From: Bacteroidaceae bacterium
GTDB taxonomy: Bacteria > Bacteroidota > Bacteroidia > Bacteroidales > Bacteroidaceae
Length of the DNA: 64,000 nucleotides
Assembly (NCBI GenBank): GCA_017560945.1
Contig: JAFZDY010000007.1
Location: 68,307 to 132,306 of the forward strand
Reading direction: 5' to 3'
The position numbers and the translations under genes were made by a program. This document shows positions 1 to 64,000 of this stretch, piece after piece. Every line of letters begins with the position of its first letter. Within the stretch, counting starts at the first letter, position 1. Under the pieces are notes generated by a model. That model did not search any database and had not been told where the DNA came from. It saw nothing but the letters and a program-made list of their open reading frames with translations.

Positions 1-25
1 TAATGATAAATCTCATAAAAATGAG

Positions 26-33
26 TAACTTTG
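26..33 (+). promoter_or_regulatory. -7 promoter element of the M13 peptidase gene
   Basis: TAACTTTG fits the Bacteroidota -7 consensus TAnnTTTG and lies 47 bp before the ATG. The expected -33 TTG would fall at the very edge of the window and is not visible. Confidence 0.55.
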
Positions 34-80
34 CACCCTAATTTTGAAAATTATCAATAAATATAAATCACAAGAAGAAA

Positions 81-2114
81 ATGAAAAAGAACGTATTAGC
101 CCTTGTGACCATGGGAATGTTGGCAATGGGCTGTAATCAGAAAGGAGTAAAGACTATGACATCTGGTATTGACTTGGCCAATATGGATACTACCATGGCG
201 CCTGGTACAGACTTCTATCGTTATGCATGCGGTGGATGGATTGATGCGCATCCCTTGCCTAACGAATATGCTCGTTATGGAAGTTTCGAAGCACTGGACG
301 AACTGAGTGTAGAACAAGTGAAAACATTGCTCAACGAATTGGCCGCACAGCAACACGAGGAAGGCAGTGTAGGACAAAAGATTGGTACACTGTATAATGT
401 AGTAATGGATAGCGCGAAGCAGAATGCGGAAGGAATAGAACCTTTGAAGGCTGACTTGGCTCGTGTGGCTTCCATCAAGAGCCGCGAAGAGATTCAAGAG
501 GTCCTTTTCGATATGCACCTCAAAGGAATGGGTAGTATGTTCAGTTTCTATGTGGGAGCAGATTCCAAGGATAGTAAGAACAACATTGTCAGTGTGGGAC
601 AAGGCGGCCTTTCATTGGGTGACCGCGAATACTACACCGATACGGACGAGACTACACTAAATATCCGTGAGAAGTTCAAGACTCACTTGATGAAGATGTT
701 TACCCTCTTCGGAAATACCGAGGCTGATGCAAAGCGTAAGATGCAGGATGTTATGGACGTGGAGACTCGTTTGGCCAAGAAGTTCAAAAGTGCGACCGAA
801 ATGCGTGATCCTGAAGCAAACTACAAGAAGATGACTTACGATGAGGTGAAGGCCCTTTGCCCCGACATCAACTGGGACAAGTTCTTTGCTACGATGGGGA
901 TTACAGATTTGAAGTATCTTGATTTTGGCCACCCCGATCAGTTGAAGGAGATCAATGATGTATTGGCTACCGTACCCGTTGAGCAGTTGAAATCATTGCT
1001 CGAATGGAAAACTATCAGATCAGCAAGCAATTACTTGAGTGATGAAGTACGCGATGCGCAATTCGAATTCTTCGGAAAAGTCATCTCTGGACGTCAGGAA
1101 CAACAACCCCGTTGGAAGCGTGCTATCGGTGTGGTGAATGGTTCATTGGGCGAGGCTGTAGGTGAAATGTACGTGAAGAAATATTTCCCCGCAGAGGCGA
1201 AGGAACGCATGATAAACTTGGTGAAGAACCTGCAAGTAGCACTCGGTGAGCGCATCATGGCACAGGATTGGATGAGCGATAGCACCAAGGCTGCAGCTAT
1301 TGAGAAATTAAATACCTTCTACGTGAAAGTTGGTTATCCTGACAAGTGGAAGGACTACTCTTCATTGGTTATTGCTGATGATTCTTATTTGGCCAATGTG
1401 CGTCGCATCAATGAATGGGAAATGCGCGATATGGTGACTCGTAACTATAACAAACCTGTTGACCGTGACGAATGGTTCATCACCCCTCAAACGGTGAATG
1501 CTTATTACAACCCCACCACTAATGAGATCTGTTTCCCTGCAGCTATCCTGCAACCGCCCTTCTTCGATATGCAGGCCGACGATGCATTCAACTATGGAGG
1601 TATTGGTGTGGTTATCGGTCACGAGATGACTCACGGATTCGATGACTCTGGTCGTTGTTATGATAAGGATGGAAACTTGCGCGATTGGTGGAGTGCGGAA
1701 GATGCTGAACGCTTTACTGCTCGTGCGCAAGTGATGGACGACTTCTTTGCGAATATTGAGATTCTCCCTGGCCTTATGGCTAACGGAAAACTTACCCTTG
1801 GTGAGAACTTGGCCGACCATGGAGGCTTGATGGTCGCCTACCAAGCACTGAAGAACGCGACAGCCAATGACCCCATTGCTGACAAGGATGGATTCACTCC
1901 AGAACAGCGCTTTTTCTTGGCTTATGCCAATCTGTGGGCGGGTAATATTCGCGAGGCAGAGATGCACCGTCGTACCAAGAGCGACCCCCACTCATTGGGC
2001 GAGTGGCGTGTAAATGGTGCACTTCCTCACATCGATGCATGGTACGAAGCCTTCGGCATTACCGAAGAAGATAGTATGTTCGTTCCCAAGGCCGAACGTG
2101 TAACCATTTGGTAA
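81..2114 (+). CDS. pepO: M13 family zinc metallopeptidase lipoprotein (PepO/neprilysin-like)
   Basis: The protein has 677 residues, a normal length for bacterial M13 endopeptidases, which cut short peptides outside the cytoplasm. The N-terminus is a lipoprotein signal with a lipobox ending in Cys18 (LAMGC), so I infer anchoring to a membrane facing the periplasm or the cell surface. The zinc site is complete: HEMTH at residues 514-518 and ENLAD at 575-579, with the substrate-binding NAYYNP motif upstream. The extreme C-terminus ends in VTIW, close to the family's CxxW end but without the Cys. The gene stands alone, with a TAnnTTTG promoter in front and hairpins behind, and converges on the kor operon. 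Its natural substrate cannot be read from the sequence. Confidence 0.93.
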   Translation: MKKNVLALVTMGMLAMGCNQKGVKTMTSGIDLANMDTTMAPGTDFYRYACGGWIDAHPLPNEYARYGSFEALDELSVEQVKTLLNELAAQQHEEGSVGQKIGTLYNVVMDSAKQNAEGIEPLKADLARVASIKSREEIQEVLFDMHLKGMGSMFSFYVGADSKDSKNNIVSVGQGGLSLGDREYYTDTDETTLNIREKFKTHLMKMFTLFGNTEADAKRKMQDVMDVETRLAKKFKSATEMRDPEANYKKMTYDEVKALCPDINWDKFFATMGITDLKYLDFGHPDQLKEINDVLATVPVEQLKSLLEWKTIRSASNYLSDEVRDAQFEFFGKVISGRQEQQPRWKRAIGVVNGSLGEAVGEMYVKKYFPAEAKERMINLVKNLQVALGERIMAQDWMSDSTKAAAIEKLNTFYVKVGYPDKWKDYSSLVIADDSYLANVRRINEWEMRDMVTRNYNKPVDRDEWFITPQTVNAYYNPTTNEICFPAAILQPPFFDMQADDAFNYGGIGVVIGHEMTHGFDDSGRCYDKDGNLRDWWSAEDAERFTARAQVMDDFFANIEILPGLMANGKLTLGENLADHGGLMVAYQALKNATANDPIADKDGFTPEQRFFLAYANLWAGNIREAEMHRRTKSDPHSLGEWRVNGALPHIDAWYEAFGITEEDSMFVPKAERVTIW

Positions 2115-2427
2115 AGATGTTTTAAATGGAACGATTGTCCCAATAGTTTAATGTGGCCAATTGTTCCAATCAGACCTCTCCTTACGAATGCTTTTTATTC
2201 CATAACCCACGAGAGAATATCTAATAAAAAGGAGAGAAATAGAGGTTAAAATGACACCTCTAATTTTATCATTCACGACATCCTTGATGTCATTAAACAA
2301 TACATCCCGTCGTCATAAGGAATGGCGTCGGGATGTATTTGTTCTATAGATATAAATGTTTATGATTGAGTGATGTAAGGTCTGCCAATAGAACTATGTG
2401 GAGACTTGTATTTACTCACTCACATTA
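2115..2427. other. intergenic gap between convergent pepO and kor operon
   Basis: This 313-bp stretch has no credible gene. It holds two hairpins: TAGAGGT/ACCTCTA (2240-2262) followed by an AT-rich stretch, and a stronger one at 2299-2339. Confidence 0.6.
2299..2342. terminator. bidirectional terminator candidate between pepO and korC
   Basis: The arms AATACATCCCG (2299-2309) and CGGGATGTATT (2329-2339) are perfect 11-bp inverted repeats with a 19-nt loop, followed on the plus strand by T residues. The position between convergent genes fits a shared terminator. Confidence 0.65.
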
Positions 2428-2970
2428 TTAGGCTTCCTTTACAATCTCCATGCCCTTGCGGATAGCCTCCTCGTTCATGGGGATAAGGTGGTGATGGCGC
2501 TCGGGCAATGTCTTGCGCAAGGCTTTTACCACACTATCGATGGTAACCATGGGTTTCAACTTCAGCAAGCCACCGAGGACAATCATGTTGAATGCTTTGG
2601 CGTTTCCTATTTCTGCTGCTGCATCCATAGCATCGATGCGATATACTTTGATGTCCTTGCGAGTAGGAGGTTCGGCAATGCCGTAACCATCGTACATCAA
2701 TATTCCACCGGGCTTTACCTTTTCCTCGAACTTTTCCAACGATGGCTGGTTCAAGATGATAGCCACGTCATATTGACTGAGAATGGGTGATGATATACGA
2801 TCGTCGCTCACGATGACGGTCACGTTGGCTGTACCACCACGTTGTTCGGGACCATAAGCAGGCATCCAACTCACTTCCTTGTCTTCCATCAATCCCGAGT
2901 AAGCAAGGATCTTTCCCATGGAGAGTACTCCTTGTCCGCCGAATCCGGCTATAATGATTTCTTCTTTCAT
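2428..2970 (-). CDS. korC: 2-oxoacid:ferredoxin oxidoreductase, gamma subunit
   Basis: The protein has 180 residues and matches the gamma (KorC/PorG) family, which completes the catalytic unit of CoA-acylating 2-oxoacid:ferredoxin oxidoreductases. Visible signatures are the glycine-rich start IAGFGGQGVLSMGK and the conserved block PAYGPEQRGGTANV near residue 38. It is the last gene of the operon. Its start lies 3 bp after the korB stop, so translational coupling is likely. The substrate, 2-oxoglutarate or branched-chain 2-oxoacids (the vor/kor ambiguity of this family), cannot be settled from sequence. Confidence 0.92.
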   Translation of the reverse strand: MKEEIIIAGFGGQGVLSMGKILAYSGLMEDKEVSWMPAYGPEQRGGTANVTVIVSDDRISSPILSQYDVAIILNQPSLEKFEEKVKPGGILMYDGYGIAEPPTRKDIKVYRIDAMDAAAEIGNAKAFNMIVLGGLLKLKPMVTIDSVVKALRKTLPERHHHLIPMNEEAIRKGMEIVKEA

Positions 2971-2973
2971 ATC

Positions 2974-3735
2974 TTATTTGTCCTTCAAATCTCCTAATTC
3001 ATAAAACTTGAACATGTTCTCTTCCATCCACTTGTTGGACTTCTCGGGCGACATTTTCCAACCAGAGTTACATGTAGATACAATCTCCACGAGGTTAGAA
3101 CCTTTTCCTTCCATTGAGTTCTCGAATGCCTTGCGAATGGCTTTCTTGGCCTTGCGAATGGCCGCTACTGAATGCACTGATTGGCGAGTGACATAGGCTG
3201 TACCCTCAAGTTGGGCTGCAATTTCTGTCATCTTCAAGGGATATCCATGTAGTGCCACGTCTCGTCCATAGGGACAAGTGGCAGTTTTCATACCAACAAG
3301 GGTAGTTGGAGCCATTTGTCCTCCAGTCATACCATAGATGGCATTATTGATGAAGATGATGGTGATGTTCTCACCGCGGTTCAGTGCGTGGATTGTCTCA
3401 GCAGTACCGATGCAAGCCAAGTCTCCGTCACCTTGGTACGTAAATACCAGACGATCGGGCCACAAACGCTTGATGGCAGTGGCTACACCAGGCGCACGCC
3501 CATGAGCCGCTTCCTGCCAGTCGATGTCTATATATTTGTAGGCAAATACTGCGCATCCTACAGGAGATACACCTACGGTCTTTTCTTCCATTTGCATCTC
3601 TTCTATCACTTCTGCGATGAGTTTGTGTACCACACCGTGGCTACATCCTGGACAATAGTGCATAGGCACATCGTTCATCAGTGTAGGTTTCTTGTAAACC
3701 AAGTTTTCTGATTTGATGATATTTTCTTTAGTCAT
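2974..3735 (-). CDS. korB: 2-oxoacid:ferredoxin oxidoreductase, beta (TPP-binding) subunit
   Basis: This 253-residue subunit binds thiamine pyrophosphate. The TPP/Mg motif is visible as GDGD at roughly residues 95-98, followed some 30 residues later by NNAIYGMTGGQ. The segment YCPGCSHGV near residue 27 is typical of KorB-type beta subunits. It decarboxylates the 2-oxoacid and, with the alpha, gamma and delta subunits, gives acyl-CoA and reduced ferredoxin. It sits between a small membrane-protein gene and korC. Confidence 0.93.
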   Translation of the reverse strand: MTKENIIKSENLVYKKPTLMNDVPMHYCPGCSHGVVHKLIAEVIEEMQMEEKTVGVSPVGCAVFAYKYIDIDWQEAAHGRAPGVATAIKRLWPDRLVFTYQGDGDLACIGTAETIHALNRGENITIIFINNAIYGMTGGQMAPTTLVGMKTATCPYGRDVALHGYPLKMTEIAAQLEGTAYVTRQSVHSVAAIRKAKKAIRKAFENSMEGKGSNLVEIVSTCNSGWKMSPEKSNKWMEENMFKFYELGDLKDK

Positions 3736-3754
3736 GATTGGTTTCTTTTATAGA

Positions 3755-3922
3755 TTAAAATAAAAAGCGGAGGAGAAACTCTACCAACTTTACAAATATG
3801 GAGGCTGAACATACGTAGATGAATACATGGCGATCCTCTACGGCATAGTAACAAAGGATTGAGGCTACTGCTCCAATCAAAAATACTATGTTCAATATCT
3901 TTCGTATCTGAATAATATCCAT
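3755..3922 (-). CDS. small two-helix membrane protein inside the kor operon
   Basis: This 55-codon reading frame starts at ATG 3922 and stops with TAA at 3757-3755, filling most of the gap between korA and korB. The translation is strongly hydrophobic: one predicted membrane segment around residues 11-27 and a second around residues 33-54, with a short charged turn (VEDRH) between. The competing frame over the same DNA (3732-3932) gives a Cys/Pro/Ser-rich, non-hydrophobic product and overlaps the korB start. I recall similar small proteins between korA and korB in Bacteroides, but could not check. Function is unknown; membrane association of the oxidoreductase is only a guess. Confidence 0.72.
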   Translation of the reverse strand: MDIIQIRKILNIVFLIGAVASILCYYAVEDRHVFIYVCSASIFVKLVEFLLRFLF

Positions 3923-3963
3923 ATGTTGTCAAATTCTTAATTATAAGAGGTCATTGCTGATGA

Positions 3964-5049
3964 TTACATCAGTTTCTCCTTCAAGGCTTTCACTACTTCG
4001 TCGGGGTCGGGAACAATACCTCCCAAACGTCCGAAGTGTTGTACAGGTACAGTTCCATTCACTGCCAATCGGATGTCTTCTACCATCTGTCCTGCATTGA
4101 TTTCTACAGAAAGGATGCCTTTCACTTGCTTGGCACGCTCTGCAATTTGTTTGCTGGGGAACGGCCACAAAGTGATGGGACGAAGAAGACCAACCTTGAT
4201 ACCTTGTGCACGTGCGTCATCCATTGCCTTTTGAGCAATACGGGCACACGAACCGAAGGCCACCATCAAGTATTCAGCATCGTCGCAATTGATTTCTTCG
4301 TAGCGAACTTCATTTTCCTCGATGAGGCGGTATTTGTTTTGCAATTTGATATTGCGTTGTTCCATTTCGGCGGGATCGAGTTCCAGTGAAGTGACGATGT
4401 TGGGTTGACGACCTTTAGTGCGACCTGTGGTGGCCCAAGAACATTCTTGTGCTATCTCCTCTTCGGTGCGACGAGGTTTGAAAGGAGGTAAAACCACCTT
4501 TTCCATCATCTGTCCAATGACACCATCAGAGAGAATCATAGCGGGATTGCGATACTTGAATGCCAATTCGAATGAAAGGTCTACAAAGTCTGCCATTTCT
4601 TGTACTGAGGCGGGAGCCAATACAATGAGGCGATAGTCACCATGTCCACCTCCCTTAACTGTTTGGAAATAGTCGGCTTGGCTTGGCTGGATGGTTCCGA
4701 GGCCAGGACCTCCGCGCATTACATTCACAATGAGGCAGGGAAGTTCTGCTCCTGCGATATAGGAGATACCTTCTTGCATCAAACTTACACCTGGGCTTGA
4801 CGATGATGTGAGCACACGCTTTCCTGCTCCTGCACCGCCGTAAACCATATTGATAGATGCTACTTCACTTTCGGCCTGAAGTACGACCATGCCGGTGGTT
4901 TCCCAAGGCTTTTGTTCTGCCAATGTCTCCAATACTTCAGATTGGGGAGTGATGGGGTATCCAAAGTAACCATCTGCTCCACAACGGATAGCAGCATGGG
5001 CGATGGCTTCATTACCCTTCATCAGTACAACTTCTTTTTCTGTTGCCAT
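3964..5049 (-). CDS. korA: 2-oxoacid:ferredoxin oxidoreductase, alpha subunit
   Basis: The protein has 361 residues. The N-terminal segment with GYPITPQSE (about residues 30-38) and the block around residues 80-120 (TSSSSPGVSLMQEGISY, then RGGPGLGTIQPSQADY) are hallmarks of the alpha subunit (KorA/VorB). The C-terminal domain is the transketolase-C-like part. It forms the active centre with KorB. Upstream, 51 bp away, is the ferredoxin-like korD; downstream is the small membrane-protein gene. Databases often label this family VorB, so a branched-chain substrate remains possible. Confidence 0.93.
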   Translation of the reverse strand: MATEKEVVLMKGNEAIAHAAIRCGADGYFGYPITPQSEVLETLAEQKPWETTGMVVLQAESEVASINMVYGGAGAGKRVLTSSSSPGVSLMQEGISYIAGAELPCLIVNVMRGGPGLGTIQPSQADYFQTVKGGGHGDYRLIVLAPASVQEMADFVDLSFELAFKYRNPAMILSDGVIGQMMEKVVLPPFKPRRTEEEIAQECSWATTGRTKGRQPNIVTSLELDPAEMEQRNIKLQNKYRLIEENEVRYEEINCDDAEYLMVAFGSCARIAQKAMDDARAQGIKVGLLRPITLWPFPSKQIAERAKQVKGILSVEINAGQMVEDIRLAVNGTVPVQHFGRLGGIVPDPDEVVKALKEKLM

Positions 5050-5100
5050 ATTTGAGTTTTTACGTTTATTACTATGTTTAAAGTTTGTGGGCTTATGGGC

Positions 5101-5328
5101 TTACTCCTTAACTTTGTACACTGAAATACATCCATCGGGACATACTGTTGCACATGCAGCACAGCCAATACAAGTATTCTCTTTTACTTCTTGAGCAAAA
5201 TGATAACCCTTTTTGTTCACTTCTTTTGAAGTCAGCTCCAGTACGTCAAGTGGACAAGCCACTACACACAAGTTGCATCCTTTGCAACGCTCGGTATCTA
5301 CGACTGTAGCTCCCTTGATTTTTGCCAT
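5101..5328 (-). CDS. korD: 2x[4Fe-4S] ferredoxin-type delta subunit of the 2-oxoacid oxidoreductase
   Basis: This 75-residue protein carries two CxxCxxCxxxCP cluster motifs: CKGCNLCVVACP starting at residue 15 and CIGCAACATVCP starting at about residue 53. Each binds one [4Fe-4S] cluster. It passes electrons from the TPP site to ferredoxin. It is the first catalytic gene of the operon, 63 bp after the TPR gene. Confidence 0.94.
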   Translation of the reverse strand: MAKIKGATVVDTERCKGCNLCVVACPLDVLELTSKEVNKKGYHFAQEVKENTCIGCAACATVCPDGCISVYKVKE

Positions 5329-5391
5329 ATCTCTTATCTGTGATTTATGAATTATTATTTATTTTGTTTCTTTTTGTAATTGCTGAATTTC

Positions 5392-5667
5392 TTATTGGTT
5401 AAACATGTCCTTGTTGTAGAATTCCAATATTTCCATCAGCATCATGTGTGCTTCCTTTGCAGGGCTTCTTGGATTCAGATTGATGGCTTCCAAGTAGTTG
5501 TTCAGTGCCATTTGCCAATTGCACAATTTGCGCCATGCATTGCCGCGCAGGTAGTATAGTTCGTCATCTTCTGGATGCTCTGCAATCAATTGATTCAATT
5601 GCGCAATAGCATCTTGAATGGCGCCATTATCAATGAGTTTCTTTATGTCCTCCTTTGTCTTTGTCAT
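5392..5667 (-). CDS. small tetratricopeptide-repeat protein heading the kor operon
   Basis: This 91-residue cytosolic protein has no signal peptide. It holds about two TPR units: residues 15-47 (AIAQLNQLIAEHPEDDELYYLRGNAW pattern) and 48-80 (ALNNYLEAINLNPRSP pattern). The Ala/Gly/Pro spacing is that of a TPR fold, which binds partner proteins. It is co-oriented with korD and shares the upstream promoter, so a role in assembling the oxidoreductase is possible but not shown. Confidence 0.82.
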   Translation of the reverse strand: MTKTKEDIKKLIDNGAIQDAIAQLNQLIAEHPEDDELYYLRGNAWRKLCNWQMALNNYLEAINLNPRSPAKEAHMMLMEILEFYNKDMFNQ

Positions 5668-5687
5668 ATATAGTTCTTATGTGGCCA

Positions 5688-5695
5688 CAAAGTTA
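5688..5695 (-). promoter_or_regulatory. -7 element of the TPR-kor operon
   Basis: The minus strand reads TAACTTTG, matching TAnnTTTG, 20 bp before the TPR gene ATG. A clear -33 TTG at the usual spacing is not seen, so this is a moderate call. Confidence 0.5.
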
Positions 5696-5720
5696 CTCTA
5701 TATTCTATCAAAATGCGAAA

Positions 5721-5745
5721 AAAGTGGCAAGAACTTTGCCACTTT
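5721..5745 (-). terminator. terminator of the DUF4468 gene
   Basis: AAAGTGGCAA (5721-5730) pairs perfectly with TTGCCACTTT (5736-5745). On the minus strand the stem runs into TTTTTTCG, a standard intrinsic terminator placed 3 bp after the stop codon. Confidence 0.85.
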
Positions 5746-5748
5746 ATC

Positions 5749-6342
5749 TTATTTCATTATGCTTTTAATCGCTTTTTTGTTAATGAATGCTTCTAAATCA
5801 TCGAATATTTCTTCGGTTCGATCGATGGTTTTGCTTCTGAACTTTCCACTTCTTTTTGATAACTTGGTGCCCTTCTTGTTCAGTGCCCACTCATTGGTAA
5901 TCCATTCTTCTGCATTGTATTTTGTGCCACCCTCACGCTCTTCTTCGTACCAATAGTTAATGTTAAAGATGCGTGCCACAATCTTTTTGTCGTAACAAGC
6001 CAGATTTATCTTGTAGTATACACGTGTGCGGTCGAGCGAAAGGAACTTGTTTGCAAAGACCATCCATTCCTCGCCTCCTGCATTCAATTCGTAAGATTCG
6101 CGATCGGTTGAAAGGACTTTGTGATTGGGCATATCCTTTACGGGGGCATATTGGTTATTGAGCCACTCTTGTGCTGCAGAGTAGATGTCTGCAACGTTCA
6201 TGGGAATCTCAATTTCCTTGGTGAAAATGACGCGTCCGTTTTCTACAGGTACGGCATCTGCGCTCAAATACTTGGAGTCATCTTTTACTTGTGCCATACT
6301 CATCAACGGAAGCATAAGTAACATAAATAGCAATTTCTTCAT
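5749..6342 (-). CDS. DUF4468 domain secreted protein
   Basis: The protein has 197 residues with a cleavable signal peptide (a Met/Leu-rich core ending in SMAQ at about residue 18). The body matches the DUF4468 family as I remember it: a TBP-like fold region at about residues 35-125, then the conserved YNAEEWITNEWALNKKGTKL block. Such proteins are common, uncharacterised periplasmic or outer-membrane-associated products in Bacteroidales. It is monocistronic, with its own promoter and terminator. Function unknown. Confidence 0.8.
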   Translation of the reverse strand: MKKLLFMLLMLPLMSMAQVKDDSKYLSADAVPVENGRVIFTKEIEIPMNVADIYSAAQEWLNNQYAPVKDMPNHKVLSTDRESYELNAGGEEWMVFANKFLSLDRTRVYYKINLACYDKKIVARIFNINYWYEEEREGGTKYNAEEWITNEWALNKKGTKLSKRSGKFRSKTIDRTEEIFDDLEAFINKKAIKSIMK

Positions 6343-6383
6343 GGGTTATACTTTCTTCTTTAATGTTTCTTACTAACAATTCG

Positions 6384-6414
6384 CAAACTTAGGCAAAAAT
6401 ATGACTCTCTCCAA
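6384..6414 (-). promoter_or_regulatory. promoter of the DUF4468 gene
   Basis: The minus strand carries TTGG (6414-6411), a 19-nt spacer and TAAGTTTG (6391-6384), a full match to the Bacteroidota sigma-factor consensus. The start codon lies about 40 bp downstream. Confidence 0.8.
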
Positions 6415-6475
6415 CGTTTTGCCTATTATTTTATAGGTTTTTAATAATAGCCTTCCATTGAGCAATGCTCTTACA

Positions 6476-6523
6476 TTTTTTTTGCCAGGTACTCTAATGT
6501 TTTTTAGAGGGTAGGCAAAAAAA
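6476..6523. repeat. long hairpin between rplI terminator and DUF4468 promoter
   Basis: The outer arms TTTTTTTGCC and GGCAAAAAAA are perfect 10-bp inverted repeats. The inner arms CTCTAA and TTAGAG extend the stem. It follows the rplI terminator immediately, so the operon ends in two hairpins in series. Confidence 0.6.
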
Positions 6524-6562
6524 TAAAGAGGTGCATACTTGTTCAGAATGCACCCCTTTTTT
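6522..6562 (-). terminator. terminator of the rpsF-rpsR-rplI operon
   Basis: GGTGCAT (6530-6536) pairs with ATGCACC (6548-6554), and flanking A and T runs extend the stem on both sides. On the minus strand it ends in a T-rich tract; the plus strand also has seven Ts, so it may work in both directions. Confidence 0.82.
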
Positions 6563-6578
6563 TATATTGAGATTGATA

Positions 6579-7025
6579 TTACTCAGCCTCGGCAATTACC
6601 TCGAAGGGAATCTCAACAGAAACTTCCTTGTGGAGTTTTACTGTTGCTTTGTAAGAACCAACTTCCTTCACTGCACCTACCACGATAATCTTGCGGTCGA
6701 TGTTGTGACCCAACTTCTGGAGCTCTTCTGCGATTTGGATGTTGCCTACAGAACCGAAGATAGTGCCAGTTGCACTTACCTTAGTTGCAATAGTCAATGA
6801 AACCTCTGCCAACTGTGCAGCCAAAGCCTCAGCATCAGCCTTAATCTTGGCCAACTTGTGAGCACGCTGCTTCAAGTCTTCTGCCAACATTTTCTTAGCA
6901 GCAGGTGAAGCGATGACAGCCTTTCCGGTAGGAATAAGATAGTTACGGCCGTAGCCAGACTTTACGGTTACGATATCGTTCTTGTAACCAAGACCTTGAA
7001 CGTCTTCTTTCAAAATGATTTCCAT
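6579..7025 (-). CDS. rplI: 50S ribosomal protein L9
   Basis: The protein has 148 residues, the usual length for bL9. The N-terminal domain is canonical ([32 protein letters not shown] pattern), followed by the connecting helix and the C-terminal domain with [12 protein letters not shown]. bL9 binds 23S rRNA near the L1 stalk. It is the third gene of the rpsF-rpsR-rplI operon and is followed by a strong terminator. Confidence 0.98.
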
Positions 7026-7044
7026 ACAAATTCCTCCTTCTTTA

Positions 7045-7311
7045 TTATTTCATCATATCGGTTACGAATGGGAGCAGAGCCAAGTGGCGTGCACGCTTAA
7101 CGGCCTGAGCCACACGACGTTGATACTTCAATGAAGTACCTGTGATACGACGGGGCAAAATCTTACCTTGCTCGTTCAAAAACTTCTTCAAGAATTCAGG
7201 ATCCTTGTAATCGATATACTTGATACCGCTCTTCTTGAAACGGCAGTATTTCTTCTTCTTAACATCTACGGTCGGCGGAGTTAAATATCTGATTTCTGAT
7301 TGCTGTGCCAT
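7045..7311 (-). CDS. rpsR: 30S ribosomal protein S18
   Basis: The protein has 88 residues. The conserved core [29 protein letters not shown] and the following [17 protein letters not shown] identify bS18, which pairs with S6 on the small-subunit platform. The start lies 2 bp after the rpsF stop. No ssb or priB lies between, unlike Proteobacteria. Confidence 0.98.
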
Positions 7312-7313
7312 GA

Positions 7314-7658
7314 TTATGCCTCCTTATTAGTTGATTTTAAACTTCTTCTCTTTGCTGCGTACTCTGCTGCATACTTGTCAAGCTTGGTAGTGAGGTAGCG
7401 GATAACGCGCTCGTCACGACGATAGTTCAATTCCAACTTGTCAATGGCAGTAGGCTCAGCCTTAAACTCGATCAACTGATAAAAACCAGTAGACTTCTTC
7501 TCAATGGGGTATGCCAATTTCTTCAAGCCCCAGTTCTCTTCATTGATAATCTCTGCACCTTCTGCTGCGAGAATACCCTTGAATTTCTCTACCGCTTCCT
7601 TCATCTGAACATCAGACAAAACGGGAGTTAAAATGAAAACGGTTTCGTATTGATTCAT
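7314..7658 (-). CDS. rpsF: 30S ribosomal protein S6
   Basis: The protein has 114 residues and starts [14 protein letters not shown], the usual bS6 beginning. [23 protein letters not shown] is the conserved central block. It heads the rpsF-rpsR-rplI operon. Confidence 0.98.
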
Positions 7659-7703
7659 ACTACTTTGTAATTAATTAATAATGTAAAAATTGAAAATCGG
7701 CCG

Positions 7704-7711
7704 CAAAGGTA
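7704..7711 (-). promoter_or_regulatory. -7 element of the rpsF operon
   Basis: The minus strand reads TACCTTTG, a perfect TAnnTTTG match, about 46 bp before the rpsF ATG. No clear -33 TTG is visible. Confidence 0.65.
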
Positions 7712-7804
7712 CGCTTTTATTCTGGATGATAGAAATTTTTGAGCCATTTTTTTAGGTTTTATTCTCTTTTTTCTTATTTGTCGACAATTCTTTTCATTAA
7801 ATAG

Positions 7805-7834
7805 TTGCTTTTTACTTATTAATTTGTACCTTTG
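7805..7834 (+). promoter_or_regulatory. promoter of the marR-type gene
   Basis: TTG (7805-7807) is followed after 19 nt by TACCTTTG (7827-7834). The ATG is 28 bp further on. Confidence 0.8.
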
Positions 7835-7861
7835 TCCGTTGTTTAAACAATTGTTTCATTC

Positions 7862-8311
7862 ATGACTGAACCCTTTAATTTTGACATTAGTCTTATCTTT
7901 GCGATTCTTAATGGCAAGGTGTCTGCTGCTATCAATCGCAGGCTTATTCGTAACTTTAGGGAGAACGATTTGGAAATAACTCCCGAGCAATGGACTGTAC
8001 TACTATTTTTATGGGAGAAGGATGGAGTCTCCCAACAAGAGTTGTGCAACGTGACATTTAAGGATAAACCCAGTATGACTCGATTGATTGATAATATGGA
8101 ACGGCAAAATTTGGTTGTGCGCATCGCAAGTAAGAGCGATCGTCGAACCAATCTTGTCTATCTGACTCGTCAGGGAAGGGAGTTGGAGACTCGAGCACGT
8201 ACTGTTGCAAATCGAACATTGAAAGAAGCTTTGGATGGAATCTCAATTGATGAATTGCGTGTTAGTCAAGAAGTGCTAAGAAAGGTGTTTTCCAATGCAA
8301 AAAGTGAATAG
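7862..8311 (+). CDS. MarR family transcriptional regulator
   Basis: The protein has 149 residues and is a winged-helix regulator. The recognition part is visible in WTVLLFLWEKDGVSQQELCNVTFKDKPSMTRLIDNMERQNLVVR (about residues 42-88), followed by the wing KSDRRTNLVYLTRQGRELE. MarR dimers usually repress neighbouring genes and release DNA when a small ligand binds. The next gene, a 57-residue membrane protein 127 bp downstream in the same direction, is the nearest possible target. No palindromic operator stood out at its own promoter. Confidence 0.9.
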   Translation: MTEPFNFDISLIFAILNGKVSAAINRRLIRNFRENDLEITPEQWTVLLFLWEKDGVSQQELCNVTFKDKPSMTRLIDNMERQNLVVRIASKSDRRTNLVYLTRQGRELETRARTVANRTLKEALDGISIDELRVSQEVLRKVFSNAKSE

Positions 8312-8438
8312 TGAGAGTGAAAAAAGCATTAAAATTAGAAATTTAAAACTTTTTTCACTGAAATATTTCGCCTTTTAGAGAATTATGCTTTCCTTTGTAC
8401 CAAGAATATAAATTAACAAGTAAAAACTAAGAATCATA

Positions 8439-8612
8439 ATGAATGCATTTTTGAAAAATCTGGGTTTGATATTGGTGATTATTGGAGCAATTGTTTTGGT
8501 TGCTTGCTTCTTCACCGGTAATGTGAACGAAAATAGTTATTTGATTTCTGGTATTGTTGCCATTATTGTAGGAATCATTGCTCATATTGTGATAAATAAG
8601 CGCGTTGCTTGA
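8439..8612 (+). CDS. 57-residue membrane protein
   Basis: ATG at 8439, TGA at 8610-8612. The product has two predicted transmembrane helices, about residues 8-26 and 34-53, separated by a polar turn (TGNVNENS), with a basic C-terminus (NKRVA). A strong terminator starts 22 bp after the stop, and TTCCTTTG upstream (8390-8397) resembles a -7 element, so the frame is well placed as a transcription unit. I do not recognise a named family; small two-helix proteins like this are common in Bacteroides. Confidence 0.78.
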   Translation: MNAFLKNLGLILVIIGAIVLVACFFTGNVNENSYLISGIVAIIVGIIAHIVINKRVA

Positions 8613-8633
8613 TCGTTCGATAAGGATAAATAG

Positions 8634-8680
8634 CAATCGGAGGTGCTTTGTTTAAGATAAAGCACCTCCGATTGTTTTTT
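8634..8680 (+). terminator. strong intrinsic terminator after the small membrane protein
   Basis: A perfect 16-bp stem, CAATCGGAGGTGCTTT (8634-8649) with AAAGCACCTCCGATTG (8659-8674), is followed by TTTTTT. Confidence 0.93.
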
Positions 8681-8695
8681 AATGATTATACTTCC

Positions 8696-8768
8696 TTGAT
8701 TCGTGTTTACACCCTTACCTACCAATTCATGATTACAACACGTTTGCAATCACGAATCAATAGGTAAG
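8696..8768 (-). repeat. nested and interleaved inverted repeats just downstream of rprY
   Basis: One hairpin spans 8714-8768 (arms CTTACCTA/TAGGTAAG, then ATTC/GAAT, then an 8-bp stem around a 5-nt loop). A competing 10-bp pair, TTGATTCGTG (8696-8705) with CACGAATCAA (8751-8760), uses one strand of that hairpin, so the two folds exclude each other or form a pseudoknot. It starts about 13 bp after the rprY stop. Confidence 0.65.
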
Positions 8769-8781
8769 CGAAGTAAAGACG

Positions 8782-9483
8782 TTACTCCGCATCGGGAGTG
8801 ATGAGTTTGTAGCCCTTTCCGTGGATATTGATAATTTCGATAGATTCATCGTCCTTCAAATGTTTGCGCAATTTCGTGATGTATACGTCCATACTGCGCG
8901 CATTGAAGTAATTGTCATCAATCCAGATTGTCTTTAAAGCAAAGTCGCGTTGGAGAATTTCGTTAGCATGAGCACAAAGAAGGCCTAATAGTTCGCTCTC
9001 CTTGGTTGTCAGCTTTGTCTGTTTCTCTCCGTCGAGGATTAGCAATTGCTTTTGAGTGTCAAAGATGAATCGGCCAATCTTATAGATGCTGCTCTCTTTG
9101 TTCTTCTTTCCTTTTACACGACGAAGGATGGCCTCGATACGAAGAGTGAGTTCCTCCATGCTAAAGGGTTTAGTAAGGTAATCATCTGCGCCAATCTTGA
9201 AGCCTTCTAGGATATCTTCCTTCATAGTCTTTGCTGTAAGGAAAATGATGGGGACTTCGCTATTAGCCGCACGAATTTCTTGTGCCAATGTAAAGCCGTC
9301 TTTTTTAGGCATCATAACATCGAGCACGCACAGGTCAAATTTGCTTTTCAAAAAGGATTTGTAACCAGCCTCACCATCAGGGCATAGTTCGGTATCGTAG
9401 CCTTTTGCTTGCAGATACTCTCTAAGAAGCATGCCAAGATTTTCATCATCTTCGCATAATAAAATACGCATTCTTTCTTCCAT
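8782..9483 (-). CDS. rprY: OmpR/PhoB-type response regulator RprY
   Basis: The protein has 233 residues. The receiver domain (about residues 6-120) has the acidic pair EDD, the phosphorylated Asp in LCVLDVMMP and the Lys in LTKPF. The winged-helix effector domain (about 137-230) ends in INIHGKGYKL. I know this as the RprY family of Bacteroides, whose sequence it follows closely. It lies 4 bp after rprX, its cognate kinase gene, in one operon. Targets cannot be told from this window. Confidence 0.93.
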   Translation of the reverse strand: MEERMRILLCEDDENLGMLLREYLQAKGYDTELCPDGEAGYKSFLKSKFDLCVLDVMMPKKDGFTLAQEIRAANSEVPIIFLTAKTMKEDILEGFKIGADDYLTKPFSMEELTLRIEAILRRVKGKKNKESSIYKIGRFIFDTQKQLLILDGEKQTKLTTKESELLGLLCAHANEILQRDFALKTIWIDDNYFNARSMDVYITKLRKHLKDDESIEIINIHGKGYKLITPDAE

Positions 9484-9487
9484 ATTG

Positions 9488-11044
9488 TTAGTTTTTTAAT
9501 AAAGGTAATGCAATAATAAATTTAGTGCCCACACCCACTTCACTCTCGGCACGAATCGTTCCTTTGAGGTCTTGTACAATCTTCTTGACGTAGGCTAGTC
9601 CGAGGCCAAAGCCTTTAACATCGTGCAGATTTCCAGTGTGTACACGATAGAACTTGTCGAATATTTTTTTCAAATCTTCTTTCTTTATTCCGATGCCATT
9701 GTCTTGAATGGAGATGAATAGCTTGCCTGATTCATTCCAGGTTCGCACATTCAATAATAATTCTTCGTCGGGTCGCTTGTACTTAACGGCATTGTCCATC
9801 AAGTTGAATATGACGTTGGTAAAGTGCATTTCGTCTACAAATATTATAGGATCATCGGCTTCGAGATCAGATGTGATTTTTCCATTATGCTTTTCTACTT
9901 TCAATGCAAAAGTGTTGACTACACCGCTAATGAGTTCGTTTGCATCGATTTCTTTCATCTTCATGGTTACTTTCTGTCGTTCGAACATCGACATTTGTAG
10001 AACCTTCTCTACTTGAAAACGCAAACGTTTGGTCTCATCGTTTATGACTCCAGAGATGTGTTTAAACATTTGTGGAGATTTACCAACACTTGGGTCTTGC
10101 AACATTTGCGCTGCTAACGAGATGGTAGATATCGGGGTTTTGAACTCATGCGTCATGTTGTTGATAAAGTCATTCTTTATCTCCGTCAGTTTCTTTTGAC
10201 GGAAGATGATGGCTATCGTGAAAATGAAGGTGATGAGTAGCACCACTGTGAATATGAGTGATGGAATCATGAATCTTACGGAACTGAATATGTAGTCACT
10301 CATCGTTGGGAAATGAACTTTTAGAATACCCATTTTTGCAGGAGGGTCTTCTGGAAAAAGTTCTCTAGTATAGGAATATTCTTTCCCCTGTTCTTCATAA
10401 TCTGAGCAACGATATACTTCGCGGCCATATCCAGTTGATACGGTAAAGTGAAAAGGTATATCGATTCCGTTGTCCAATAATTCAGATTTTAAGTCGCCTC
10501 CCAGTTTGCTGAAGTCAATGCGTCGTTCAAGCGGCAAGTCACTTACTGTACGCATCATTGTGTAAACGGCTTCCTCTAACAGATTACGCTGGTAGACATA
10601 TTTGTTTTTGATGATTTCACGTTGTACTTGTAGACTTTGTGAAATACTGCTATTGTTGGGACCTTTACTCTTGGATATAACGGCCTTTGGAGAAAGTGAT
10701 GGGCTTGTGATGGCCATACGCATTCTGAACATTGACACTCCGTCATAGTTGTGATAACTACTGTTGAACTTGATAATGTTTGTTTGGCCATTCGTAGAGT
10801 CAATGCTAAGTTCATCGGCATCAGCCATAGCAATAGTTCGCTCCACGTCTTTTTGCAGGAAACGGTATGTTTCGTCCAATTCCAAATTACGTGCAGCTTT
10901 TGTGAGGCTTCGGGCGACAGATTCGTCGAATTGCTCCTTACGCATCTTTACCATCTCCTCTATGTAACTTACTTGAAGATAGAGAAGGCAGAGGAAGGAG
11001 GTTCCCATTATTATACCTAATATCCAAATCGTAGACTTTTTCAT
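9488..11044 (-). CDS. rprX: membrane sensor histidine kinase RprX
   Basis: About 518 residues from the chosen ATG at 11044. Layout: first transmembrane helix at residues 5-22, a periplasmic sensor region of about 230 residues, a second helix (MIPSLIFTVVLLITFIFTIAIIF), then HisKA with the phospho-accepting His in NNMTHEFKTPIS, and HATPase with N, G1 (DNGIGI) and G2 (GFGLGLAYVKKI) boxes. An upstream ATG at 11086 would add 14 residues; I prefer 11044 because the product then begins with a normal membrane start (MKKSTIWILG). It pairs with RprY. Confidence 0.92.
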   Translation of the reverse strand: MKKSTIWILGIIMGTSFLCLLYLQVSYIEEMVKMRKEQFDESVARSLTKAARNLELDETYRFLQKDVERTIAMADADELSIDSTNGQTNIIKFNSSYHNYDGVSMFRMRMAITSPSLSPKAVISKSKGPNNSSISQSLQVQREIIKNKYVYQRNLLEEAVYTMMRTVSDLPLERRIDFSKLGGDLKSELLDNGIDIPFHFTVSTGYGREVYRCSDYEEQGKEYSYTRELFPEDPPAKMGILKVHFPTMSDYIFSSVRFMIPSLIFTVVLLITFIFTIAIIFRQKKLTEIKNDFINNMTHEFKTPISTISLAAQMLQDPSVGKSPQMFKHISGVINDETKRLRFQVEKVLQMSMFERQKVTMKMKEIDANELISGVVNTFALKVEKHNGKITSDLEADDPIIFVDEMHFTNVIFNLMDNAVKYKRPDEELLLNVRTWNESGKLFISIQDNGIGIKKEDLKKIFDKFYRVHTGNLHDVKGFGLGLAYVKKIVQDLKGTIRAESEVGVGTKFIIALPLLKN

Positions 11045-11247
11045 GCTTGCAAATTTAACAAGGTTCTTAAAGTCATCCAATATCACTTAACAAGATTTAG
11101 AACCATATTTTCGTTTATTAACGTAATATTCGTTTTTGGTTAATGTTATGACTACTTAAACATATTGAACGCTTATTTGTTTGCAAAAATAATACAAATT
11201 TAAGCGTGTGCGTATGAAAAAGGAATTTTTTCTTAGCAAATATTATT

Positions 11248-11281
11248 AAAAAACCGCTCTCTTTTAACAGAAAGCGGTTTT
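11248..11281 (-). terminator. terminator of the EF-G paralog gene
   Basis: AAAACCGCT pairs with AGCGGTTTT (11273-11281); on the minus strand the stem is followed by TTTTTTAATA. It lies 27 bp after the stop codon. Confidence 0.83.
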
Positions 11282-11307
11282 AAACTAGATAAATATGTGT
11301 CTAATTG

Positions 11308-13467
11308 TTAATCTTCGTTAGTTTGGTTTGCTTCAAACTCCTTCATTAACTTATCTTGTACATCACCAGGCACGAGTTCGTAACTTGCAAACTTCATTAT
11401 GAATGATGCGCGACCACCAGTGAGTGAACTGAGTGAAGTAGAGTATGATGACATCTCTTTCAAAGGAACACGAGCAATCAACTTTTCGTATCCATTTTCA
11501 CTGCTCATACCCATAATCATTGCACGACGTCCTTGCAAATCGCTCATTACATCACCCATCTTGTCGCTCGGAACAAATACCTCTACATCGTAAATGGGTT
11601 CCAAAATCTTCGGTCCTGCATTACGGAAGGCTTCTGCAAATGCTTGACGACCAGCGAGCATAAATGAGAGTTCGTTAGAGTCTACTGGGTGCATCTTGCC
11701 ATCGTAAACGATGACACGTACATCGCGAGCGTAAGAACCTGTCAACGGACCTTGTTCCATACGACTCATTACTCCCTTCAAAATAGCGGGCATGAAACGT
11801 GCATCGATTGAACCGCCCACGATGCTATTGACGAATACAAGTTTACCGCCCCATTCGAGTTGTATCTCTTCGGTACCCTTTACGTTCATCTTATACTCTT
11901 GTCCACCGAACTTGTATGTGTCGGGAGCAGGCATTCCTTCGTAGTAGGGTTCTACGATGAGGTGAACTTCACCGAATTGACCGGCACCACCTGATTGCTT
12001 CTTATGACGATAGTCTGCACGAGCAGCCTTAGTAATAGTTTCGCGGTAAGGAATACGTGGCTCGTCAAAGCGGATTTGAATCTTTTCATTGTTTTCCATT
12101 CTCCATTTCAGCGTACGCAGGTGGAATTCTCCTTGTCCGTGTACGATGATTTGACGCAATTCTTTACTTTGTTCTACAACCCATGTCGGATCTTCCTCAC
12201 GCATGCGGTTGAGGGCTGCCATCATCTTTTCGGTTTCACTTTCATTTACTGCTTTGATGGCACGTGAATATTTAGGATTAGGATATTTGATGAAGTTGAA
12301 ACGATTGTCGCAATCCTTGCCATTCAAGGTGTTGCCAGTCTTCACGTCTTTCAATTTTACGGTACAACCAATATCACCTGCGCGTAATTCCTCTACTTTG
12401 ATACGATTGGCACCAGCACAAACGAACATTTGTGACATGCGTTCCTTGGAACCGCGATCAGCATTGTTTAAATCATCACCTTCGCGAACTACACCACTCA
12501 TTACCTTGAAGTATTGTACATCACCGATGTGTGGCTCAACTGCAGTTTTGAAGAAGTAAAGTGAGGTAGGACCTTCTGCACTTGGGACGATTTCTGCACC
12601 ACGTGTATTGAATACCTTCGGCATTTCATCGACAAAGGGTACTACGTTACCCAAGAATTCCATCAAACGACGTACGCCCATATCTTTTCCTGCACATACG
12701 CAGAAGACGGGGAACATACCACGTGAAGCCAAGCCCTTGCGGATACCTTCACGCATCTCATCCTCGGTCAGTGATTCTTGTTCGAAGAATTTTTCCATCA
12801 ATCCCTCATCGTTCTCAGCTGCAGCTTCCACGAGGGCTTTGTGCATTTCCATTGCTTTGTCCATCTCTTCGGCAGGAATTTCACTGATAGTGGGTGCACC
12901 ACCATCGGGTCCCCATGAGTATTTCTTCATCAACAATACGTCGATGACTGTGTTAAAATTAGGACCTGTCTCCAGTGGGTATTGTACGGGAACAACCTTT
13001 GAACCATAGATGCTCTGCAACTGTTCCAATACGTTGTCATAGTCACATTTTTCGTTATCCAATTGGTTTACGAGGAAAATGACCGGTTTACCAAGCTTTT
13101 CTGTGTAGCGGAAGTGGTTCTGTGTTCCTACCTCTACACCATACTGGCCATTTAACAATAGGATTGCCGTGTCTGTTACGTTCAAAGCAGTCATAGCTGC
13201 ACCTACGAAGTCGTCACTTCCCGGGCAGTCAATAATGTTCAACTTCTTACCATTCCATTCTACGTGATACACGGTAGAGAATACCGAGTAACCATATTCT
13301 TGTTCTACGGGGAAATAGTCGCTCACTGTGTTCTTTGCTGTGATTCTTCCGCGACGTTTTATAATACCACTCTCAAAGAGCAGGGCTTCAGTGAGAGTGG
13401 TTTTTCCTGCACCGTCATTACCCAACAAGGCAATGTTTTTGATTTCACTTGTCTGATATACTTTCAT
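11308..13467 (-). CDS. elongation factor G paralog with altered GTPase centre (EF-G2-like)
   Basis: The protein has 719 residues and the full EF-G layout: G domain at about 1-280, then domains II-V. It moves tRNA and mRNA on the ribosome. The P-loop is intact (GNDGAGKT, residues 16-23), but the switch-II motif reads DCPGSD (80-85): the catalytic His that follows DxPG in EF-G is Ser84. Switch I has EYGYS where ERGIT is usual, and G4 is NQLD (134-137) instead of NKxD. These changes match what I recall of Bacteroides EF-G2, reported to work without GTPase activity and to be needed for gut colonisation and starvation survival. The gene is monocistronic beside rprXY, as in Bacteroides. Not a ribosomal-protection resistance protein: the neighbourhood and sequence are core. 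Confidence 0.9.
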   Translation of the reverse strand: MKVYQTSEIKNIALLGNDGAGKTTLTEALLFESGIIKRRGRITAKNTVSDYFPVEQEYGYSVFSTVYHVEWNGKKLNIIDCPGSDDFVGAAMTALNVTDTAILLLNGQYGVEVGTQNHFRYTEKLGKPVIFLVNQLDNEKCDYDNVLEQLQSIYGSKVVPVQYPLETGPNFNTVIDVLLMKKYSWGPDGGAPTISEIPAEEMDKAMEMHKALVEAAAENDEGLMEKFFEQESLTEDEMREGIRKGLASRGMFPVFCVCAGKDMGVRRLMEFLGNVVPFVDEMPKVFNTRGAEIVPSAEGPTSLYFFKTAVEPHIGDVQYFKVMSGVVREGDDLNNADRGSKERMSQMFVCAGANRIKVEELRAGDIGCTVKLKDVKTGNTLNGKDCDNRFNFIKYPNPKYSRAIKAVNESETEKMMAALNRMREEDPTWVVEQSKELRQIIVHGQGEFHLRTLKWRMENNEKIQIRFDEPRIPYRETITKAARADYRHKKQSGGAGQFGEVHLIVEPYYEGMPAPDTYKFGGQEYKMNVKGTEEIQLEWGGKLVFVNSIVGGSIDARFMPAILKGVMSRMEQGPLTGSYARDVRVIVYDGKMHPVDSNELSFMLAGRQAFAEAFRNAGPKILEPIYDVEVFVPSDKMGDVMSDLQGRRAMIMGMSSENGYEKLIARVPLKEMSSYSTSLSSLTGGRASFIMKFASYELVPGDVQDKLMKEFEANQTNED

Positions 13468-13540
13468 GATATATAAGAATTATGTTGTTAATATTACGTC
13501 ATTGACGCGTTGAAAACTTTATCTATTTTAAAACGGGGCG

Positions 13541-13574
13541 CAAATTATAAAATATAAACCGAATAACCAACCAA
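13541..13574 (-). promoter_or_regulatory. promoter candidate of the EF-G paralog
   Basis: The minus strand shows a TTTGG element, about 19 nt of spacing and ATAATTTG, one step away from the -7 consensus. This leaves a 5' leader of roughly 70 nt, long enough to hold a regulatory site. Confidence 0.5.
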
Positions 13575-13656
13575 AGTGTAGGTGTTTCAAAACTATGTTT
13601 TATAGCATATTATCCTCTTTTTACTCGTAATGTCAGGGAATTAACTACATTTTGTT

Positions 13657-13664
13657 TACCTTTG
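13657..13664 (+). promoter_or_regulatory. -7 element of hemW
   Basis: TACCTTTG, a perfect match, 23 bp before the ATG. No convincing -33 TTG is present at the normal distance. Confidence 0.6.
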
Positions 13665-13687
13665 CAGGGTGAAAAATAATTTTATTT

Positions 13688-14821
13688 ATGGCAGGTATTT
13701 ACCTTCATATTCCATTTTGTAAGCGCAGATGCATATATTGTGACTTTTTCTCTTCTACGGAAGAGGGGATGAAACATAGGTATGTGGATGCATTGTGTCG
13801 AGAATTGGAGTGTAGAAAATCATATGTAGGGGGCGAACCCATACGTACTATATACATAGGGGGAGGTACTCCTTCCCAACTTTCCTTGAGTGAATTGCAA
13901 CGTCTTTTCCAATGTATATATAAGGTATATAAAGTGGATGATGATGCTGAAGTTACTTTGGAGGCCAATCCCGACGATTTGACGGAAGAGTATGTCGAGG
14001 GATTGAGTAGAACTCTTCCCATCAATCGCATAAGTATGGGTATTCAAACTTTTGATGATGAACGGCTCCGTTTCCTTCAACGACGTCACACTGCATATCA
14101 GGCAAAGGAGGCTATCGAGCGTTGTCGTAGGTATGGATTTACTAATCTTAGCATCGATTTGATTTATGGCTTGCCAGGTCAAGATGTAGAAGCATGGAAT
14201 CAAGAGTTGGATCAAGCAGTGTCATTAAAAGTTCCTCATTTGTCTGCTTATCATTTGACATACGAAGAGGGAACTCGTCTTTGGCAATTAAAAGAACAAG
14301 GGCTTATCTCCGAGGTGGATGAGGAGACAAGTGTACAGATGTATGCGGTGTTGGTAGGAAGACTGAAAGAAGCCGGATATCAGCATTATGAGATTTCTAA
14401 TTTTTGCCAACCTGGGATGGAGTCGCGTCACAATAGTAGTTATTGGAAAGGTGTCCCCTATATTGGATGTGGAGCAGCGTCTCACTCCTATGATGGAGTA
14501 TCGCGCCAATGGAATGTAGCTTCAATATTCAATTATATAAAAGGTATAGAAGAGGGTACACCGATGATTGAACGTGAGAATCTTGATCTTAATACTCGTT
14601 ACAATGATTACATCGTAACCTCTCTTCGAACCATGTGGGGGGCTTCGTTGGAAACCATACAGGCGCGCTTTGGGGCAGTCTTCTTCCATCATTGTTTGAG
14701 AGAGGCTCGTCGACACCTCAATTCAAACCTGCTTCGGCAAGAAGGTGATGTCTTGTGTTTGACCGAAGAGGGTGTCTTCCTTTCAGATGGTATCATCAGT
14801 GATTTACTTTGGGTAGAGTAG
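13688..14821 (+). CDS. hemW: radical SAM heme chaperone HemW (coproporphyrinogen-oxidase-like)
   Basis: The protein has 377 residues. The radical-SAM cluster motif CKRRCIYC begins at Cys11, right after the LHIPF start typical of HemW/HemN. GGGTPSQLS follows as the SAM-binding glycine motif. The length, and the lack of the N-terminal extension and extra Cys of true HemN, favour HemW, which binds heme and passes it to respiratory proteins. The gene has its own promoter, divergent from the EF-G paralog. Confidence 0.9.
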   Translation: MAGIYLHIPFCKRRCIYCDFFSSTEEGMKHRYVDALCRELECRKSYVGGEPIRTIYIGGGTPSQLSLSELQRLFQCIYKVYKVDDDAEVTLEANPDDLTEEYVEGLSRTLPINRISMGIQTFDDERLRFLQRRHTAYQAKEAIERCRRYGFTNLSIDLIYGLPGQDVEAWNQELDQAVSLKVPHLSAYHLTYEEGTRLWQLKEQGLISEVDEETSVQMYAVLVGRLKEAGYQHYEISNFCQPGMESRHNSSYWKGVPYIGCGAASHSYDGVSRQWNVASIFNYIKGIEEGTPMIERENLDLNTRYNDYIVTSLRTMWGASLETIQARFGAVFFHHCLREARRHLNSNLLRQEGDVLCLTEEGVFLSDGIISDLLWVE

Positions 14822-14865
14822 ATGAGTTTTTCTTATAAATCGTTAATATAATGCCCCCATTGTGC

Positions 14866-14894
14866 TTGCTTATCGCATATAAATACTACTTTTG
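14866..14894 (+). promoter_or_regulatory. promoter of mtaB-glycosyltransferase pair
   Basis: TACTTTTG (14887-14894) matches the -7 consensus. TTG at 14866 (17-18 nt spacing) or at 14860 may be the -33 element. It lies 9 bp before the mtaB start, so the leader is very short. Confidence 0.6.
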
Positions 14895-14902
14895 CCCCAC
14901 GT

Positions 14903-16228
14903 ATGATAGATAAAAGTGTTTTTCAAGATAAAAAAGCCGTTTACTATACCCTTGGGTGTAAGTTGAACTTTGCCGAGACTTCGACCTTGGGACAAGTATT
15001 GAAACAGGCTGGAGTGCGTACTGTGCGTAAAGGTGAACAAGCCGATATCTGTGTGGTAAATACTTGCTCGGTGACCGAGGTTGCCGATCGCAAGTGTCGT
15101 CAAGCTATTCATCGATTGGTAAAGAATCATCCAGGTGCCTTTGTTGTGGTGACAGGATGCTATGCTCAGTTGAAGCCAGAGCGTATCGCTGAGATAGAGG
15201 GAGTTGACCTTGTGGTAGGTGCTGAACATAAGGGACAAATAGCCTCACTGATTGAGGAACATTTCCTCACTCGATTGGATAAAGAGAGGGTTTTGTCTAC
15301 TCCCATGAAGGAGATTCGCACCTTTGCACCCTCGTGTTCTCGAGGCGATCGTACGCGCTATTTCTTGAAAGTACAAGATGGATGTGACTACTTCTGTACC
15401 TATTGTACCATCCCTTATGCGCGTGGCCGTAGTCGAAATGGAACGATTGCTTCTTTGGTGGAGCAAGCACATCAAGTTGTGGCTGATGGAGGAAAGGAAA
15501 TTGTTATTACGGGTGTGAATATCGGCGACTTTGGCAAGACTACGGGTGAGACATTCTTCGATCTTGTAAAGGCTCTTGATGCCGTTGAGGGTATTCAGCG
15601 CTATCGTATATCCTCTATTGAGCCAAATCTTTTGACGGACGAAATCATAGATTTTGTGGCTCAGTCACGTGCATTCATGCCTCATTTCCATATCCCTTTG
15701 CAATCGGGGTGTGATGAGGTACTCAAGTTGATGCATCGTCGTTATGATACGGCCTTGTTTGCCGACCGTATTGCTCATATTAAGCGAGTAATGCCCGATG
15801 CTTTCATTGGAGTGGATGTTATTGTGGGTACTCGTGGCGAGACGGAAGAGTATTTTGATACTGCGTATCGTTTCTTACAATCATTGGATATTACTCAGTT
15901 GCATGTGTTCAGTTACTCTGAACGTCCAGGTACACAGGCCTTGAAGATTGACCACAAAGTATCTCCTGAAGAGAAACATCGCCGTAGCCAATTGTTGTTG
16001 GAGTTGAGTGATCAGAAGACCGAGGCTTTCTATGCTCGTCATATTGGAGGTGAGGCGATGGTGTTGTTGGAGCATCCGAAACCAGGCCAACCTTTCCATG
16101 GCTTTACTGACAATTATGTGCGTGTAGAGGTGGATGGTGCTGAGGCTTGTATGGATAATCAGTTAGTGCACGTGCGTTTGGGTGATTTCAACGAGGATAA
16201 AACGGCTTTGAAAGCAACAATTATATGA
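14903..16228 (+). CDS. mtaB: tRNA t6A37 methylthiotransferase MtaB
   Basis: The protein has 441 residues in the MiaB/RimO/MtaB family. The N-terminal UPF0004 domain has its three cluster cysteines at 19 (TLGCKLN), 55 (NTCSV) and 86 (TGCYAQ). The radical-SAM motif is C161xxxC165xxC168 (CDYFCTYC), and a TRAM-like domain ends the protein. TLGCKLNFAE and the later PHFHIPLQSG segment point to MtaB rather than MiaB. It adds a methylthio group to N6-threonylcarbamoyladenosine at position 37 of tRNAs reading ANN codons. It overlaps the next gene by 4 bp. Confidence 0.92.
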   Translation: MIDKSVFQDKKAVYYTLGCKLNFAETSTLGQVLKQAGVRTVRKGEQADICVVNTCSVTEVADRKCRQAIHRLVKNHPGAFVVVTGCYAQLKPERIAEIEGVDLVVGAEHKGQIASLIEEHFLTRLDKERVLSTPMKEIRTFAPSCSRGDRTRYFLKVQDGCDYFCTYCTIPYARGRSRNGTIASLVEQAHQVVADGGKEIVITGVNIGDFGKTTGETFFDLVKALDAVEGIQRYRISSIEPNLLTDEIIDFVAQSRAFMPHFHIPLQSGCDEVLKLMHRRYDTALFADRIAHIKRVMPDAFIGVDVIVGTRGETEEYFDTAYRFLQSLDITQLHVFSYSERPGTQALKIDHKVSPEEKHRRSQLLLELSDQKTEAFYARHIGGEAMVLLEHPKPGQPFHGFTDNYVRVEVDGAEACMDNQLVHVRLGDFNEDKTALKATII

Positions 16229-17241
16229 AGAAACTCTCAATCGTTATATTAAATTGGAATGGCGCGGAGATGTTACGTACCTTCCTTCCTTCGGTTGTGG
16301 CTCATTCTGCATTGGAGGAAGTTGAGGTGTGTGTGGCCGATAATGCTTCTACCGATAACTCTTTACAAATCTTGCACGAGGAGTTCCCCAATGTGCGTCT
16401 CATCCTGTTGGACAAAAATTATGGCTTTGCTGAGGGATACAACAGAGCGTTGGCTGAAGTGGATGCGGAATATTCCTTGTTGCTCAACTCTGATGTGGAA
16501 GTTACAGAAGGGTGGCTCATACCTATGCTTACTTATATGGAGGCCCATCCCGAAGTTGCTGCTTGTCAACCCAAGGTGCGTAGCTGGCATCGTCGTGAGG
16601 ACTTTGAGCATGCTGGTGCTTGTGGAGGTTTTCTTGATCGCTATGGCTATCCTTTTTGTCGAGGCAGATTGATGGATACTGTGGAGGTGGACAATGGACA
16701 ATACGATGATATTGTTCCTGTTTTATGGGCTACAGGTGCTGCCTTACTTATTCGTACGTCCGATTATCGAGAATCAGGAGGTCTTGATGCCCGTTTTTTT
16801 GCTCACATGGAGGAAATAGATCTCTGTTGGCGACTTCGTTGTCGTGGGCGAGGCATTGTTTGTATCCCTCAGAGTGTTGTTTATCACGTAGGTGGAGCTA
16901 CTCTCAACAAGTCAAATCCCCGCAAGACTTACCTTAACTTCCGCAACAACCTATTGATGCTTTACAAAAATCTGCCAGAGGCAGAACTTCGTCCTGTTAT
17001 GCGAATGCGTAGATGTTTGGATATGGTCGCAACTCTTCAGTTTCTTCTAAAAGGGGAGTGGGGCAATGTGTGCGCTGTCTTTCGTGCCCGCAGGGATTAT
17101 CGCTCCATGCGTGCTTCTTATAAAACTGTCCGTGCAGAGAATTTGAATCGTACCATACAACCTTCTCAACCCGAACGTGTCCGTTGGAGTATTCTTTGGC
17201 GATATTATGTTCGTGGCGTACGTCAATTCGCTTGTTTGTGA
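16225..17241 (+). CDS. GT2 family glycosyltransferase
   Basis: The protein has 338 residues. The family-2 fold is clear: start LSIVILNWNG, VADNASTDNS at about residue 38, and the metal-binding region LLNSDVEV at about 89-96 where DxD is expected. Later come GGLDARFFAHMEEIDLCWRL (ED acid-base motif) and VYHVGGATL. It resembles rhamnosyl/galactosyl transferases of surface polysaccharides. It shares an ATGA overlap with mtaB, so the two are cotranscribed, although the functions look unrelated. The sugar and acceptor are unknown. Confidence 0.88.
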   Translation: MKKLSIVILNWNGAEMLRTFLPSVVAHSALEEVEVCVADNASTDNSLQILHEEFPNVRLILLDKNYGFAEGYNRALAEVDAEYSLLLNSDVEVTEGWLIPMLTYMEAHPEVAACQPKVRSWHRREDFEHAGACGGFLDRYGYPFCRGRLMDTVEVDNGQYDDIVPVLWATGAALLIRTSDYRESGGLDARFFAHMEEIDLCWRLRCRGRGIVCIPQSVVYHVGGATLNKSNPRKTYLNFRNNLLMLYKNLPEAELRPVMRMRRCLDMVATLQFLLKGEWGNVCAVFRARRDYRSMRASYKTVRAENLNRTIQPSQPERVRWSILWRYYVRGVRQFACL

Positions 17242-17286
17242 ATTAAAAGTAGTCCTCTTTATTTTTTTTAATTAAGTATAAATAAT

Positions 17287-17340
17287 GCACGGAGACATTG
17301 AGTCTTATGAATACTCAGCGTCTCCGTGCTTTTTATTTTA
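17287..17340. terminator. terminator between the glycosyltransferase and the esterase
   Basis: GCACGGAGAC (17287-17296) pairs with GTCTCCGTGC (17320-17329), with an inner TGAGT/ACTCA stem, followed by TTTTTATTTT. It lies between convergent genes. Confidence 0.88.
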
Positions 17341-17354
17341 CGTAAATAGGTCTA

Positions 17355-19184
17355 TTACAGTTTCAGGAGCGCTTTCTCCAATGCAGTGGCACGTTCGGGC
17401 CAAGTGTTATAGTCGTCGGCTTCGATGTTGGTGCCTTCGCCACGGGTTGCAGAAACAATCAGACGACAAGGTTTGGCCCAACCTTTGGCCGCCAAAATGT
17501 CTGCAATGGCAGCAGCGTTACCTACCTTGAACCAACTTTCGGCGGTGTGGTTCTTACCCATAACCAGGGTGATGACGGGGGCATTTTCGTCAGCATCGGG
17601 ATGACGGTATTCAGCCTTGTCGGCAGCATAGTCGTAGCTTACGATACCGTGCTTGATGTTGTCAGTGGTGTACATGTAAAATTTTCCTTGTTTGCCGTAA
17701 GAGACACTTGGCTTGAATCCCTTACAGGGAGAGAGGTACATGTTGCTGGCATCGCATACGCGAGTGCCATCCACGTTGAAGTTGTATTCAAACACGATGT
17801 CGGCAGCATTGGGGATAGTTACACTCCATACACCATCGTTGTCGCGCTCCATAGCCAAAGGCTTTTCTGAGAGTTCGCATTCCAATGTCACAACCTCAGC
17901 GTTGGGTGCTTGAATCTGGAAGGTCACGTCTGTTTCACTGAATACGGGCGATGTGATAGAGCGGGGGAATAATGCTGCCATTACGCCTGCAGTGAACTGA
18001 GCTTCTTCACCAGTTCTTGCAATGGTGGGAATAGCCTGGCTCATAACTTCTTCAGATGCTTCGGGGTTGAAGAGAAGCGGCAAGGTGAGTGACAAGAAGT
18101 ACTTGGCGTTCATCCAAGTGTGTCCGAACTTGTCGTGAGTGTATACCTTGGCATTGCGTATACCCTTTTGGTCGAGGAACTCTGTGAAGTCGCGAGAGTT
18201 ACCGAACAAGAAGTCGTCTGTGCCTACACCTGACCACAAGAGGCGAATCTTGCTATTAGTCTCTTCGGCATTTTCATAAATGCTTGTGTTGTAGGTGCCG
18301 GTAAATGAACTATATGAGCAAAGGTATGCAAACTTGTCAAGATTGCTAAGACCGTAGCCAAGACCTTGGTTACCACCACGTGAGAAACCACCGATAGCGC
18401 GACTTTCACGATCGTTGATGGTGCGGTAGTGACTTTCAATGTAAGGCATGAGGTCGTTTGTCATGTCGTTAGAGAATACATCTCCTCCGAATCCTCCCAT
18501 TCCCATACCCATTCCTCTACCGAAGCCGGGAGTTACGGGGCGCAACTTGGTGGGATTTCCGTAAGGCAATACTACAATCATCTCCTTAGCCTTTCCTTCG
18601 GCCAACAAGTTGTCGAGGATGTAGTTAACGCGACCTACCTTGTAGTAAACTTCTTCAGTATCAGTTGTACCACTGATGAGGTAGAATACGGGGTAACTCT
18701 TTTCGGTATCTGTCTGGTATGTGGGGGGGAGGTATACCAATGCGGTATTGGTGCTACCAAGACTTTCTGAGTAGTAGTGAACATATTCCATACGACCGTG
18801 GGGTACATCTTTGATGTCATGAGGCAATGAACCCTCTTTTGCAGGGATTTCCAACAAACTGTTCTTGAAACCTTCGTTGGGGAAGTATTGTTCACACATG
18901 GGGTCCATCACACTTATACCATCGACCTGGAAGCAGTAGGGGTACATGTCAGGTGCAGCAGGGCCGAGGGTTACTGTCCACAGGCCAGTTTCGCTATCAC
19001 GTGTCATTTGATTCTTACCTGCAAATTGGATGTCTACGAACACCTCTTTTGCTTTGTCATTTTTGTACTGGAATGTTACTGTTCCGTCTTCATTCACGAT
19101 GGTTGACTGATAGTCAGCCTGGCTACAACAAGTCATTGAGAGACCTACACATGCTGCGGCCAATGAGAACATAATCTTTTTCAT
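17355..19184 (-). CDS. CE1-like esterase lipoprotein with duplicated early-set domains
   Basis: The protein has 609 residues. The N-terminal signal ends in a Cys pair (about residues 19-20), a likely lipoprotein site. Domain 1 (about 28-115) is an early-set/CBM48-like beta-sandwich. Domain 2 (about 135-375) is an alpha/beta hydrolase of the feruloyl/acetyl esterase type: nucleophile Ser268 in GGFSRGG, likely acid in GTDD at 322-324, His355 in GHTW. A Gly/Met-rich loop lies at 220-235. Domain 3 (about 410-510) is a second early-set domain, then about 80 residues repeat the start of an esterase fold but stop before any nucleophile. The pattern suggests a duplicated module that lost its second catalytic half. 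Substrates are probably acylated plant glycans. Confidence 0.8.
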   Translation of the reverse strand: MKKIMFSLAAACVGLSMTCCSQADYQSTIVNEDGTVTFQYKNDKAKEVFVDIQFAGKNQMTRDSETGLWTVTLGPAAPDMYPYCFQVDGISVMDPMCEQYFPNEGFKNSLLEIPAKEGSLPHDIKDVPHGRMEYVHYYSESLGSTNTALVYLPPTYQTDTEKSYPVFYLISGTTDTEEVYYKVGRVNYILDNLLAEGKAKEMIVVLPYGNPTKLRPVTPGFGRGMGMGMGGFGGDVFSNDMTNDLMPYIESHYRTINDRESRAIGGFSRGGNQGLGYGLSNLDKFAYLCSYSSFTGTYNTSIYENAEETNSKIRLLWSGVGTDDFLFGNSRDFTEFLDQKGIRNAKVYTHDKFGHTWMNAKYFLSLTLPLLFNPEASEEVMSQAIPTIARTGEEAQFTAGVMAALFPRSITSPVFSETDVTFQIQAPNAEVVTLECELSEKPLAMERDNDGVWSVTIPNAADIVFEYNFNVDGTRVCDASNMYLSPCKGFKPSVSYGKQGKFYMYTTDNIKHGIVSYDYAADKAEYRHPDADENAPVITLVMGKNHTAESWFKVGNAAAIADILAAKGWAKPCRLIVSATRGEGTNIEADDYNTWPERATALEKALLKL

Positions 19185-19232
19185 GTTTTGTTTGGTTTGG
19201 GTTAAAAAATAGTCGTTTGATCAATAATAGCG

Positions 19233-19240
19233 CAAAGATA
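19233..19240 (-). promoter_or_regulatory. -7 element of the esterase gene
   Basis: The minus strand reads TATCTTTG about 50 bp before the ATG. The -33 element is not clear. Confidence 0.5.
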
Positions 19241-19299
19241 TATGAAAATTTCTAAACTCCTTCACATCTGAGTCATATATCTTTCCTCTATCGATATTT

Positions 19300-19956
19300 T
19301 TATCTTATAATCAGTTTTTCTATCTCCTCTGCACTTTCCACTATGTAGGTGGGCGAGTGTTGCATCAGTTCCTCTCGTGGGCGAAATCCCCATGTGACTC
19401 CAATGCTTTGCACTCCAGCATTCAAGGCGGTTTGCATATCCACGCCCGAATCACCTATGTAGATGACCTCTTCTTTCTTTATGGGGAGAAGTTGGAGAAT
19501 GTCCTCTACGATTTGTGGATGAGGCTTTACTGGTATCCCCTCACGTTGGCCAAAGATGGCCACGAAGTCGATGTGTGGGAAATAGTGTCGGATGAGTTTT
19601 TCGGTCGCACGCTGATACTTATTAGAGGCTACAGCCATTTGGATGCCAGCCATTTGCATATTCTCTAATAGTTGAGGTATACCAGGGTATGGGGTGCTGA
19701 GGTCGGCATTGTGTTCGTCGTAGTAGGGGAGGAAGTGCGCACGTATTCGTAGGATATTCTCCTCTGTGCGTGCCTCATTGGGAAGGGCACGTTCAAATAG
19801 TTTATTGATACCATTTCCTACATACATAGGGTAGTCCTCGACGGGATGTGTGGGGAAACCGCACCTTTCCAAAGCTTGATTGGTGGAAATGGCCAGGTCG
19901 GCAATGGTGTTCAGTAGTGTACCATCAAGGTCAAAGATGGCGAGACGTTTTAGCAT
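19300..19956 (-). CDS. gph: HAD-superfamily phosphatase (phosphoglycolate phosphatase-like)
   Basis: The protein has 218 residues. Motif I is FDLDGTLLNT (nucleophile in DxD at about residue 9), the cap region follows, motif II is in ASNKYQ, the motif III Lys is in VKPHP, and motif IV is GDSGVDMQTALNAG. This is the Gph/PGMB-like subfamily with a C1 cap. The likely reaction is dephosphorylation of 2-phosphoglycolate or another small phosphate ester; substrate assignment by sequence is unsafe. Confidence 0.86.
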   Translation of the reverse strand: MLKRLAIFDLDGTLLNTIADLAISTNQALERCGFPTHPVEDYPMYVGNGINKLFERALPNEARTEENILRIRAHFLPYYDEHNADLSTPYPGIPQLLENMQMAGIQMAVASNKYQRATEKLIRHYFPHIDFVAIFGQREGIPVKPHPQIVEDILQLLPIKKEEVIYIGDSGVDMQTALNAGVQSIGVTWGFRPREELMQHSPTYIVESAEEIEKLIIR

Positions 19957-20026
19957 AAGTTTTTCTGTTTACAGGATGCAAATATAGAGTAAACCTTCCT
20001 TCTTGCGACTATTTGATTGTTAAAAA

Positions 20027-20058
20027 TTTGTTTAATATTCTAAAAGATTGTATCTTTG
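20027..20058 (+). promoter_or_regulatory. promoter of the GldB-like gene
   Basis: TTTG (20027-20030), 20 nt, then TATCTTTG (20051-20058): a full match to the consensus. Confidence 0.78.
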
Positions 20059-20126
20059 TCGCCGTAATTTAACATTCTTTGTGAATGATGCAGGTCGTTG
20101 AAGGCCTCCTCATCACGATTATGAGT

Positions 20127-21140
20127 ATGCGAAGCAGAGTTAGTTTCCTTTTGGTGCCAGTGTTTGTTTGTCTGGCTTTTGTTACATGCCAATGGTCGTT
20201 GGACTATGGTATGGGGGGAGATATGTCTACTGACGTAAAGGTGCATCGCTATGACAAGTTGTTGGACGAGTATATTTCGTTGAATAGTTTTTCAGCCCTT
20301 CAGAAGATGGGCTCTGAATACCCTCAGGAGACTAAGTTCTTGATTGAGGATGTCCTGTCCATTGGTTCGGTGAGTGATGATAATATCAATCTTCGTTTGC
20401 GCGAGTACTACTCCGATACCATCCTTAGACGTTTGTATCGCGATGCTATGGCTAAGTATCAGGATATGAGCCATATCGAGCGTGACTTTACTCGAGCTTT
20501 CAAGCGCTTGAAGCGCGAACTTCCCCACATGAATGTCCCCCGTGTATATGCTCAGATATCTGCTCTCAATCAATCGGTGGTGGTGGGCGATAGCATTCTC
20601 GGGTTCAGCCTTGACAAGTATATGGGAGCCGATTATCCCCTCTATCGCCACTTCTATTACTCCTATCAGTGTCGTACTATGTCGCCCGAGCGCATTGTGC
20701 CCGATTGCATGGCCTTCTATCTGTTGAGCGAGTACCCCTTCCCATGGGAGTGGCATCGTACATTGCTCGATCAGATTCTCCATCGAGGTAAGATTCATTG
20801 GGTCGTAGCACAAATATTGGGTTACGAGACATTGGAGGAGGAATTGGGCTATACCCTTGAAGAGGGCAATTGGTGTCGCGAACGTCGCGAGCACATTTGG
20901 CAATACCTCGTAGAGTCGGGACAATTGCACTCTACCGACCCCATGTTGGTGGATGTCTACCTACAACCTGCCGAGTGTACCTATCCGTTGGGTGTTGACT
21001 CTCCAGGTGAGGTAGGTGTGTGGTTGGGGCTTCAACTCATCGACGAGTTTATGGCCAAGAATAAGAATATGGGTATTGCCGACCTGTTACGCGAAACGGA
21101 CTATCGCTCCATCTTGAAGAGCTTGCGATTGCCTTATTGA
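20127..21140 (+). CDS. GldB-related lipoprotein
   Basis: About 337 residues from ATG 20127; ATGs at 20085 and 20121 lie in frame upstream but would precede the signal peptide with a non-hydrophobic extension. The signal runs to a lipobox Cys at about residue 21 (AFVTC). The body resembles the GldB family known from gliding Bacteroidota: a metal-peptidase-like region, and near the end GEVGVWLGLQLIDEFMAKN, which matches GldB's conserved C-terminal helix. Non-gliding Bacteroidales keep such homologs with unknown function. It is followed by an rsmI-type gene in the same direction. Confidence 0.72.
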   Translation: MRSRVSFLLVPVFVCLAFVTCQWSLDYGMGGDMSTDVKVHRYDKLLDEYISLNSFSALQKMGSEYPQETKFLIEDVLSIGSVSDDNINLRLREYYSDTILRRLYRDAMAKYQDMSHIERDFTRAFKRLKRELPHMNVPRVYAQISALNQSVVVGDSILGFSLDKYMGADYPLYRHFYYSYQCRTMSPERIVPDCMAFYLLSEYPFPWEWHRTLLDQILHRGKIHWVVAQILGYETLEEELGYTLEEGNWCRERREHIWQYLVESGQLHSTDPMLVDVYLQPAECTYPLGVDSPGEVGVWLGLQLIDEFMAKNKNMGIADLLRETDYRSILKSLRLPY

Positions 21141-21219
21141 GTGGTGCTGTCTCGTTTTCTTCAACTTCTTCCTCAGTTAATTCATCATTTAGAATTCATA
21201 ATTCATAATTCACAATAGC

Positions 21220-21927
21220 ATGTCCCCCGCTCTTTACCTTATACCCGTCACATTGGGTGATACTCCGTTGGATAAGGTACTTCCTGCATATAACAAGGAG
21301 GTTATCCTTCAAATCAAGCATTTCATAGTAGAAGAGGTGCGTACGGCTCGTCGTTTTTTGAAGAAGGTCGAGTCTTCGATTGATATAGATTCTCTTACAT
21401 TCTATCCCTTGAACAAGCATACCCAAGCGACCGACATTGCAGGTTATCTGAAACCTTTGATGGCGGGTGAGCCGATGGGCGTCATCTCCGAAGCGGGATG
21501 CCCGGCCGTAGCCGATCCTGGTGCCGATGTGGTGGCCATTGCTCAGCGTCGTGGGTTGAAGGTGGTACCCCTTGTAGGTCCTTCTTCCATACTCCTGTCC
21601 GTCATGGCTTCGGGCTTCAATGGTCAGAGTTTTGCCTTTCATGGTTATTTGCCTATCGAACAGGGCGAGCGTACCAAGCGCATCAAGATGTTGGAACAAC
21701 GTTCCTATGCCGAGAATCAGACACAACTCTTCATCGAGACTCCCTATCGCAATCGTCGTTTGTTGGAGGAGTTGATTCAAACTTGTCGTCCACAAACGCG
21801 CCTCTGCATTGCTTGCAATGTGACGTGTGAAGACGAATACATCTGTACCAAGAGTATGAAGGAATGGAAAGGGCACCTTCCCGATTTGGAAAAGCGCCCT
21901 TGCATATTCCTTATATATAAAGGGTGA
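21220..21927 (+). CDS. RsmI-type SAM-dependent methyltransferase (tetrapyrrole methylase fold)
   Basis: The protein has 235 residues. The tetrapyrrole-methylase fold is seen in LYLIPVTLGD, the SEAGCPAVADPGADVV motif (about residues 90-105) and LVGPSSILLSVMASGFNGQSFAFHGYLP. RsmI methylates the 2'-O of C1402 in 16S rRNA. This short variant, starting MSPALYLIPVTLG and lacking the usual GNLxD, is common in Bacteroidales and may be a paralog with another target. The stop codon TGA runs directly into the 7-bp repeat array. Confidence 0.8.
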   Translation: MSPALYLIPVTLGDTPLDKVLPAYNKEVILQIKHFIVEEVRTARRFLKKVESSIDIDSLTFYPLNKHTQATDIAGYLKPLMAGEPMGVISEAGCPAVADPGADVVAIAQRRGLKVVPLVGPSSILLSVMASGFNGQSFAFHGYLPIEQGERTKRIKMLEQRSYAENQTQLFIETPYRNRRLLEELIQTCRPQTRLCIACNVTCEDEYICTKSMKEWKGHLPDLEKRPCIFLIYKG

Positions 21928-22172
21928 CGAGTTACGAGCTACAAGTTACAAGCTACGAGTTACAAGCTACGAGTTACAAGCTACAAGTGACGAGTTACGA
22001 GCTACAAGCTACAAATTACAAGCTACGAGTTACAAGCTACAAGTGACGAGTTACGAGCTACAAGCTACAAATTACAAGCTACAAGCTACGAGTTACGAGC
22101 TACGAGTTACAAGCTACAAGTTACAAGTTACAAATTACGAGTTACAAGCTATGAGTTGCGAGTTGTAAGTGA
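21925..22172 (+). repeat. 7-bp-unit tandem array (consensus TACRAGY)
   Basis: About 33-35 head-to-tail 7-bp words, mostly TACGAGT, TACAAGC, TACAAGT, TACGAGC and TACAAAT. A higher-order block of several units occurs twice (around 21966-22021 and 22022-22077). It begins at the methyltransferase stop codon and decays at its right end (TATGAGT, TGCGAGT, TGTAAGT). A short inverted copy follows at 22197-22230. Confidence 0.92.
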
Positions 22173-22196
22173 TACAATTCATTCCGAAAGGTTCTT

Positions 22197-22230
22197 GTCA
22201 CTCGTAGCTCGTAGCTATTCACTAGTTACT
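22197..22230 (-). repeat. inverted copy of the 7-bp words overlapping the DPP4 gene end
   Basis: The words appear as reverse complements here (TCGTAGC TCGTAGC). This stretch can pair with the array to form a long stem. Its right end overlaps the stop codon of the dipeptidyl peptidase gene. Confidence 0.75.
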
Positions 22231-24433
22231 CTTTCAAATGCTCCTTGAAGTGCTTCGTCACGCGTGTGAACAGGTGGTGACGAGTCTTTCCGCCAAAGAT
22301 GCTATGGTTGCGGTTGGTGTACACTTGCATGTCAAATTGCTTGTCGGCTTGTACAAGGGCTTCAGTGTACTCGGCCATGTTGCGGAAGTGTACGTTGTCG
22401 TCGGCCATACCATGAATAAGCAATAGTTCTCCACTCAGTTTGTCCACGTGCGCCATAGCCGAACCCTGCTCGTATCCCTCGCCATTTTCTTTGGGAGTGC
22501 GCATATAGCGTTCGGTATAAACGGTGTCGTAGTACTTCCAACTTGTGGGTGCGGCTACGGCTACGCCGGCCTTGAAGACGGGGCGTCCTTCACTCATCGA
22601 CATCAGTGTGTTGAATCCTCCGTAACTCCATCCCCATATTCCGATGTTGTCCTTGTCCACATAGGGGAGAGTACCTAACCACAGGGCTGTTTCTACCTGA
22701 TCCTTGCTCTCCTTGATGCCTAAGTTCAAGTAGGTACATTTCTCAAATTCGGCTCCGCGTCCGCCAGTACCGCGTCCGTCCACGCATACCACGATGAATC
22801 CTTCGCCTGCCCAGTATGACTCTAACAATCCTCCATCGCGAAGGAATCCCATGCCCCAACTATCTTTAACCTCTTGTGAGCCAGGTCCTGAGTATTGATA
22901 CATGATGACGGGGTATCTCTTTGATGCATCGAAGTCAACAGGTTTCACCATCCATCCGTTCAGCATGGTGCCATCGGGGAGGGGTACACTGATGAGTTCC
23001 TTTTGTCCTACGGCACGTGTGGCCAGTTTGTCCTTCAGTGCCTGGTTGTCTACCAATGTTTTCAGTGTCTTACCCGTATTGTCGCGCAAGGTCACCACAT
23101 AAGGTGTCTGCATATTGCTATAAGTGTTCATGAAGTGGCTGAAGGTGGTGCTGAAGATGGCGCTATTTACACCCTTTTCGGGTGTCAGGCAGGTCTTGCG
23201 TCCCTTGGAGTCTATCTTGTATACGGCAGTGCGTAGGGGCGAACCTTCGTTGCTCTCGTAGTAGAAGGTGCCTGTTTTCTCGTCCCATCCGATGAAGTTT
23301 GTCACCTCAAATTCTCCACTTGTTACCTGGCGCACGAGGTTTCCTCCCAAGGTGTACCAGTAGAGGTGGTTGTATCCGTCACGTTCACTTTGCAGGGCAA
23401 TGTGGTTGGGATAGAACTGTATTTGGTCATATGCCTCGGTATTGATGTATTGAGGTGCTTCGTCGCGAATGATGAGTTTGCACACGGTGCTACGTGAGTT
23501 GGCCATGTAGATGTCCATGCGATTTTGGTGACGGTTCAGGGTGATGATGGCCAGTTCGTCGGGGTTGGCTGTGAACTTGATGCGGGGTATGTATCCGTCA
23601 GCATCCAGGGGCACCTGCATCTGGCGTGTTACACGGCTCTTGATGTCAAAGGTGTGTACCGTGGGTACCGAGTTCTTCATACCTGCGATGGGGTACTTGT
23701 AGGTGTATGCGCCTGGATAGTCGGCATACTGCTGTTGCTCGGGCATCAATCCCTTGAACAGGGGGAAACTATATTGCGGCACTTCGCGTTCGTCGAAGCG
23801 GATATAGGCCAACATCTTGCTATCGGCACTGAAGTCGAAGGCGCGGGCGTACCCAAACTCTTCCTCGTTCACCCAGTCGGGGATACCGTTCAGCACCTCG
23901 TTGAACTTTCCGTCGGTGGTCACTTGCGACTCGCTATTGTCGAACAATAGTTTCACTAAGAAAAGGTTATTGTCGCGCACAAAGGCTATGAGGTTTCCGT
24001 CAGGAGAAAAGAGGGGTACTTGTTGAGGTCCTCCCTCGCTCAGGGGAGTCAGTGTATTGTTCTTCACCGTGTAGATGTAGTACTCGGCGGTGAATGAGTG
24101 GCGATAGATGGAGACGGTGTTCGTCTGAATCAGTATTTTGTCCTCCTTGGGCGACATGATGTAACCCTCCACGCTCCTTAGATTGTGGTTGCGGGCCGTC
24201 TCTACATCAAATATTACACCTGCCTCTTCGCCAGTCTTGAACGAGTACTTCACGATGCGTTTTCCATCGGGACTTATCTGTGCATAGTGTTGTCCATCTG
24301 CCAAGGGGTTCACACCATTGATGCGTGTAGCGCGGAAAGTGCTGCTGGTCACCTCTTCCAGCGTAGGGGCTGTTTGTGCAATACCTGCAAACATTGTCAG
24401 GCATAGCGAGACAAGTAAAAAGATTCTTTTCAT
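22226..24433 (-). CDS. dipeptidyl peptidase IV-type serine peptidase (S9B)
   Basis: The protein has 735 residues and a signal peptide ending near AGIAQ (residue 20). The N-terminal half is a beta-propeller; the EEEFG segment (about residue 190) carries the Glu pair that binds the substrate amino terminus. The C-terminal alpha/beta hydrolase has Ser603 in GWSYGG, the Asp in GMADDNVH (about 678) and His710 in NRNHS. It removes X-Pro or X-Ala dipeptides from peptides in the periplasm. It is monocistronic with a full-consensus promoter. Confidence 0.93.
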   Translation of the reverse strand: MKRIFLLVSLCLTMFAGIAQTAPTLEEVTSSTFRATRINGVNPLADGQHYAQISPDGKRIVKYSFKTGEEAGVIFDVETARNHNLRSVEGYIMSPKEDKILIQTNTVSIYRHSFTAEYYIYTVKNNTLTPLSEGGPQQVPLFSPDGNLIAFVRDNNLFLVKLLFDNSESQVTTDGKFNEVLNGIPDWVNEEEFGYARAFDFSADSKMLAYIRFDEREVPQYSFPLFKGLMPEQQQYADYPGAYTYKYPIAGMKNSVPTVHTFDIKSRVTRQMQVPLDADGYIPRIKFTANPDELAIITLNRHQNRMDIYMANSRSTVCKLIIRDEAPQYINTEAYDQIQFYPNHIALQSERDGYNHLYWYTLGGNLVRQVTSGEFEVTNFIGWDEKTGTFYYESNEGSPLRTAVYKIDSKGRKTCLTPEKGVNSAIFSTTFSHFMNTYSNMQTPYVVTLRDNTGKTLKTLVDNQALKDKLATRAVGQKELISVPLPDGTMLNGWMVKPVDFDASKRYPVIMYQYSGPGSQEVKDSWGMGFLRDGGLLESYWAGEGFIVVCVDGRGTGGRGAEFEKCTYLNLGIKESKDQVETALWLGTLPYVDKDNIGIWGWSYGGFNTLMSMSEGRPVFKAGVAVAAPTSWKYYDTVYTERYMRTPKENGEGYEQGSAMAHVDKLSGELLLIHGMADDNVHFRNMAEYTEALVQADKQFDMQVYTNRNHSIFGGKTRHHLFTRVTKHFKEHLKE

Positions 24434-24523
24434 TGTACGTTGCTTATTCCTTATTTATATATATAGGGGAGGGTGAAAGGGTGAATGTCGCTTACCTCCT
24501 TTTCTCTCCATTCATTATGACCG

Positions 24524-24554
24524 CAAAGGTAAGGTTTTAAATTCATTCCTACAA
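24524..24554 (-). promoter_or_regulatory. promoter of the DPP4-type gene
   Basis: The minus strand has TTG (24554-24552), 20 nt, then TACCTTTG (24531-24524). Confidence 0.8.
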
Positions 24555-24860
24555 CATTGTACTTTATTCTTTCTGAAATTAGGAGGGTAGATTATACGTT
24601 TTAAACCTGCAAGGGTTGCATTATGTATACACTTGTTCTTTGTTTTTTAGTTATAGATCGACTTGCACTTACATTTTGATATTTTCTCGTTTGTATAAAA
24701 GAGGTTGTTTGGTGCATATTTATACAAACTAAGCCCCTGTTTGTATATAAACATGCAGAATATGCGCCCTTTTTAGGCTATTCATTTTCAATATTTCGCA
24801 CCATCTACGAGCGAAAAATGGGAAAAGTGAGCCGAAAAGTAGCGTTTCCCCTTTAGTCCG

Positions 24861-24971
24861 ATAGCCATTCTTCCTGAGACGGATGGCCATCGGTGCAATA
24901 CACAAATGGCCATTTGTCTCGACTCCGATGGCCATCGAACTCCAGATGAATGGCCATCGGACAACACATGG
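24861..24971. repeat. array of five ATGGCCAT palindromes at 22-bp period
   Basis: ATAGCCAT (24861), then ATGGCCAT at 24883, 24906, 24928 and 24950: steps of 22, 23, 22 and 22 bp. The 14-15 bp between cores differ from unit to unit, except that a core is often preceded by G or A and followed by CGG, CGA or TTG. Confidence 0.88.
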
Positions 24972-25106
24972 TCGGTGCTTCGGTCCTAAGTCACACCCTT
25001 TTCTCTTCTTCAAGGGACGAAATTAGCGCATAGATTTTGCGTGTTTTGAGTGACGCACTTTCTTGTATGTTCTGTAATACAGTGGTTTATTTCGATATAT
25101 TGCCTT

Positions 25107-25160
25107 GAGAATCGCATATTTTCGTACAAAACTCCCTTTGGATGGAAATACGCGATTCTC
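25107..25160. repeat. long imperfect inverted repeat upstream of the ABC operon
   Basis: GAGAATCGC (25107-25115) pairs with GCGATTCTC (25152-25160). After one mismatch, TATTT/AAATA extends the stem to about 15 bp around a 24-nt loop. Confidence 0.6.
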
Positions 25161-25281
25161 GCGACTAAAATATACAATTTGACATTTTGTCAAGTTCTGG
25201 ATGCCTTGCTTACTTTAAACTACTTTTTCTTGGCCATATATTTGCGAAATCTTAATAGATATTAAATATTTGCACACCTTC

Positions 25282-25312
25282 TTGGTTGTATGATCGAAAG
25301 TGTATAGTTTTG
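25282..25312 (+). promoter_or_regulatory. promoter of the ABC transporter operon
   Basis: TTGG (25282-25285), 19-20 nt, then TAGTTTTG (25305-25312), which fits TAnnTTTG. Confidence 0.78.
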
Positions 25313-25314
25313 CA

Positions 25315-25336
25315 GTGTACTATTGAAGTAGTACAC
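25315..25336 (+). promoter_or_regulatory. palindromic operator at the ABC operon transcription start
   Basis: GTGTACTA, a 6-nt spacer, then TAGTACAC: perfect 8-bp arms, 2 bp after the -7 box and so over the expected transcription start. The operon encodes its own GntR-type regulator (27958-28311), the obvious binder. Confidence 0.78.
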
Positions 25337-25375
25337 CTAAAAGAATATATTAACCACTTAAAAAACAAAAGAACT

Positions 25376-26218
25376 ATGATGATGGAAGTAAAAAATGTCT
25401 CTTTCGGATACAGAGGAAAGCAGACGGTGTTCAAAGACTTCTCCCTCTCGTTGGAAGAAGGTAGTGTGTATGGACTTTTGGGAAAGAACGGAACCGGTAA
25501 ATCAACCTTGCTCTACTTGATGACCGGTCTCCTTCGTCCTCGTCAGGGCGAGGTGCTCTATAAGGGAGTGAATGTCTTCCTTCGTCGCCCCGAGACACTT
25601 AGCCAAATGTTCATCGTCCCCGAGGAATTCACCCTTCCGAAGGTAAGTCTTAAACAATTTGTTAGTCTGAATCGTCCCTTCTATCCGCGCTTCAGCGATG
25701 AACTCCTGCGCTCGTGCTTGCGCGATTTCGACATGAACGAGGATATTCACTTGGGCGAACTCTCCATGGGACAGAAGAAGAAGGCTTACATGTGTTTTGC
25801 CCTTGCCACCAACACTCAACTATTGGTGATGGACGAGCCGAGCAACGGACTCGACATCCCTTCGAAGAGCCAGTTTCGTCGCGTAGTGGCTTCGGGTATG
25901 AGCGAGGACAAGGCGGTCATCATCTCCACCCATCAGGTGCGCGACATAGATAGTCTGCTCGACCATGTAGTCATCATAGATGGAAGCCGCACATTGCTCA
26001 ATCGTTCCGTTAGTGACATTTGTAGTCGTCTTTGCTTCGATGAAGTATCTTCGGGCGAACTCACTGGTGACGAACTCTTCACTCAACCTTCGGTGCACGG
26101 TCAGAGCGTCATCCTTCCCAATCGTCTTGGCGAAGAGGAGAGTACCCTTAACCTCGAGTTGCTTTTCAATGCTACTTTGGCGCATCCTGAGAAGATAGCG
26201 CAGGTGTTTAACGACTAA
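25376..26218 (+). CDS. ABC transporter ATP-binding protein
   Basis: About 280 residues. Walker A is GKNGTGKST, the signature is LSMGQKKK (an LSxGQ variant), Walker B is LLVMDEPSNGLD and the H-loop is IISTHQVRD. Of three consecutive ATGs at 25376-25384 I take the first; a longer frame from 25286 would start inside the promoter and operator. The family is the single-domain exporter ATPase type found with YtrA regulators. It would power the two membrane proteins downstream. Substrate unknown; lipid or antibiotic export is typical of such operons. Confidence 0.9.
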   Translation: MMMEVKNVSFGYRGKQTVFKDFSLSLEEGSVYGLLGKNGTGKSTLLYLMTGLLRPRQGEVLYKGVNVFLRRPETLSQMFIVPEEFTLPKVSLKQFVSLNRPFYPRFSDELLRSCLRDFDMNEDIHLGELSMGQKKKAYMCFALATNTQLLVMDEPSNGLDIPSKSQFRRVVASGMSEDKAVIISTHQVRDIDSLLDHVVIIDGSRTLLNRSVSDICSRLCFDEVSSGELTGDELFTQPSVHGQSVILPNRLGEEESTLNLELLFNATLAHPEKIAQVFND

Positions 26219-26230
26219 AGTAGCTTGGGT

Positions 26231-27034
26231 ATGATGAAAGAAAAAATAAATTCATTCAGTTTCAGTCGCGTGTGGATGCTCATGCGATGGGATATTGGGA
26301 CGAATTGGAAGTTGTATGCTTGGCGCTACCTTTGTCTGTATTTGGCCTTCTTGGCTTTGATGATGATAGTTGTTTTTGCATTAGAGCCATTTGAGCCTGC
26401 TGCTCCGCACAATGTGCAGACTTTGGGCATCATTAGCGCATTGGCTTTTATCTTGTTGTCTTTCCGCTCTGCTTCGTTGGTGATGGAACAGATGATAGGT
26501 AAGGAGAAGCGCACGTCATTCCTGATGTTACCAGTTTCAAATTTGGAGAAGTTTGTCTGGCGAGCTTTTTTTGCATCGGTTTTCTACCTTTTTATGGGAA
26601 TTGTAGCTTATGCTTTGGCCGATTTGACATGTTATTCACTTTGTCTATTGTTTGGCAAAGGTAGTGGAATAAGTCCGTTTCTTTATTTTGGAAACTATGT
26701 AGAAAGTCTTGTGCATATTCTGTTTGATTATGTTCCCTTGGGTGAGCACCTTACCCTGCCTCGTTGGACCTATTGGGTTCAGTCGTTCGGCTATTTGCTC
26801 TTTTCTCTTTTCCTTTTGGCAGGATGTTATTGGCATCGTATGGCAAGGTTGGGAGTGTTGGTTGGTATCCTTTTGGTAGCTTGGGGAACACCTGAATTGT
26901 TGAAACATTTTGCACCTGTAGGTTTATCTGCTATCTATGCCCCTGCCGAGTGGATTAACGGAGCATTGATTCTACTATCTATTCTTTGCTGGATTTTTGC
27001 CTATCGCTTCTTCAGTCGTTCGCAAATTGTCTAA
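26231..27034 (+). CDS. ABC transporter membrane protein, copy 1
   Basis: About 267 residues with roughly six hydrophobic segments (near residues 27-45, 68-86, 112-135, 180-200, 208-225 and 238-258). The start around 26231 has two ATGs. The beginning, NSFSFSRVWMLMRWDIGTNWK, parallels the start of the next gene, so the two are paralogs. It lies 12 bp after the ATPase gene and probably forms the channel with its paralog. I do not recognise a closer family. Confidence 0.8.
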   Translation: MMKEKINSFSFSRVWMLMRWDIGTNWKLYAWRYLCLYLAFLALMMIVVFALEPFEPAAPHNVQTLGIISALAFILLSFRSASLVMEQMIGKEKRTSFLMLPVSNLEKFVWRAFFASVFYLFMGIVAYALADLTCYSLCLLFGKGSGISPFLYFGNYVESLVHILFDYVPLGEHLTLPRWTYWVQSFGYLLFSLFLLAGCYWHRMARLGVLVGILLVAWGTPELLKHFAPVGLSAIYAPAEWINGALILLSILCWIFAYRFFSRSQIV

Positions 27035-27049
27035 CTATTTAATTTTGAA

Positions 27050-27961
27050 ATGATGATGAAAACATATAATAATTCATTCAGTTTTGGTCGCGTAGGTTTA
27101 TTGATAAAGCGCGATGTGGTGGAAAAATGGAAAACATTCTTGTTTCTGACGTTGGCCTTGTTTTTGGTCTTCTTGTTTATGATGTATGCATATTCTTGGA
27201 TTCCCTTTGAAGTAATGAGTGGGTATGAGTCTTTTAGTCTCTCTGTTCTGAATGGTTGCACAACCGTATTCACTTATTACAGTATCTTTGTGTTCTCTGG
27301 TATCATGGTCAATATGCGGATGCAAGGAGATCGGACAAACTTCCTGATGCTTCCGGCCAGTAATATGGAGAAATTCTTGACACGTATGCTCTATGTGACG
27401 CTTCTCGTCTTTGTTCCCTTTATTGTCGGATTCCTGTTGGCGGATGTGCTTCACATGCTGTTGTTCCCACTTCTTGTGGATGATGAGGCTATCAGAACTC
27501 TTCCTTTGCTCCCAGGTATGTGGGAGGTGAAGTCGAAGGTTATGCAGGGGTCTCAGGAGGCCTTAAACCTCGTAAAACTGAACATTGACTTATCTTCCTT
27601 AGGTTATGCGTTGCCTATTTTCCCTTTTATTGAGGCTGTTTGGGAGGCTTCTTTCTTCATTCTTGGCGGATGCTATTGGCGCAAATACCCTTTCGCGAAA
27701 ACGTTTGCTTTGCTGATGCTTTCTAAGATTGTAGCGATTGTTGTAATCGGAATTAGTTATGTGAAAATCGTTCGCGAAGTTGAGGCTCCTGTTAAAGCTC
27801 TCGAAATATGGATGGACAAACTTTGCATGGGTATTAGTCAAAATACTTTGCTTTATATTTGTGCTGGCGTGTTCTTCGTCTGGACACTTCTCAACTTTTA
27901 CGGGGCTTATCGCCTCTTCTGCCGTTCACAAGTTGTTGAACCTAAACGTTTCAAGTCATGA
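27050..27961 (+). CDS. ABC transporter membrane protein, copy 2
   Basis: The protein has 303 residues and about six membrane segments. It begins with NSFSFGRVGLLIKRDVVEKWK, and further shared text such as TNFLMLPASNMEKF (copy 1: TSFLMLPVSNLEKF) proves its kinship with copy 1. A likely heterodimer partner. It overlaps the regulator gene by 4 bp (ATGA). Confidence 0.82.
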   Translation: MMMKTYNNSFSFGRVGLLIKRDVVEKWKTFLFLTLALFLVFLFMMYAYSWIPFEVMSGYESFSLSVLNGCTTVFTYYSIFVFSGIMVNMRMQGDRTNFLMLPASNMEKFLTRMLYVTLLVFVPFIVGFLLADVLHMLLFPLLVDDEAIRTLPLLPGMWEVKSKVMQGSQEALNLVKLNIDLSSLGYALPIFPFIEAVWEASFFILGGCYWRKYPFAKTFALLMLSKIVAIVVIGISYVKIVREVEAPVKALEIWMDKLCMGISQNTLLYICAGVFFVWTLLNFYGAYRLFCRSQVVEPKRFKS

Positions 27962-28311
27962 AGTTCAAGGAAAGCCGACCGATATATTTACAGATAGCCG
28001 ATCGCATCTGTGATGAAATCCGTCAGGGTGTTTATCCCGAGGACGGACGCATCCCCTCGGTGCGTGAATATGCTGCTATAGTAGAGGTAAATGCCAACAC
28101 CGTGGTGCGCACCTATGATTGGTTGCAGAGTCAGGAAATCATCTACACACGCCGTGGTCTTGGCTACTTTGTTAGTCCTGGGGCAAGGGAGAAGATTTTT
28201 ACCCTCCGCAAAGCAACCTTCTTTGCTACTGACCTCCCCGAGTTCTTCAAGCAACTTCGTACTCTGGAGATTCCCATCTCCGACATAGTGCGGATGTATG
28301 AGGAGAAGTAA
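27958..28311 (+). CDS. GntR-family (YtrA-type) transcriptional regulator
   Basis: The protein has 117 residues: an N-terminal winged helix (about 10-75, with GRIPSVREYAAIVEVNANTVVRTYDWLQ and the wing YTRRGLGYFV) and only a short helical tail, as in the YtrA subfamily. These are ligand-responsive repressors of ABC exporter operons, encoded within them. The start overlaps the upstream stop (ATGA). The palindrome at 25315-25336 is the probable binding site, which implies autoregulation of the operon. Confidence 0.9.
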   Translation: MKFKESRPIYLQIADRICDEIRQGVYPEDGRIPSVREYAAIVEVNANTVVRTYDWLQSQEIIYTRRGLGYFVSPGAREKIFTLRKATFFATDLPEFFKQLRTLEIPISDIVRMYEEK

Positions 28312-28339
28312 GGGTAGGGAATATTTTTGTTACTAACAA

Positions 28340-28828
28340 ATGAAAACAAACAGAATTATGGAAAAACAATCATTTCTGAACTTCAGAAAGAAGTTTTTGC
28401 CCATTGGGTTGTTCACGTTGGTTATATGTGTGATATGTTCATGCTTAGATGGAGTGAATCTTTATTTCGTAAGAAGGTATGCTGACAACAAAAGGGTAGA
28501 GAATATCACGGGCATTCCTTTTCCTGAATTTCGTATTGTTGACTATCGAAAAGGTCCCGTTTGTTTTAACGGAGATTTCTCCGACACGTTAAAACTCGAG
28601 ATGAAGGAGCCCATGAAAGATTTTGCCATCCAACGATTGGATAGCATCATCCGTACAGATACCTCAACAATCCCTGAGTGGAGTATGTTTGGCGACAAAT
28701 ATCGCTTCTACAAGACATGGACAAAAGGAAATGCTCCCAAAGGTGAGAATAACGATGAAGACATGACTTTTCAACTATTGATGGAAAAGAACAGTAGATT
28801 CGTAACCATCATATTTGGATATTGGTAA
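28340..28828 (+). CDS. hypothetical membrane-anchored or lipoprotein
   Basis: The protein has 162 residues (156 from the second in-frame ATG at 28358). A hydrophobic stretch at about 25-41 ends in ICSC, which could be a lipobox, followed by a soluble polar domain rich in Asp and aromatic residues. No known family recognised. It begins 28 bp after the regulator gene and may be the last member of the ABC operon. Confidence 0.65.
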   Translation: MKTNRIMEKQSFLNFRKKFLPIGLFTLVICVICSCLDGVNLYFVRRYADNKRVENITGIPFPEFRIVDYRKGPVCFNGDFSDTLKLEMKEPMKDFAIQRLDSIIRTDTSTIPEWSMFGDKYRFYKTWTKGNAPKGENNDEDMTFQLLMEKNSRFVTIIFGYW

Positions 28829-28882
28829 TACTTTAATTTTGCTCGAATCCTTGTATGAATTAGTTAATTTCAAGTGATTTAT

Positions 28883-28913
28883 TTTGTGTTTCCCTTGGTT
28901 TGTACTATCTTCG
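28883..28913 (+). promoter_or_regulatory. promoter of the DUF4105 gene
   Basis: TTTG (28883-28886), 19 nt, then TATCTTCG (28906-28913), a one-base variant of TAnnTTTG. Confidence 0.65.
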
Positions 28914-28957
28914 CGGCCTAAATAAGAATTAAGTATATATATAAGGAACGCGAGGAA

Positions 28958-30151
28958 ATGCGAAATAAACTCATTCTCATACTGATAAACCTGTGTACAT
29001 GGTGCTCGTTGGGGGCAGTGGAACATGACTCGTTGCAGTTCAGTTTGCTCACTTGTGAACCTGGTACACAGGTTTATGAATTGTTTGGCCACACGGCTAT
29101 CCGTTGTCGTAACTTTACCAAGGGTACTGACGTGGTGTACAACTTCGGTATGTTTGACTTCAATACCCCTAACTTTGTGATGCGCTTTGTGCGTGGTGAG
29201 ACTGATTATCAGTTGGGTATGGTGCCATTCAATAGATTTGAATGGGAGTATGCGATGCGTGGCTCTGCCGTGAAGGAACAGATACTCGGCTTGCAGGATT
29301 ACGAAACTCGTTGGTTGGATACTCTTTTGCGCGATAACTATTTACCAGAAAATAGAGTGTACAGGTACAATTACTTCTATGACAACTGTACCTCTCGTGC
29401 GCGGGATTGTATAGAGTTGTCTCTGAATGGAACGGTGATGTATCCGCCAGGGGTGAAAGGTGCTACTTTCCGCGATTGGGTGCGTCGTTGTACCAAGGAT
29501 CATCCGTGGACAGACTTCGGTATCAACCTCTGCTTGGGAGCAGAAGCCGATCGTCCCATCAGTAGCCGTAGTCAGATGTTCTTGCCTGAAAACCTGAGAC
29601 AAGCCATGAGTCATGCTACGGTGCACGGGGGAGGAAGTTCGTCCATTCGTAAACTGGTAAAGAGTGAAGTAGAAATTCTGCCTTCGATGAGGGATGAGGA
29701 TGAGGAGAGTGTGGCTTTCCCCTTGACACCCATGCAGACGGTACTGATACTGACGGTATTGGTGTTGGCGTGTAGTTGGTATGAGTGGAAGCATCGTCGT
29801 GTATGGTGGGGAGTGGATGTGTTGCTGTTCCTGATTCAAGGATTGGCCGGATGCTTGATAGCCTTCCTCTTTTTCTTCTCGGTACACCCAACGGTAGGTT
29901 CCAACTATCTGTTGATAATCTTTAATCCGTTGCCTTTAATTGGGCTTCCTTGGATGATAAATAGTGTCCGAAAAGGCAAAATATGTCCTTATGACATAGG
30001 AAATGTGGCAATATTAACACTTTTTATATCCTTTTTGCCACTGATACCACAAAAAATTAGTTTAGTAATTGTACCTTTGGCACTGAATTTGTTGGTACGC
30101 TCAGTGTTGCACCTTGCTATTGCCCGCTCAAAGGCTAAATGTGAGGTGTAG
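28958..30151 (+). CDS. DUF4105 (Lnb-type N-terminal domain) membrane protein
   Basis: The protein has 397 residues. A signal peptide (1-21) precedes a periplasmic domain at about 25-190 with the family motifs YELFGHTAIR and YNYFYDNCTSRARD. This His/Asn/Cys-containing pattern recalls papain-like or NlpC-like folds. The C-terminal third has about four membrane helices (from about residue 253). DUF4105 proteins are common in Bacteroidota outer-envelope biology without a proven activity. It is followed 12 bp later by the PafA-like gene. Confidence 0.82.
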   Translation: MRNKLILILINLCTWCSLGAVEHDSLQFSLLTCEPGTQVYELFGHTAIRCRNFTKGTDVVYNFGMFDFNTPNFVMRFVRGETDYQLGMVPFNRFEWEYAMRGSAVKEQILGLQDYETRWLDTLLRDNYLPENRVYRYNYFYDNCTSRARDCIELSLNGTVMYPPGVKGATFRDWVRRCTKDHPWTDFGINLCLGAEADRPISSRSQMFLPENLRQAMSHATVHGGGSSSIRKLVKSEVEILPSMRDEDEESVAFPLTPMQTVLILTVLVLACSWYEWKHRRVWWGVDVLLFLIQGLAGCLIAFLFFFSVHPTVGSNYLLIIFNPLPLIGLPWMINSVRKGKICPYDIGNVAILTLFISFLPLIPQKISLVIVPLALNLLVRSVLHLAIARSKAKCEV

Positions 30152-30163
30152 AAACTTGTATAA

Positions 30164-31738
30164 ATGAAAGAAAAAATACTCTCATCGCTGTTGACAGTTC
30201 TGGCCTTTTCGGCATTGCAGGCGCAAACCTCGGTTGTGCCCGCTTCGCCGCGTTTGGTGGTGGGCATTACCATCGACCAATTGCGCTCGGACCATCTGGA
30301 AGCCTTTTTCAACCTATATGGTGAGCAGGGTTTCAAGCGATTGTGGAAGGATGGCAAGGTGTACGAGCAAGTGGTGTACAACTTCAAGCATGTAGATCGT
30401 GCTTCGGCTCAAGCCTCTATCTATACAGGTGCTTCACCCTTTAAGAATGGAATCATTGGCACTCAGTGGATGGATCGCGCATCGTTGCGTCCGGTCAATT
30501 GTGTGGATGACCGCGAATTCTTAGGTTACTATACCGAGGAGTGTACTTCGCCCAAGAATCTGTTGATACCTACTTTGACGGATGAACTTGAAATAGCCAC
30601 TCGTGGAGATGCAAAAGTGTATGCGGTAGCACCTCACCGTGACATGGCGGTGATGGCAGCTGGCCATACGGCAGATGGTGCCTATTGGATGAGCGATGAG
30701 ACAGGAGAATGGTGTACGTCAAGTTATTATGGAGATTGTCCACGATGGCTTGAACGATACAACGACAAGGATGGCGTGGCCACTCGCATCAATGGATTGC
30801 AATGGGAACCTATGTTGCCGATGTCTGCATACGACAATCCGACCGATGAGGGTTCCTTCAGTTATGGGTTTATTGGAGATTATCGTTTCCGCAAGTTGAA
30901 GGCCTCGCCCTGTATGAACGATGAGGTGAACCGCATGGTTACAGCCTTGTTTAAGGGCACTTCATTGGGTGGGGATGAGGTGACAGACTTCTTGTCGGTG
31001 ACATACAATGCAGGGTCGTACCAGAGCGAAAGTTGGCACGAGTCCTATTTGGAAATGCAGGACATCTATGCCCGTCTTGACAAGGATGTGGCTTCGTTGA
31101 TGGAGTTGATAGACAAGGAAGTTGGCTTGGAGAACACCCTGTTCATGGTCACTTCCACTGGATACACCGATTATGTACCTCTCGACTATACACTTTACAG
31201 AGTACCCACTGGAGAGTTCTATATCAATCGTGCTACAGCACTGTTGAATATGTACTTGATGGCTCTCTATGGCGAAGGTCAGTATGTGGAGGCTTATCAT
31301 GGCTTGCAGATTTATCTCGACCACGACCTGTTGGAGAAGAAAGAACTTCGATTGAATGACATCCTCGAATGTAGTGCGGAGTTTCTTGCTGAGTTGAGTG
31401 GGGTTCAAAAGGTGTATACGGCCCACGATTTTCTGTTAGGTGGAATGTCGGACGAGTTTGAACAGATGCGCAATGCGTACAATGTGCATCGTTCAGGTGA
31501 CCTCATCATAGAGGTGAATGCCGGTTGGAAACTGATGAATACTGAGTCTCGCGATGAGAAGTTGGTATACGATGGACATGTAGCCTTCCCGCTTGTATTT
31601 ATGGGAACTGGTATTGAGCCTTCAGTGGTTGATACTCCTGTAACTACGGATTGCATAGCCCCAACACTGGCTTTGTTGATGCGCATCAGAGCCCCGAGCG
31701 GAAGTCATGCACCACCTGCACCTGCAATACGCAGATAA
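30164..31738 (+). CDS. PafA-like alkaline-phosphatase-superfamily protein, probably without full metal site
   Basis: The protein has 524 residues and a signal peptide ending near LQAQ (residue 21). The fold start is intact: VVGITIDQLRSDHL, with Asp38 as the usual metal ligand, then DRASAQASIYTGASPFKNGIIG at the nucleophile region. However, the segment that normally reads TxDHG reads MVTSTGYTDY at about residues 328-337, and the C-terminal His-containing region is changed too. At least one metal-binding Asp-His pair is thus missing. The gene is annotated PafA-like elsewhere, but I suspect a non-catalytic or altered enzyme. It is co-oriented with the DUF4105 gene and with secA. Confidence 0.72.
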   Translation: MKEKILSSLLTVLAFSALQAQTSVVPASPRLVVGITIDQLRSDHLEAFFNLYGEQGFKRLWKDGKVYEQVVYNFKHVDRASAQASIYTGASPFKNGIIGTQWMDRASLRPVNCVDDREFLGYYTEECTSPKNLLIPTLTDELEIATRGDAKVYAVAPHRDMAVMAAGHTADGAYWMSDETGEWCTSSYYGDCPRWLERYNDKDGVATRINGLQWEPMLPMSAYDNPTDEGSFSYGFIGDYRFRKLKASPCMNDEVNRMVTALFKGTSLGGDEVTDFLSVTYNAGSYQSESWHESYLEMQDIYARLDKDVASLMELIDKEVGLENTLFMVTSTGYTDYVPLDYTLYRVPTGEFYINRATALLNMYLMALYGEGQYVEAYHGLQIYLDHDLLEKKELRLNDILECSAEFLAELSGVQKVYTAHDFLLGGMSDEFEQMRNAYNVHRSGDLIIEVNAGWKLMNTESRDEKLVYDGHVAFPLVFMGTGIEPSVVDTPVTTDCIAPTLALLMRIRAPSGSHAPPAPAIRR

Positions 31739-31811
31739 TATATAGTAAGGAGAAATACATAGTGTGTGACTAATCAAATAATATAGAAAAACAATAAAAT
31801 AAAATAATAAC

Positions 31812-34800
31812 ATGGGATTTAATGAATTTTTAAGCAAGATATTCGGAAATAAATCTACCCGTGACATGAAGGAGATTCAGCCTTGGGTGGAGAAGGCGAA
31901 AAAAGCCTATGAGAATATCTCTAAATTAAGCAACGATGAACTACGTGCCAAGACAGAAGAGCTGAAGCGAATTATTCGCGAATCGGCTACAGAGGAGAAT
32001 GCAAAACTCGCTGAACTGAAAGCTAAGATTGAAGAGACTCCGATTGAAAATCGTGAACCTATCTTCGAGCAGATTGATAAGTTGGAGAAAGAGGTGCTCG
32101 AGCGTTACGAAGTTGCTCTCAACGATGTATTGCCCGATGCCTTTGCCATTGTAAAGGATACTGCTCGTCGCTTTACTGAAAATGGAGAGGTGGAAGTTAC
32201 TGCAACAGACTTCGATCGTGACTTGGCTGCACAGGGAAAGGACTTTGTACGCATCGAGGGTGATAAGGCTATTTGGCAGAACCATTGGAATGCAGGAGGA
32301 AATGATACCATTTGGAACATGGTGCACTACGATGTTCAGTTGTTTGGTGGTGTGGTTCTTCATAAAGGAAAGATTGCCGAGATGGCTACGGGTGAAGGTA
32401 AAACCCTTGTGGCTACCTTGCCTGTGTTCTTGAATGCATTGACTGGAAATGGCGTACACGTGGTAACCGTGAACGATTACTTGTCTAAGCGTGACTCTGA
32501 GTGGATGGGTCCCCTCTATCAGTTCCACGGATTGAGTGTAGACTGTATCGATAGACATCAGCCTAATAGTGAGGCTCGTCGTAAGGCTTATCGTGCCGAC
32601 ATTACTTTCGGTACAAACAACGAGTTTGGTTTTGACTACTTGCGCGACAACATGGCGGGTAATCCTCGTGAGTTGGTACAGCGTATGCATAACTATGCCA
32701 TTGTGGACGAGGTGGACTCGGTATTGATTGACGATGCTCGTACTCCGTTGATTATTTCAGGTCCTGTACCTAAGGGTGGTGACCAATTGTTTGAAGAACT
32801 CCGTCCTCAGGTAGAGCGTTTGATGGAGGCACAACGCAAATTGGCGACTCAGTTGTTGGCTGACTCAAAGAGATTGATTGCCAGTGAGAACAAAGAGGAG
32901 CAGGAGGCAGGATTCCTCTCACTCTTCCGTAGCCACAAAGCTTTGCCCAAGAATAAACCGCTGATTAAGTTCCTTAGTGAACCGGGTATTAAGGCCGGTA
33001 TGCTCAAGACTGAGGAAATCTATATGGAGCAAAACAACAAGCGCATGCCCGAAGCCGTAGAACCGCTCTACTTCGTGATTGACGAAAAGATGCGTAGTGT
33101 GGATCTCACAGATAAGGGTATTGACTTGATTTCAGGAACTACTTCTGATCCTAATTTCTTCGTTCTTCCCGACATCACTGCCCTGTTGGCAGAACTCGAG
33201 AACGAACAGTTGAGCGACGAAGAACGTTTGGCCAAGAAGGATGCCTTGCTGGCCGACTATTCTATAAAGAGTGAACGAGTGCACACCATCAACCAGTTGT
33301 TGAAGGCTTATGCCATGTTTGAACGCGACACTGAGTATGTGGTGATGGATGGACAGGTGAAGATTGTAGATGAGCAGACTGGACGTATCATGGAAGGTCG
33401 TCGCTACTCTGACGGATTGCACCAAGCCATCGAAGCGAAGGAACGTGTAAAGGTAGAGGCTGCTACTCAGACATTTGCCACTATCACATTGCAGAACTAC
33501 TTCCGTATGTATCACAAGTTGTCAGGTATGACCGGTACTGCAGAGACTGAAGCTGGCGAGTTTTGGGATATCTACAAATTGGATGTGGTGGTAATTCCTA
33601 CTAACCGTCCTATTGCTCGTATCGATATGAACGACCGCGTGTACAAGACCAAGCGTGAGAAGTACAAGGCGGTAATTGAAGAGGTAGAGAGCATGGTACA
33701 GGCCGGACGTCCCGTCTTGGTAGGTACTACATCGGTTGAAATCAGTGAGATGCTGAGCAAGATGTTGACCATGCGCAAAATTGAACACAATGTGTTGAAT
33801 GCGAAACTTCACCAAAAGGAGGCCGACATTGTGGCACGTGCCGGACAAAAGAGTATTGTAACCATTGCAACCAACATGGCAGGTCGTGGTACCGATATTA
33901 AACTTAGTCCTGAAGTGAAGGCTGCCGGTGGTTTGGCTATCATTGGTACCGAGCGTCATGAGAGCCGTCGTGTAGACCGTCAGTTGCGTGGACGTGCTGG
34001 ACGTCAGGGAGACCCTGGTTCATCAGTGTTCTTTGTGTCATTGGAGGATGACTTGATGCGTCTCTTCTCATCTGACCGTATTGCTTCAGTAATGGACAAA
34101 CTCGGATTCAAGGAAGGTGAAGTGATCGAGCATAAGATGATTTCAAACTCTATCGAACGTGCGCAGAAGAAGGTGGAAGAGAACCACTTTGGTAGCCGTA
34201 AACGCTTGCTTGAGTACGATGATGTGATGAACAAGCAACGTACCGTTATTTATAACAAGCGCCGTCACGCTTTGATGGGAGAACGTATTGGTATGGACAT
34301 CGTTAACATGGTGTGGGATCGTTGTGCCAATGTGGTAGAAAATCATGACTACGAAGGTGCTAAAATGGAAGTGATCAAGACTCTGGCAATGGAGTTGTCT
34401 CTCTCAGAGAAGGAGTTCACTGAAGGCAAGAAGGAAGATGTAGCAGAGAAAATCTTTACTCAGGCTATGGAGAACTTTAAGCGCCGTGCTGACCAATTGG
34501 CTGCTGTGGCTTATCCCGTCATCAAGAAAATTTACGAGGAAAATGGCCACATGTATGAGAATATCTTGATTCCTATTACCGATGGACGTCGCCTCTATCA
34601 GATTCCTGTGAATCTCAAAGTTGCTTACGAAACTGAGTGTAAGGAGGTTGTGAAAGAATTCCAAAAGGCCATTATGTTGCATACCATTGACGAAGCTTGG
34701 AAGGAAAACTTGCGTGAGCTGGATGAGTTGAAGCACTCTGTACAAAATGCCAGTTACGAGCAGAAAGATCCATTATTGATCTTCAAGTTCGAGTCAGTGA

Positions 34801-35105
34801 AGCTGTTTGACGATATGGTGGGCAAGATTAACGATCAGACCGTATCTGTGTTGATGCGTGCTCAAATTCCAGTTCGCGAACCTGAACAAGTTAAACAGGC
34901 TGCTCCCGAACGCCCGGCTCCTCGTCAACAGTATCAGGAAAACAAAGTAGATTTGAACGATCCTAATCAGCGTCAGGCTGCTGCTCGTGATACTCGCGAA
35001 GTGAAGCGTGAGCCAGTACGTGCTCAGCATACGGTTGGTCGTAACGATCCTTGTCCTTGCGGTAGTGGAAAGAAGTTTAAGCACTGCCACGGCAAAGGAT
35101 TGTAA
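31812..35105 (+). CDS. secA: preprotein translocase ATPase SecA
   Basis: The protein has 1097 residues, long for SecA but usual in Bacteroidota, which carry insertions in the motor domains. Walker A is ATGEGKT (192-198) and the Walker B region is [19 protein letters not shown]. The helicase motif [10 protein letters not shown] and [15 protein letters not shown] complete motor 2. The C-terminal zinc-binding tail ([14 protein letters not shown]) binds SecB and phospholipid. It pushes unfolded preproteins through SecYEG. Confidence 0.98.
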
Positions 35106-35127
35106 ACAATAGATAGATATAATTCTT

Positions 35128-35242
35128 AGGCACGGATTACACGGATAAACACGGTTTCTATTATTTAAGACATAAGATACACAAGACCTTTCTTTAGTTC
35201 TTTGTCTAAAAGTAATCCGTGAAGCCCGCGTAATCCGTGCCT
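35128..35242. repeat. dispersed palindrome, copy A
   Basis: AGGCACGGATTAC (35128-35140) and GTAATCCGTGCCT (35230-35242) are perfect 13-bp inverted arms about 90 bp apart, with further partial copies of CACGGAT inside each arm. Copies B (36821) and C (62875) share the arm sequence. Confidence 0.85.
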
Positions 35243-35286
35243 TCTATTTTCGTCTTTCTGTAGAACCTCCTTAAAAAGAATAAAGT

Positions 35287-36267
35287 ATGAAACAATGCTC
35301 TTTCTCAACAATTATTGCTATCACGTTGATGTGTATGACGTTCACTTCATGCAGTTACGTTCGATGGGTGGGTGTCGAACGTTTGACACCTGCTAAAATC
35401 GATTTGCCTGAGCGGGTGCGTCGAGTTGCGGTGTTGAATAATCAGCCTATGATGGAAGAGGAATCAAGTTCAATCTATTATTTGGATTCTCGGATAGTGG
35501 TGGATAGTTTGGCTCAGTACTTGGCCGATGCTGCTTATTTTGATGAGGTGGTAATCAGTGACACGGTGTTGAATAGCAATATGTTGATTGATTACAATAG
35601 TCGAGAACTTCGTCCGACAATCGTGATGGAACTCTGTCGAAGGTTTGGGGTTGACATGTTGGTGACGGTTGACTATGTGGCCTTTCTTCCTAATGAAGTA
35701 GAACTACCCTATGTGACAGGAGAGGTACGTGTGCGCATGACTTGCTACCGTGAAGGTGAGATAAAACCCATTGCTTCCATTAAAGAAGAGGCTTGGATGG
35801 ATTGGCAACGATGGAATGCTTTTAAGGCTTCTGCTGTTTCTTTGTCTGTTGCAAAGGCTTTGTCTACCATTGCTCCCCAATGGCAGATTGAAGAGTTCTC
35901 CTTCTATACTGGTGCAAATGTGTGGCAACGCGATGCAGCGGTTTATGTGCGCGAAGGAAACTGGGATGGTGCGGCCAACCTTTGGCGTCAGCAATTGACC
36001 CATAAGAATCGTCGTCGTCGGATGGAAGCACATTTGAATATGGCTGTTTATCATGAAATGAGAGATGACAATGTAGAAATGGCACGCACTCATGCGCAGA
36101 AAGCGTTGGAGTTGTCGGAAGAGGGATTGAAAATGAAGAATGGAAGACCCGTTGAACCGACTCGCGATTATCTCTTGATTTCCGAATATATGAAGAATAT
36201 GGAGCGTCGTGGACACGATTTGGAGCGCCTGAAGCAACAAATGTATCGTTTTTCTAATGAATTTTAA
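35287..36267 (+). CDS. DUF6340-like lipoprotein with TPR-like C-terminus
   Basis: The protein has 326 residues. The signal peptide ends in a lipobox with Cys at residue 22 (FTSCS). The N-terminal domain (about 35-190) has the look of DUF6340, seen near many Bacteroides genes. The C-terminal part (about 210-300) is helical with TPR-like sequence (WDGAANLWRQQLTH, then RTHAQKALELSEEGL). No catalytic motif. It lies between two copies of the dispersed palindrome. Confidence 0.72.
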   Translation: MKQCSFSTIIAITLMCMTFTSCSYVRWVGVERLTPAKIDLPERVRRVAVLNNQPMMEEESSSIYYLDSRIVVDSLAQYLADAAYFDEVVISDTVLNSNMLIDYNSRELRPTIVMELCRRFGVDMLVTVDYVAFLPNEVELPYVTGEVRVRMTCYREGEIKPIASIKEEAWMDWQRWNAFKASAVSLSVAKALSTIAPQWQIEEFSFYTGANVWQRDAAVYVREGNWDGAANLWRQQLTHKNRRRRMEAHLNMAVYHEMRDDNVEMARTHAQKALELSEEGLKMKNGRPVEPTRDYLLISEYMKNMERRGHDLERLKQQMYRFSNEF

Positions 36268-36276
36268 GAAAGAATG

Positions 36277-36306
36277 TTTGCACGATAGATTTTTTTTGTA
36301 CTTTTG
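36277..36306 (+). promoter_or_regulatory. promoter of the acidic protein gene
   Basis: TTTG (36277-36280), 18 nt, then TACTTTTG (36299-36306). Confidence 0.68.
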
Positions 36307-36329
36307 AGGGCGAATAAAAAAATAAGACC

Positions 36330-36779
36330 ATGAACTTAGGAATGCAATCTCAAACAGAAATCTTGAAAGCCTTGAAAGAGGCGTTAGGAAAATTGCCCTT
36401 GGAAGGCGGACAAATGACCCTCGTGTCGGACATTCACCTGCAGCCTTGTATGGATAGCGGTGAATTGGCGATTTTTGATGATGATGACCATGAACTTGCA
36501 CGTATTACAGTAACAGAGTGGACGGATTGTATTCCTGAAGATTTTTATACTCAAGCCGAGTCGCAACTACGTGCCATGTTGCAAGTTGTCGAGAAAGATG
36601 GTAGTTTGGACAATTTGCCATTGATGAAACCCTACTCCTTTGTATTGGTGGACGATGAACACGAGACCGTGGCAGAGTTGTTGCTGATTGATGATGAAAC
36701 AGTAATGTTGGACGATGGATTGTTGAAAGGCTTGGATGAGGAGTTGGATGCATTCCTTAAAGAACTACTTGAAGAGTAA
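36330..36779 (+). CDS. acidic cytosolic protein of unknown function
   Basis: The protein has 149 residues, no signal peptide and a strong excess of Asp and Glu (FDDDDHE, LLLIDDETVMLDD). The ending ELDAFLKELLEE is probably an amphipathic helix. No family recognised. It has its own promoter. Confidence 0.75.
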   Translation: MNLGMQSQTEILKALKEALGKLPLEGGQMTLVSDIHLQPCMDSGELAIFDDDDHELARITVTEWTDCIPEDFYTQAESQLRAMLQVVEKDGSLDNLPLMKPYSFVLVDDEHETVAELLLIDDETVMLDDGLLKGLDEELDAFLKELLEE

Positions 36780-36820
36780 AATATAAGTAGAGGCGTAAGT
36801 CTCGCGTGCAACCATAGATA

Positions 36821-36896
36821 TTGTAGGCGCGGATTTCACAGATTAACGCGGATTTTAGATGCAAATTCGTGAATTTTGTGGAATCCGCGCCTACAA
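36821..36896. repeat. dispersed palindrome, copy B
   Basis: TTGTAGGCGCGGATT (36821-36835) pairs perfectly with AATCCGCGCCTACAA (36882-36896). A further CACA/TGTG pairing lengthens the stem to about 20 bp. Confidence 0.88.
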
Positions 36897-37178
36897 TTAT
36901 ATTAGTAACGTCCGTAAAACCTATTTTACTACGCCCCCCCTCCGCTTCGCTCATCCCCCTGCCAAGGGATAGTATAATGTTCTGCTTGTGCCAGAACAAG
37001 AACAGGCAAAGAGAGTGACTTCTTTGCTCTTCTCTTGCTCGTTCAAATTAGAAGGGAGTAAACCTATTTCATGACTAAGATAAAAACAGGTCAACGAGAA
37101 TTAAAAATAATGTTTAACTCAGTCAACCTCGACTATAAATAAGACTCAATGTAGTCAACGGAAATCGTTAACATACAA

Positions 37179-37310
37179 AGTACTGAAATCACACTTAATA
37201 GATACCGTAATACTACTTAATAAGTACTGTAGTACCATAAGGGAAGTACTCGAGTACCAATAGGCTGGTACTCGAGTACTCCTTAATCGGAATTTTAAGG
37301 AGTACTAATT
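37179..37310. repeat. 22-bp-period array with GTACTCGAGTAC palindromic cores
   Basis: Units begin at 37179, 37201, 37223, 37245 and 37267, exactly 22 bp each, with a decayed unit at 37289. The best cores are AGTACTGTAGTACC, AGTACTCGAGTACC and GGTACTCGAGTACT. The 8-bp tails vary, with ACTTAATA or close relatives in three of them. Confidence 0.88.
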
Positions 37311-37385
37311 TTGATTGATTATTAAGGATTTATGTATCGGATAGGTATCTGCCTAAATAATATATTAGAGTATTATTTGATACAA

Positions 37386-37425
37386 AAAAGAAAACCCTTC
37401 AAATCTTGCGATTCAAAGGGCTTTT
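37386..37425 (-). terminator. terminator of tRNA-Leu
   Basis: On the minus strand, AAGCCCTTtGAATC pairs with GATTtgAAGGGTTT and is followed by a T-rich tract, just downstream of the tRNA 3' end. Confidence 0.8.
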
Positions 37426-37431
37426 CTTTCG

Positions 37432-37515
37432 TACCCAGACCCGGGGTCGAACCGGGATGGAAGTGAATCCACTGGTGTTTGAGACCAGCGCGTCTACCGA
37501 TTCCGCCATCTGGGC
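37432..37515 (-). tRNA. tRNA-Leu, anticodon CAA
   Basis: This 84-nt gene folds as a class II tRNA. The acceptor arm GCCCAGA (37515 inward) pairs with TCTGGGT, the discriminator is A, the anticodon stem is CTGGT/ACCAG with loop CTCAAAC, and the TTCGA of the T loop follows a long variable arm. The CCA end is not encoded, as usual in Bacteroidota. It reads UUG codons. A 76-residue frame on the same strand (37373-37603) is spurious. Confidence 0.96.
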
Positions 37516-37540
37516 ATCGTTTGTTTCTCGATTGCGGGTG

Positions 37541-37571
37541 CAAAGGTACTGCTTTATTTTGAACCTGCAAA
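37541..37571 (-). promoter_or_regulatory. promoter of tRNA-Leu
   Basis: The minus strand has TTTG (37571-37568), 19 nt, then TACCTTTG (37548-37541). Confidence 0.8.
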
Positions 37572-37768
37572 CTTTTTGCGTGTTTTTTTAGTCGTTTGGC
37601 CAATATTTTTTCGAAAATCCCTTTTTGATAGGCAAATTTTTCTTTGGTAAGGGAAGATTTTTTCTCCTATACACTAAAAAATATTTCCCAACGAGGGAAA
37701 AATATATGTCGTGTTTCCATCATATAACCTTATCAAGTAGTCATGAGATACATTCACAATGTCAGAAA

Positions 37769-37800
37769 GTTACGAAAAAATAGGATTTCGTAACGAAAAA
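37769..37800 (+). promoter_or_regulatory. inverted repeat upstream of the large repeat-protein promoter
   Basis: GTTACGAAA (37769-37777) and TTTCGTAAC (37786-37794) are perfect 9-bp arms with an 8-bp spacer. A third half-site, GTAACGAAA, overlaps the second. It ends about 45 bp before the -33 element, a place suited to an activator. Confidence 0.5.
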
Positions 37801-37842
37801 GTAGTTTTTTTTAGTAAAGTGCGAGGTTTCTTCTCTTTTTTC

Positions 37843-37873
37843 TTGGTTAGTTATTTAATTTGTCTTAATTTTG
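37843..37873 (+). promoter_or_regulatory. promoter of the large repeat-protein gene
   Basis: TTGG (37843-37846), 19 nt, then TAATTTTG (37866-37873): a full match. Confidence 0.83.
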
Positions 37874-37913
37874 CGACCTAATACATTATTTTATTAATTA
37901 AATTATTTATTCT

Positions 37914-40900
37914 ATGAAAAAAGCTTTACTATTTTTATTTGTGCTTCTCGGAGCTATGGGCTTGAGAGCGCAAGAAACAACGGTAGTGGCGGATACGCTG
38001 AAACCTAACGTTGTTAATGAGTTGGTAGTAGGGAAGACTTATGTACTTGGCGCGCAATCTGTTCAGTACCAAGTTTCTTTCACTGCTCCTGCTGATGGAT
38101 TTCTTTCTATTACTCCTTCTCAGGCGTTAAGAAGCACAGGTTTTTACATTAACGGTAAAAGTTCAACTTTTACAAAAGTAAATGGCGGTTTCTCTGAGAA
38201 AGGTATGGCTCAGGGTAGTGTGTTTACTGGTAAATTCTACACAACTGTAGCTCCTACTCCAGAGAATGTCTATTCATTCACTGTGGCTTTTAAAGAAGGT
38301 GTGCCATATGCTCCCCTGCAGATGACAGAAGTTAAGCCTGGTGATAACAGTGTGTGGTCTGGAGCTGAATATTACTATCTCGCATATGATTCTTACAAAG
38401 GTCAGGCATATTACAACTTTTCTTCGGCTATCAATGTTAATGATGTAGTAGTCTCTATTGTTGTTGGTGATAAGACATATTCTCCCGTAAAAGTGACATC
38501 AGCCAAGAATGGTGTTGTGTTGACAGGTATGCCTGATACTATGAGTGCTGCCATATCTGCAGGTTTGATTAAGGCGGGAGAGACATTTGAGGTAAAACTT
38601 TCTAATATTAAAGATGTAGAGTTTTCTGCTAATACAATTGCCGATCAGACATTCACTTACACGTTGGCTTCTACTGCTTGTACAGGTGTTAATCCTGCTG
38701 CTGGTAGTCGTAGTGAATTACCCGAATCGGTTGTGTTCTCTTTTGATGGAAACGTATCGATAGACAATGCAAAGTTCTATTTCGTTAATGCGAATACTGG
38801 TGTAGAGACAGAATTGTCTGGTGCTACAGTTGAAGGAACTTCTATAAAGATTCCTGTACCTGCTATTCAGGGAATGCTTCCCAAGGCTTATAATATTGTA
38901 GCTCGTGGTGTGACAGATGCTGATGGTAATGTTATTAAATACGGTGAGACTAATGGACAATTGACTGTCTCTTATACAACAAGTAACGGAATATTCAATA
39001 ATAGCGTAATTGTTTCTCCTGCACATGGGGCAGAGGTTTCTTCTTTGAAGACATTTACTTTTACATTTGCTGGTGATGTGGTTTATGATGCAAGTCAAGC
39101 TTCTTCGACAAAGATTAAATTGACAAACATTAATGAAGATGTTATTGATGGTGACGTGACTTATGCAATTGATGCAAATGTGGTTACTTTTACATTGAGT
39201 AAAGAAGTTTTCACTCCTGGAACATATTATTTGGAGGTTCCTTCGAAACTTTTCTGGGCAAAAGAATCTTATGACAAGGATAACCTTTCTACTGCTAGTT
39301 GCTACTATATGGCTTCAAAAACTATCGGTTGTACTGTGAAGGCTTATCAGCCCACAACTGTAACTCCGGCTAATGGTGAAACATTAGAAAAGTTGGAGAC
39401 TATCACTCTGTCATTTAGCGATGAAGTAGCATGTGATGAAGAGGCAAAAGTTGCAGTTCTTATGCAGAAGCAGGAAGGTGATGATGATGAATTTGGCATG
39501 CCTACAGTAGGTGGAAATGATACTGTAGCCGTTGGAAAATTGCTTTCTGATAATGCTAATCCTAATAACGTTGTGGTTGATTTGGGATGTATCAAATCTC
39601 TTGGAGTTTTCTCTGTTGTTGTTCCCGAAGGTGCTATTTGGGCAGTAAATGACGAGACTAAGAAAACTGGTCAGTTGACCTATCAATATAATGTTGAACC
39701 CGTTGAGGAAGAGCTTCCTGATACTTTGGTTTCAAGTCAAGATCAAAAATCTACTATTTGCGCTGGCAAGACATATATTATAAAGGCTGGTCAAGGTAAT
39801 TATAATGTTGAGTTTACCGCTGAAGCAGATGGTTTCTTGACTATTGAACTCTCTTCAAAGATTTCTGTTACAGGATTGAAAATTAATGGTGCTTCTTCTA
39901 CTTTTACAAAAGATTCTAATAATGGTATTACCAAGAAGGGCATCGCGAAAGGTAGTGTATTCTCTGCTCAGTATTACACTAATGCCAATGTTACAGAAGA
40001 TGTAACAATGAAGGTGATTTTCGAAGAGGGTGTTCCTTATGAACCTCTGACCATGACTTTGGCTAATCCTGTTGATGGTGGTGAGTGGTCAGGTGCTGTA
40101 GAGTACAAATCTTATGGAACTAAGGGTGCTCCTCATTATGAGTTCTCTTCTAAAATCTCGAAGGATGTTACAGTTACTGTAAAGATTGGAGATAAAGTCT
40201 ATGAAAAGGTTGCTTGTACAGTAGATACTTATAATCCTAAATTGGATATTAATGGGTTGCCCGCCATTATGACTGAAGCTATTGCTGAAGGTTTGATAAA
40301 GGCTGGTGAAACATTCACTTTGACATTGTCTAATCTTGTAGATAACGAATTTCCTTCTAATAAATTGGACGATGTAACATTTACATACACAGTTGCTTCT
40401 ACTTCTTGTACAGGTGTTACTCCTGCTGCAAACACAGGCCGTACTGTATTGCCTGATAATGTAGTGTTCTCATTCGATGGTACAGTGTTGATTGACAATG
40501 CTAAGTTCTATTTCGTAAATAAGGACAGCGGGGAGAAGACTGAATTGGAAGGCGTTGTAGATGGAACTTCTGTGAAAATCACAGTGCCTGCTCTTGAAGG
40601 TTTGCTCCCCAAGGCATACGACATTGTAGCTGAGGGTGTAACAGATGCTAATGGTAAGGTGATTACTTATGGTGAGACTGTTGGTCAATTGGCAGTATCT
40701 TACGGAACAGGCAATGGTTACTTCAAAGCTGTAGCAGAGCCTGCTCATCGTAGCGAAGTTTCTTCTTTGAAGACTTATACATTCACTCTTCCCGGTGATG
40801 TAGTATATGATGCATCTCTAGCTTCTTCTTCTGAAATTACTATCAGTAAGATGAATGAATCCAATTATAGTTGGGAAACATTGGAAGGTGTAACTGCTTC

Positions 40901-43900
40901 TTACGAAATCAATGAAAATGTGGTTTCTGTTGTTTTGAGTGAAGAGATTGCAACTCCAGGCGATTATATGCTTGAGGTTCCTGCTAAGCTCTTCTGGTCA
41001 AAGGATTTGTACGATGAGGACAACCTCTCTACAAATACTTGTTACTACATGTCTTCTCAGAACATTACTTGTACTATCCCGCCTTATGGTCCTACTGCAG
41101 TGACTCCCGAGGTTGGTGCAACATTGAATAAACTTGAAAAGTTGACTTTGACATTTGATGAGCGTATCGAAATCGATGATACTGCCAAGGTGGTTGTAAT
41201 GATGTATCAGGAGTATATTGACCAATGGGGACACCCTGATATGAAGGAGATTAAAGTTGGTGAATATACTATTGGCTATGATTATGTAAACGATTGTAAT
41301 GCTATCATAGATTTCGGTTCTCTTGATTCTGCAGGTATTTACAATATTACTATCCCCGAAGGATGCATTTGGGCGGAGGCTAACGAGTCCAAGGTAATTG
41401 GTAGATTTAATTACCAATTCTACGTAGACCCTGAATATTGGGATCCCTCATGGATTGTTGAAGTTGGTAAGAACTGCACTCAGGAGGCTCCTTATCAGTT
41501 GGTTGCTGGACGTAAGTACGAAGTTAGCGAAATGTACTCATATCTCCAGTTTACTGCAGAAGAGGATGGACGTGTTTATATCACTCCGTTGACTGATGGA
41601 TATAATGAATGGAGTCAGCATGATTCCGATTGGATGTATTCGAATGATTTGAAGAAGACTGAAGATGGTGACTACTGGTTCGGTGTGGCTGAAGGTGAGA
41701 CTTACAATATCCGAAGATATGGTTTTGGTACTTGTCAATTCCAATTGACATTTGAAGCTGGTACTCCTTATGAAACTCTTACTTATATTGCTTCAAGTCC
41801 TGTAGATGGTGGAATTTACAGTAAGTCTGTTTCTGCTGAGTACAGTGACAATAAGGGTTCTGTAGACTTCAAGTTCTCTTGCTCTGTGGATGTTGAGGCT
41901 TTGCAGATTTTGGTCGTATTGCCCGCTCAGGATAACAAGCAAGTTGATATCACTGAAGATGTTTACATCGAAAGCAGCACAATTTATAGCGGAGGTGCTT
42001 ATCTCTCTCTCGATATGCGTGATGTAGTTGAAGAACTCGGACTTAAGCACGGTGACAAATTCCAGGTAGTATTGAAGAATGTTCAAGATGCTGCATATGC
42101 CGATAATAAGTTGGCTGAGGAAGTGAAGATTGAACTCACTTATGCTGCTATTATCTGTACATCTGTAAGTCCAGGTAATGATTGGGATGTTGATGCTATC
42201 CCGACTGAAATTTCATTGCAGTTCGATGGTGAAGTTTCTTGTACTGAAGGTAAGGGTTATATCATTGACCTTGCTAACACTGAGAACAAGCAAGAGTTTG
42301 AAATTAAGAACTTGACTACTACTGGTGTCGAAAACTATGATGGTAGCATAATCTATAAGGCTACTGTTACTTTGCCCGAGGCAACCATCACTTTGTCTTC
42401 AAGAAAATTCGCTATCGAACTCCAAGGATTGGTTAGTACCGAAGGACATACAGTTTCTTATGGAAGTGAATTTGGTAAGTTCGTTATCGAGTATGCTTTG
42501 AGTGCCGAAACTCTTGTTCCTGTTACACCCAGTGAGGATGACGAGATAGAGGTAGAGTCTATTAAGACTACAACTTTGACATTTGCAGAGGATGTAGTTG
42601 TCTCTCCTGAAGCTGAGGCTTACTTCTACTGTGATGGTGAAGAAATCGTTGGTGAACTTGTTGTTGATGCAAATGATTCTAAGAGTGTAATCATCACTTG
42701 GTCACAGGAAGTTACCAAGGCTGGTTCATACAATATAACTATTGAAGGTGGTTCTATCTACAATAGTAAGTTTGATGCAGACGCTGATGATTACGGTGTA
42801 GAAAATGGTGCAACTTACAATCCGTACCTCTCTTACTACTTCGTAATTCCTGCAAATAATTCTGCTACAACTGTTGCGTCTATTACTCCTGCAGCTTATG
42901 AAGGTCGTATGTGGGGTACTCCTATTAGTAAACTTCCTACTCAGGTTGTAATTGAATTCGACGGTGTTGTGAAGGAAGTGATCTCAGCTTATGGTCAAAG
43001 TCAGGGACTTGGTGGCGGTTGGTCACTCGATGAGGATGACGATATGGAAGTTCCCGCAGCTAATGCTCTTAAGACTGAAATCGTTGAAAATGTATTGTAT
43101 GTGACTATTCCTGAAGAGGATATCGAAACATTGACATTCGGTTACTATAACATCACTATCAATGCTATCGGTGAGGATGACAAACCTATCGGATTTGCTA
43201 TGGATGATTGGGGTGACATAGATATGTTTGCAGAGCAAATTTCATTCAACTACTATGTAGAGAAGATGTTGGATATTGAAGAAATGATTCCTGCAGATGG
43301 TTCTATAGTTAAGCAGTTGGATAAGGTAACTATCACATTTAGTGATGAAATCTTTGAAGTAACAGAGGATGCAAACATTGCTTTGTTTGATGAAAACTAT
43401 GACGATGCAGCTGAAGTAAGTGTAACATTTGAAGGCAACGTGGCTACATTGACATTTGATGCTCCTGTAACTGCTGCTGGTACTTACACATTGTTAATTG
43501 GTGAATCTTCATTTGCAACTGAAGACTATTTATTGAATGGTGAAATGTACTTCGAGTTCACTGTTGATCCTACTTATGTTGAGGCTTTGGCTATCGTAAG
43601 CGCTACTCCTGAAGATGGTGCTACTGTTGAAGGCTTGACTACTGTTGAGGTTAAGTTGAACAAGGAAGTAGGTTACCTCTATAAGGGTATGTTGATGCCT
43701 GCTGACGGTGGTGATGATGCACACTATGCTTCACTCACTCAGTCTGAAACTGATCCTACTGTTTACACTCTCGACTTCACTCTTCTCTACGAGGATGGCG
43801 TGAAATTGCGTAAGGATGTAACTTATACTATGACTCTCGAGGCTTACGCTTCTGAAGAGGCTTGGAACCAGAACGGTGCTTGCGAAACTGTAGAGTTGAC

Positions 43901-44426
43901 TTACGTAGGTGCTTACGAAGGATTCAAGTACAGTGATGTTACATTCGAAGGTATCACTCCTAACGAAGAGACTGTTATCACTGACAAGTCACAGAACAAG
44001 TTCGTTGTTAAGTTCAGCGGCGCTGTGAACATGGTTGAGGAATTGACTTACATCAACATGGGTCAGGGTAATACTCAGACATTCGAAAGCATCGTTGCTA
44101 ATGACGATAAGACTGAATATACATTGACTATCGCTGAAAGCGTAATGGATCAGTTGACAGTTTCTATCAACATTATCTTTGCTGCTGAGGATTTGAATGG
44201 TAACCGTGTACAGGGTACAAGCGGTGAAGGTGAATACAGCGTATTCGCAGTTGAGTTCAAGTCTGAGATCATTCCTGCTGGTATCGACGCTATCACAGTT
44301 GATTCTGACGTAGTGGTTTACAATGTAGCTGGTGTGGTTGTTGCTCAGGGTAAGGCTTCTGAAGTATTGAGCAACCTCAACAAGGGTATCTATATTGTAA
44401 ATGGTAAGAAGTATGTAGTGAAGTAA
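37914..44426 (+). CDS. giant secreted multidomain repeat protein (Ig-like, SbsD/Big_5-like modules)
   Basis: The protein has 2170 residues with a signal peptide (1-20, ending LRAQ). It is built from about 100-residue beta-sandwich modules marked by VSPAxGAEVxxLKTxTxTF and TLSFSDEV. Modules are grouped in a super-repeat of about 575 residues: copy 1 at about 25-598 and copy 2 at about 599-1172 are closely alike (for example YKSYG/YDSYKG, CTGVxPAA, LPKAYxIVAxGVTDAxG), and copy 3 is divergent. The tail, GIYIVNGKKYVVK, resembles the C-terminal sorting-type tail of Bacteroidales surface proteins. It has no catalytic motif. A role in adhesion or glycan binding is plausible. It is monocistronic with strong promoter and terminator. 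Confidence 0.85.
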   Translation: MKKALLFLFVLLGAMGLRAQETTVVADTLKPNVVNELVVGKTYVLGAQSVQYQVSFTAPADGFLSITPSQALRSTGFYINGKSSTFTKVNGGFSEKGMAQGSVFTGKFYTTVAPTPENVYSFTVAFKEGVPYAPLQMTEVKPGDNSVWSGAEYYYLAYDSYKGQAYYNFSSAINVNDVVVSIVVGDKTYSPVKVTSAKNGVVLTGMPDTMSAAISAGLIKAGETFEVKLSNIKDVEFSANTIADQTFTYTLASTACTGVNPAAGSRSELPESVVFSFDGNVSIDNAKFYFVNANTGVETELSGATVEGTSIKIPVPAIQGMLPKAYNIVARGVTDADGNVIKYGETNGQLTVSYTTSNGIFNNSVIVSPAHGAEVSSLKTFTFTFAGDVVYDASQASSTKIKLTNINEDVIDGDVTYAIDANVVTFTLSKEVFTPGTYYLEVPSKLFWAKESYDKDNLSTASCYYMASKTIGCTVKAYQPTTVTPANGETLEKLETITLSFSDEVACDEEAKVAVLMQKQEGDDDEFGMPTVGGNDTVAVGKLLSDNANPNNVVVDLGCIKSLGVFSVVVPEGAIWAVNDETKKTGQLTYQYNVEPVEEELPDTLVSSQDQKSTICAGKTYIIKAGQGNYNVEFTAEADGFLTIELSSKISVTGLKINGASSTFTKDSNNGITKKGIAKGSVFSAQYYTNANVTEDVTMKVIFEEGVPYEPLTMTLANPVDGGEWSGAVEYKSYGTKGAPHYEFSSKISKDVTVTVKIGDKVYEKVACTVDTYNPKLDINGLPAIMTEAIAEGLIKAGETFTLTLSNLVDNEFPSNKLDDVTFTYTVASTSCTGVTPAANTGRTVLPDNVVFSFDGTVLIDNAKFYFVNKDSGEKTELEGVVDGTSVKITVPALEGLLPKAYDIVAEGVTDANGKVITYGETVGQLAVSYGTGNGYFKAVAEPAHRSEVSSLKTYTFTLPGDVVYDASLASSSEITISKMNESNYSWETLEGVTASYEINENVVSVVLSEEIATPGDYMLEVPAKLFWSKDLYDEDNLSTNTCYYMSSQNITCTIPPYGPTAVTPEVGATLNKLEKLTLTFDERIEIDDTAKVVVMMYQEYIDQWGHPDMKEIKVGEYTIGYDYVNDCNAIIDFGSLDSAGIYNITIPEGCIWAEANESKVIGRFNYQFYVDPEYWDPSWIVEVGKNCTQEAPYQLVAGRKYEVSEMYSYLQFTAEEDGRVYITPLTDGYNEWSQHDSDWMYSNDLKKTEDGDYWFGVAEGETYNIRRYGFGTCQFQLTFEAGTPYETLTYIASSPVDGGIYSKSVSAEYSDNKGSVDFKFSCSVDVEALQILVVLPAQDNKQVDITEDVYIESSTIYSGGAYLSLDMRDVVEELGLKHGDKFQVVLKNVQDAAYADNKLAEEVKIELTYAAIICTSVSPGNDWDVDAIPTEISLQFDGEVSCTEGKGYIIDLANTENKQEFEIKNLTTTGVENYDGSIIYKATVTLPEATITLSSRKFAIELQGLVSTEGHTVSYGSEFGKFVIEYALSAETLVPVTPSEDDEIEVESIKTTTLTFAEDVVVSPEAEAYFYCDGEEIVGELVVDANDSKSVIITWSQEVTKAGSYNITIEGGSIYNSKFDADADDYGVENGATYNPYLSYYFVIPANNSATTVASITPAAYEGRMWGTPISKLPTQVVIEFDGVVKEVISAYGQSQGLGGGWSLDEDDDMEVPAANALKTEIVENVLYVTIPEEDIETLTFGYYNITINAIGEDDKPIGFAMDDWGDIDMFAEQISFNYYVEKMLDIEEMIPADGSIVKQLDKVTITFSDEIFEVTEDANIALFDENYDDAAEVSVTFEGNVATLTFDAPVTAAGTYTLLIGESSFATEDYLLNGEMYFEFTVDPTYVEALAIVSATPEDGATVEGLTTVEVKLNKEVGYLYKGMLMPADGGDDAHYASLTQSETDPTVYTLDFTLLYEDGVKLRKDVTYTMTLEAYASEEAWNQNGACETVELTYVGAYEGFKYSDVTFEGITPNEETVITDKSQNKFVVKFSGAVNMVEELTYINMGQGNTQTFESIVANDDKTEYTLTIAESVMDQLTVSINIIFAAEDLNGNRVQGTSGEGEYSVFAVEFKSEIIPAGIDAITVDSDVVVYNVAGVVVAQGKASEVLSNLNKGIYIVNGKKYVVK

Positions 44427-44448
44427 TATTCACACATCATAAATGAAT

Positions 44449-44492
44449 GAGAAGGGAGAGCGCCAAGAAGGTGCCCTCCCTTCTCTTTTTTT
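44449..44492 (+). terminator. terminator of the large repeat-protein gene
   Basis: GAGAAGGGAG (44449-44458) pairs with CTCCCTTCTC (44476-44485), with further pairing inside, then seven Ts. Confidence 0.93.
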
Positions 44493-44541
44493 GTCTTTTG
44501 CTGTAAAAATATTAGTTGTTTGAACTTATTCCTTAAATTTC

Positions 44542-44572
44542 TTGGGTGGTAAAAAGAAAAAATGTACTTTTG
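44542..44572 (+). promoter_or_regulatory. promoter of tetR-fabG
   Basis: TTGG (44542-44545), 19 nt, then TACTTTTG (44565-44572). It decides the tetR start: a GTG at 44546 lies inside the promoter. Confidence 0.83.
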
Positions 44573-44599
44573 CACAGAAATACATGTTTTGTGCAACTT

Positions 44600-45187
44600 A
44601 TGAGCGTACCTAAAACACAGAAACAATTGGTAGATGTAGCCAGGCAACTTATTGCCAAGAATGGTATAGACGATACGACGATGAACGACATTGCCGTTGC
44701 GTCCAAGAAGGGGCGTCGTACCTTATATACCTATTTCAAAAGCAAGGAAGATATCTATTTTGCCGTTATTGAATCGGAGTTGGATATGCTTATCGAAATC
44801 ATGCACAAGGTAGCATCCAAGGATATTTCACCTGATGATAAAATTTTGGAGTTAATCTATACACATTTGGATGCCATCAAGGAGGTGGTATCAAGAAATG
44901 GTACTTTGCATGCCGATTTCTTTCGCGATATCAAGAAGGTCGAGCGTGCTCGCATGAGATTTAACTACAACGAAAAGTTGATTTTTCGCAAAGTGTTGCA
45001 GGAGGGTGTCGAGAAAGGTGTGTTTGAGATAGAAGACGTGGAGGTATATTCTGACATTCTGCATTGTTGTGTCAAGGGTATCGAGGTGTTGTATATACGC
45101 GGAAGGATAGGAAAAGGAAAGGATCGTTCTACAATGAAGTCTTATGTAAAGAGTATTGTGGATGGTGCTTTTGGAAAGAAAAACTAA
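44600..45187 (+). CDS. TetR family transcriptional regulator
   Basis: The protein has 195 residues from ATG 44600. The helix-turn-helix (about residues 10-55) reads VDVARQLIAKNGIDDTTMNDIAVASKKGRRTLYTYFKSKEDIYFAVIE, a clear TetR domain. The ligand-binding half is not assignable. It is 27 bp upstream of fabG in the same direction, so it may regulate fatty-acid synthesis (a FabR/FapR-like role), but that is only inferred from position. Confidence 0.88.
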   Translation: MSVPKTQKQLVDVARQLIAKNGIDDTTMNDIAVASKKGRRTLYTYFKSKEDIYFAVIESELDMLIEIMHKVASKDISPDDKILELIYTHLDAIKEVVSRNGTLHADFFRDIKKVERARMRFNYNEKLIFRKVLQEGVEKGVFEIEDVEVYSDILHCCVKGIEVLYIRGRIGKGKDRSTMKSYVKSIVDGAFGKKN

Positions 45188-45214
45188 ATTTTAACCAATA
45201 AATAAATACAGATT

Positions 45215-45961
45215 ATGGGATTGTTAACTGGAAAAACAGCCATTGTGACAGGAGCTGCACGAGGAATTGGTAAGGCCATTGCCTTGAAGTTTGCATCAGA
45301 GGGTGCCAATGTGGCTTTTACCGATTTGGTGATTGACGAAAACGGATTGAATACCGAGAAAGAAATAGCTGCTTTCGGTGTGAAAGCAAAGGGATATGCG
45401 TCTAATGCAGCCAACTTCGAAGATACTGAGAAGGTGGTAAATCAAATTAGGGAAGAGTTCGGCTCTGTAGATATTTTGGTAAACAATGCAGGTATTACCA
45501 AGGACGGTTTGATGATGCGCATGAGTGAGGCTCAGTGGGACGCTGTAATCAATGTAAACTTGAAGTCTGCATTCAACTTCATCCACGCATGTACTCCTAT
45601 CATGATGCGTCAAAAGTCAGGAAGCATCATCAATATGGCTTCAGTGGTGGGTGTGCACGGAAATGCAGGTCAGGCAAACTATTCAGCGTCAAAGGCTGGT
45701 ATGATTGGTTTGGCTAAGTCTATTGCTCAGGAGTTGGGTTCTCGTGGTATTCGTGCCAATGCCATTGCACCTGGATTTATCATTACTGAGATGACCGCTG
45801 TATTGAGCGACGAGGTGAAGGCTGAATGGGCGAAGAAGATTCCTCTCCGTCGTGGTGGTACTCCTGAAGATGTGGCTGATGTGGCTACCTTCTTGGCATC
45901 TGATATGTCTGCATACGTGTCAGGTCAGGTTATTCAGGTTGATGGCGGTATGAATATGTAA
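45215..45961 (+). CDS. fabG: 3-oxoacyl-[acyl-carrier-protein] reductase
   Basis: The protein has 248 residues and is a classical short-chain dehydrogenase. The NADP motif is TGAARGIG (12-19), NNAG is at 90-93, and the active site is Ser143, Tyr156 and Lys160 (YSASK). The ending GQVIQVDGGMNM is typical of FabG. It reduces 3-oxoacyl-ACP in fatty acid elongation. It follows tetR closely. Confidence 0.93.
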   Translation: MGLLTGKTAIVTGAARGIGKAIALKFASEGANVAFTDLVIDENGLNTEKEIAAFGVKAKGYASNAANFEDTEKVVNQIREEFGSVDILVNNAGITKDGLMMRMSEAQWDAVINVNLKSAFNFIHACTPIMMRQKSGSIINMASVVGVHGNAGQANYSASKAGMIGLAKSIAQELGSRGIRANAIAPGFIITEMTAVLSDEVKAEWAKKIPLRRGGTPEDVADVATFLASDMSAYVSGQVIQVDGGMNM

Positions 45962-45967
45962 TATCAT

Positions 45968-46047
45968 TATGAATTGTGAATTATGAATTATGAGGATTTT
46001 TTTTGCTTCCTTGTAATTCATAATTCATAATTTTTAATTTATAATTC
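45968..46047. repeat. hairpin of AATTCATA words filling the fabG-rluA gap
   Basis: AATTATGAATTATGA (45979-45993) pairs perfectly over 15 bp with 46018-46032; further copies of the same word lie on both arms. The loop contains eight Ts. The element fills nearly the whole space between two same-direction genes. Confidence 0.8.
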
Positions 46048-46051
46048 CAAA

Positions 46052-46726
46052 GTGACAGTTATTTACGAAGACAACCATATTATTGTGGTAAACAAGTCGT
46101 CCTCGGAGATTGTACAAGGCGACAAGACGGGTGATGTACCTCTCTCGGAAATGGTGAAAGCCTATTTGAAGGAGAAGTATCAGAAGCCTGGCAATGTGTT
46201 CGTGGGTGTTACTCATCGTTTGGATCGACCAGTGAGCGGATTGGTTATCTTTGCCAAGACGAGTAAGGCGCTTAGCCGGTTGAATGAAATGTTTCGCACG
46301 AGCGATGTACACAAGGTTTATTGGGCAATTGTAAAGGATGCTCCAAAGAACCCTGAAGGTGAATTGGTGCATTGGCTTGTGCGCAATGAAAAGCAAAATA
46401 AGTCCTATGCCTATGAACGCGAGGTGAAGGATTCCAAAAAGGCCGTGCTCAGGTATCGTACGATAGGACGTTCGGACAACTACTCCCTCTTGGAGGTGGA
46501 GTTGCTAACGGGCAGACATCATCAGATACGATGCCAGTTGGCTAAGATGGGATGTCCCATCAAGGGAGACTTGAAATATGGTGCAGCGCGTTCGAATCCA
46601 GATGGAAGTATTTGTCTTCATGCTCGTCGTGTACACTTTGTTCACCCTGTGTCCAAGATGCCGATAGAGTTGGAAGCACCTCTCCCAGCAGGAAATTTAT
46701 GGAAGGCTTTCGAAGTAGAGAGTTAG
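46052..46726 (+). CDS. RluA-family pseudouridine synthase
   Basis: The protein has 224 residues from a GTG start at 46052. The catalytic motif is THRLDRPVSG with Asp58. GRHHQIRCQLAKMGCPIKGDLKYGA is the second family signature. The protein lacks an S4 domain, so it is a compact RluA-type enzyme. The modified rRNA or tRNA site is not predictable. It begins 4 bp after the hairpin repeat. Confidence 0.88.
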   Translation: MTVIYEDNHIIVVNKSSSEIVQGDKTGDVPLSEMVKAYLKEKYQKPGNVFVGVTHRLDRPVSGLVIFAKTSKALSRLNEMFRTSDVHKVYWAIVKDAPKNPEGELVHWLVRNEKQNKSYAYEREVKDSKKAVLRYRTIGRSDNYSLLEVELLTGRHHQIRCQLAKMGCPIKGDLKYGAARSNPDGSICLHARRVHFVHPVSKMPIELEAPLPAGNLWKAFEVES

Positions 46727-46742
46727 AAAGAGAGTAGATACA

Positions 46743-48095
46743 ATGCAACTACGACAAAGGACGATATTTCAACATCAAGTACAGACATTTATCGAGGCAG
46801 AGAAACTCTTCTGTACAAATGATTGCTTGTTGGTAGCCCTCAGCGGAGGAGCCGATAGTGTGGCTCTTTTGCATGTACTTTGTGCGTTGGGATATCATTG
46901 CGTGGCAGCTCATTGTAACTTTCATTTACGAGGCGAGGAGAGCAATCGCGACGAGGCCTTTTGTCGTGCGCTTTGTGAACAATTGAACATACACTTGCAT
47001 GTGACTCATTTCGATACGATGGAGTATGCGAAAGAGAAGGGCGTCAGCATCGAGATGGCCGCGCGTGAGTTGCGTTATGCTTGGTTTGAGACCCTTTGTC
47101 AAGAAGAAGGATATACTTGTGTAGCCGTTGCCCACCATCGTGATGATAATGTGGAGACCCTGTTGCTCAACCTTGTTCGAGGTACTGGCATAGCGGGATT
47201 AAGGGGTATGAAGCCTATAAATGGACTGGTTGTACGTCCCCTTTTGAATGTCACTCGACAAGACATATTGTCATACTTGAACATCATTGGGCAGAGTTTT
47301 GTGACCGATAGTACCAACTTGCAAGACGAGTATGTTCGCAATAAAATACGCTTGCAAATTATTCCCCTGTTAGAAAAAATAAATCCTCAGGTTAGCGAAA
47401 AAATTTCCGATAGCATTAGGCATCTGCGTGAAGTGGAGAGTATCTATGACAAAGCCATGCGAGAGGCTATCTTACGCGTGGCAGATGAGGCATGTAAAGT
47501 TGTCCATATACCCTCTTTACTTGCCGAGGTGGAGCCGCGTGCCGTACTCTTTGAAATCCTTCGCTCCTATGGTTTTGTATCTGCACAGGTAGATGATATC
47601 TTTCGAAGTCTCACCGCTGAATCGGGCAGAAGTTTTATAAACAAAGGGTGGAAGGTGCTGAAGGATAGAGATTGCTTGTTCATACGTCCCAATCGTGTGG
47701 AGGAGAAGGCAGAGATAAGCATCGCTCATGCGCCAGCTGAGGTAACCTTAGGCAATGGTACGACGTGGGTGATGAATAGTTTTCCACTTGCACCTGATTA
47801 CCACATCCCTCGCACCCCCGATGTGGCGACATTTGATGCAGGTAAGGTGGAGTTTCCCCTTACTATTCGCCCATGGAGGAAGGGTGACAAGTTTGCCCCC
47901 TTTGGTATGAATGGACGTAAGAAACTTGTGAGCGACCTGTTGATAGACCTTAAACTCTCTCTCTTTGAGAAGGAAGCCCAACAAGTGGTGACCGATGCAC
48001 ATGGTCATATCCTGTGGGTTATAGGCCTTCGGACGGACGAACGTGCGAGAGTGACAAACAATACAATGGATGTGTTAGAGATGAAAATTAAATAG
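46743..48095 (+). CDS. tilS: tRNA(Ile)-lysidine synthetase
   Basis: The protein has 450 residues. The PP-loop ATP motif is SGGADS (34-39). HCNFHLRGEESNRDE and HHRDDNVETLLLNLVRGTGIAGLRGM are TilS hallmarks. The C-terminal domain (about 370-450) has the WRKGDKFAPFGMNGRKKLVSDLL core. It converts cytidine 34 of tRNA-Ile(CAU) to lysidine, so that AUA is read as Ile. It is essential in most bacteria. Confidence 0.95.
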   Translation: MQLRQRTIFQHQVQTFIEAEKLFCTNDCLLVALSGGADSVALLHVLCALGYHCVAAHCNFHLRGEESNRDEAFCRALCEQLNIHLHVTHFDTMEYAKEKGVSIEMAARELRYAWFETLCQEEGYTCVAVAHHRDDNVETLLLNLVRGTGIAGLRGMKPINGLVVRPLLNVTRQDILSYLNIIGQSFVTDSTNLQDEYVRNKIRLQIIPLLEKINPQVSEKISDSIRHLREVESIYDKAMREAILRVADEACKVVHIPSLLAEVEPRAVLFEILRSYGFVSAQVDDIFRSLTAESGRSFINKGWKVLKDRDCLFIRPNRVEEKAEISIAHAPAEVTLGNGTTWVMNSFPLAPDYHIPRTPDVATFDAGKVEFPLTIRPWRKGDKFAPFGMNGRKKLVSDLLIDLKLSLFEKEAQQVVTDAHGHILWVIGLRTDERARVTNNTMDVLEMKIK

Positions 48096-48103
48096 AAAAG
48101 AAT

Positions 48104-48997
48104 ATGAAACATTCAATGAAAGAGTGGCTTATAGCCGTGCGACCGTGGAGTTTTCCTGCCAGTGCAATGCCTGTACTGACAACCCTTTGTTATCTTCAAT
48201 GGTCAGGTAAAGCAGAAGTAAATTGGCTTATTGGTGTATGGGCCTTAGTGAATATTATCGTTTTCCATGCTGCGGGTAATACGTGGAGTGACTATTTCGA
48301 TTATCGCCGTGGAGTGGACACTGCAGAGACGGCAGGAGCCACTACACTAACCTCTGGTATGTTTCGTCCTGAGGAAATCCGTGCCTTGTCTCTTGGTTTG
48401 CTTGTAGTCGCTTTGGCTGGAGGCGTAGGATTGATGCTGATGACCGATTGGTCGCTTTTGTGGTATGGAGTAGGTGGCGCCTTATGTGTGTTACTCTATC
48501 CCTATATGAAGTTTCGTGCATTAGGAGACGTTGTCATTGCCATTGCGTATGCATGGCTTCCCTGTTGGGGAACATCCTTGGTTGCTACTGGTCAGGTGGA
48601 TATTAACACTCTTCTTTTGGCTCTTCCCCTTGGATGCATTACGGTGGCCATCCTTCATTGTAACAATACACGCGATGTGCATACCGATGGCAATGCCAAT
48701 ATTAGTACATTCGCCATGAAGATAGGGCATGGCCGTGCATCAGTGCTCTACCAGTTCTATATGTTTTTCCCCTTTGTATGTGTTGTTGCATGCGTGGTAG
48801 CGGGACTTTTCCCTTACCTCTCTCTGCTTGCTTTTATCGCATTGCCCAATGCTTGGAAGAATGCTGCTTTGATGCGCCGTTGTCGTGTGGAGGATACTAC
48901 CGTCATTGCTCGTCTTGACGAAGGAACTGCTCAGTTGCAACTCATTTTTAGTTTGTTGCTCTCCGTATCGTTCATCATTTCATCGATTTGGTTATGA
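48104..48997 (+). CDS. UbiA-family prenyltransferase (MenA-like)
   Basis: The protein has 297 residues and about eight membrane helices. The first Asp-rich motif is NTWSDYFDYRRGVDT (about residues 58-72) and the second is NNTRDVHTDGNANI (about 187-200). The start EWLIAVRPWSFPASAMPVL is that of MenA, which attaches a polyprenyl chain to 1,4-dihydroxy-2-naphthoate in menaquinone synthesis. It overlaps the next gene by 4 bp. Confidence 0.85.
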   Translation: MKHSMKEWLIAVRPWSFPASAMPVLTTLCYLQWSGKAEVNWLIGVWALVNIIVFHAAGNTWSDYFDYRRGVDTAETAGATTLTSGMFRPEEIRALSLGLLVVALAGGVGLMLMTDWSLLWYGVGGALCVLLYPYMKFRALGDVVIAIAYAWLPCWGTSLVATGQVDINTLLLALPLGCITVAILHCNNTRDVHTDGNANISTFAMKIGHGRASVLYQFYMFFPFVCVVACVVAGLFPYLSLLAFIALPNAWKNAALMRRCRVEDTTVIARLDEGTAQLQLIFSLLLSVSFIISSIWL

Positions 48998-49611
48998 AAA
49001 AGTTGGTGTTGCTCATCCTATTGGCTTTCCTTTTATGGACTATCATGTTTTCACCATGGACGGCACCTTATGTGCCCTTTTGGTGGATGATGACAGCCTC
49101 GGCTCTTACACTTACCGTACTTTCATCCTTTGTCAACCATGGATGGTGGAAGAGAGTACGTTGGTCAGCCTCTGATATCATGATGGGGGTAACCATCGCC
49201 ATAGCCTTATGGGGTGTATTTTGGGTAGGTGACAAGGTTAGTGCGTGGATGTTTCCCTCTTTTGCTCGTCCGCAGGTAAACCTCATATATGGTATGAAGG
49301 ATGGAGAAAACCCATTTTTGCTTAGTGGTTTATTACTTTTCCTCATAGGACCGGCTGAAGAGATTTTTTGGCGTGGATATGTACAAGAGCATCTCTCACG
49401 TCGATTCTCACCAAACATGGGATTTCTGCTTGCTACCGCTTGCTATACGTTGGTGCATATCGCTTCGTTTAACTTCATGCTCATCATGGCTTCGCTCGTA
49501 TGTGGCGTGGCTTGGGGAGGACTCTATCGCCTTTTCCCTCAACGTTTCTCTGCCATCATTTTGAGCCATGCTTTGTGGGATGCAGCCGTCTTTGTATGGT
49601 TTCCCATATAG
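48994..49611 (+). CDS. CPBP family intramembrane metalloprotease
   Basis: The protein has 205 residues from ATG 48994, overlapping the prenyltransferase stop (ATGA). The active-site motifs are complete: Glu122-Glu123 and Arg127 (AEEIFWRGY), His155, and His192 with Asp196 (SHALWDA). Several membrane helices surround them. CPBP proteins cut within or next to membrane segments; targets are unknown. Confidence 0.88.
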   Translation: MKKLVLLILLAFLLWTIMFSPWTAPYVPFWWMMTASALTLTVLSSFVNHGWWKRVRWSASDIMMGVTIAIALWGVFWVGDKVSAWMFPSFARPQVNLIYGMKDGENPFLLSGLLLFLIGPAEEIFWRGYVQEHLSRRFSPNMGFLLATACYTLVHIASFNFMLIMASLVCGVAWGGLYRLFPQRFSAIILSHALWDAAVFVWFPI

Positions 49612-49652
49612 AAGTCGCCCAATGTGTTGAAACAAGAAAATATTACATTCTT

Positions 49653-49683
49653 TTGGTTATTCGAATGGATTGTACTAAATTTG
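49653..49683 (+). promoter_or_regulatory. promoter of the bile-acid-symporter-family gene
   Basis: TTGG (49653-49656), 19 nt, then TAAATTTG (49676-49683): a full match. Confidence 0.82.
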
Positions 49684-49733
49684 CCACCCAAAAGAGGTCT
49701 CTTAATGACCTCCCTTTATATAATTTTTGAATT

Positions 49734-50690
49734 ATGTACGAAGAACTACTTAATCTCGATCCCGTTAAGATCAACTTCAACAAGACTGGTATGGACTTGT
49801 TGAACATCGCTTTGGCCGTCGTAATGTATGGTGTAGCCCTTGGTATCAAACCAGGTACTTTTGTAAAGGTGTTCCGTCATCCGAAGTCAATCCTTGCAGG
49901 TCTTATTGGCCAATGGATTGTATTGCCTGCGATAACTTTCATGTTGATTATCGTTTTTCACAAGTATATCACTCCTATGGTAGCCATGGGTATGATATTG
50001 GTGGCTTCATGTCCTGGTGGGAATATATCTAATTTTATCACCTCCATTTCGAAAGGTAATCGTGAGCTTTCTGTATCGATGTCAGCTGTGACTACTTCTT
50101 GTGCAGTCTTTACTACACCAGCAAATTTTGCCGTGTGGGGAAGTCTTTACGTGCGTTACCTCAATCGTCATGCGGCTGAAGCGTTGCAGACACTCACTAT
50201 CCCTGTGTACGATATCTTCGTGACGGTATTTATTCTGTTGGGTGTGCCCTTGGCATTGGGTATTCTTACCACTCATTATTTGCCTCGCGTGGCTAAGGCG
50301 CTTAACAGACCTTTGCAATATCTCTCTATCTTAGTGTTCATTTTGATGGTACTTTTGGCTTTCCGTCAAAACTTTGACCTTTTCATGCAATACATCAAGT
50401 GGATATTGCTCATTGTGTTCATTCATAATGGTATTGCCCTGCTTTCAGGATACTGCTTGGGTGAACTTTCTGGCTTGCCACGTGCAGATCGTCGAGCCAT
50501 TACCGTCGAGTTAGGTATTCAGAATTCAGGATTGGGACTCATCCTCTTGTTTAACCCCAATATATTCCCTCCTGAACTACAAAACGGAGGTATGCTCTTC
50601 ATCACCGCTTGGTGGGGTATATGGCACATTATTTCCGGCTTAACCATCGCATCCGTTTTCCGCTACCGAAGCTATAAGCGGGGAGAGTAG
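49734..50690 (+). CDS. bile acid:sodium symporter family transporter
   Basis: The protein has 318 residues and about nine membrane helices. SCPGGNISNFITSISKGNRELSVSMSAVTT is the conserved SBF/ASBT motif for sodium binding, and ELGIQNSGLGLIL is the second crossover motif. These carry bile acids or other organic anions with sodium. Given the likely gut host, bile acid or pantoate-type substrates are possible. It has its own promoter. Confidence 0.9.
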   Translation: MYEELLNLDPVKINFNKTGMDLLNIALAVVMYGVALGIKPGTFVKVFRHPKSILAGLIGQWIVLPAITFMLIIVFHKYITPMVAMGMILVASCPGGNISNFITSISKGNRELSVSMSAVTTSCAVFTTPANFAVWGSLYVRYLNRHAAEALQTLTIPVYDIFVTVFILLGVPLALGILTTHYLPRVAKALNRPLQYLSILVFILMVLLAFRQNFDLFMQYIKWILLIVFIHNGIALLSGYCLGELSGLPRADRRAITVELGIQNSGLGLILLFNPNIFPPELQNGGMLFITAWWGIWHIISGLTIASVFRYRSYKRGE

Positions 50691-50798
50691 GTATAATTGA
50701 ATAAGAATTAAAATAAAATTAGTGACGAGTCTATACGACGCGTGATGTTTTAAATATTGAATTTTGATTCTTGAACTATAAATAAGAAACATACCATC

Positions 50799-52091
50799 GT
50801 GGAAGTATATAACAAGAGCTTTGGGTACACGTTTTTGCGTATCTTTTATGTAAACCCCATCATCAATATGTCGTTGCGTCGACTTACTGTGAGGGGTAAG
50901 GAAAATTTGCCCAAGGATGGGGCTGTCATCATTGGTTGCAATCATACGAATGCATTGCTTGATCCATTGGTCATCCTTCGTGCTATGAATCGTGCGACGG
51001 TATTCATGACCCGTTCAGATGTCTTTCGTAAACCCATGTTGAAGAAGTTGTTTACTTTCTTCAAGATGCTGCCTATTTTCCGTATTCGTGATGGATATAC
51101 AGCTGTAAAACAGAACGAGGAAATTATAGGCAAGTGTGTCGAGGTGTTGCGTCATGACTATCCGTTGGCTCTTTTTCCTGAGGCAACCCATCGTCCTAAA
51201 CATTCTCTCTTGTCATTGAGTAAGGGAATCTTTCATATTGCCCTTGAAACCAATAAGAACATAGGTCACGAACGTCCTGTGTACATTGTGCCTATGGGCT
51301 TGGAGTATGGTAACTACTATCGCTATCGTTCCAATGTGGTTGCGACTTATGGCGAACCTATCAATGTAACTGAATTTGTCCGTCAGTATGAGGGGGAGGT
51401 TACTCCTGCTCGTATGCTTGCGATGTTGCGTGAAGAATTGAGTCTTCGTATGAGTAAGCTTATTGCCTACCTTCCCGATACGGAAGATTATGATGCACAA
51501 TGGGAATTGACAAAGCTTTGCACTGCGCAAATGCGTCCTCTCTCTACTGCAGAGCGATTGACACTCAATCAAACTGTCATCAGACATCTGGAGGAAAAGA
51601 AAGAACAACAGGATACTGAAACTGTTGCTTCTGTTTATACTGAGGCCTTAGAATTTAAGAAAGAACGTCGTTCGTGTGGTGTGCGCACCTCTTCTACGGG
51701 ACACAAATATCCTTTGGCTGCTTCTATTGCCAATAGTATCGTGTTGCTTTGTACGTTTCCTTATTACTTGTTCTGTATGTTGATGGCACTTCCTTCGTGG
51801 GTACTTTCACATATTATCGTTGGAAAAATCAAGGATAAAGCTTTTGCTAATACGGCTCGATTAGGTGTCAATCTTATATTGTGGCCATTGCTTATATTGA
51901 TTTGGACCATAGTTTTACTTTGTACAATGTCCCTTGTGCCAGCCTTGATATGCATTGCACTGATTATTCCTGCAGTAGCTTTTTTCTACGACTACAATGC
52001 TTTTGCCATGCATACATTGAGCGATTGGAAATGGACATTTAATACTCATTTGCACTCGCGCCTTGCTAAGTTGCTCAAGTGGTGTAAGTGA
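50799..52091 (+). CDS. PlsC-like 1-acylglycerol-3-phosphate acyltransferase
   Basis: The protein has 430 residues from a GTG start. The acyltransferase motif is NHTNALLDP: His and Asp are separated by five residues instead of the textbook four, as seen in a GPAT-like subfamily. FPEATHR is the second motif. The C-terminal third has two to three membrane helices (about 305-390). Probably a phospholipid or surface-lipid acyltransferase. Confidence 0.82.
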   Translation: MEVYNKSFGYTFLRIFYVNPIINMSLRRLTVRGKENLPKDGAVIIGCNHTNALLDPLVILRAMNRATVFMTRSDVFRKPMLKKLFTFFKMLPIFRIRDGYTAVKQNEEIIGKCVEVLRHDYPLALFPEATHRPKHSLLSLSKGIFHIALETNKNIGHERPVYIVPMGLEYGNYYRYRSNVVATYGEPINVTEFVRQYEGEVTPARMLAMLREELSLRMSKLIAYLPDTEDYDAQWELTKLCTAQMRPLSTAERLTLNQTVIRHLEEKKEQQDTETVASVYTEALEFKKERRSCGVRTSSTGHKYPLAASIANSIVLLCTFPYYLFCMLMALPSWVLSHIIVGKIKDKAFANTARLGVNLILWPLLILIWTIVLLCTMSLVPALICIALIIPAVAFFYDYNAFAMHTLSDWKWTFNTHLHSRLAKLLKWCK

Positions 52092-52111
52092 TGTCGTTTG
52101 TATTATAATGA

Positions 52112-52152
52112 TTAGAGGATGCCCCCAAAATGGTATCCTCTAATTGTATATA
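52112..52152 (+). terminator. terminator of the acyltransferase gene
   Basis: TTAGAGGAT (52112-52120) pairs with ATCCTCTAA (52135-52143), with inner GCC/GG pairs, then TTGTATATAT; the T tract is weak. Confidence 0.6.
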
Positions 52153-52178
52153 TAGGTATATTCAAATGACCTTTGCTT

Positions 52179-52325
52179 ATTATTGCTGTCCGATAAAATG
52201 TGTATTTTTGCTCATAGTTATAGTATTTGTCGCAAAACAAAATAACCCAAAAGGGCTGAATCCTGTAAATGGAATCAGCCCTAATTTTTATTCTTACAAA
52301 AAAAGTTTTATCGGACACCAATAAT
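52179..52325. mobile_element. 147-bp MITE-like element with 20-bp terminal inverted repeats
   Basis: The left end ATTATTGCTGTCCGATAAAA and the inverted right end (complement of 52306-52325) differ at one base only. Inside lie a -7-like TATTTTTG near the left end and a terminator-like hairpin (AGGGCTGA/TCAGCCCT, 52252-52282, then T-rich) near the right end. This is the layout of an IS with its transposase deleted. A target duplication is not evident. Confidence 0.68.
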
Positions 52326-52374
52326 TCTATTTATAAAAGTATCATAGAACTGCTATCGTAAAAATCTCATTTTA

Positions 52375-53709
52375 TCAGAACAAGTAATTAAATCCGATGT
52401 TGTTCCAAAGTTTTTCTCCATCGCGTTTATCAAGAGCGCGGGCCATTTCTACAGATATGACGAAGTTGCGGTTCATCACTATCTTCAATCCACAACCGGC
52501 GGTAGCATGTAGCTTTTCTTCTTCGTTAGAGTAGAAGGGGTTGGCTTTGTATTCTCCTCCAGGTTGTTCACTCCATGCTTTGGCTGCTGCCTTCTGTTCA
52601 TCGAGACGATAGGTCTGTATTACCTGACCCATATCGAAGAAGGGGTTGAGGGCAAGGTGGAAGTTTTGATTGATGAAGCGGAAGTTGACGAAGCGCCAAC
52701 GGAACTCAGTATTGAGCCATGCCATACCATTTCCTACCACACCATTACGGTTGATACCGCGTACGGATGCATTGCCTCCGAGTCCTTCGGTATAGACTTT
52801 GCGGAAGAAGAGTGTGTTGAGGTTGTTGATGAAATAGTAAGGAATTTCACCCGCTAATTTGGCTTGCACACCAAGGCGATAAGCAAAGGTGAGACGGTCT
52901 GCATAAACTGGAATGTATTGACTGCCAACGAAGGTAAAACTTAGGTTGCTATATCCTTCGCGGTCGATAATGTCTGGTGCACCCACAAGGGTGGCTTCGA
53001 TGTTGACTCCACGTGTAGGATCACTATCGTGGTCGCGTGTGTCGTAAATGAGACCAGCTTTCAACTGAAGTACATTGCCACCATTGGCTTCGTTGTCACG
53101 GATGAGCCCGTAGTCGCGATAATCTTGGTAGAGGCTGAATTGTCCGTCATAACCCTCAAGATTGATATTGTTGGTATAGATGTTGTAGTAACCAAGGCCG
53201 GCTGCCCAATAGAGGTCACCCTTGATACGGCGCTGAAGGCTGGTGACAAAACGGAATTGGTTGCGACGCATCCAATAGAATTCAGACTTTCCACCTTCGG
53301 GAACTCCGTAGTCTGAGCCAAAATAGGGAGAGGCATAGCCATTGAAACCATAAAAATCAAACTTCTTGGAATTGAAATAGGTGCAGTCGAAGAAGAGTTT
53401 CCCGTCTGGAATGAGTGTCTTGAAGTCGCCATAGCAACGTAGTAGTGAAGAACCTCCAGTGTAGGTGGATGCTTCGAGATTTATTTTGTAGTTGTATGAT
53501 GGGTAGTTACTTCCGTCTCCATAGTTGAAAATGTCAACGCAAGCACCATACTGGAAACCAAGATCGCTATCCCAGCCTACAACGGGTAGGGGGCCAAAGT
53601 TCCAACCTTCCTTAATGATCTCCTTTTTTTCGTTGTTTTGGGCTGAAAGTCCAAGTGTTGCGGCAAATAGCAACAGACAGGTAAGATTACGTTTCATAGT
53701 CCTTTTCAT
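52375..53709 (-). CDS. BamA/TamA-type outer-membrane beta-barrel protein
   Basis: The protein has 444 residues, with a signal peptide to LSAQ (about residue 24). The rest is amphipathic beta-strand sequence, with GNASVRGINRNGVVGNGMAWLNTEFRWRF (the bacterial surface antigen RGF-like region), and ends in Phe (NNIGFNYLF), the usual outer-membrane insertion signal. There are no POTRA repeats, so it is a barrel-only member. Function unknown. It ends next to the MITE-like element. Confidence 0.8.
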   Translation of the reverse strand: MKRTMKRNLTCLLLFAATLGLSAQNNEKKEIIKEGWNFGPLPVVGWDSDLGFQYGACVDIFNYGDGSNYPSYNYKINLEASTYTGGSSLLRCYGDFKTLIPDGKLFFDCTYFNSKKFDFYGFNGYASPYFGSDYGVPEGGKSEFYWMRRNQFRFVTSLQRRIKGDLYWAAGLGYYNIYTNNINLEGYDGQFSLYQDYRDYGLIRDNEANGGNVLQLKAGLIYDTRDHDSDPTRGVNIEATLVGAPDIIDREGYSNLSFTFVGSQYIPVYADRLTFAYRLGVQAKLAGEIPYYFINNLNTLFFRKVYTEGLGGNASVRGINRNGVVGNGMAWLNTEFRWRFVNFRFINQNFHLALNPFFDMGQVIQTYRLDEQKAAAKAWSEQPGGEYKANPFYSNEEEKLHATAGCGLKIVMNRNFVISVEMARALDKRDGEKLWNNIGFNYLF

Positions 53710-53749
53710 GTTTAGTTTGTTTTATATTTGTTAACTCTCACATTTGTCT

Positions 53750-55513
53750 TCATTCTCCATATCGTTTGAGAAGATTTTCTGCTTGTGGATCTCCCAATTG
53801 CTGAGCACGTTGTAAGGCTGTTCGAGCCTCCTCTTTCTTCCCTTGTTGTCCTAAACATACGCCAAGTATGCGATAAGCATCGGCATAGTCGGGTAGTAAT
53901 TCGGTAACACGACGTGCCGCAACAATGGCTTCATCCCAAAGGTTAAAGCGGGCACACACAGAAGCCTGTTCGATAAGATAATCTACATTCTCAGGTGCCA
54001 ACTCCACGGCACGTTGAAGATCATTTACGGCCACTTGGTTCATACGTCCGGCTAAGGCCGCCATGGCACGATGATAATAGAAGGCTGCATTAGTTTGTCC
54101 TGCCAATAGATTGTAGTATTCATTGTAGTCTTGCACGGCTTCGCGTGGACGTCCATCAGCCATCAGAGCTTGTGCTCGTTGCAAAATGTAGGGCGCTACA
54201 TCACGTGGGTAGGGCTTGGCGTAGGTGTTGATGGCATGCGTAATGAGGTCTACCACTTCAGATGTACGTGTGGTGTCTCCCATCATTTGTAATGCTTGAG
54301 CAGCTGTATACCATGTTGAGGCTGTGGCAATATTTGACCGATTGACTGAGTAATATGCCTGATAGGCTGCTTGATATTGTCCAAGAGCAAAGTGTAGGTC
54401 TCCCTTTGTCTGTTGATAAAGTGGCAGTGAGTCTTGTGCTATTGCCTTGTCTATTTCTGCAAGGGCTTTATCCAACGTCCAGTCCTTATATGTTAAAGGG
54501 TTCTTATCTGTAGCATTAGTGATGATGAGACGGCATAGAGCATAATGCGCATCGGCTTTATTGGTTGTTAATTCCAATGCACGTGACATATCCTCTTCTG
54601 CTAATTGGAAGTGTGCACTATCGCGGAAACTTTGTACGTAAAGGGCTGCACGACGTTGTAATCCTTCGGCACTTTGTGGGTAAGTGATGATGAATTCGTT
54701 GAGCAATGAAAGGTACTCTTGTGGCCCGCGAGTACTATTCATATAAAGGTAAACAAGTGCTTCTTGTTCGGTGGGTGGAAGTGCTTTCTTAATACCTATG
54801 GCTTTTAAGATGGGGCTATTCCCTGTAAGTGCACCGATACTGAGATTGGCCGCAAAGCGGACATCAACGGCATAGTTTGTGACATTGTCTTGTCCTCCGT
54901 ATGGCTTTTGTATCAACGCTACCACTTCACCCAGTTCATTCATAATGGGGCAACTTACCTGTTTATCGGTCACAGGCATACGCAGTGTATAATAGGCATA
55001 TTGCTCAGACGCGGTAACTCGCTCCTCAACCTTTCCCATGGTACAATCGATGGATTTGCTGGTAGAGTAGGGAAGCATCCATACCGATTGTCCTGCTTGT
55101 ACTCCAAGGGTGTCAATAGTTAATGCCGTCAGTTTCTCTTTACCTGCATCGATGCGAAACTTTACGATATCGTATATTTCGTTCGCACCCAATATGTGTG
55201 TCACGGGAAGTTGTTTGCCTGTGTTGGTGATAATTATGGCTTTTTCTGCACTTCGGAAGAGGTTATAGTCAGCCACTGCTTCTCCATTTTCTGAGATGAA
55301 AAAACCATTGCCAGTATTCAATATGTTGTCATCCTTGTCGTAGGTAATGACAGAGAATACGGCTGCACGCGCCTTTTTTGCCCACTTAGGAGCTTCTTGG
55401 GCATAAAGAGGGAGTGACAAAAACAAAATTATCCACATCCAACATTTTCCCAGAGGTTGAATGGCGGATAATTTGTTAATGATATGAGATACTTTCTTAT
55501 TTGTGAAAATCAT
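53750..55513 (-). CDS. trypsin-like fold plus TPR protein; protease site lost
   Basis: The protein has 587 residues with a membrane or signal helix at about 25-40. The N-terminal domain (about 45-240) has the trypsin-like pattern GNGFFISENGEAVADYNLF, where the catalytic His position holds Asn, and CPIMNELGEVVAL, where GNSGSP is expected. The catalytic Ser is absent; an Asp in IYDIVKF remains. The second half (about 270-580) is a series of about eight TPRs. It likely serves as a scaffold that binds rather than cuts proteins. It lies upstream of the barrel gene in the same direction. Confidence 0.8.
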   Translation of the reverse strand: MIFTNKKVSHIINKLSAIQPLGKCWMWIILFLSLPLYAQEAPKWAKKARAAVFSVITYDKDDNILNTGNGFFISENGEAVADYNLFRSAEKAIIITNTGKQLPVTHILGANEIYDIVKFRIDAGKEKLTALTIDTLGVQAGQSVWMLPYSTSKSIDCTMGKVEERVTASEQYAYYTLRMPVTDKQVSCPIMNELGEVVALIQKPYGGQDNVTNYAVDVRFAANLSIGALTGNSPILKAIGIKKALPPTEQEALVYLYMNSTRGPQEYLSLLNEFIITYPQSAEGLQRRAALYVQSFRDSAHFQLAEEDMSRALELTTNKADAHYALCRLIITNATDKNPLTYKDWTLDKALAEIDKAIAQDSLPLYQQTKGDLHFALGQYQAAYQAYYSVNRSNIATASTWYTAAQALQMMGDTTRTSEVVDLITHAINTYAKPYPRDVAPYILQRAQALMADGRPREAVQDYNEYYNLLAGQTNAAFYYHRAMAALAGRMNQVAVNDLQRAVELAPENVDYLIEQASVCARFNLWDEAIVAARRVTELLPDYADAYRILGVCLGQQGKKEEARTALQRAQQLGDPQAENLLKRYGE

Positions 55514-55527
55514 GCGTCTATTGGTTT

Positions 55528-56268
55528 TTAGAAACCTCTTTGTCTAAATACCTCGTAGATGAGAATACCTGCTGCTACGCTTACGTTCAATGATTCGATG
55601 CGTCCAGTCATGGGAATCTTTATCCACTCGTCACAAAGTGCAAGATGTTCGTATGATACACCTTTGTCCTCTGCACCCATGATGATACATATAGGGTCGG
55701 TATATTGTCCGTCGGTGTAGTTATAATCTCCCTTTTCGGTGGCGGCAACTACGTGGAAACCACATTGCTTCAGGTAGTTGATAGTATTGGTGAGACTCTT
55801 CTCGCGACATACGGGAAGGGTATGAAGGGCACCCGCAGAGGTTTTGATTGCATCGGCATTGACTTTGGCACTATTGTTGGTGGGGATAATGATGGCATCA
55901 ACACCTGCACATTCGCATGTACGGGCAATGGCTCCGAAATTACGTACATCGGTCACACCGTCGAGCATCAAGAATACAGGGTTCTTTCCTGCTTCGAAGA
56001 GGGTAGGTACCAAGTCCTCGGTACGTTGGTATGTGATGCTGGAAATGTAGGCAATTACACCCTGGTGATTTTTACGTGTGATGCGGTTGAGACGCTCAAC
56101 AGGTACTCGTTGTATGGGGATGAGTGTGCCCTTGAGTGCGGCAAACAACTCGCGTGATAGTTCGTTTTGAATATCTCGCTTTATCAATATCTTGTCAATC
56201 TCTTTTCCTGCCTCAATGGCCTCTATCACGGCACGGGTGCCGAAGATCATTTCGCTTTGTTCGTTCAT
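55528..56268 (-). CDS. rlmB: 23S rRNA Gm2251 2'-O-methyltransferase RlmB
   Basis: The protein has 246 residues in the SPOUT/TrmH family. The substrate-binding N-terminal domain (about 1-75, FGTRAVIEAIEAGKEIDKILIKR) is followed by the knot with LDGVTDVRNFGAIARTCECAG, IMGAEDKGVS and IPMTGRIESLNVSVAAGI. It methylates G2251 in the ribosomal P loop. It lies just upstream of the TPR protein gene in the same direction. Confidence 0.92.
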   Translation of the reverse strand: MNEQSEMIFGTRAVIEAIEAGKEIDKILIKRDIQNELSRELFAALKGTLIPIQRVPVERLNRITRKNHQGVIAYISSITYQRTEDLVPTLFEAGKNPVFLMLDGVTDVRNFGAIARTCECAGVDAIIIPTNNSAKVNADAIKTSAGALHTLPVCREKSLTNTINYLKQCGFHVVAATEKGDYNYTDGQYTDPICIIMGAEDKGVSYEHLALCDEWIKIPMTGRIESLNVSVAAGILIYEVFRQRGF

Positions 56269-56328
56269 TGTCTATCTTTTTATAAATGTAAAGGATGTAT
56301 ATGCATTCGTGCTACATCTTTACGGATA

Positions 56329-57996
56329 TTATTCATTTTTCAAGAGTTCTCTTGCATTCTCTATGGCCGCATCGGAGAGGTTTTCGCCACTTAGCATATG
56401 GGCAATCTCAGTGACGCGTTCTTCGTCGGAAAGACGTACGAGATGCGAGGTGGTACCCTCATCAGTATCCTCCTTGTAGACACGATAGTGTGTGGCTCCT
56501 ACAGAAGCAATCTGTGGTAAATGGGTGATGCTGATGACTTGTCGGTTGGCTTGCCCCATTTCCTTCATAATAAGTGCCATACGCTCGGCTATTTTGCCTG
56601 ATACACCAGTGTCAATCTCGTCGAAGATGATGGTGGGCAATTTGACGGCTCCTGTGATGAGTGCTTTCAATGAGAGCATTACGCGAGCAATTTCACCACC
56701 TGAAGCCACGTTGGCAATGTTTTGAAGTTGTCCATTCTTGTTGGCCGAGAAGAGGAAATTGATATTGTCCATACCCGTTGCATCAGGTTCTTGGCGAGGG
56801 ATGAACTCTATATTGAATTTTACGTTTGGCATTCCCAATGGGATGAGATGCTCGGTCAGTGTCTGCTCTATGTGGATGGCGGCTTGTTTTCGCAATTGGG
56901 TAAGTTCTTTTGCTTGTACCACCAATTGGTCGTACACTTGCCCCTTCTCGTGAGTCAACTTTTCGATGCGTTCGTCATAACAAGTGATTGCATCGAGTTT
57001 TTCACGTAACTCTTGAGTCAAAGATATCAGTTCACAATCTGTCTGCACATGGTGCTTTTGCTCGAGGGTGTAGATTTCGTTCAGTCTCTCGTTCACTTGA
57101 TCCAATCGTGCGGGGTTAAATTCCACTCCATCTTGCGCCGATTCTATCTCGTTGTTGATGTCTTTCAACTCGATGAGGCAACTCTCGATGCGCTCTTGCA
57201 ATTCTTCTGCCATAGGGAATACGCGAGATATGTCGCGCAGATGTCGACCAGCATCTTTTAACGCATTGAGTACTCCATTCCCTTCATCAGGATTGAGATA
57301 TTGACTTGCGGCATAGAGGTTATTTTTGATTTCTTCTGCGTGATTCAGACAATCGGCTTCTGCCTCCAATTCCTCCTGTTCACCTTCACGAAGGTTCAGT
57401 GATTCCAATTGCTCCAATTGAAAGGAAATGTAATCCTGTTCAGTACGATTTTTCTCTGCTTCTTCAATGAGGAGATTTAGTTCTTTCGCTAACTCTTTCC
57501 AACGATTGTATGTTGTTTTGTATGTGGCCAACTCCTTGGCATCCGAAGCCATGATGTCCACAATGCCCAGTTGGAAACTTTCCTTTCCTAACAAAAGATT
57601 TTGGTGTTGGCTATGTACGTCGATGAGTTGTTCGCCCAATTCCTTCATCTGACTAAGTTGAGCAGGTACATCGTTGATGAACGAGCGGCTCTTTCCTGAG
57701 GCAGAGAGTTCACGTCGGAGGATGCATTCGCCTTCATCGTACTCCAACTCGTGCTCCTCAAAGAACTCCTTCATGTTGTATGCGGAGATGTCGAAGTGGG
57801 CCTCGATGACACACTTTGCCGCTCCTGTCTTGATGGCCTTTGTGTCTGCCCTCTGGCCTAAAAGGAGGCCGATGGCTCCAAGGATGATGGATTTACCTGC
57901 ACCTGTCTCTCCAGTAATGACGGAGAATCCTTGCTCGAAGTCAATGTCGAGTTTATCGATGAGTGCGTAGTTTTGTATGTGAAGGGATTGTAACAT
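56329..57996 (-). CDS. recN: DNA repair protein RecN
   Basis: The protein has 555 residues and is SMC-like. Walker A is GETGAGKS (29-36), a long coiled coil spans about 150-370, the signature is VASGGEIARVMLSL and Walker B is TIIFDEIDTGVSG. It binds and joins double-strand-break ends. It is co-oriented with DUF4835 and coaBC and lies 3 bp after the DUF4835 stop. Confidence 0.96.
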   Translation of the reverse strand: MLQSLHIQNYALIDKLDIDFEQGFSVITGETGAGKSIILGAIGLLLGQRADTKAIKTGAAKCVIEAHFDISAYNMKEFFEEHELEYDEGECILRRELSASGKSRSFINDVPAQLSQMKELGEQLIDVHSQHQNLLLGKESFQLGIVDIMASDAKELATYKTTYNRWKELAKELNLLIEEAEKNRTEQDYISFQLEQLESLNLREGEQEELEAEADCLNHAEEIKNNLYAASQYLNPDEGNGVLNALKDAGRHLRDISRVFPMAEELQERIESCLIELKDINNEIESAQDGVEFNPARLDQVNERLNEIYTLEQKHHVQTDCELISLTQELREKLDAITCYDERIEKLTHEKGQVYDQLVVQAKELTQLRKQAAIHIEQTLTEHLIPLGMPNVKFNIEFIPRQEPDATGMDNINFLFSANKNGQLQNIANVASGGEIARVMLSLKALITGAVKLPTIIFDEIDTGVSGKIAERMALIMKEMGQANRQVISITHLPQIASVGATHYRVYKEDTDEGTTSHLVRLSDEERVTEIAHMLSGENLSDAAIENARELLKNE

Positions 57997-57999
57997 TTC

Positions 58000-58908
58000 C
58001 TAATTCTTTATCTTGTTCCAACTGGTTGATTGAGAGGGGTTGATGTCGCTCATCATGGCAGAAATATCTTCCTTCTCCTTTTGAGAACCTTTGGAGTAGA
58101 CATTTACCAATTCGTCTTTTTTGATGTCTGTCCAGATGATAGGAAGCGCCGACAGGGGTTTGTTCTCCTTTGCTTCTTTCAATTTCTTTAGAGCGGTGGT
58201 AATGTTGGTGCGTCCGCGTTCGGCATTAGTGGCCATCTCGTCAAGGCCTTTGCGATGATATTCGTACATCAGTTGGCGCAGAGGCTCCATACCTCCGTCC
58301 ATATAGTCGTTGATAATCGCGTGTCTATTTCGGTCACTATCAAAGGCTTTCCATCCTGGTGCATTCAGCATTTCGGCATTGTTGACAAGGGAGTTCACTC
58401 GATACAATATCTCACTTCCCCCCTTTGGCGCAAAGGTGTCCATGTCCATGCCTATGATGAGCAGGGCGTAGTAGGCCATGACGGCCGTCAGGTTGTTATC
58501 CAACATATCTTCTCTAAACTCCAATTGGTCAAACTCCTTGTAGTTGAAGGCAAACTCTGCGTCCTTGAAGTTGAACACTGTGGTGTTGTACGTTGAGTTG
58601 TACACAGGCCTATTGCTTTGCACCATCATGTCACAGGTGAAGTTTCCATCGTCGCTATATTGATTCACCGTGATGTTGAATGAGCAGGAGATGCGCTCTT
58701 GCTGGCTATATTGTTGGTTTGTCCACTTGCGTGTGTTCATGAATTCGGTGAGGGCCGTCTCCAATGTCTTGAACACCTCTTTGTTGGTGCCTTGTATCTT
58801 TTGGCTATTGATGACGACCTTACAATCCAACTCTTGCGCACGAATGCCGATGGGCATCAATGCGGTTAATACCATGATAACCAGTGTACAGATGTGTCGG
58901 ATGCGCAT
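58000..58908 (-). CDS. DUF4835 family periplasmic protein
   Basis: The protein has 302 residues with a signal peptide (to IRAQ, about residue 24). The body carries the DUF4835 pattern ELDCKVVINSQKIQGTNKEVFKTLETALTEFMNTRKWTN and DMDTFAPKGG. I recall the family being linked to type IX secretion (PorD) in Flavobacteriia, usually between coaBC and recN exactly as here; I am not certain. No secretion-system gene is otherwise in the window. Confidence 0.82.
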   Translation of the reverse strand: MRIRHICTLVIMVLTALMPIGIRAQELDCKVVINSQKIQGTNKEVFKTLETALTEFMNTRKWTNQQYSQQERISCSFNITVNQYSDDGNFTCDMMVQSNRPVYNSTYNTTVFNFKDAEFAFNYKEFDQLEFREDMLDNNLTAVMAYYALLIIGMDMDTFAPKGGSEILYRVNSLVNNAEMLNAPGWKAFDSDRNRHAIINDYMDGGMEPLRQLMYEYHRKGLDEMATNAERGRTNITTALKKLKEAKENKPLSALPIIWTDIKKDELVNVYSKGSQKEKEDISAMMSDINPSQSTSWNKIKN

Positions 58909-58928
58909 GTCTATCTCCTCTTTTTTAT

Positions 58929-60143
58929 TTATTTTACTCTCTTTTCCAGCTCGTCTATGATGTCGGATGCTACTTCGTTCTTGGGCTTCAAGGGGTATTC
59001 CTTCGCCTCTTCCTTGGATACGATGGAAATCTTGTTCGTGTCGTGGCGGAAGCCTGCACCCTTGTCGTTCAGTGAGTTGAGGACGATGAAGTCAAAGTTC
59101 TTACGCTCGAGTTTCCCTTGGGCGTGAGCCAATTCGTCAGTGGTCTCCAAGGCAAATCCTACAAGTGTTTGTCCTTCGCGCTTCGTCTTTCCAAGGGCGG
59201 CGGCAATGTCTTGAGTAGGCTTCAGGCGCAGGATGAGGTCGTCTCCCTCGCGCTTGATCTTCTCCTCGGCTTTTACCTCAGGGGTAAAGTCGGCCACGGC
59301 GGCACATAGGATGCCTGCATCGCAAGTGGGGAAGTGAGTGGTGGCTGCTTTGTACATTTCATCAGCCGACTCTACATCGATGCGTTGTATGTGGGGGTGC
59401 TTGCACTCCATTTGCACAGGGCCGCTGATGAGGGTAACCTCCGCACCTCGCCTTGCACACTCCTCGGCTAACGCATATCCCATCTTACCTGATGAGTAGT
59501 TACCAATGAAACGTACAGGGTCAATTTTTTCGTATGTAGGGCCGGCGGTTATCAATACTTTTTTTTTCTCCAACGGGGAAAAACTTTTTTCCCTGTCTGA
59601 GAAAAATTTCTGTAAGGCAATGATGATATTTTCAGGTTCCTCCATGCGTCCTTTACCCACCAGGTGGCTGGCAAGGAAACCTTCGCCTGGCTCTATGATG
59701 TGGTTGCCGTATGAGCGTAGTGTATCCAAGTTTTGTTGGGTGGAGGGGTGGGCGTACATGTCGAGGTCCATTGCTGGTGCAACGAAGACAGGTGCCTTCA
59801 TCGACAGGTAAGTGGTGATGAGCATGTTGTCCGCCACTCCGTGTGCCATCTTGCCAATGGTAGAGGCTGTGGCAGGGGCAATAATCATGGCATCTGCCCA
59901 AAGTCCTAATGCCACGTGGCTATGCCAGGTGCCGTCGCGTTGGGCAAAGAAGTCGCTGATGACAGGTTTGCTTGTCAAGGCCGACAAGGTGATGGGGGTG
60001 ATGAACTCCTTTCCTGCCGGTGTGATGACTACTTGCACCTCGGCTCCCTCCTTGATGAGACCGCGTATCAGGATACAAGCCTTGTAGGCCGCTATGCTTC
60101 CAGTGATACCGAGTACGAATTTCTTTCCTTGTAGTATGCTCAT
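58929..60143 (-). CDS. coaBC: bifunctional phosphopantothenoylcysteine decarboxylase/phosphopantothenate-cysteine ligase
   Basis: The protein has 404 residues. The CoaC half (about 1-180) has GITGSIAAYKA, the catalytic His in TWHSHV, APATASTIGKMAHGVADN and PAMDLDMY. The CoaB half (about 190-400) has ITAGPTYEKIDPVRFIGNYSSGKMG and the KLKPTQD-like region. It carries out two steps of coenzyme A synthesis. It is the first gene of the coaBC-DUF4835-recN run. Confidence 0.95.
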   Translation of the reverse strand: MSILQGKKFVLGITGSIAAYKACILIRGLIKEGAEVQVVITPAGKEFITPITLSALTSKPVISDFFAQRDGTWHSHVALGLWADAMIIAPATASTIGKMAHGVADNMLITTYLSMKAPVFVAPAMDLDMYAHPSTQQNLDTLRSYGNHIIEPGEGFLASHLVGKGRMEEPENIIIALQKFFSDREKSFSPLEKKKVLITAGPTYEKIDPVRFIGNYSSGKMGYALAEECARRGAEVTLISGPVQMECKHPHIQRIDVESADEMYKAATTHFPTCDAGILCAAVADFTPEVKAEEKIKREGDDLILRLKPTQDIAAALGKTKREGQTLVGFALETTDELAHAQGKLERKNFDFIVLNSLNDKGAGFRHDTNKISIVSKEEAKEYPLKPKNEVASDIIDELEKRVK

Positions 60144-60270
60144 AAACTATTGTTGTAGATGGAAAGGGACAATTGGGGACAATCCTTCATCGCCTCTTTT
60201 CTTCCAGTTATTTTCTCGAAATTACTTTTTTAATTTTGCTCATCACTTGTCACTCGAGGAGATTACTTCC

Positions 60271-61035
60271 TCACTTCAATCCTAACTTGATGCGTGTCAA
60301 CATCTGCTTGGTGTTCAGTGTGAAATCTCCCTGAAGCATCCAACTATAGTAACCAGGGTCTTTGCGAAGAACCTCCTCAACTGATTGTCCCTTGTATTTG
60401 CCAAAGTTGAATGTGGCGATGCCCTGTTCGTTGTACACCATGCGTCCTGCGAAGTCCACATTGTGGGTGAAGCTTGAGTATTCGCTTAGGAAGGCCATGT
60501 CGTTTTGCAACTCATTTGGGTATCTGTCGAGTTGAGCTTTCAGCACCTCGTATGTGGCGCGTGTGTCGGCCTCGGCGGTGTGAGCATCCTCCAAGTTCTT
60601 GTCGCAATAGAATTTATATGCGGCCGAGAGGGTGCGTTGCTCCAACTTGTGGTAGATGACCTGCACATCGATGAACTTGCGACGGCTCATGTCAATGTCT
60701 ACTCCTGCACGAAGGAACTCTTCGGCCAACAGAGGCACGTCAAAACGGTTGCTATTGAAACCTGCAATGTCGCATCCCTCTATGTCGCGGGCAATGACCT
60801 TGGCTACCTCTTTGAAGGTGGGACAATCGGCCACATCCTCGTCATAGATGCCATGTACCTCCGATGATTGCTCGGGGATGTGCATCTCGGGATTGATGCG
60901 CATGGTCTTCGACTCTTCGTTGCCGTTAGGATAAACCTTCAGGTAGCAAATCTCGACGATGCGGTCGGTGTTAATATTTACACCCGTTGTCTCCAAGTCG
61001 AAGAAGACAATCGGATTTTTCAAATTCAAGTTCAT
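60271..61035 (-). CDS. DEDDh 3'-5' exonuclease (DNA polymerase III epsilon-like)
   Basis: The protein has 254 residues. Exo I is FFDLETTG (the DxE of DEDD), Exo II is the Asn/Asp in AGFNSNRFDVPLL and Exo III is AHTAEADTRATYEVL. The C-terminal quarter (from about 195) holds the short module FNFGKYKGQSVEEVLRKDPGYYSWML, also seen in other exonucleases of this group. It may proofread for DNA polymerase or act in repair. It lies 121 bp downstream of dnaN, in the same direction. Confidence 0.88.
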   Translation of the reverse strand: MNLNLKNPIVFFDLETTGVNINTDRIVEICYLKVYPNGNEESKTMRINPEMHIPEQSSEVHGIYDEDVADCPTFKEVAKVIARDIEGCDIAGFNSNRFDVPLLAEEFLRAGVDIDMSRRKFIDVQVIYHKLEQRTLSAAYKFYCDKNLEDAHTAEADTRATYEVLKAQLDRYPNELQNDMAFLSEYSSFTHNVDFAGRMVYNEQGIATFNFGKYKGQSVEEVLRKDPGYYSWMLQGDFTLNTKQMLTRIKLGLK

Positions 61036-61040
61036 AATGT

Positions 61041-61153
61041 CATTTACAATTTACCATTTACAATTTACCATTTACAACGCACAAATAATCTAATCCTTGC
61101 ACCTCGCAATTGGGGAGTGCAAATTGTACATTGTAAATGGTAATTTGTAAATG
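61041..61153. repeat. large hairpin of TTTACCATTTACAA words filling the dnaN-exonuclease gap
   Basis: The arms 61041-61069 and 61125-61153 pair with about 26 of 29 positions matched. Inside is a second stem, TTGCAC/GTGCAA (61097-61102, 61117-61122). The arms are made of repeated 14-bp words. The element starts 4 bp after the dnaN stop and ends 6 bp before the exonuclease start. Confidence 0.88.
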
Positions 61154-61156
61154 CCG

Positions 61157-62281
61157 TTAGTCGTTCAGCATCATGGGCATGAGCAACATCAGCAAATTCT
61201 CGTTCTCCTCCTGTTCAGCAGGTACAAGTACACCTGCTCTTGAGGGATCGGCGAGTTCGATGATGACGTCTTGACCTGAAAGGTTGTTCAAGATGTCGAT
61301 GAGGAAAGTTGCCTTGAAGCCAATGCTCATGGGAGAACCGCTATAACTGCAGTTGATAGACTCTTCGGCCGAAGTTGAGAAGTCAATGTCTTGACCTGAA
61401 AGAACCAATTGGTTGTCCTGAAGGCGGAGCTTGATGAGGCTGCTTGCCTGTGACGAGAACACTGACACGCGCTTGAGTGCACTCAGCAGAATGGCGCGGT
61501 CGATGGTTACCTTGTGAGGATTGTTTTGAGGAATCACCGAGTTGTAGTTGGGGTAACGACCCTCAATCAAACGACATACCATGCGGTAGTTGGGCATAGT
61601 GAAGGTAGCGTTGCGGTCATCGAAATCGATGCTCACACTTCCTTGCTCCTTACCCAAGAGATTCTTGAGCAATGTAGCGGGTTTCTTGGGAAGAATGAAG
61701 GCAGCCTTTTCATTGCCCTTAGTAGCATAGTTCTTGTTGCGCACCAATTTGTGTCCGTCCGAAGCCACCATAGTGAGGTCATCAGTGGTGATGTCGAAGT
61801 AGATACCGTTCATCACAGGGCGCAACTCGTCATCTGCCGTAGCGAAGAGGGCGCGGTTGATACCATTCAATAAGGTTGAGGCTTCCATCTCCACGTGTAC
61901 AGCACTTTCGCCCAATGTCACAGGGATGGGGTACTCGTCAGCATTTTGTGCCACTACACTGTAGCGTCCGTTCATGTATTGTACGAGGATTTCCAACGTG
62001 TCAGGGTTGAAGTCAAATGTCAATGGTTGCTCGGGGATTTCCTTCAATGCATCCTGAATGGTCTTGGCATTGATGGCAAAACGGCAATTGCCGTCGTTCT
62101 CCGCTACCTCTATTGAGGTTGACATAGTTGTCTCGTTGTCAGATGCTGTAAGTGACAAAGTTCCGTCATTCAATTCGAATAAGAAACAATCGAGAATGGG
62201 GAGGGTATTCTTCGAGTTGATAACTCGGCCGATTGCTTGCAAATGGTTGAAAAGCCCAGTGCTTGATACGATAAATTTCAT
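61157..62281 (-). CDS. dnaN: DNA polymerase III beta sliding clamp
   Basis: The protein has 374 residues, the normal length. It starts MKFIVSSTGLFNHLQAIGRVI. Three clamp domains are visible, with the domain 2 pattern PVMNGIYFDITTDDLTMVASDGHKL and the ending LMLLMPMML. As a ring-shaped dimer it tethers polymerase to DNA. It is divergent from the DUF3127 gene. Confidence 0.97.
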   Translation of the reverse strand: MKFIVSSTGLFNHLQAIGRVINSKNTLPILDCFLFELNDGTLSLTASDNETTMSTSIEVAENDGNCRFAINAKTIQDALKEIPEQPLTFDFNPDTLEILVQYMNGRYSVVAQNADEYPIPVTLGESAVHVEMEASTLLNGINRALFATADDELRPVMNGIYFDITTDDLTMVASDGHKLVRNKNYATKGNEKAAFILPKKPATLLKNLLGKEQGSVSIDFDDRNATFTMPNYRMVCRLIEGRYPNYNSVIPQNNPHKVTIDRAILLSALKRVSVFSSQASSLIKLRLQDNQLVLSGQDIDFSTSAEESINCSYSGSPMSIGFKATFLIDILNNLSGQDVIIELADPSRAGVLVPAEQEENENLLMLLMPMMLND

Positions 62282-62321
62282 ATAGTCAATTTTTGTTTTT
62301 TATTTCGTTGTAATAATGTGA

Positions 62322-62329
62322 CAAAGGTA
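62322..62329 (-). promoter_or_regulatory. -7 element of dnaN
   Basis: The minus strand reads TACCTTTG 40 bp before the ATG. TTG at 62354-62352 gives a longer-than-usual spacer (22 nt). Confidence 0.6.
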
Positions 62330-62423
62330 CGAAAACTTTGTGTATCTATAGCAAAAAGGCGGAAAAAAATTCGTTTAATATGAAATAAAGTAGTACTTTC
62401 GCGAAAAATTTTAAAGTATACAC

Positions 62424-62813
62424 ATGGAATTAAAAGGTAAAATAATCGCAGTTCTCCCTGCTCGTGAGGGAGTTGCAAAGAGTAGCGGTAATCCCTGGAA
62501 AATACAGGAGTATGTATTGGAAACAACCGGTGAGCAATATCCTCGCAAGATGTGCTTCAATGTGTTTGGTGCCGATAAGATCGATCAGTTTAATATTCAG
62601 TTGGGTGAAGAGCTCACCGTGTCATTCGATATAGATTGCCGTCAGTGGCAAGATCGTTGGTTTAACGACATCCGTGCATGGAAGGTAGAGCGTGTAAGTG
62701 ACCAAGCCTCTGCACCGCAACCCATGAACGAAAGCGCGGCTCCTTTCCCTCCTGTATCAGCGGCTCCCGTTGACTTCTCTGCAGGTGACGAGAAGGACGA
62801 TTTGCCTTTCTAA
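62424..62813 (+). CDS. DUF3127 OB-fold protein with SSB-like acidic tip
   Basis: The protein has 129 residues. DUF3127 covers about 1-95: MELKGKIIAVLPAREGV, GNPWKIQEYVLET and VSFDIDCRQWQDRWFNDIRAWKVE. The last third is a Pro/Ala-rich linker ending in the acidic tip EKDDLPF, the form of the C-terminal peptide by which single-stranded-DNA-binding protein recruits repair and replication partners. It is divergent from dnaN, and I infer ssDNA binding or SSB-like partner binding. Confidence 0.85.
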   Translation: MELKGKIIAVLPAREGVAKSSGNPWKIQEYVLETTGEQYPRKMCFNVFGADKIDQFNIQLGEELTVSFDIDCRQWQDRWFNDIRAWKVERVSDQASAPQPMNESAAPFPPVSAAPVDFSAGDEKDDLPF

Positions 62814-63060
62814 AAAAGTAAAGAGCGAAAAAATCATGAGAGAGTGTGTCTTGTGATTCACTCCTCTCACATTCTTAGGCGCGGATTACACAAATTTCAC
62901 GAAAACATTTCATACAATGGGATTTAAAGTAGTGATAATTGGTGCAATTCGCGCCTAAATCTTGTAGGTATAGTCTTTTCGTAGAAGATGTGTTCTTCTC
63001 TTTTCACATACATAATATTCTACTAACATACACCCTGATATACAGGGTATCTGACTATAA
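62814..63060. other. intergenic gap after the DUF3127 gene
   Basis: No gene is supported. The stretch contains copy C of the dispersed palindrome (62875-62958) and a small CCCTG/CAGGG hairpin near 63036-63050. The rho terminator follows. Confidence 0.6.
62875..62958. repeat. dispersed palindrome, copy C
   Basis: TTAGGCGCGGATT (62875-62887) pairs with AATTCGCGCCTAA (62946-62958) with one G-T-type mismatch. The left arm continues ACACAAATTTCACG, like copies A and B. Confidence 0.8.
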
Positions 63061-63097
63061 TAAAAAAACAAGGAAGGATTTAATACCCTTCCTTGTT
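63061..63097 (-). terminator. terminator of rho
   Basis: AACAAGGAAGG (63067-63077) pairs perfectly with CCTTCCTTGTT (63087-63097). On the minus strand the stem runs into seven Ts. It lies about 25 bp after the rho stop. Confidence 0.9.
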
Positions 63098-63122
63098 CTA
63101 TTGTTGCTTTTGTGTGATTTTA

Positions 63123-64000
63123 TCACGAATTCATGCTCATGAGGAATTCTTCGTTGTCGCGTGTTTGCTCGAGGCGTCCCTTTACGAAATCCATGGCTTC
63201 GATGGGGTTCATATCTGCAAGGTACTTGCGGAGAATCCACATGCGATCGAGGGTGGTCTTGTCGTGCAAGAGGTCGTCGCGACGAGTACTTGATGCTACG
63301 ATGTTTACGGCAGGGAAGATACGCTTGTTCGATAGGTTTCGGTCGAGTTGAAGTTCCATATTACCTGTACCCTTGAACTCTTCGAAGATGACTTCGTCCA
63401 TCTTTGAACCAGTGTCGATGAGGGCGGTGGCAATGATGGTGAGCGAACCTCCACCTTCGATGTTGCGTGCCGCACCGAAGAATCGTTTGGGCTTGTGCAG
63501 GGCATTGGCGTCCACACCACCAGAGAGGACCTTTCCTGAGGCGGGTGATACAGTGTTATAGGCACGTGCAAGGCGGGTGATAGAGTCAAGGAAGATGACT
63601 ACGTCGTGTCCGCACTCTACCATGCGCTTGGCTTTCTCCAATACGATGCCTGCAATCTTTACGTGGCGCTCGGCTGGCTCGTCGAAAGTGGATGCGATGA
63701 CTTCGGCATTAACACTACGAGCCATGTCTGTCACCTCCTCAGGACGTTCGTCAATGAGGAGCATAATCATGTAAGCCTCGGGGTGATTGGCGGCAATGGC
63801 GTTGGCTATGTCCTTCATCAAGATGGTTTTACCTGTTTTAGGTTGAGCCACGATGAGTGCACGTTGTCCCTTACCAATGGGGGCAAACATATCTACTACT
63901 CGTGCCGAGAGGTTGTCGCCTCGTCCTGTGCAAAGTTTGAACTTCTCATCGGGGAAGAGGGGAGTAAGGTGTTCGAAAGGTACACGGTCGCGTACGACAG
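63123..64000 (-). CDS. rho: transcription termination factor Rho (5' end cut by the window)
   Basis: At least 292 residues are present; the frame stays open to the window edge (upstream text [20 protein letters not shown] is Rho). Walker A is PKTGKT, Walker B is [16 protein letters not shown] and the Q loop follows with [26 protein letters not shown]. The start codon and RNA-binding domain lie outside. The hexamer pulls RNA and ends transcription. The gene ends in its own intrinsic terminator. Confidence 0.97.

Follow-up and report, generated by a model that had tools for sequence, protein, structure and literature searches.

Organization of the locus

The window, by which we mean the whole 64,000-nucleotide stretch of DNA analyzed here, contains a tandem array of five 22-bp units, read directly from the sequence on the forward strand (37180-37289). 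Each unit consists of a 12-bp core and a 10-nt tail, and the core follows the pattern GTACT-NN-AGTAC, referred to below as the AGTAC core. Unit 1 (37180..37201) has the degenerate core GTACTGAAATCA, unit 2 (37202..37223) has ATACCGTAATAC, unit 3 (37224..37245) has GTACTGTAGTAC, and units 4 (37246..37267) and 5 (37268..37289) share the perfect palindrome GTACTCGAGTAC, all on the forward strand. An earlier note on this DNA had described a five-unit array at 37179 with cores approaching a perfect palindrome. The array and its 22-bp units are real, and the description of the cores is correct, the last two being perfect and the first degenerate; the starts had been placed one base early and are in fact 37180, 37202, 37224, 37246 and 37268. 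The array was not reported by Tandem Repeats Finder at score 40, an Rfam scan of the window gave no match, and no sigma-70 promoters were found near the array.

A search of the source genome and alignment of the copies showed that the five units, together with a tail stem-loop, form a dispersed element of about 143 bp (37178..37320, forward strand). The stem-loop (37275..37306, forward strand) lies near the element end, starts in the last half-core of the array and is terminator-like, with a 12-bp stem and an 8-nt loop. On the left, the array is abutted by a separate dispersed repeat (36976..37177, forward strand), recognized from matches in the source genome and its genus, which also occurs without the array and in other genomes of the genus. 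This repeat has a sharp right end and, judged by eye, GTCAAC words spaced about 32 bp apart; it is common across the genus, often alone.

Upstream lies a 149-aa open reading frame (ORF) on the forward strand (36330..36779), and downstream a tRNA-Leu(caa) gene on the reverse strand (37431..37515). Both direct their 3′ ends at the array, which therefore lies between converging genes. A region related to the ORF is present in other genomes. In a relative, G396, the syntenic site keeps the ORF and the tRNA gene and lacks the array and left repeat; its flanks are too diverged for a clean empty-site alignment with the window.

A dispersed element in the source genome

The source assembly (2.35 Mb in 57 contigs, 82% complete) contains 16 matches to 37178-37320, the window copy included. 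The other 15 copies are 74-92% identical to it; some are partial, and two are cut at contig ends. By eye, the aligned copies have the leader TCATCAGAATACTCTTAAT in common, and their tail terminates in CTGATTATCA. They share their ends, among which only ATCAG/CTGAT is inverted; no clean empty site could be aligned, and no target-site duplication was shown for the copies. By eye, the copy L033 carries six units, and 22 nt of the leader present in L017 are missing from the window copy. An exact pattern of two successive cores matched 19 times in this genome, compared with 0 for the reversed control pattern. By longest-ORF calls, converging ORFs flank 7 of 14 copies, a count in which the window copy was scored as diverging because a tRNA gene is no ORF. 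In L021, L023, L034 and L027, sequence similar to CAAACCTATATAGTTTG arrays (see below) adjoins an AGTAC copy or the left repeat.

Across 14 aligned copies, 8 pairs were predicted for the tail stem-loop, each broken in at most one copy, and 2 of the 8 were altered on both sides; the consensus energy is small (-4.4 kcal/mol). A stem-loop with such two-sided changes fits a terminator added to the element.

A 22-bp architecture across the genome

The earlier note had proposed that 22-bp palindrome arrays are a general architecture of this genome and had suggested autocorrelation as a check. Our sample comprised the window and 20 tiles, together 464 kb, and 52 kb of it lay outside ORFs of at least 100 aa in any frame. 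Lag 22 is in excess and ranks first among lags 10-60, with an identity of 0.3036 against a mean of 0.278 (z 5.3). Dyad centers 22.0 bp apart were observed 27 times compared with 1.7 in shuffles, and those 44.0 bp apart 16 times compared with 1.3. Windows of strong identity numbered 20 at lag 22, 12 at lag 21 and 0-5 at ten other lags tried. At least four core types besides AGTAC occur in the sample, namely GATGGCCATC, GGCAG-N4-CTGCC, CAAACCTATATAGTTTG and CGCTTAAGCG. The expected excess at lag 22 thus held, and the common period of the two arrays in the window is not a coincidence.

The second of these arrays (24860..24960, forward strand) has five units spaced 22, 23, 22 and 22 bp apart and the core GATGGCCATC. 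It belongs to a different family, in agreement with the earlier statement that the core of an array at 24861 is unrelated to that of the first. Of 120 genomes searched, three contain the GATGGCCATC array pattern; all three are of the source genus, with 17 pair matches (copies L356-L370). The fetched copies retain one 23-bp step, the L356/L359 array skips one unit, and L370, from G400, has the same flanking sequences as the window copy. By eye, the outer bases of single units in GATGGCCATC arrays change symmetrically.

Several further repeats were observed. Arrays of 22 bp with the core CAAACCTATATAGTTTG lie at L043:2017-2072 and L044:6889-6944, and those with the core CGCTTAAGCG at L043:1295-1435, L050:2421-2519 and L055:8684-8803. 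From L039:1115 onwards there are near-identical 22-bp direct repeats of GATGAGCAACCCTTAACCCTAA without a dyad, and L055:19150-19220 has dyads of the AATGCGGCATT type about 23 bp apart. The window also holds a 7/14-bp tandem repeat, ACGAGTTACAAGCT, at 21927-22164 (score 252-329).

AGTAC arrays in other genomes

We searched 84,980 species genomes with the pattern GTACT-NN-AGTAC-N10-GTACT-NN-AGTAC and obtained at least 111 stretches, compared with a chance expectation estimated at 0.2 under equal base use. All 111 listed stretches are Bacteroidales by title, and many come from the same genomes. The array occurs in 5 of 15 genomes of the genus, and the exact array in 12 of 151 in a family sample; in a wide sample of the order it occurs in 1 of 393, the source genome itself, with just 6 of the 393 drawn from this family. 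By eye, the arrays typically open with the half core CCAGTAC and close with GTACTGG. Half cores thus stand at both ends, and therefore the unit can equally be written as AGTAC-N10-GTACT, 20 bp plus 2.

Among the 111 listed arrays, 81 lie between two callable genes: 33 between converging, 40 between co-directional and 8 between diverging genes. The corresponding numbers for 132 control gaps of at least 100 bp in the same loci are 9, 82 and 41 (converging versus diverging, p 1.7e-9). The remaining arrays comprise 19 at locus edges and 11 inside ORFs of at least 120 aa. These gene calls are crude (longest ORFs), and the ORFs overlapping arrays are putative: among the first 80 arrays, 24 lie inside ORFs at a cut-off of 80 aa and 9 at a cut-off of 120 aa. 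A transposon bounded by two arrays was considered and rejected, since the 111 stretches, each of at most 8 kb, contained no second array cluster.

Association with DUF6078

Clustering of the proteins encoded around the first 80 AGTAC arrays placed one family on top, Pfam DUF6078 (PF19555). Against the Pfam model, 4 of 4 proteins scored 102.8-113.7 bits (gathering score 27), and 48 of 48 alignment members matched. The family was present in 11 of 91 array loci (80 from the genome collection, 7 from the genus and 4 viral), all 11 among the 80, and a profile search raised this to 15 of the 111 listed genome-collection loci, one gene being cut by the locus end. In all 15 linked loci, the AGTAC array lies 5-93 nt behind the DUF6078 stop codon. 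For the other 96 of the 111 listed loci, no DUF6078 gene was found within the stretch examined, which is as expected for dispersed copies but is not proof of it. Phages were considered as carriers and rejected: of four stretches from a viral collection with the array, none had a DUF6078 match.

The source genome has three DUF6078 genes, each with an array behind it: C8 is followed by an AGTAC array, and C53 and C10 by GGCAG arrays. The family occurs in 14 of 15 genomes of the genus and 67 of 151 of the family. Among its cultured commensal carriers is Bacteroides mediterraneensis Marseille-P2644T (L063). From the genus and family searches, 114 loci were fetched, most short family-search fragments being left aside, and the gene was refound in 113. 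We then took 320-bp flanks, scored the top lag among 14-35 and used as controls the 3′ flanks of other open frames of at least 150 aa in the same loci. Lag 22 came top behind 69 of 110 DUF6078 genes and in 9 of 135 control 3′ flanks (Fisher 5e-22), counts that are not all independent, as they include near-identical genes of related species, the L200/L207 duplicate and genes found array-first. Lags 21-23 came top in 86 of 110 DUF6078 3′ flanks compared with 30 of 135 controls. In DUF6078 5′ flanks, lag 22 was top in 21 of 112 and lags 21-23 in 37 of 112; the share of flanks in which lag 22 exceeded a threshold was 57% on the 3′ side and 8% on the 5′ side. A clear array (at 33 of 66) is found in 86 of 112 3′ flanks and is lacking in 26. 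The cores behind DUF6078 genes are very diverse, for example TTTATCACGCGTGATAAA, TTCCCACCGGTGGGAA, TGCACAAATTGTGCA and TTGGACAAACGTGTCCAA. Beyond the family, DUF6078 is rare (4 of 296 genomes of the phylum). One of the four, G822, is from a different order and has two DUF6078 loci, one of them a partial match; a 22-bp array follows each.

DUF6078 proteins are about 145 aa long, with three invariant and one nearly invariant cysteine among 48 rows and a conserved C-terminal YYxxRxGE...PxEQ segment. The cysteines are perhaps a zinc site, and a helix-turn-helix could be guessed at from the cysteines and the C-terminal segment. The gene is under purifying selection (all 21 pairs compared have dN/dS of 0.02-0.26, dS being saturated in some). 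A comparison with the PDB gave no match better than E 0.24, two DUF6078 proteins had no match in PHROGs, PADLOC or NCBIfam, and in the literature collection searched we found no publication using the terms DUF6078 or PF19555 or naming the 22-bp arrays.

Some individual loci were also of note. One protein family, which looks primase-like, lies near 14 of 113 DUF6078 genes (L180, L191, L206, L212, L214, L232, L247, L260, L263, L281 and four more), and no family lies near more than that number. At L200/L207 (G395:C16), the match to a DUF6078 gene is split into two pieces in different frames, which could be decay or a sequencing error; the gene is followed by an AGTAC-like array, and G395 has no match to the AGTAC pattern used for the genus. 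On a single 42-kb contig, the DUF6078 genes L092 and L130 are 99% identical and both are followed by an AGTAC array, a recent duplication of gene and array.

No DUF6078 gene was found beside any fetched GATGGCCATC copy or beside the G466 array (L322). Within the source genome, the core families GATGGCCATC, CAAACCTATATAGTTTG and CGCTTAAGCG had no DUF6078 neighbor. The partner of the GATGGCCATC array may be lost, missing or different, and the same is true of the CAAACC and CTTAAG families.

Core type follows the protein tree

We built a tree of 118 DUF6078 proteins from 138 columns, in which many forks are weak; 8 rows came from the array-first search, and L072 is identical in sequence to L278. 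Core labels were assigned with two mismatches allowed per core. The AGTAC label requires 8 changes on the tree compared with 21.3 after shuffling, and the GGCAG label 3 compared with 9.7; in each case, none of 500 shuffles was as low. One group of 29 rows holds 22 of the 23 AGTAC rows. Two of its seven non-AGTAC rows, L246 and L268, have by eye a core close to GGACT-NN-AGTCC, in which both half-sites are altered alike.

In the family sample, 9 of the 12 genomes that have the exact array carry an AGTAC-clade gene, as do 7 of the 139 that lack the exact array (p 2.5e-8); for any DUF6078 gene, the numbers are 11 and 56, respectively (p 6e-4). In three genomes (G401, G466 and G487) arrays occur and AGTAC-clade genes do not, and in seven the gene is present and the exact array missing. 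The fit of gene and array is weaker in the genus than in the family sample. Of the five array genomes of the genus, G000 and G396 yielded a gene followed by an AGTAC array; G399, G400 and G401, whose assemblies are 76-85% complete, yielded none.

A second dispersed core, TTCTCAT-N4-ATGAGAA, was taken from the array behind the L209 gene. It forms 11 arrays in G542, the home array included, with 3-5 units at a 23-bp step, and no array in four control genomes. The flanks of these arrays look unrelated by eye, and 3 of the 11 lie between converging, 2 between diverging and 6 between co-directional genes.

From the link to DUF6078 and the clustering of cores on the tree, these array families therefore look like targets of one protein each. 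The earlier note had argued that the repeats are not a single binding site; many cores do exist, and what that view missed is the link to DUF6078, with core type clustering on the protein tree.

Mobility and the comparison with REP/RAYT

In our view, the window array is probably one of the scattered copies of a DNA sequence that a DUF6078 (PF19555) protein would bind at multiple sites. The main rival reading is array mobility. Here, DUF6078 would be an unrecognized nuclease or recombinase copying its arrays, as in a REP/RAYT-like mobile pair, and intergenic sites would merely tolerate insertion. The DUF6078 gene is solitary with respect to partner families, home arrays coexist with dispersed copies in both the source genome and G542, the source-genome copies have common ends, and the array is missing at the syntenic site in G396, all of which are consistent with mobility. 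However, no catalytic motif was recognized in DUF6078, the source genome (82% complete) contains no Y1 transposase, home arrays are found chiefly 3′ of the gene, and the G542 copies lack common flanks by eye, with no target-site duplication shown. We regard a mobile pair as rather unlikely.

The portions of the REP/RAYT study cited here describe a chromosomal gene linked to a palindromic repeat, repeats dispersed outside genes and codivergence of gene and repeat; a RAYT gene always stands between two inverted REPs whose head reads GT(A/G)G, and REPs retain complementary mutations (PMC2817692). Similarly, DUF6078 arrays are dispersed outside genes (11 of 111 listed arrays lie in ORFs of at least 120 aa, and these are doubtful), and the core codiverges with DUF6078, as seen in the clustering of two core labels. 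In contrast, the partner is PF19555, which no Y1 transposase model matches, and the repeats form tandem arrays of 22-bp units located chiefly 3′ of the gene rather than on both flanks. Unlike REPs, they show no complementary mutations (excess 0.002 at 363 variable positions). DUF6078 arrays thus resemble REP/RAYT systems yet fail as members of that class. A Y1 transposase (PF01797) was also sought as the owner of the arrays in the source genome, at its 82% completeness, and rejected for want of a match.

DNA target or RNA structure

In a different reading, the arrays would act as transcribed hairpins, that is, as 3′ UTR structures or terminators, with DUF6078 as an RNA-binding protein or a bystander. 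The location of arrays at the 3′ side of genes, the terminator-like stem-loop at the end of the source-genome copies, with its 2 of 8 pairs changed on both sides, and a single-strand fold of the element at -43 kcal/mol, calculated without a shuffle control, are compatible with this. We compared arm partners within one unit with those between units of the same array, using 57 arrays and 231 units. Within- minus between-unit complementarity was 0.002 (95% -0.020 to 0.023) at 363 variable positions, and 281 one-sided breaks stood against 34 compensated changes. The arms are thus kept as sequence and not as pairing, which makes the RNA reading improbable. In the absence of compensatory pairing, the units are therefore read as double-stranded half-sites for a symmetric protein, putatively a DUF6078 dimer. 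Two further candidates were rejected: a hairpin in the 10-nt interior, where pairing within units was about the same as pairing between units of one array, and a covariation excess at positions 3-7 in a first test, which was gone once non-units at array ends were excluded.

Relation to other dispersed repeats

The element also recalls BrickBuilt, a minisatellite MITE of Porphyromonas gingivalis, for which the cited sections report a 23-nt tandem repeat in 19 intergenic forms, with leader and tail, and IS5-like ends, GAGACCTTTGCA (PMC4596501). The source-genome element is likewise a tandem repeat, here of 22 bp, between a leader and a tail, and is present in a comparable number of copies (16), but by eye its ends are TCATCAG...CTGATTATCA, without the IS5-like terminal inverted repeat GAGACCTTTGCA, and neither a palindromic core nor a linked DNA-binding gene is described for BrickBuilt in those sections (PMC4596501). 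CGTC-tagged palindromic repeats are described, in the part of the source cited, as small, dispersed and present in Bacteroidetes among other phyla (PMC3733652); by eye, AGTAC units show no CGTC tag.

That ordinary MITEs or minisatellites landed behind DUF6078 genes by chance is very improbable and already disfavored: the array does belong to a dispersed element of about 143 bp adjoining another dispersed repeat, and three array families of the source genome have no DUF6078 neighbor, but DUF6078 genes of many genomes, G822 of another order among them, are followed by 22-bp arrays whose cores are unrelated, and these cores cluster on the protein tree.

The operators of dimeric DNA-binding proteins, such as iterons and ParB and MatP sites, have inverted or repeated half-sites at whole helical turns and keep one motif widely. 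DUF6078 arrays are similar in having inverted half-sites at whole helical turns; unlike these sites, they have a motif that changes from one protein branch to another and a home array located behind the gene.

A putative mechanism

Overall, the frequent association of DUF6078 with the arrays in gut Bacteroidaceae, with palindromes that vary from branch to branch of the protein, points to an unrecognized protein-and-DNA-target system, for which we suggest the following mechanism. A dimer of DUF6078 would recognize a core, for example GTACT-NN-AGTAC, through the two inverted half-sites of that core, and the conserved C-terminal YYxxRxGE...PxEQ segment could contact the DNA. A step of 22 bp corresponds to two helical turns, which would place the half-sites on one face of the DNA and allow the dimers to align. 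The home array lies directly behind the protein's own gene, with extra arrays of the same core scattered between genes, those of the AGTAC core mostly at gene 3′ ends. As the specificity of the protein drifts, both half-sites of the array would change together, giving rise to the many core types. In the source genome, the AGTAC array has been copied to 16 known places inside the element of about 143 bp with its terminator-like stem-loop, and the window array is one of these 16 copies.

The most likely outcome of DUF6078 binding would be the marking or insulation of gene ends. The bias of AGTAC arrays toward converging gene ends suggests insulation or termination, a bias that is absent for the G542 core. 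We tentatively propose that DUF6078 and the 22-bp arrays might constitute a new class of self-paired DNA-binding system, in which the target array lies behind its own gene, the half-sites diversify symmetrically, and oligomers on extra arrays at gene ends insulate or terminate transcription.

On this proposal, DUF6078, whose function is unstudied and which is present in 67 of 151 family genomes, gains a specific candidate target, one that varies between its genes. The dozens of natural protein-core pairs would make a recognition code directly readable and testable, and a group of unexplained repeats of gut bacteria would acquire an owner.
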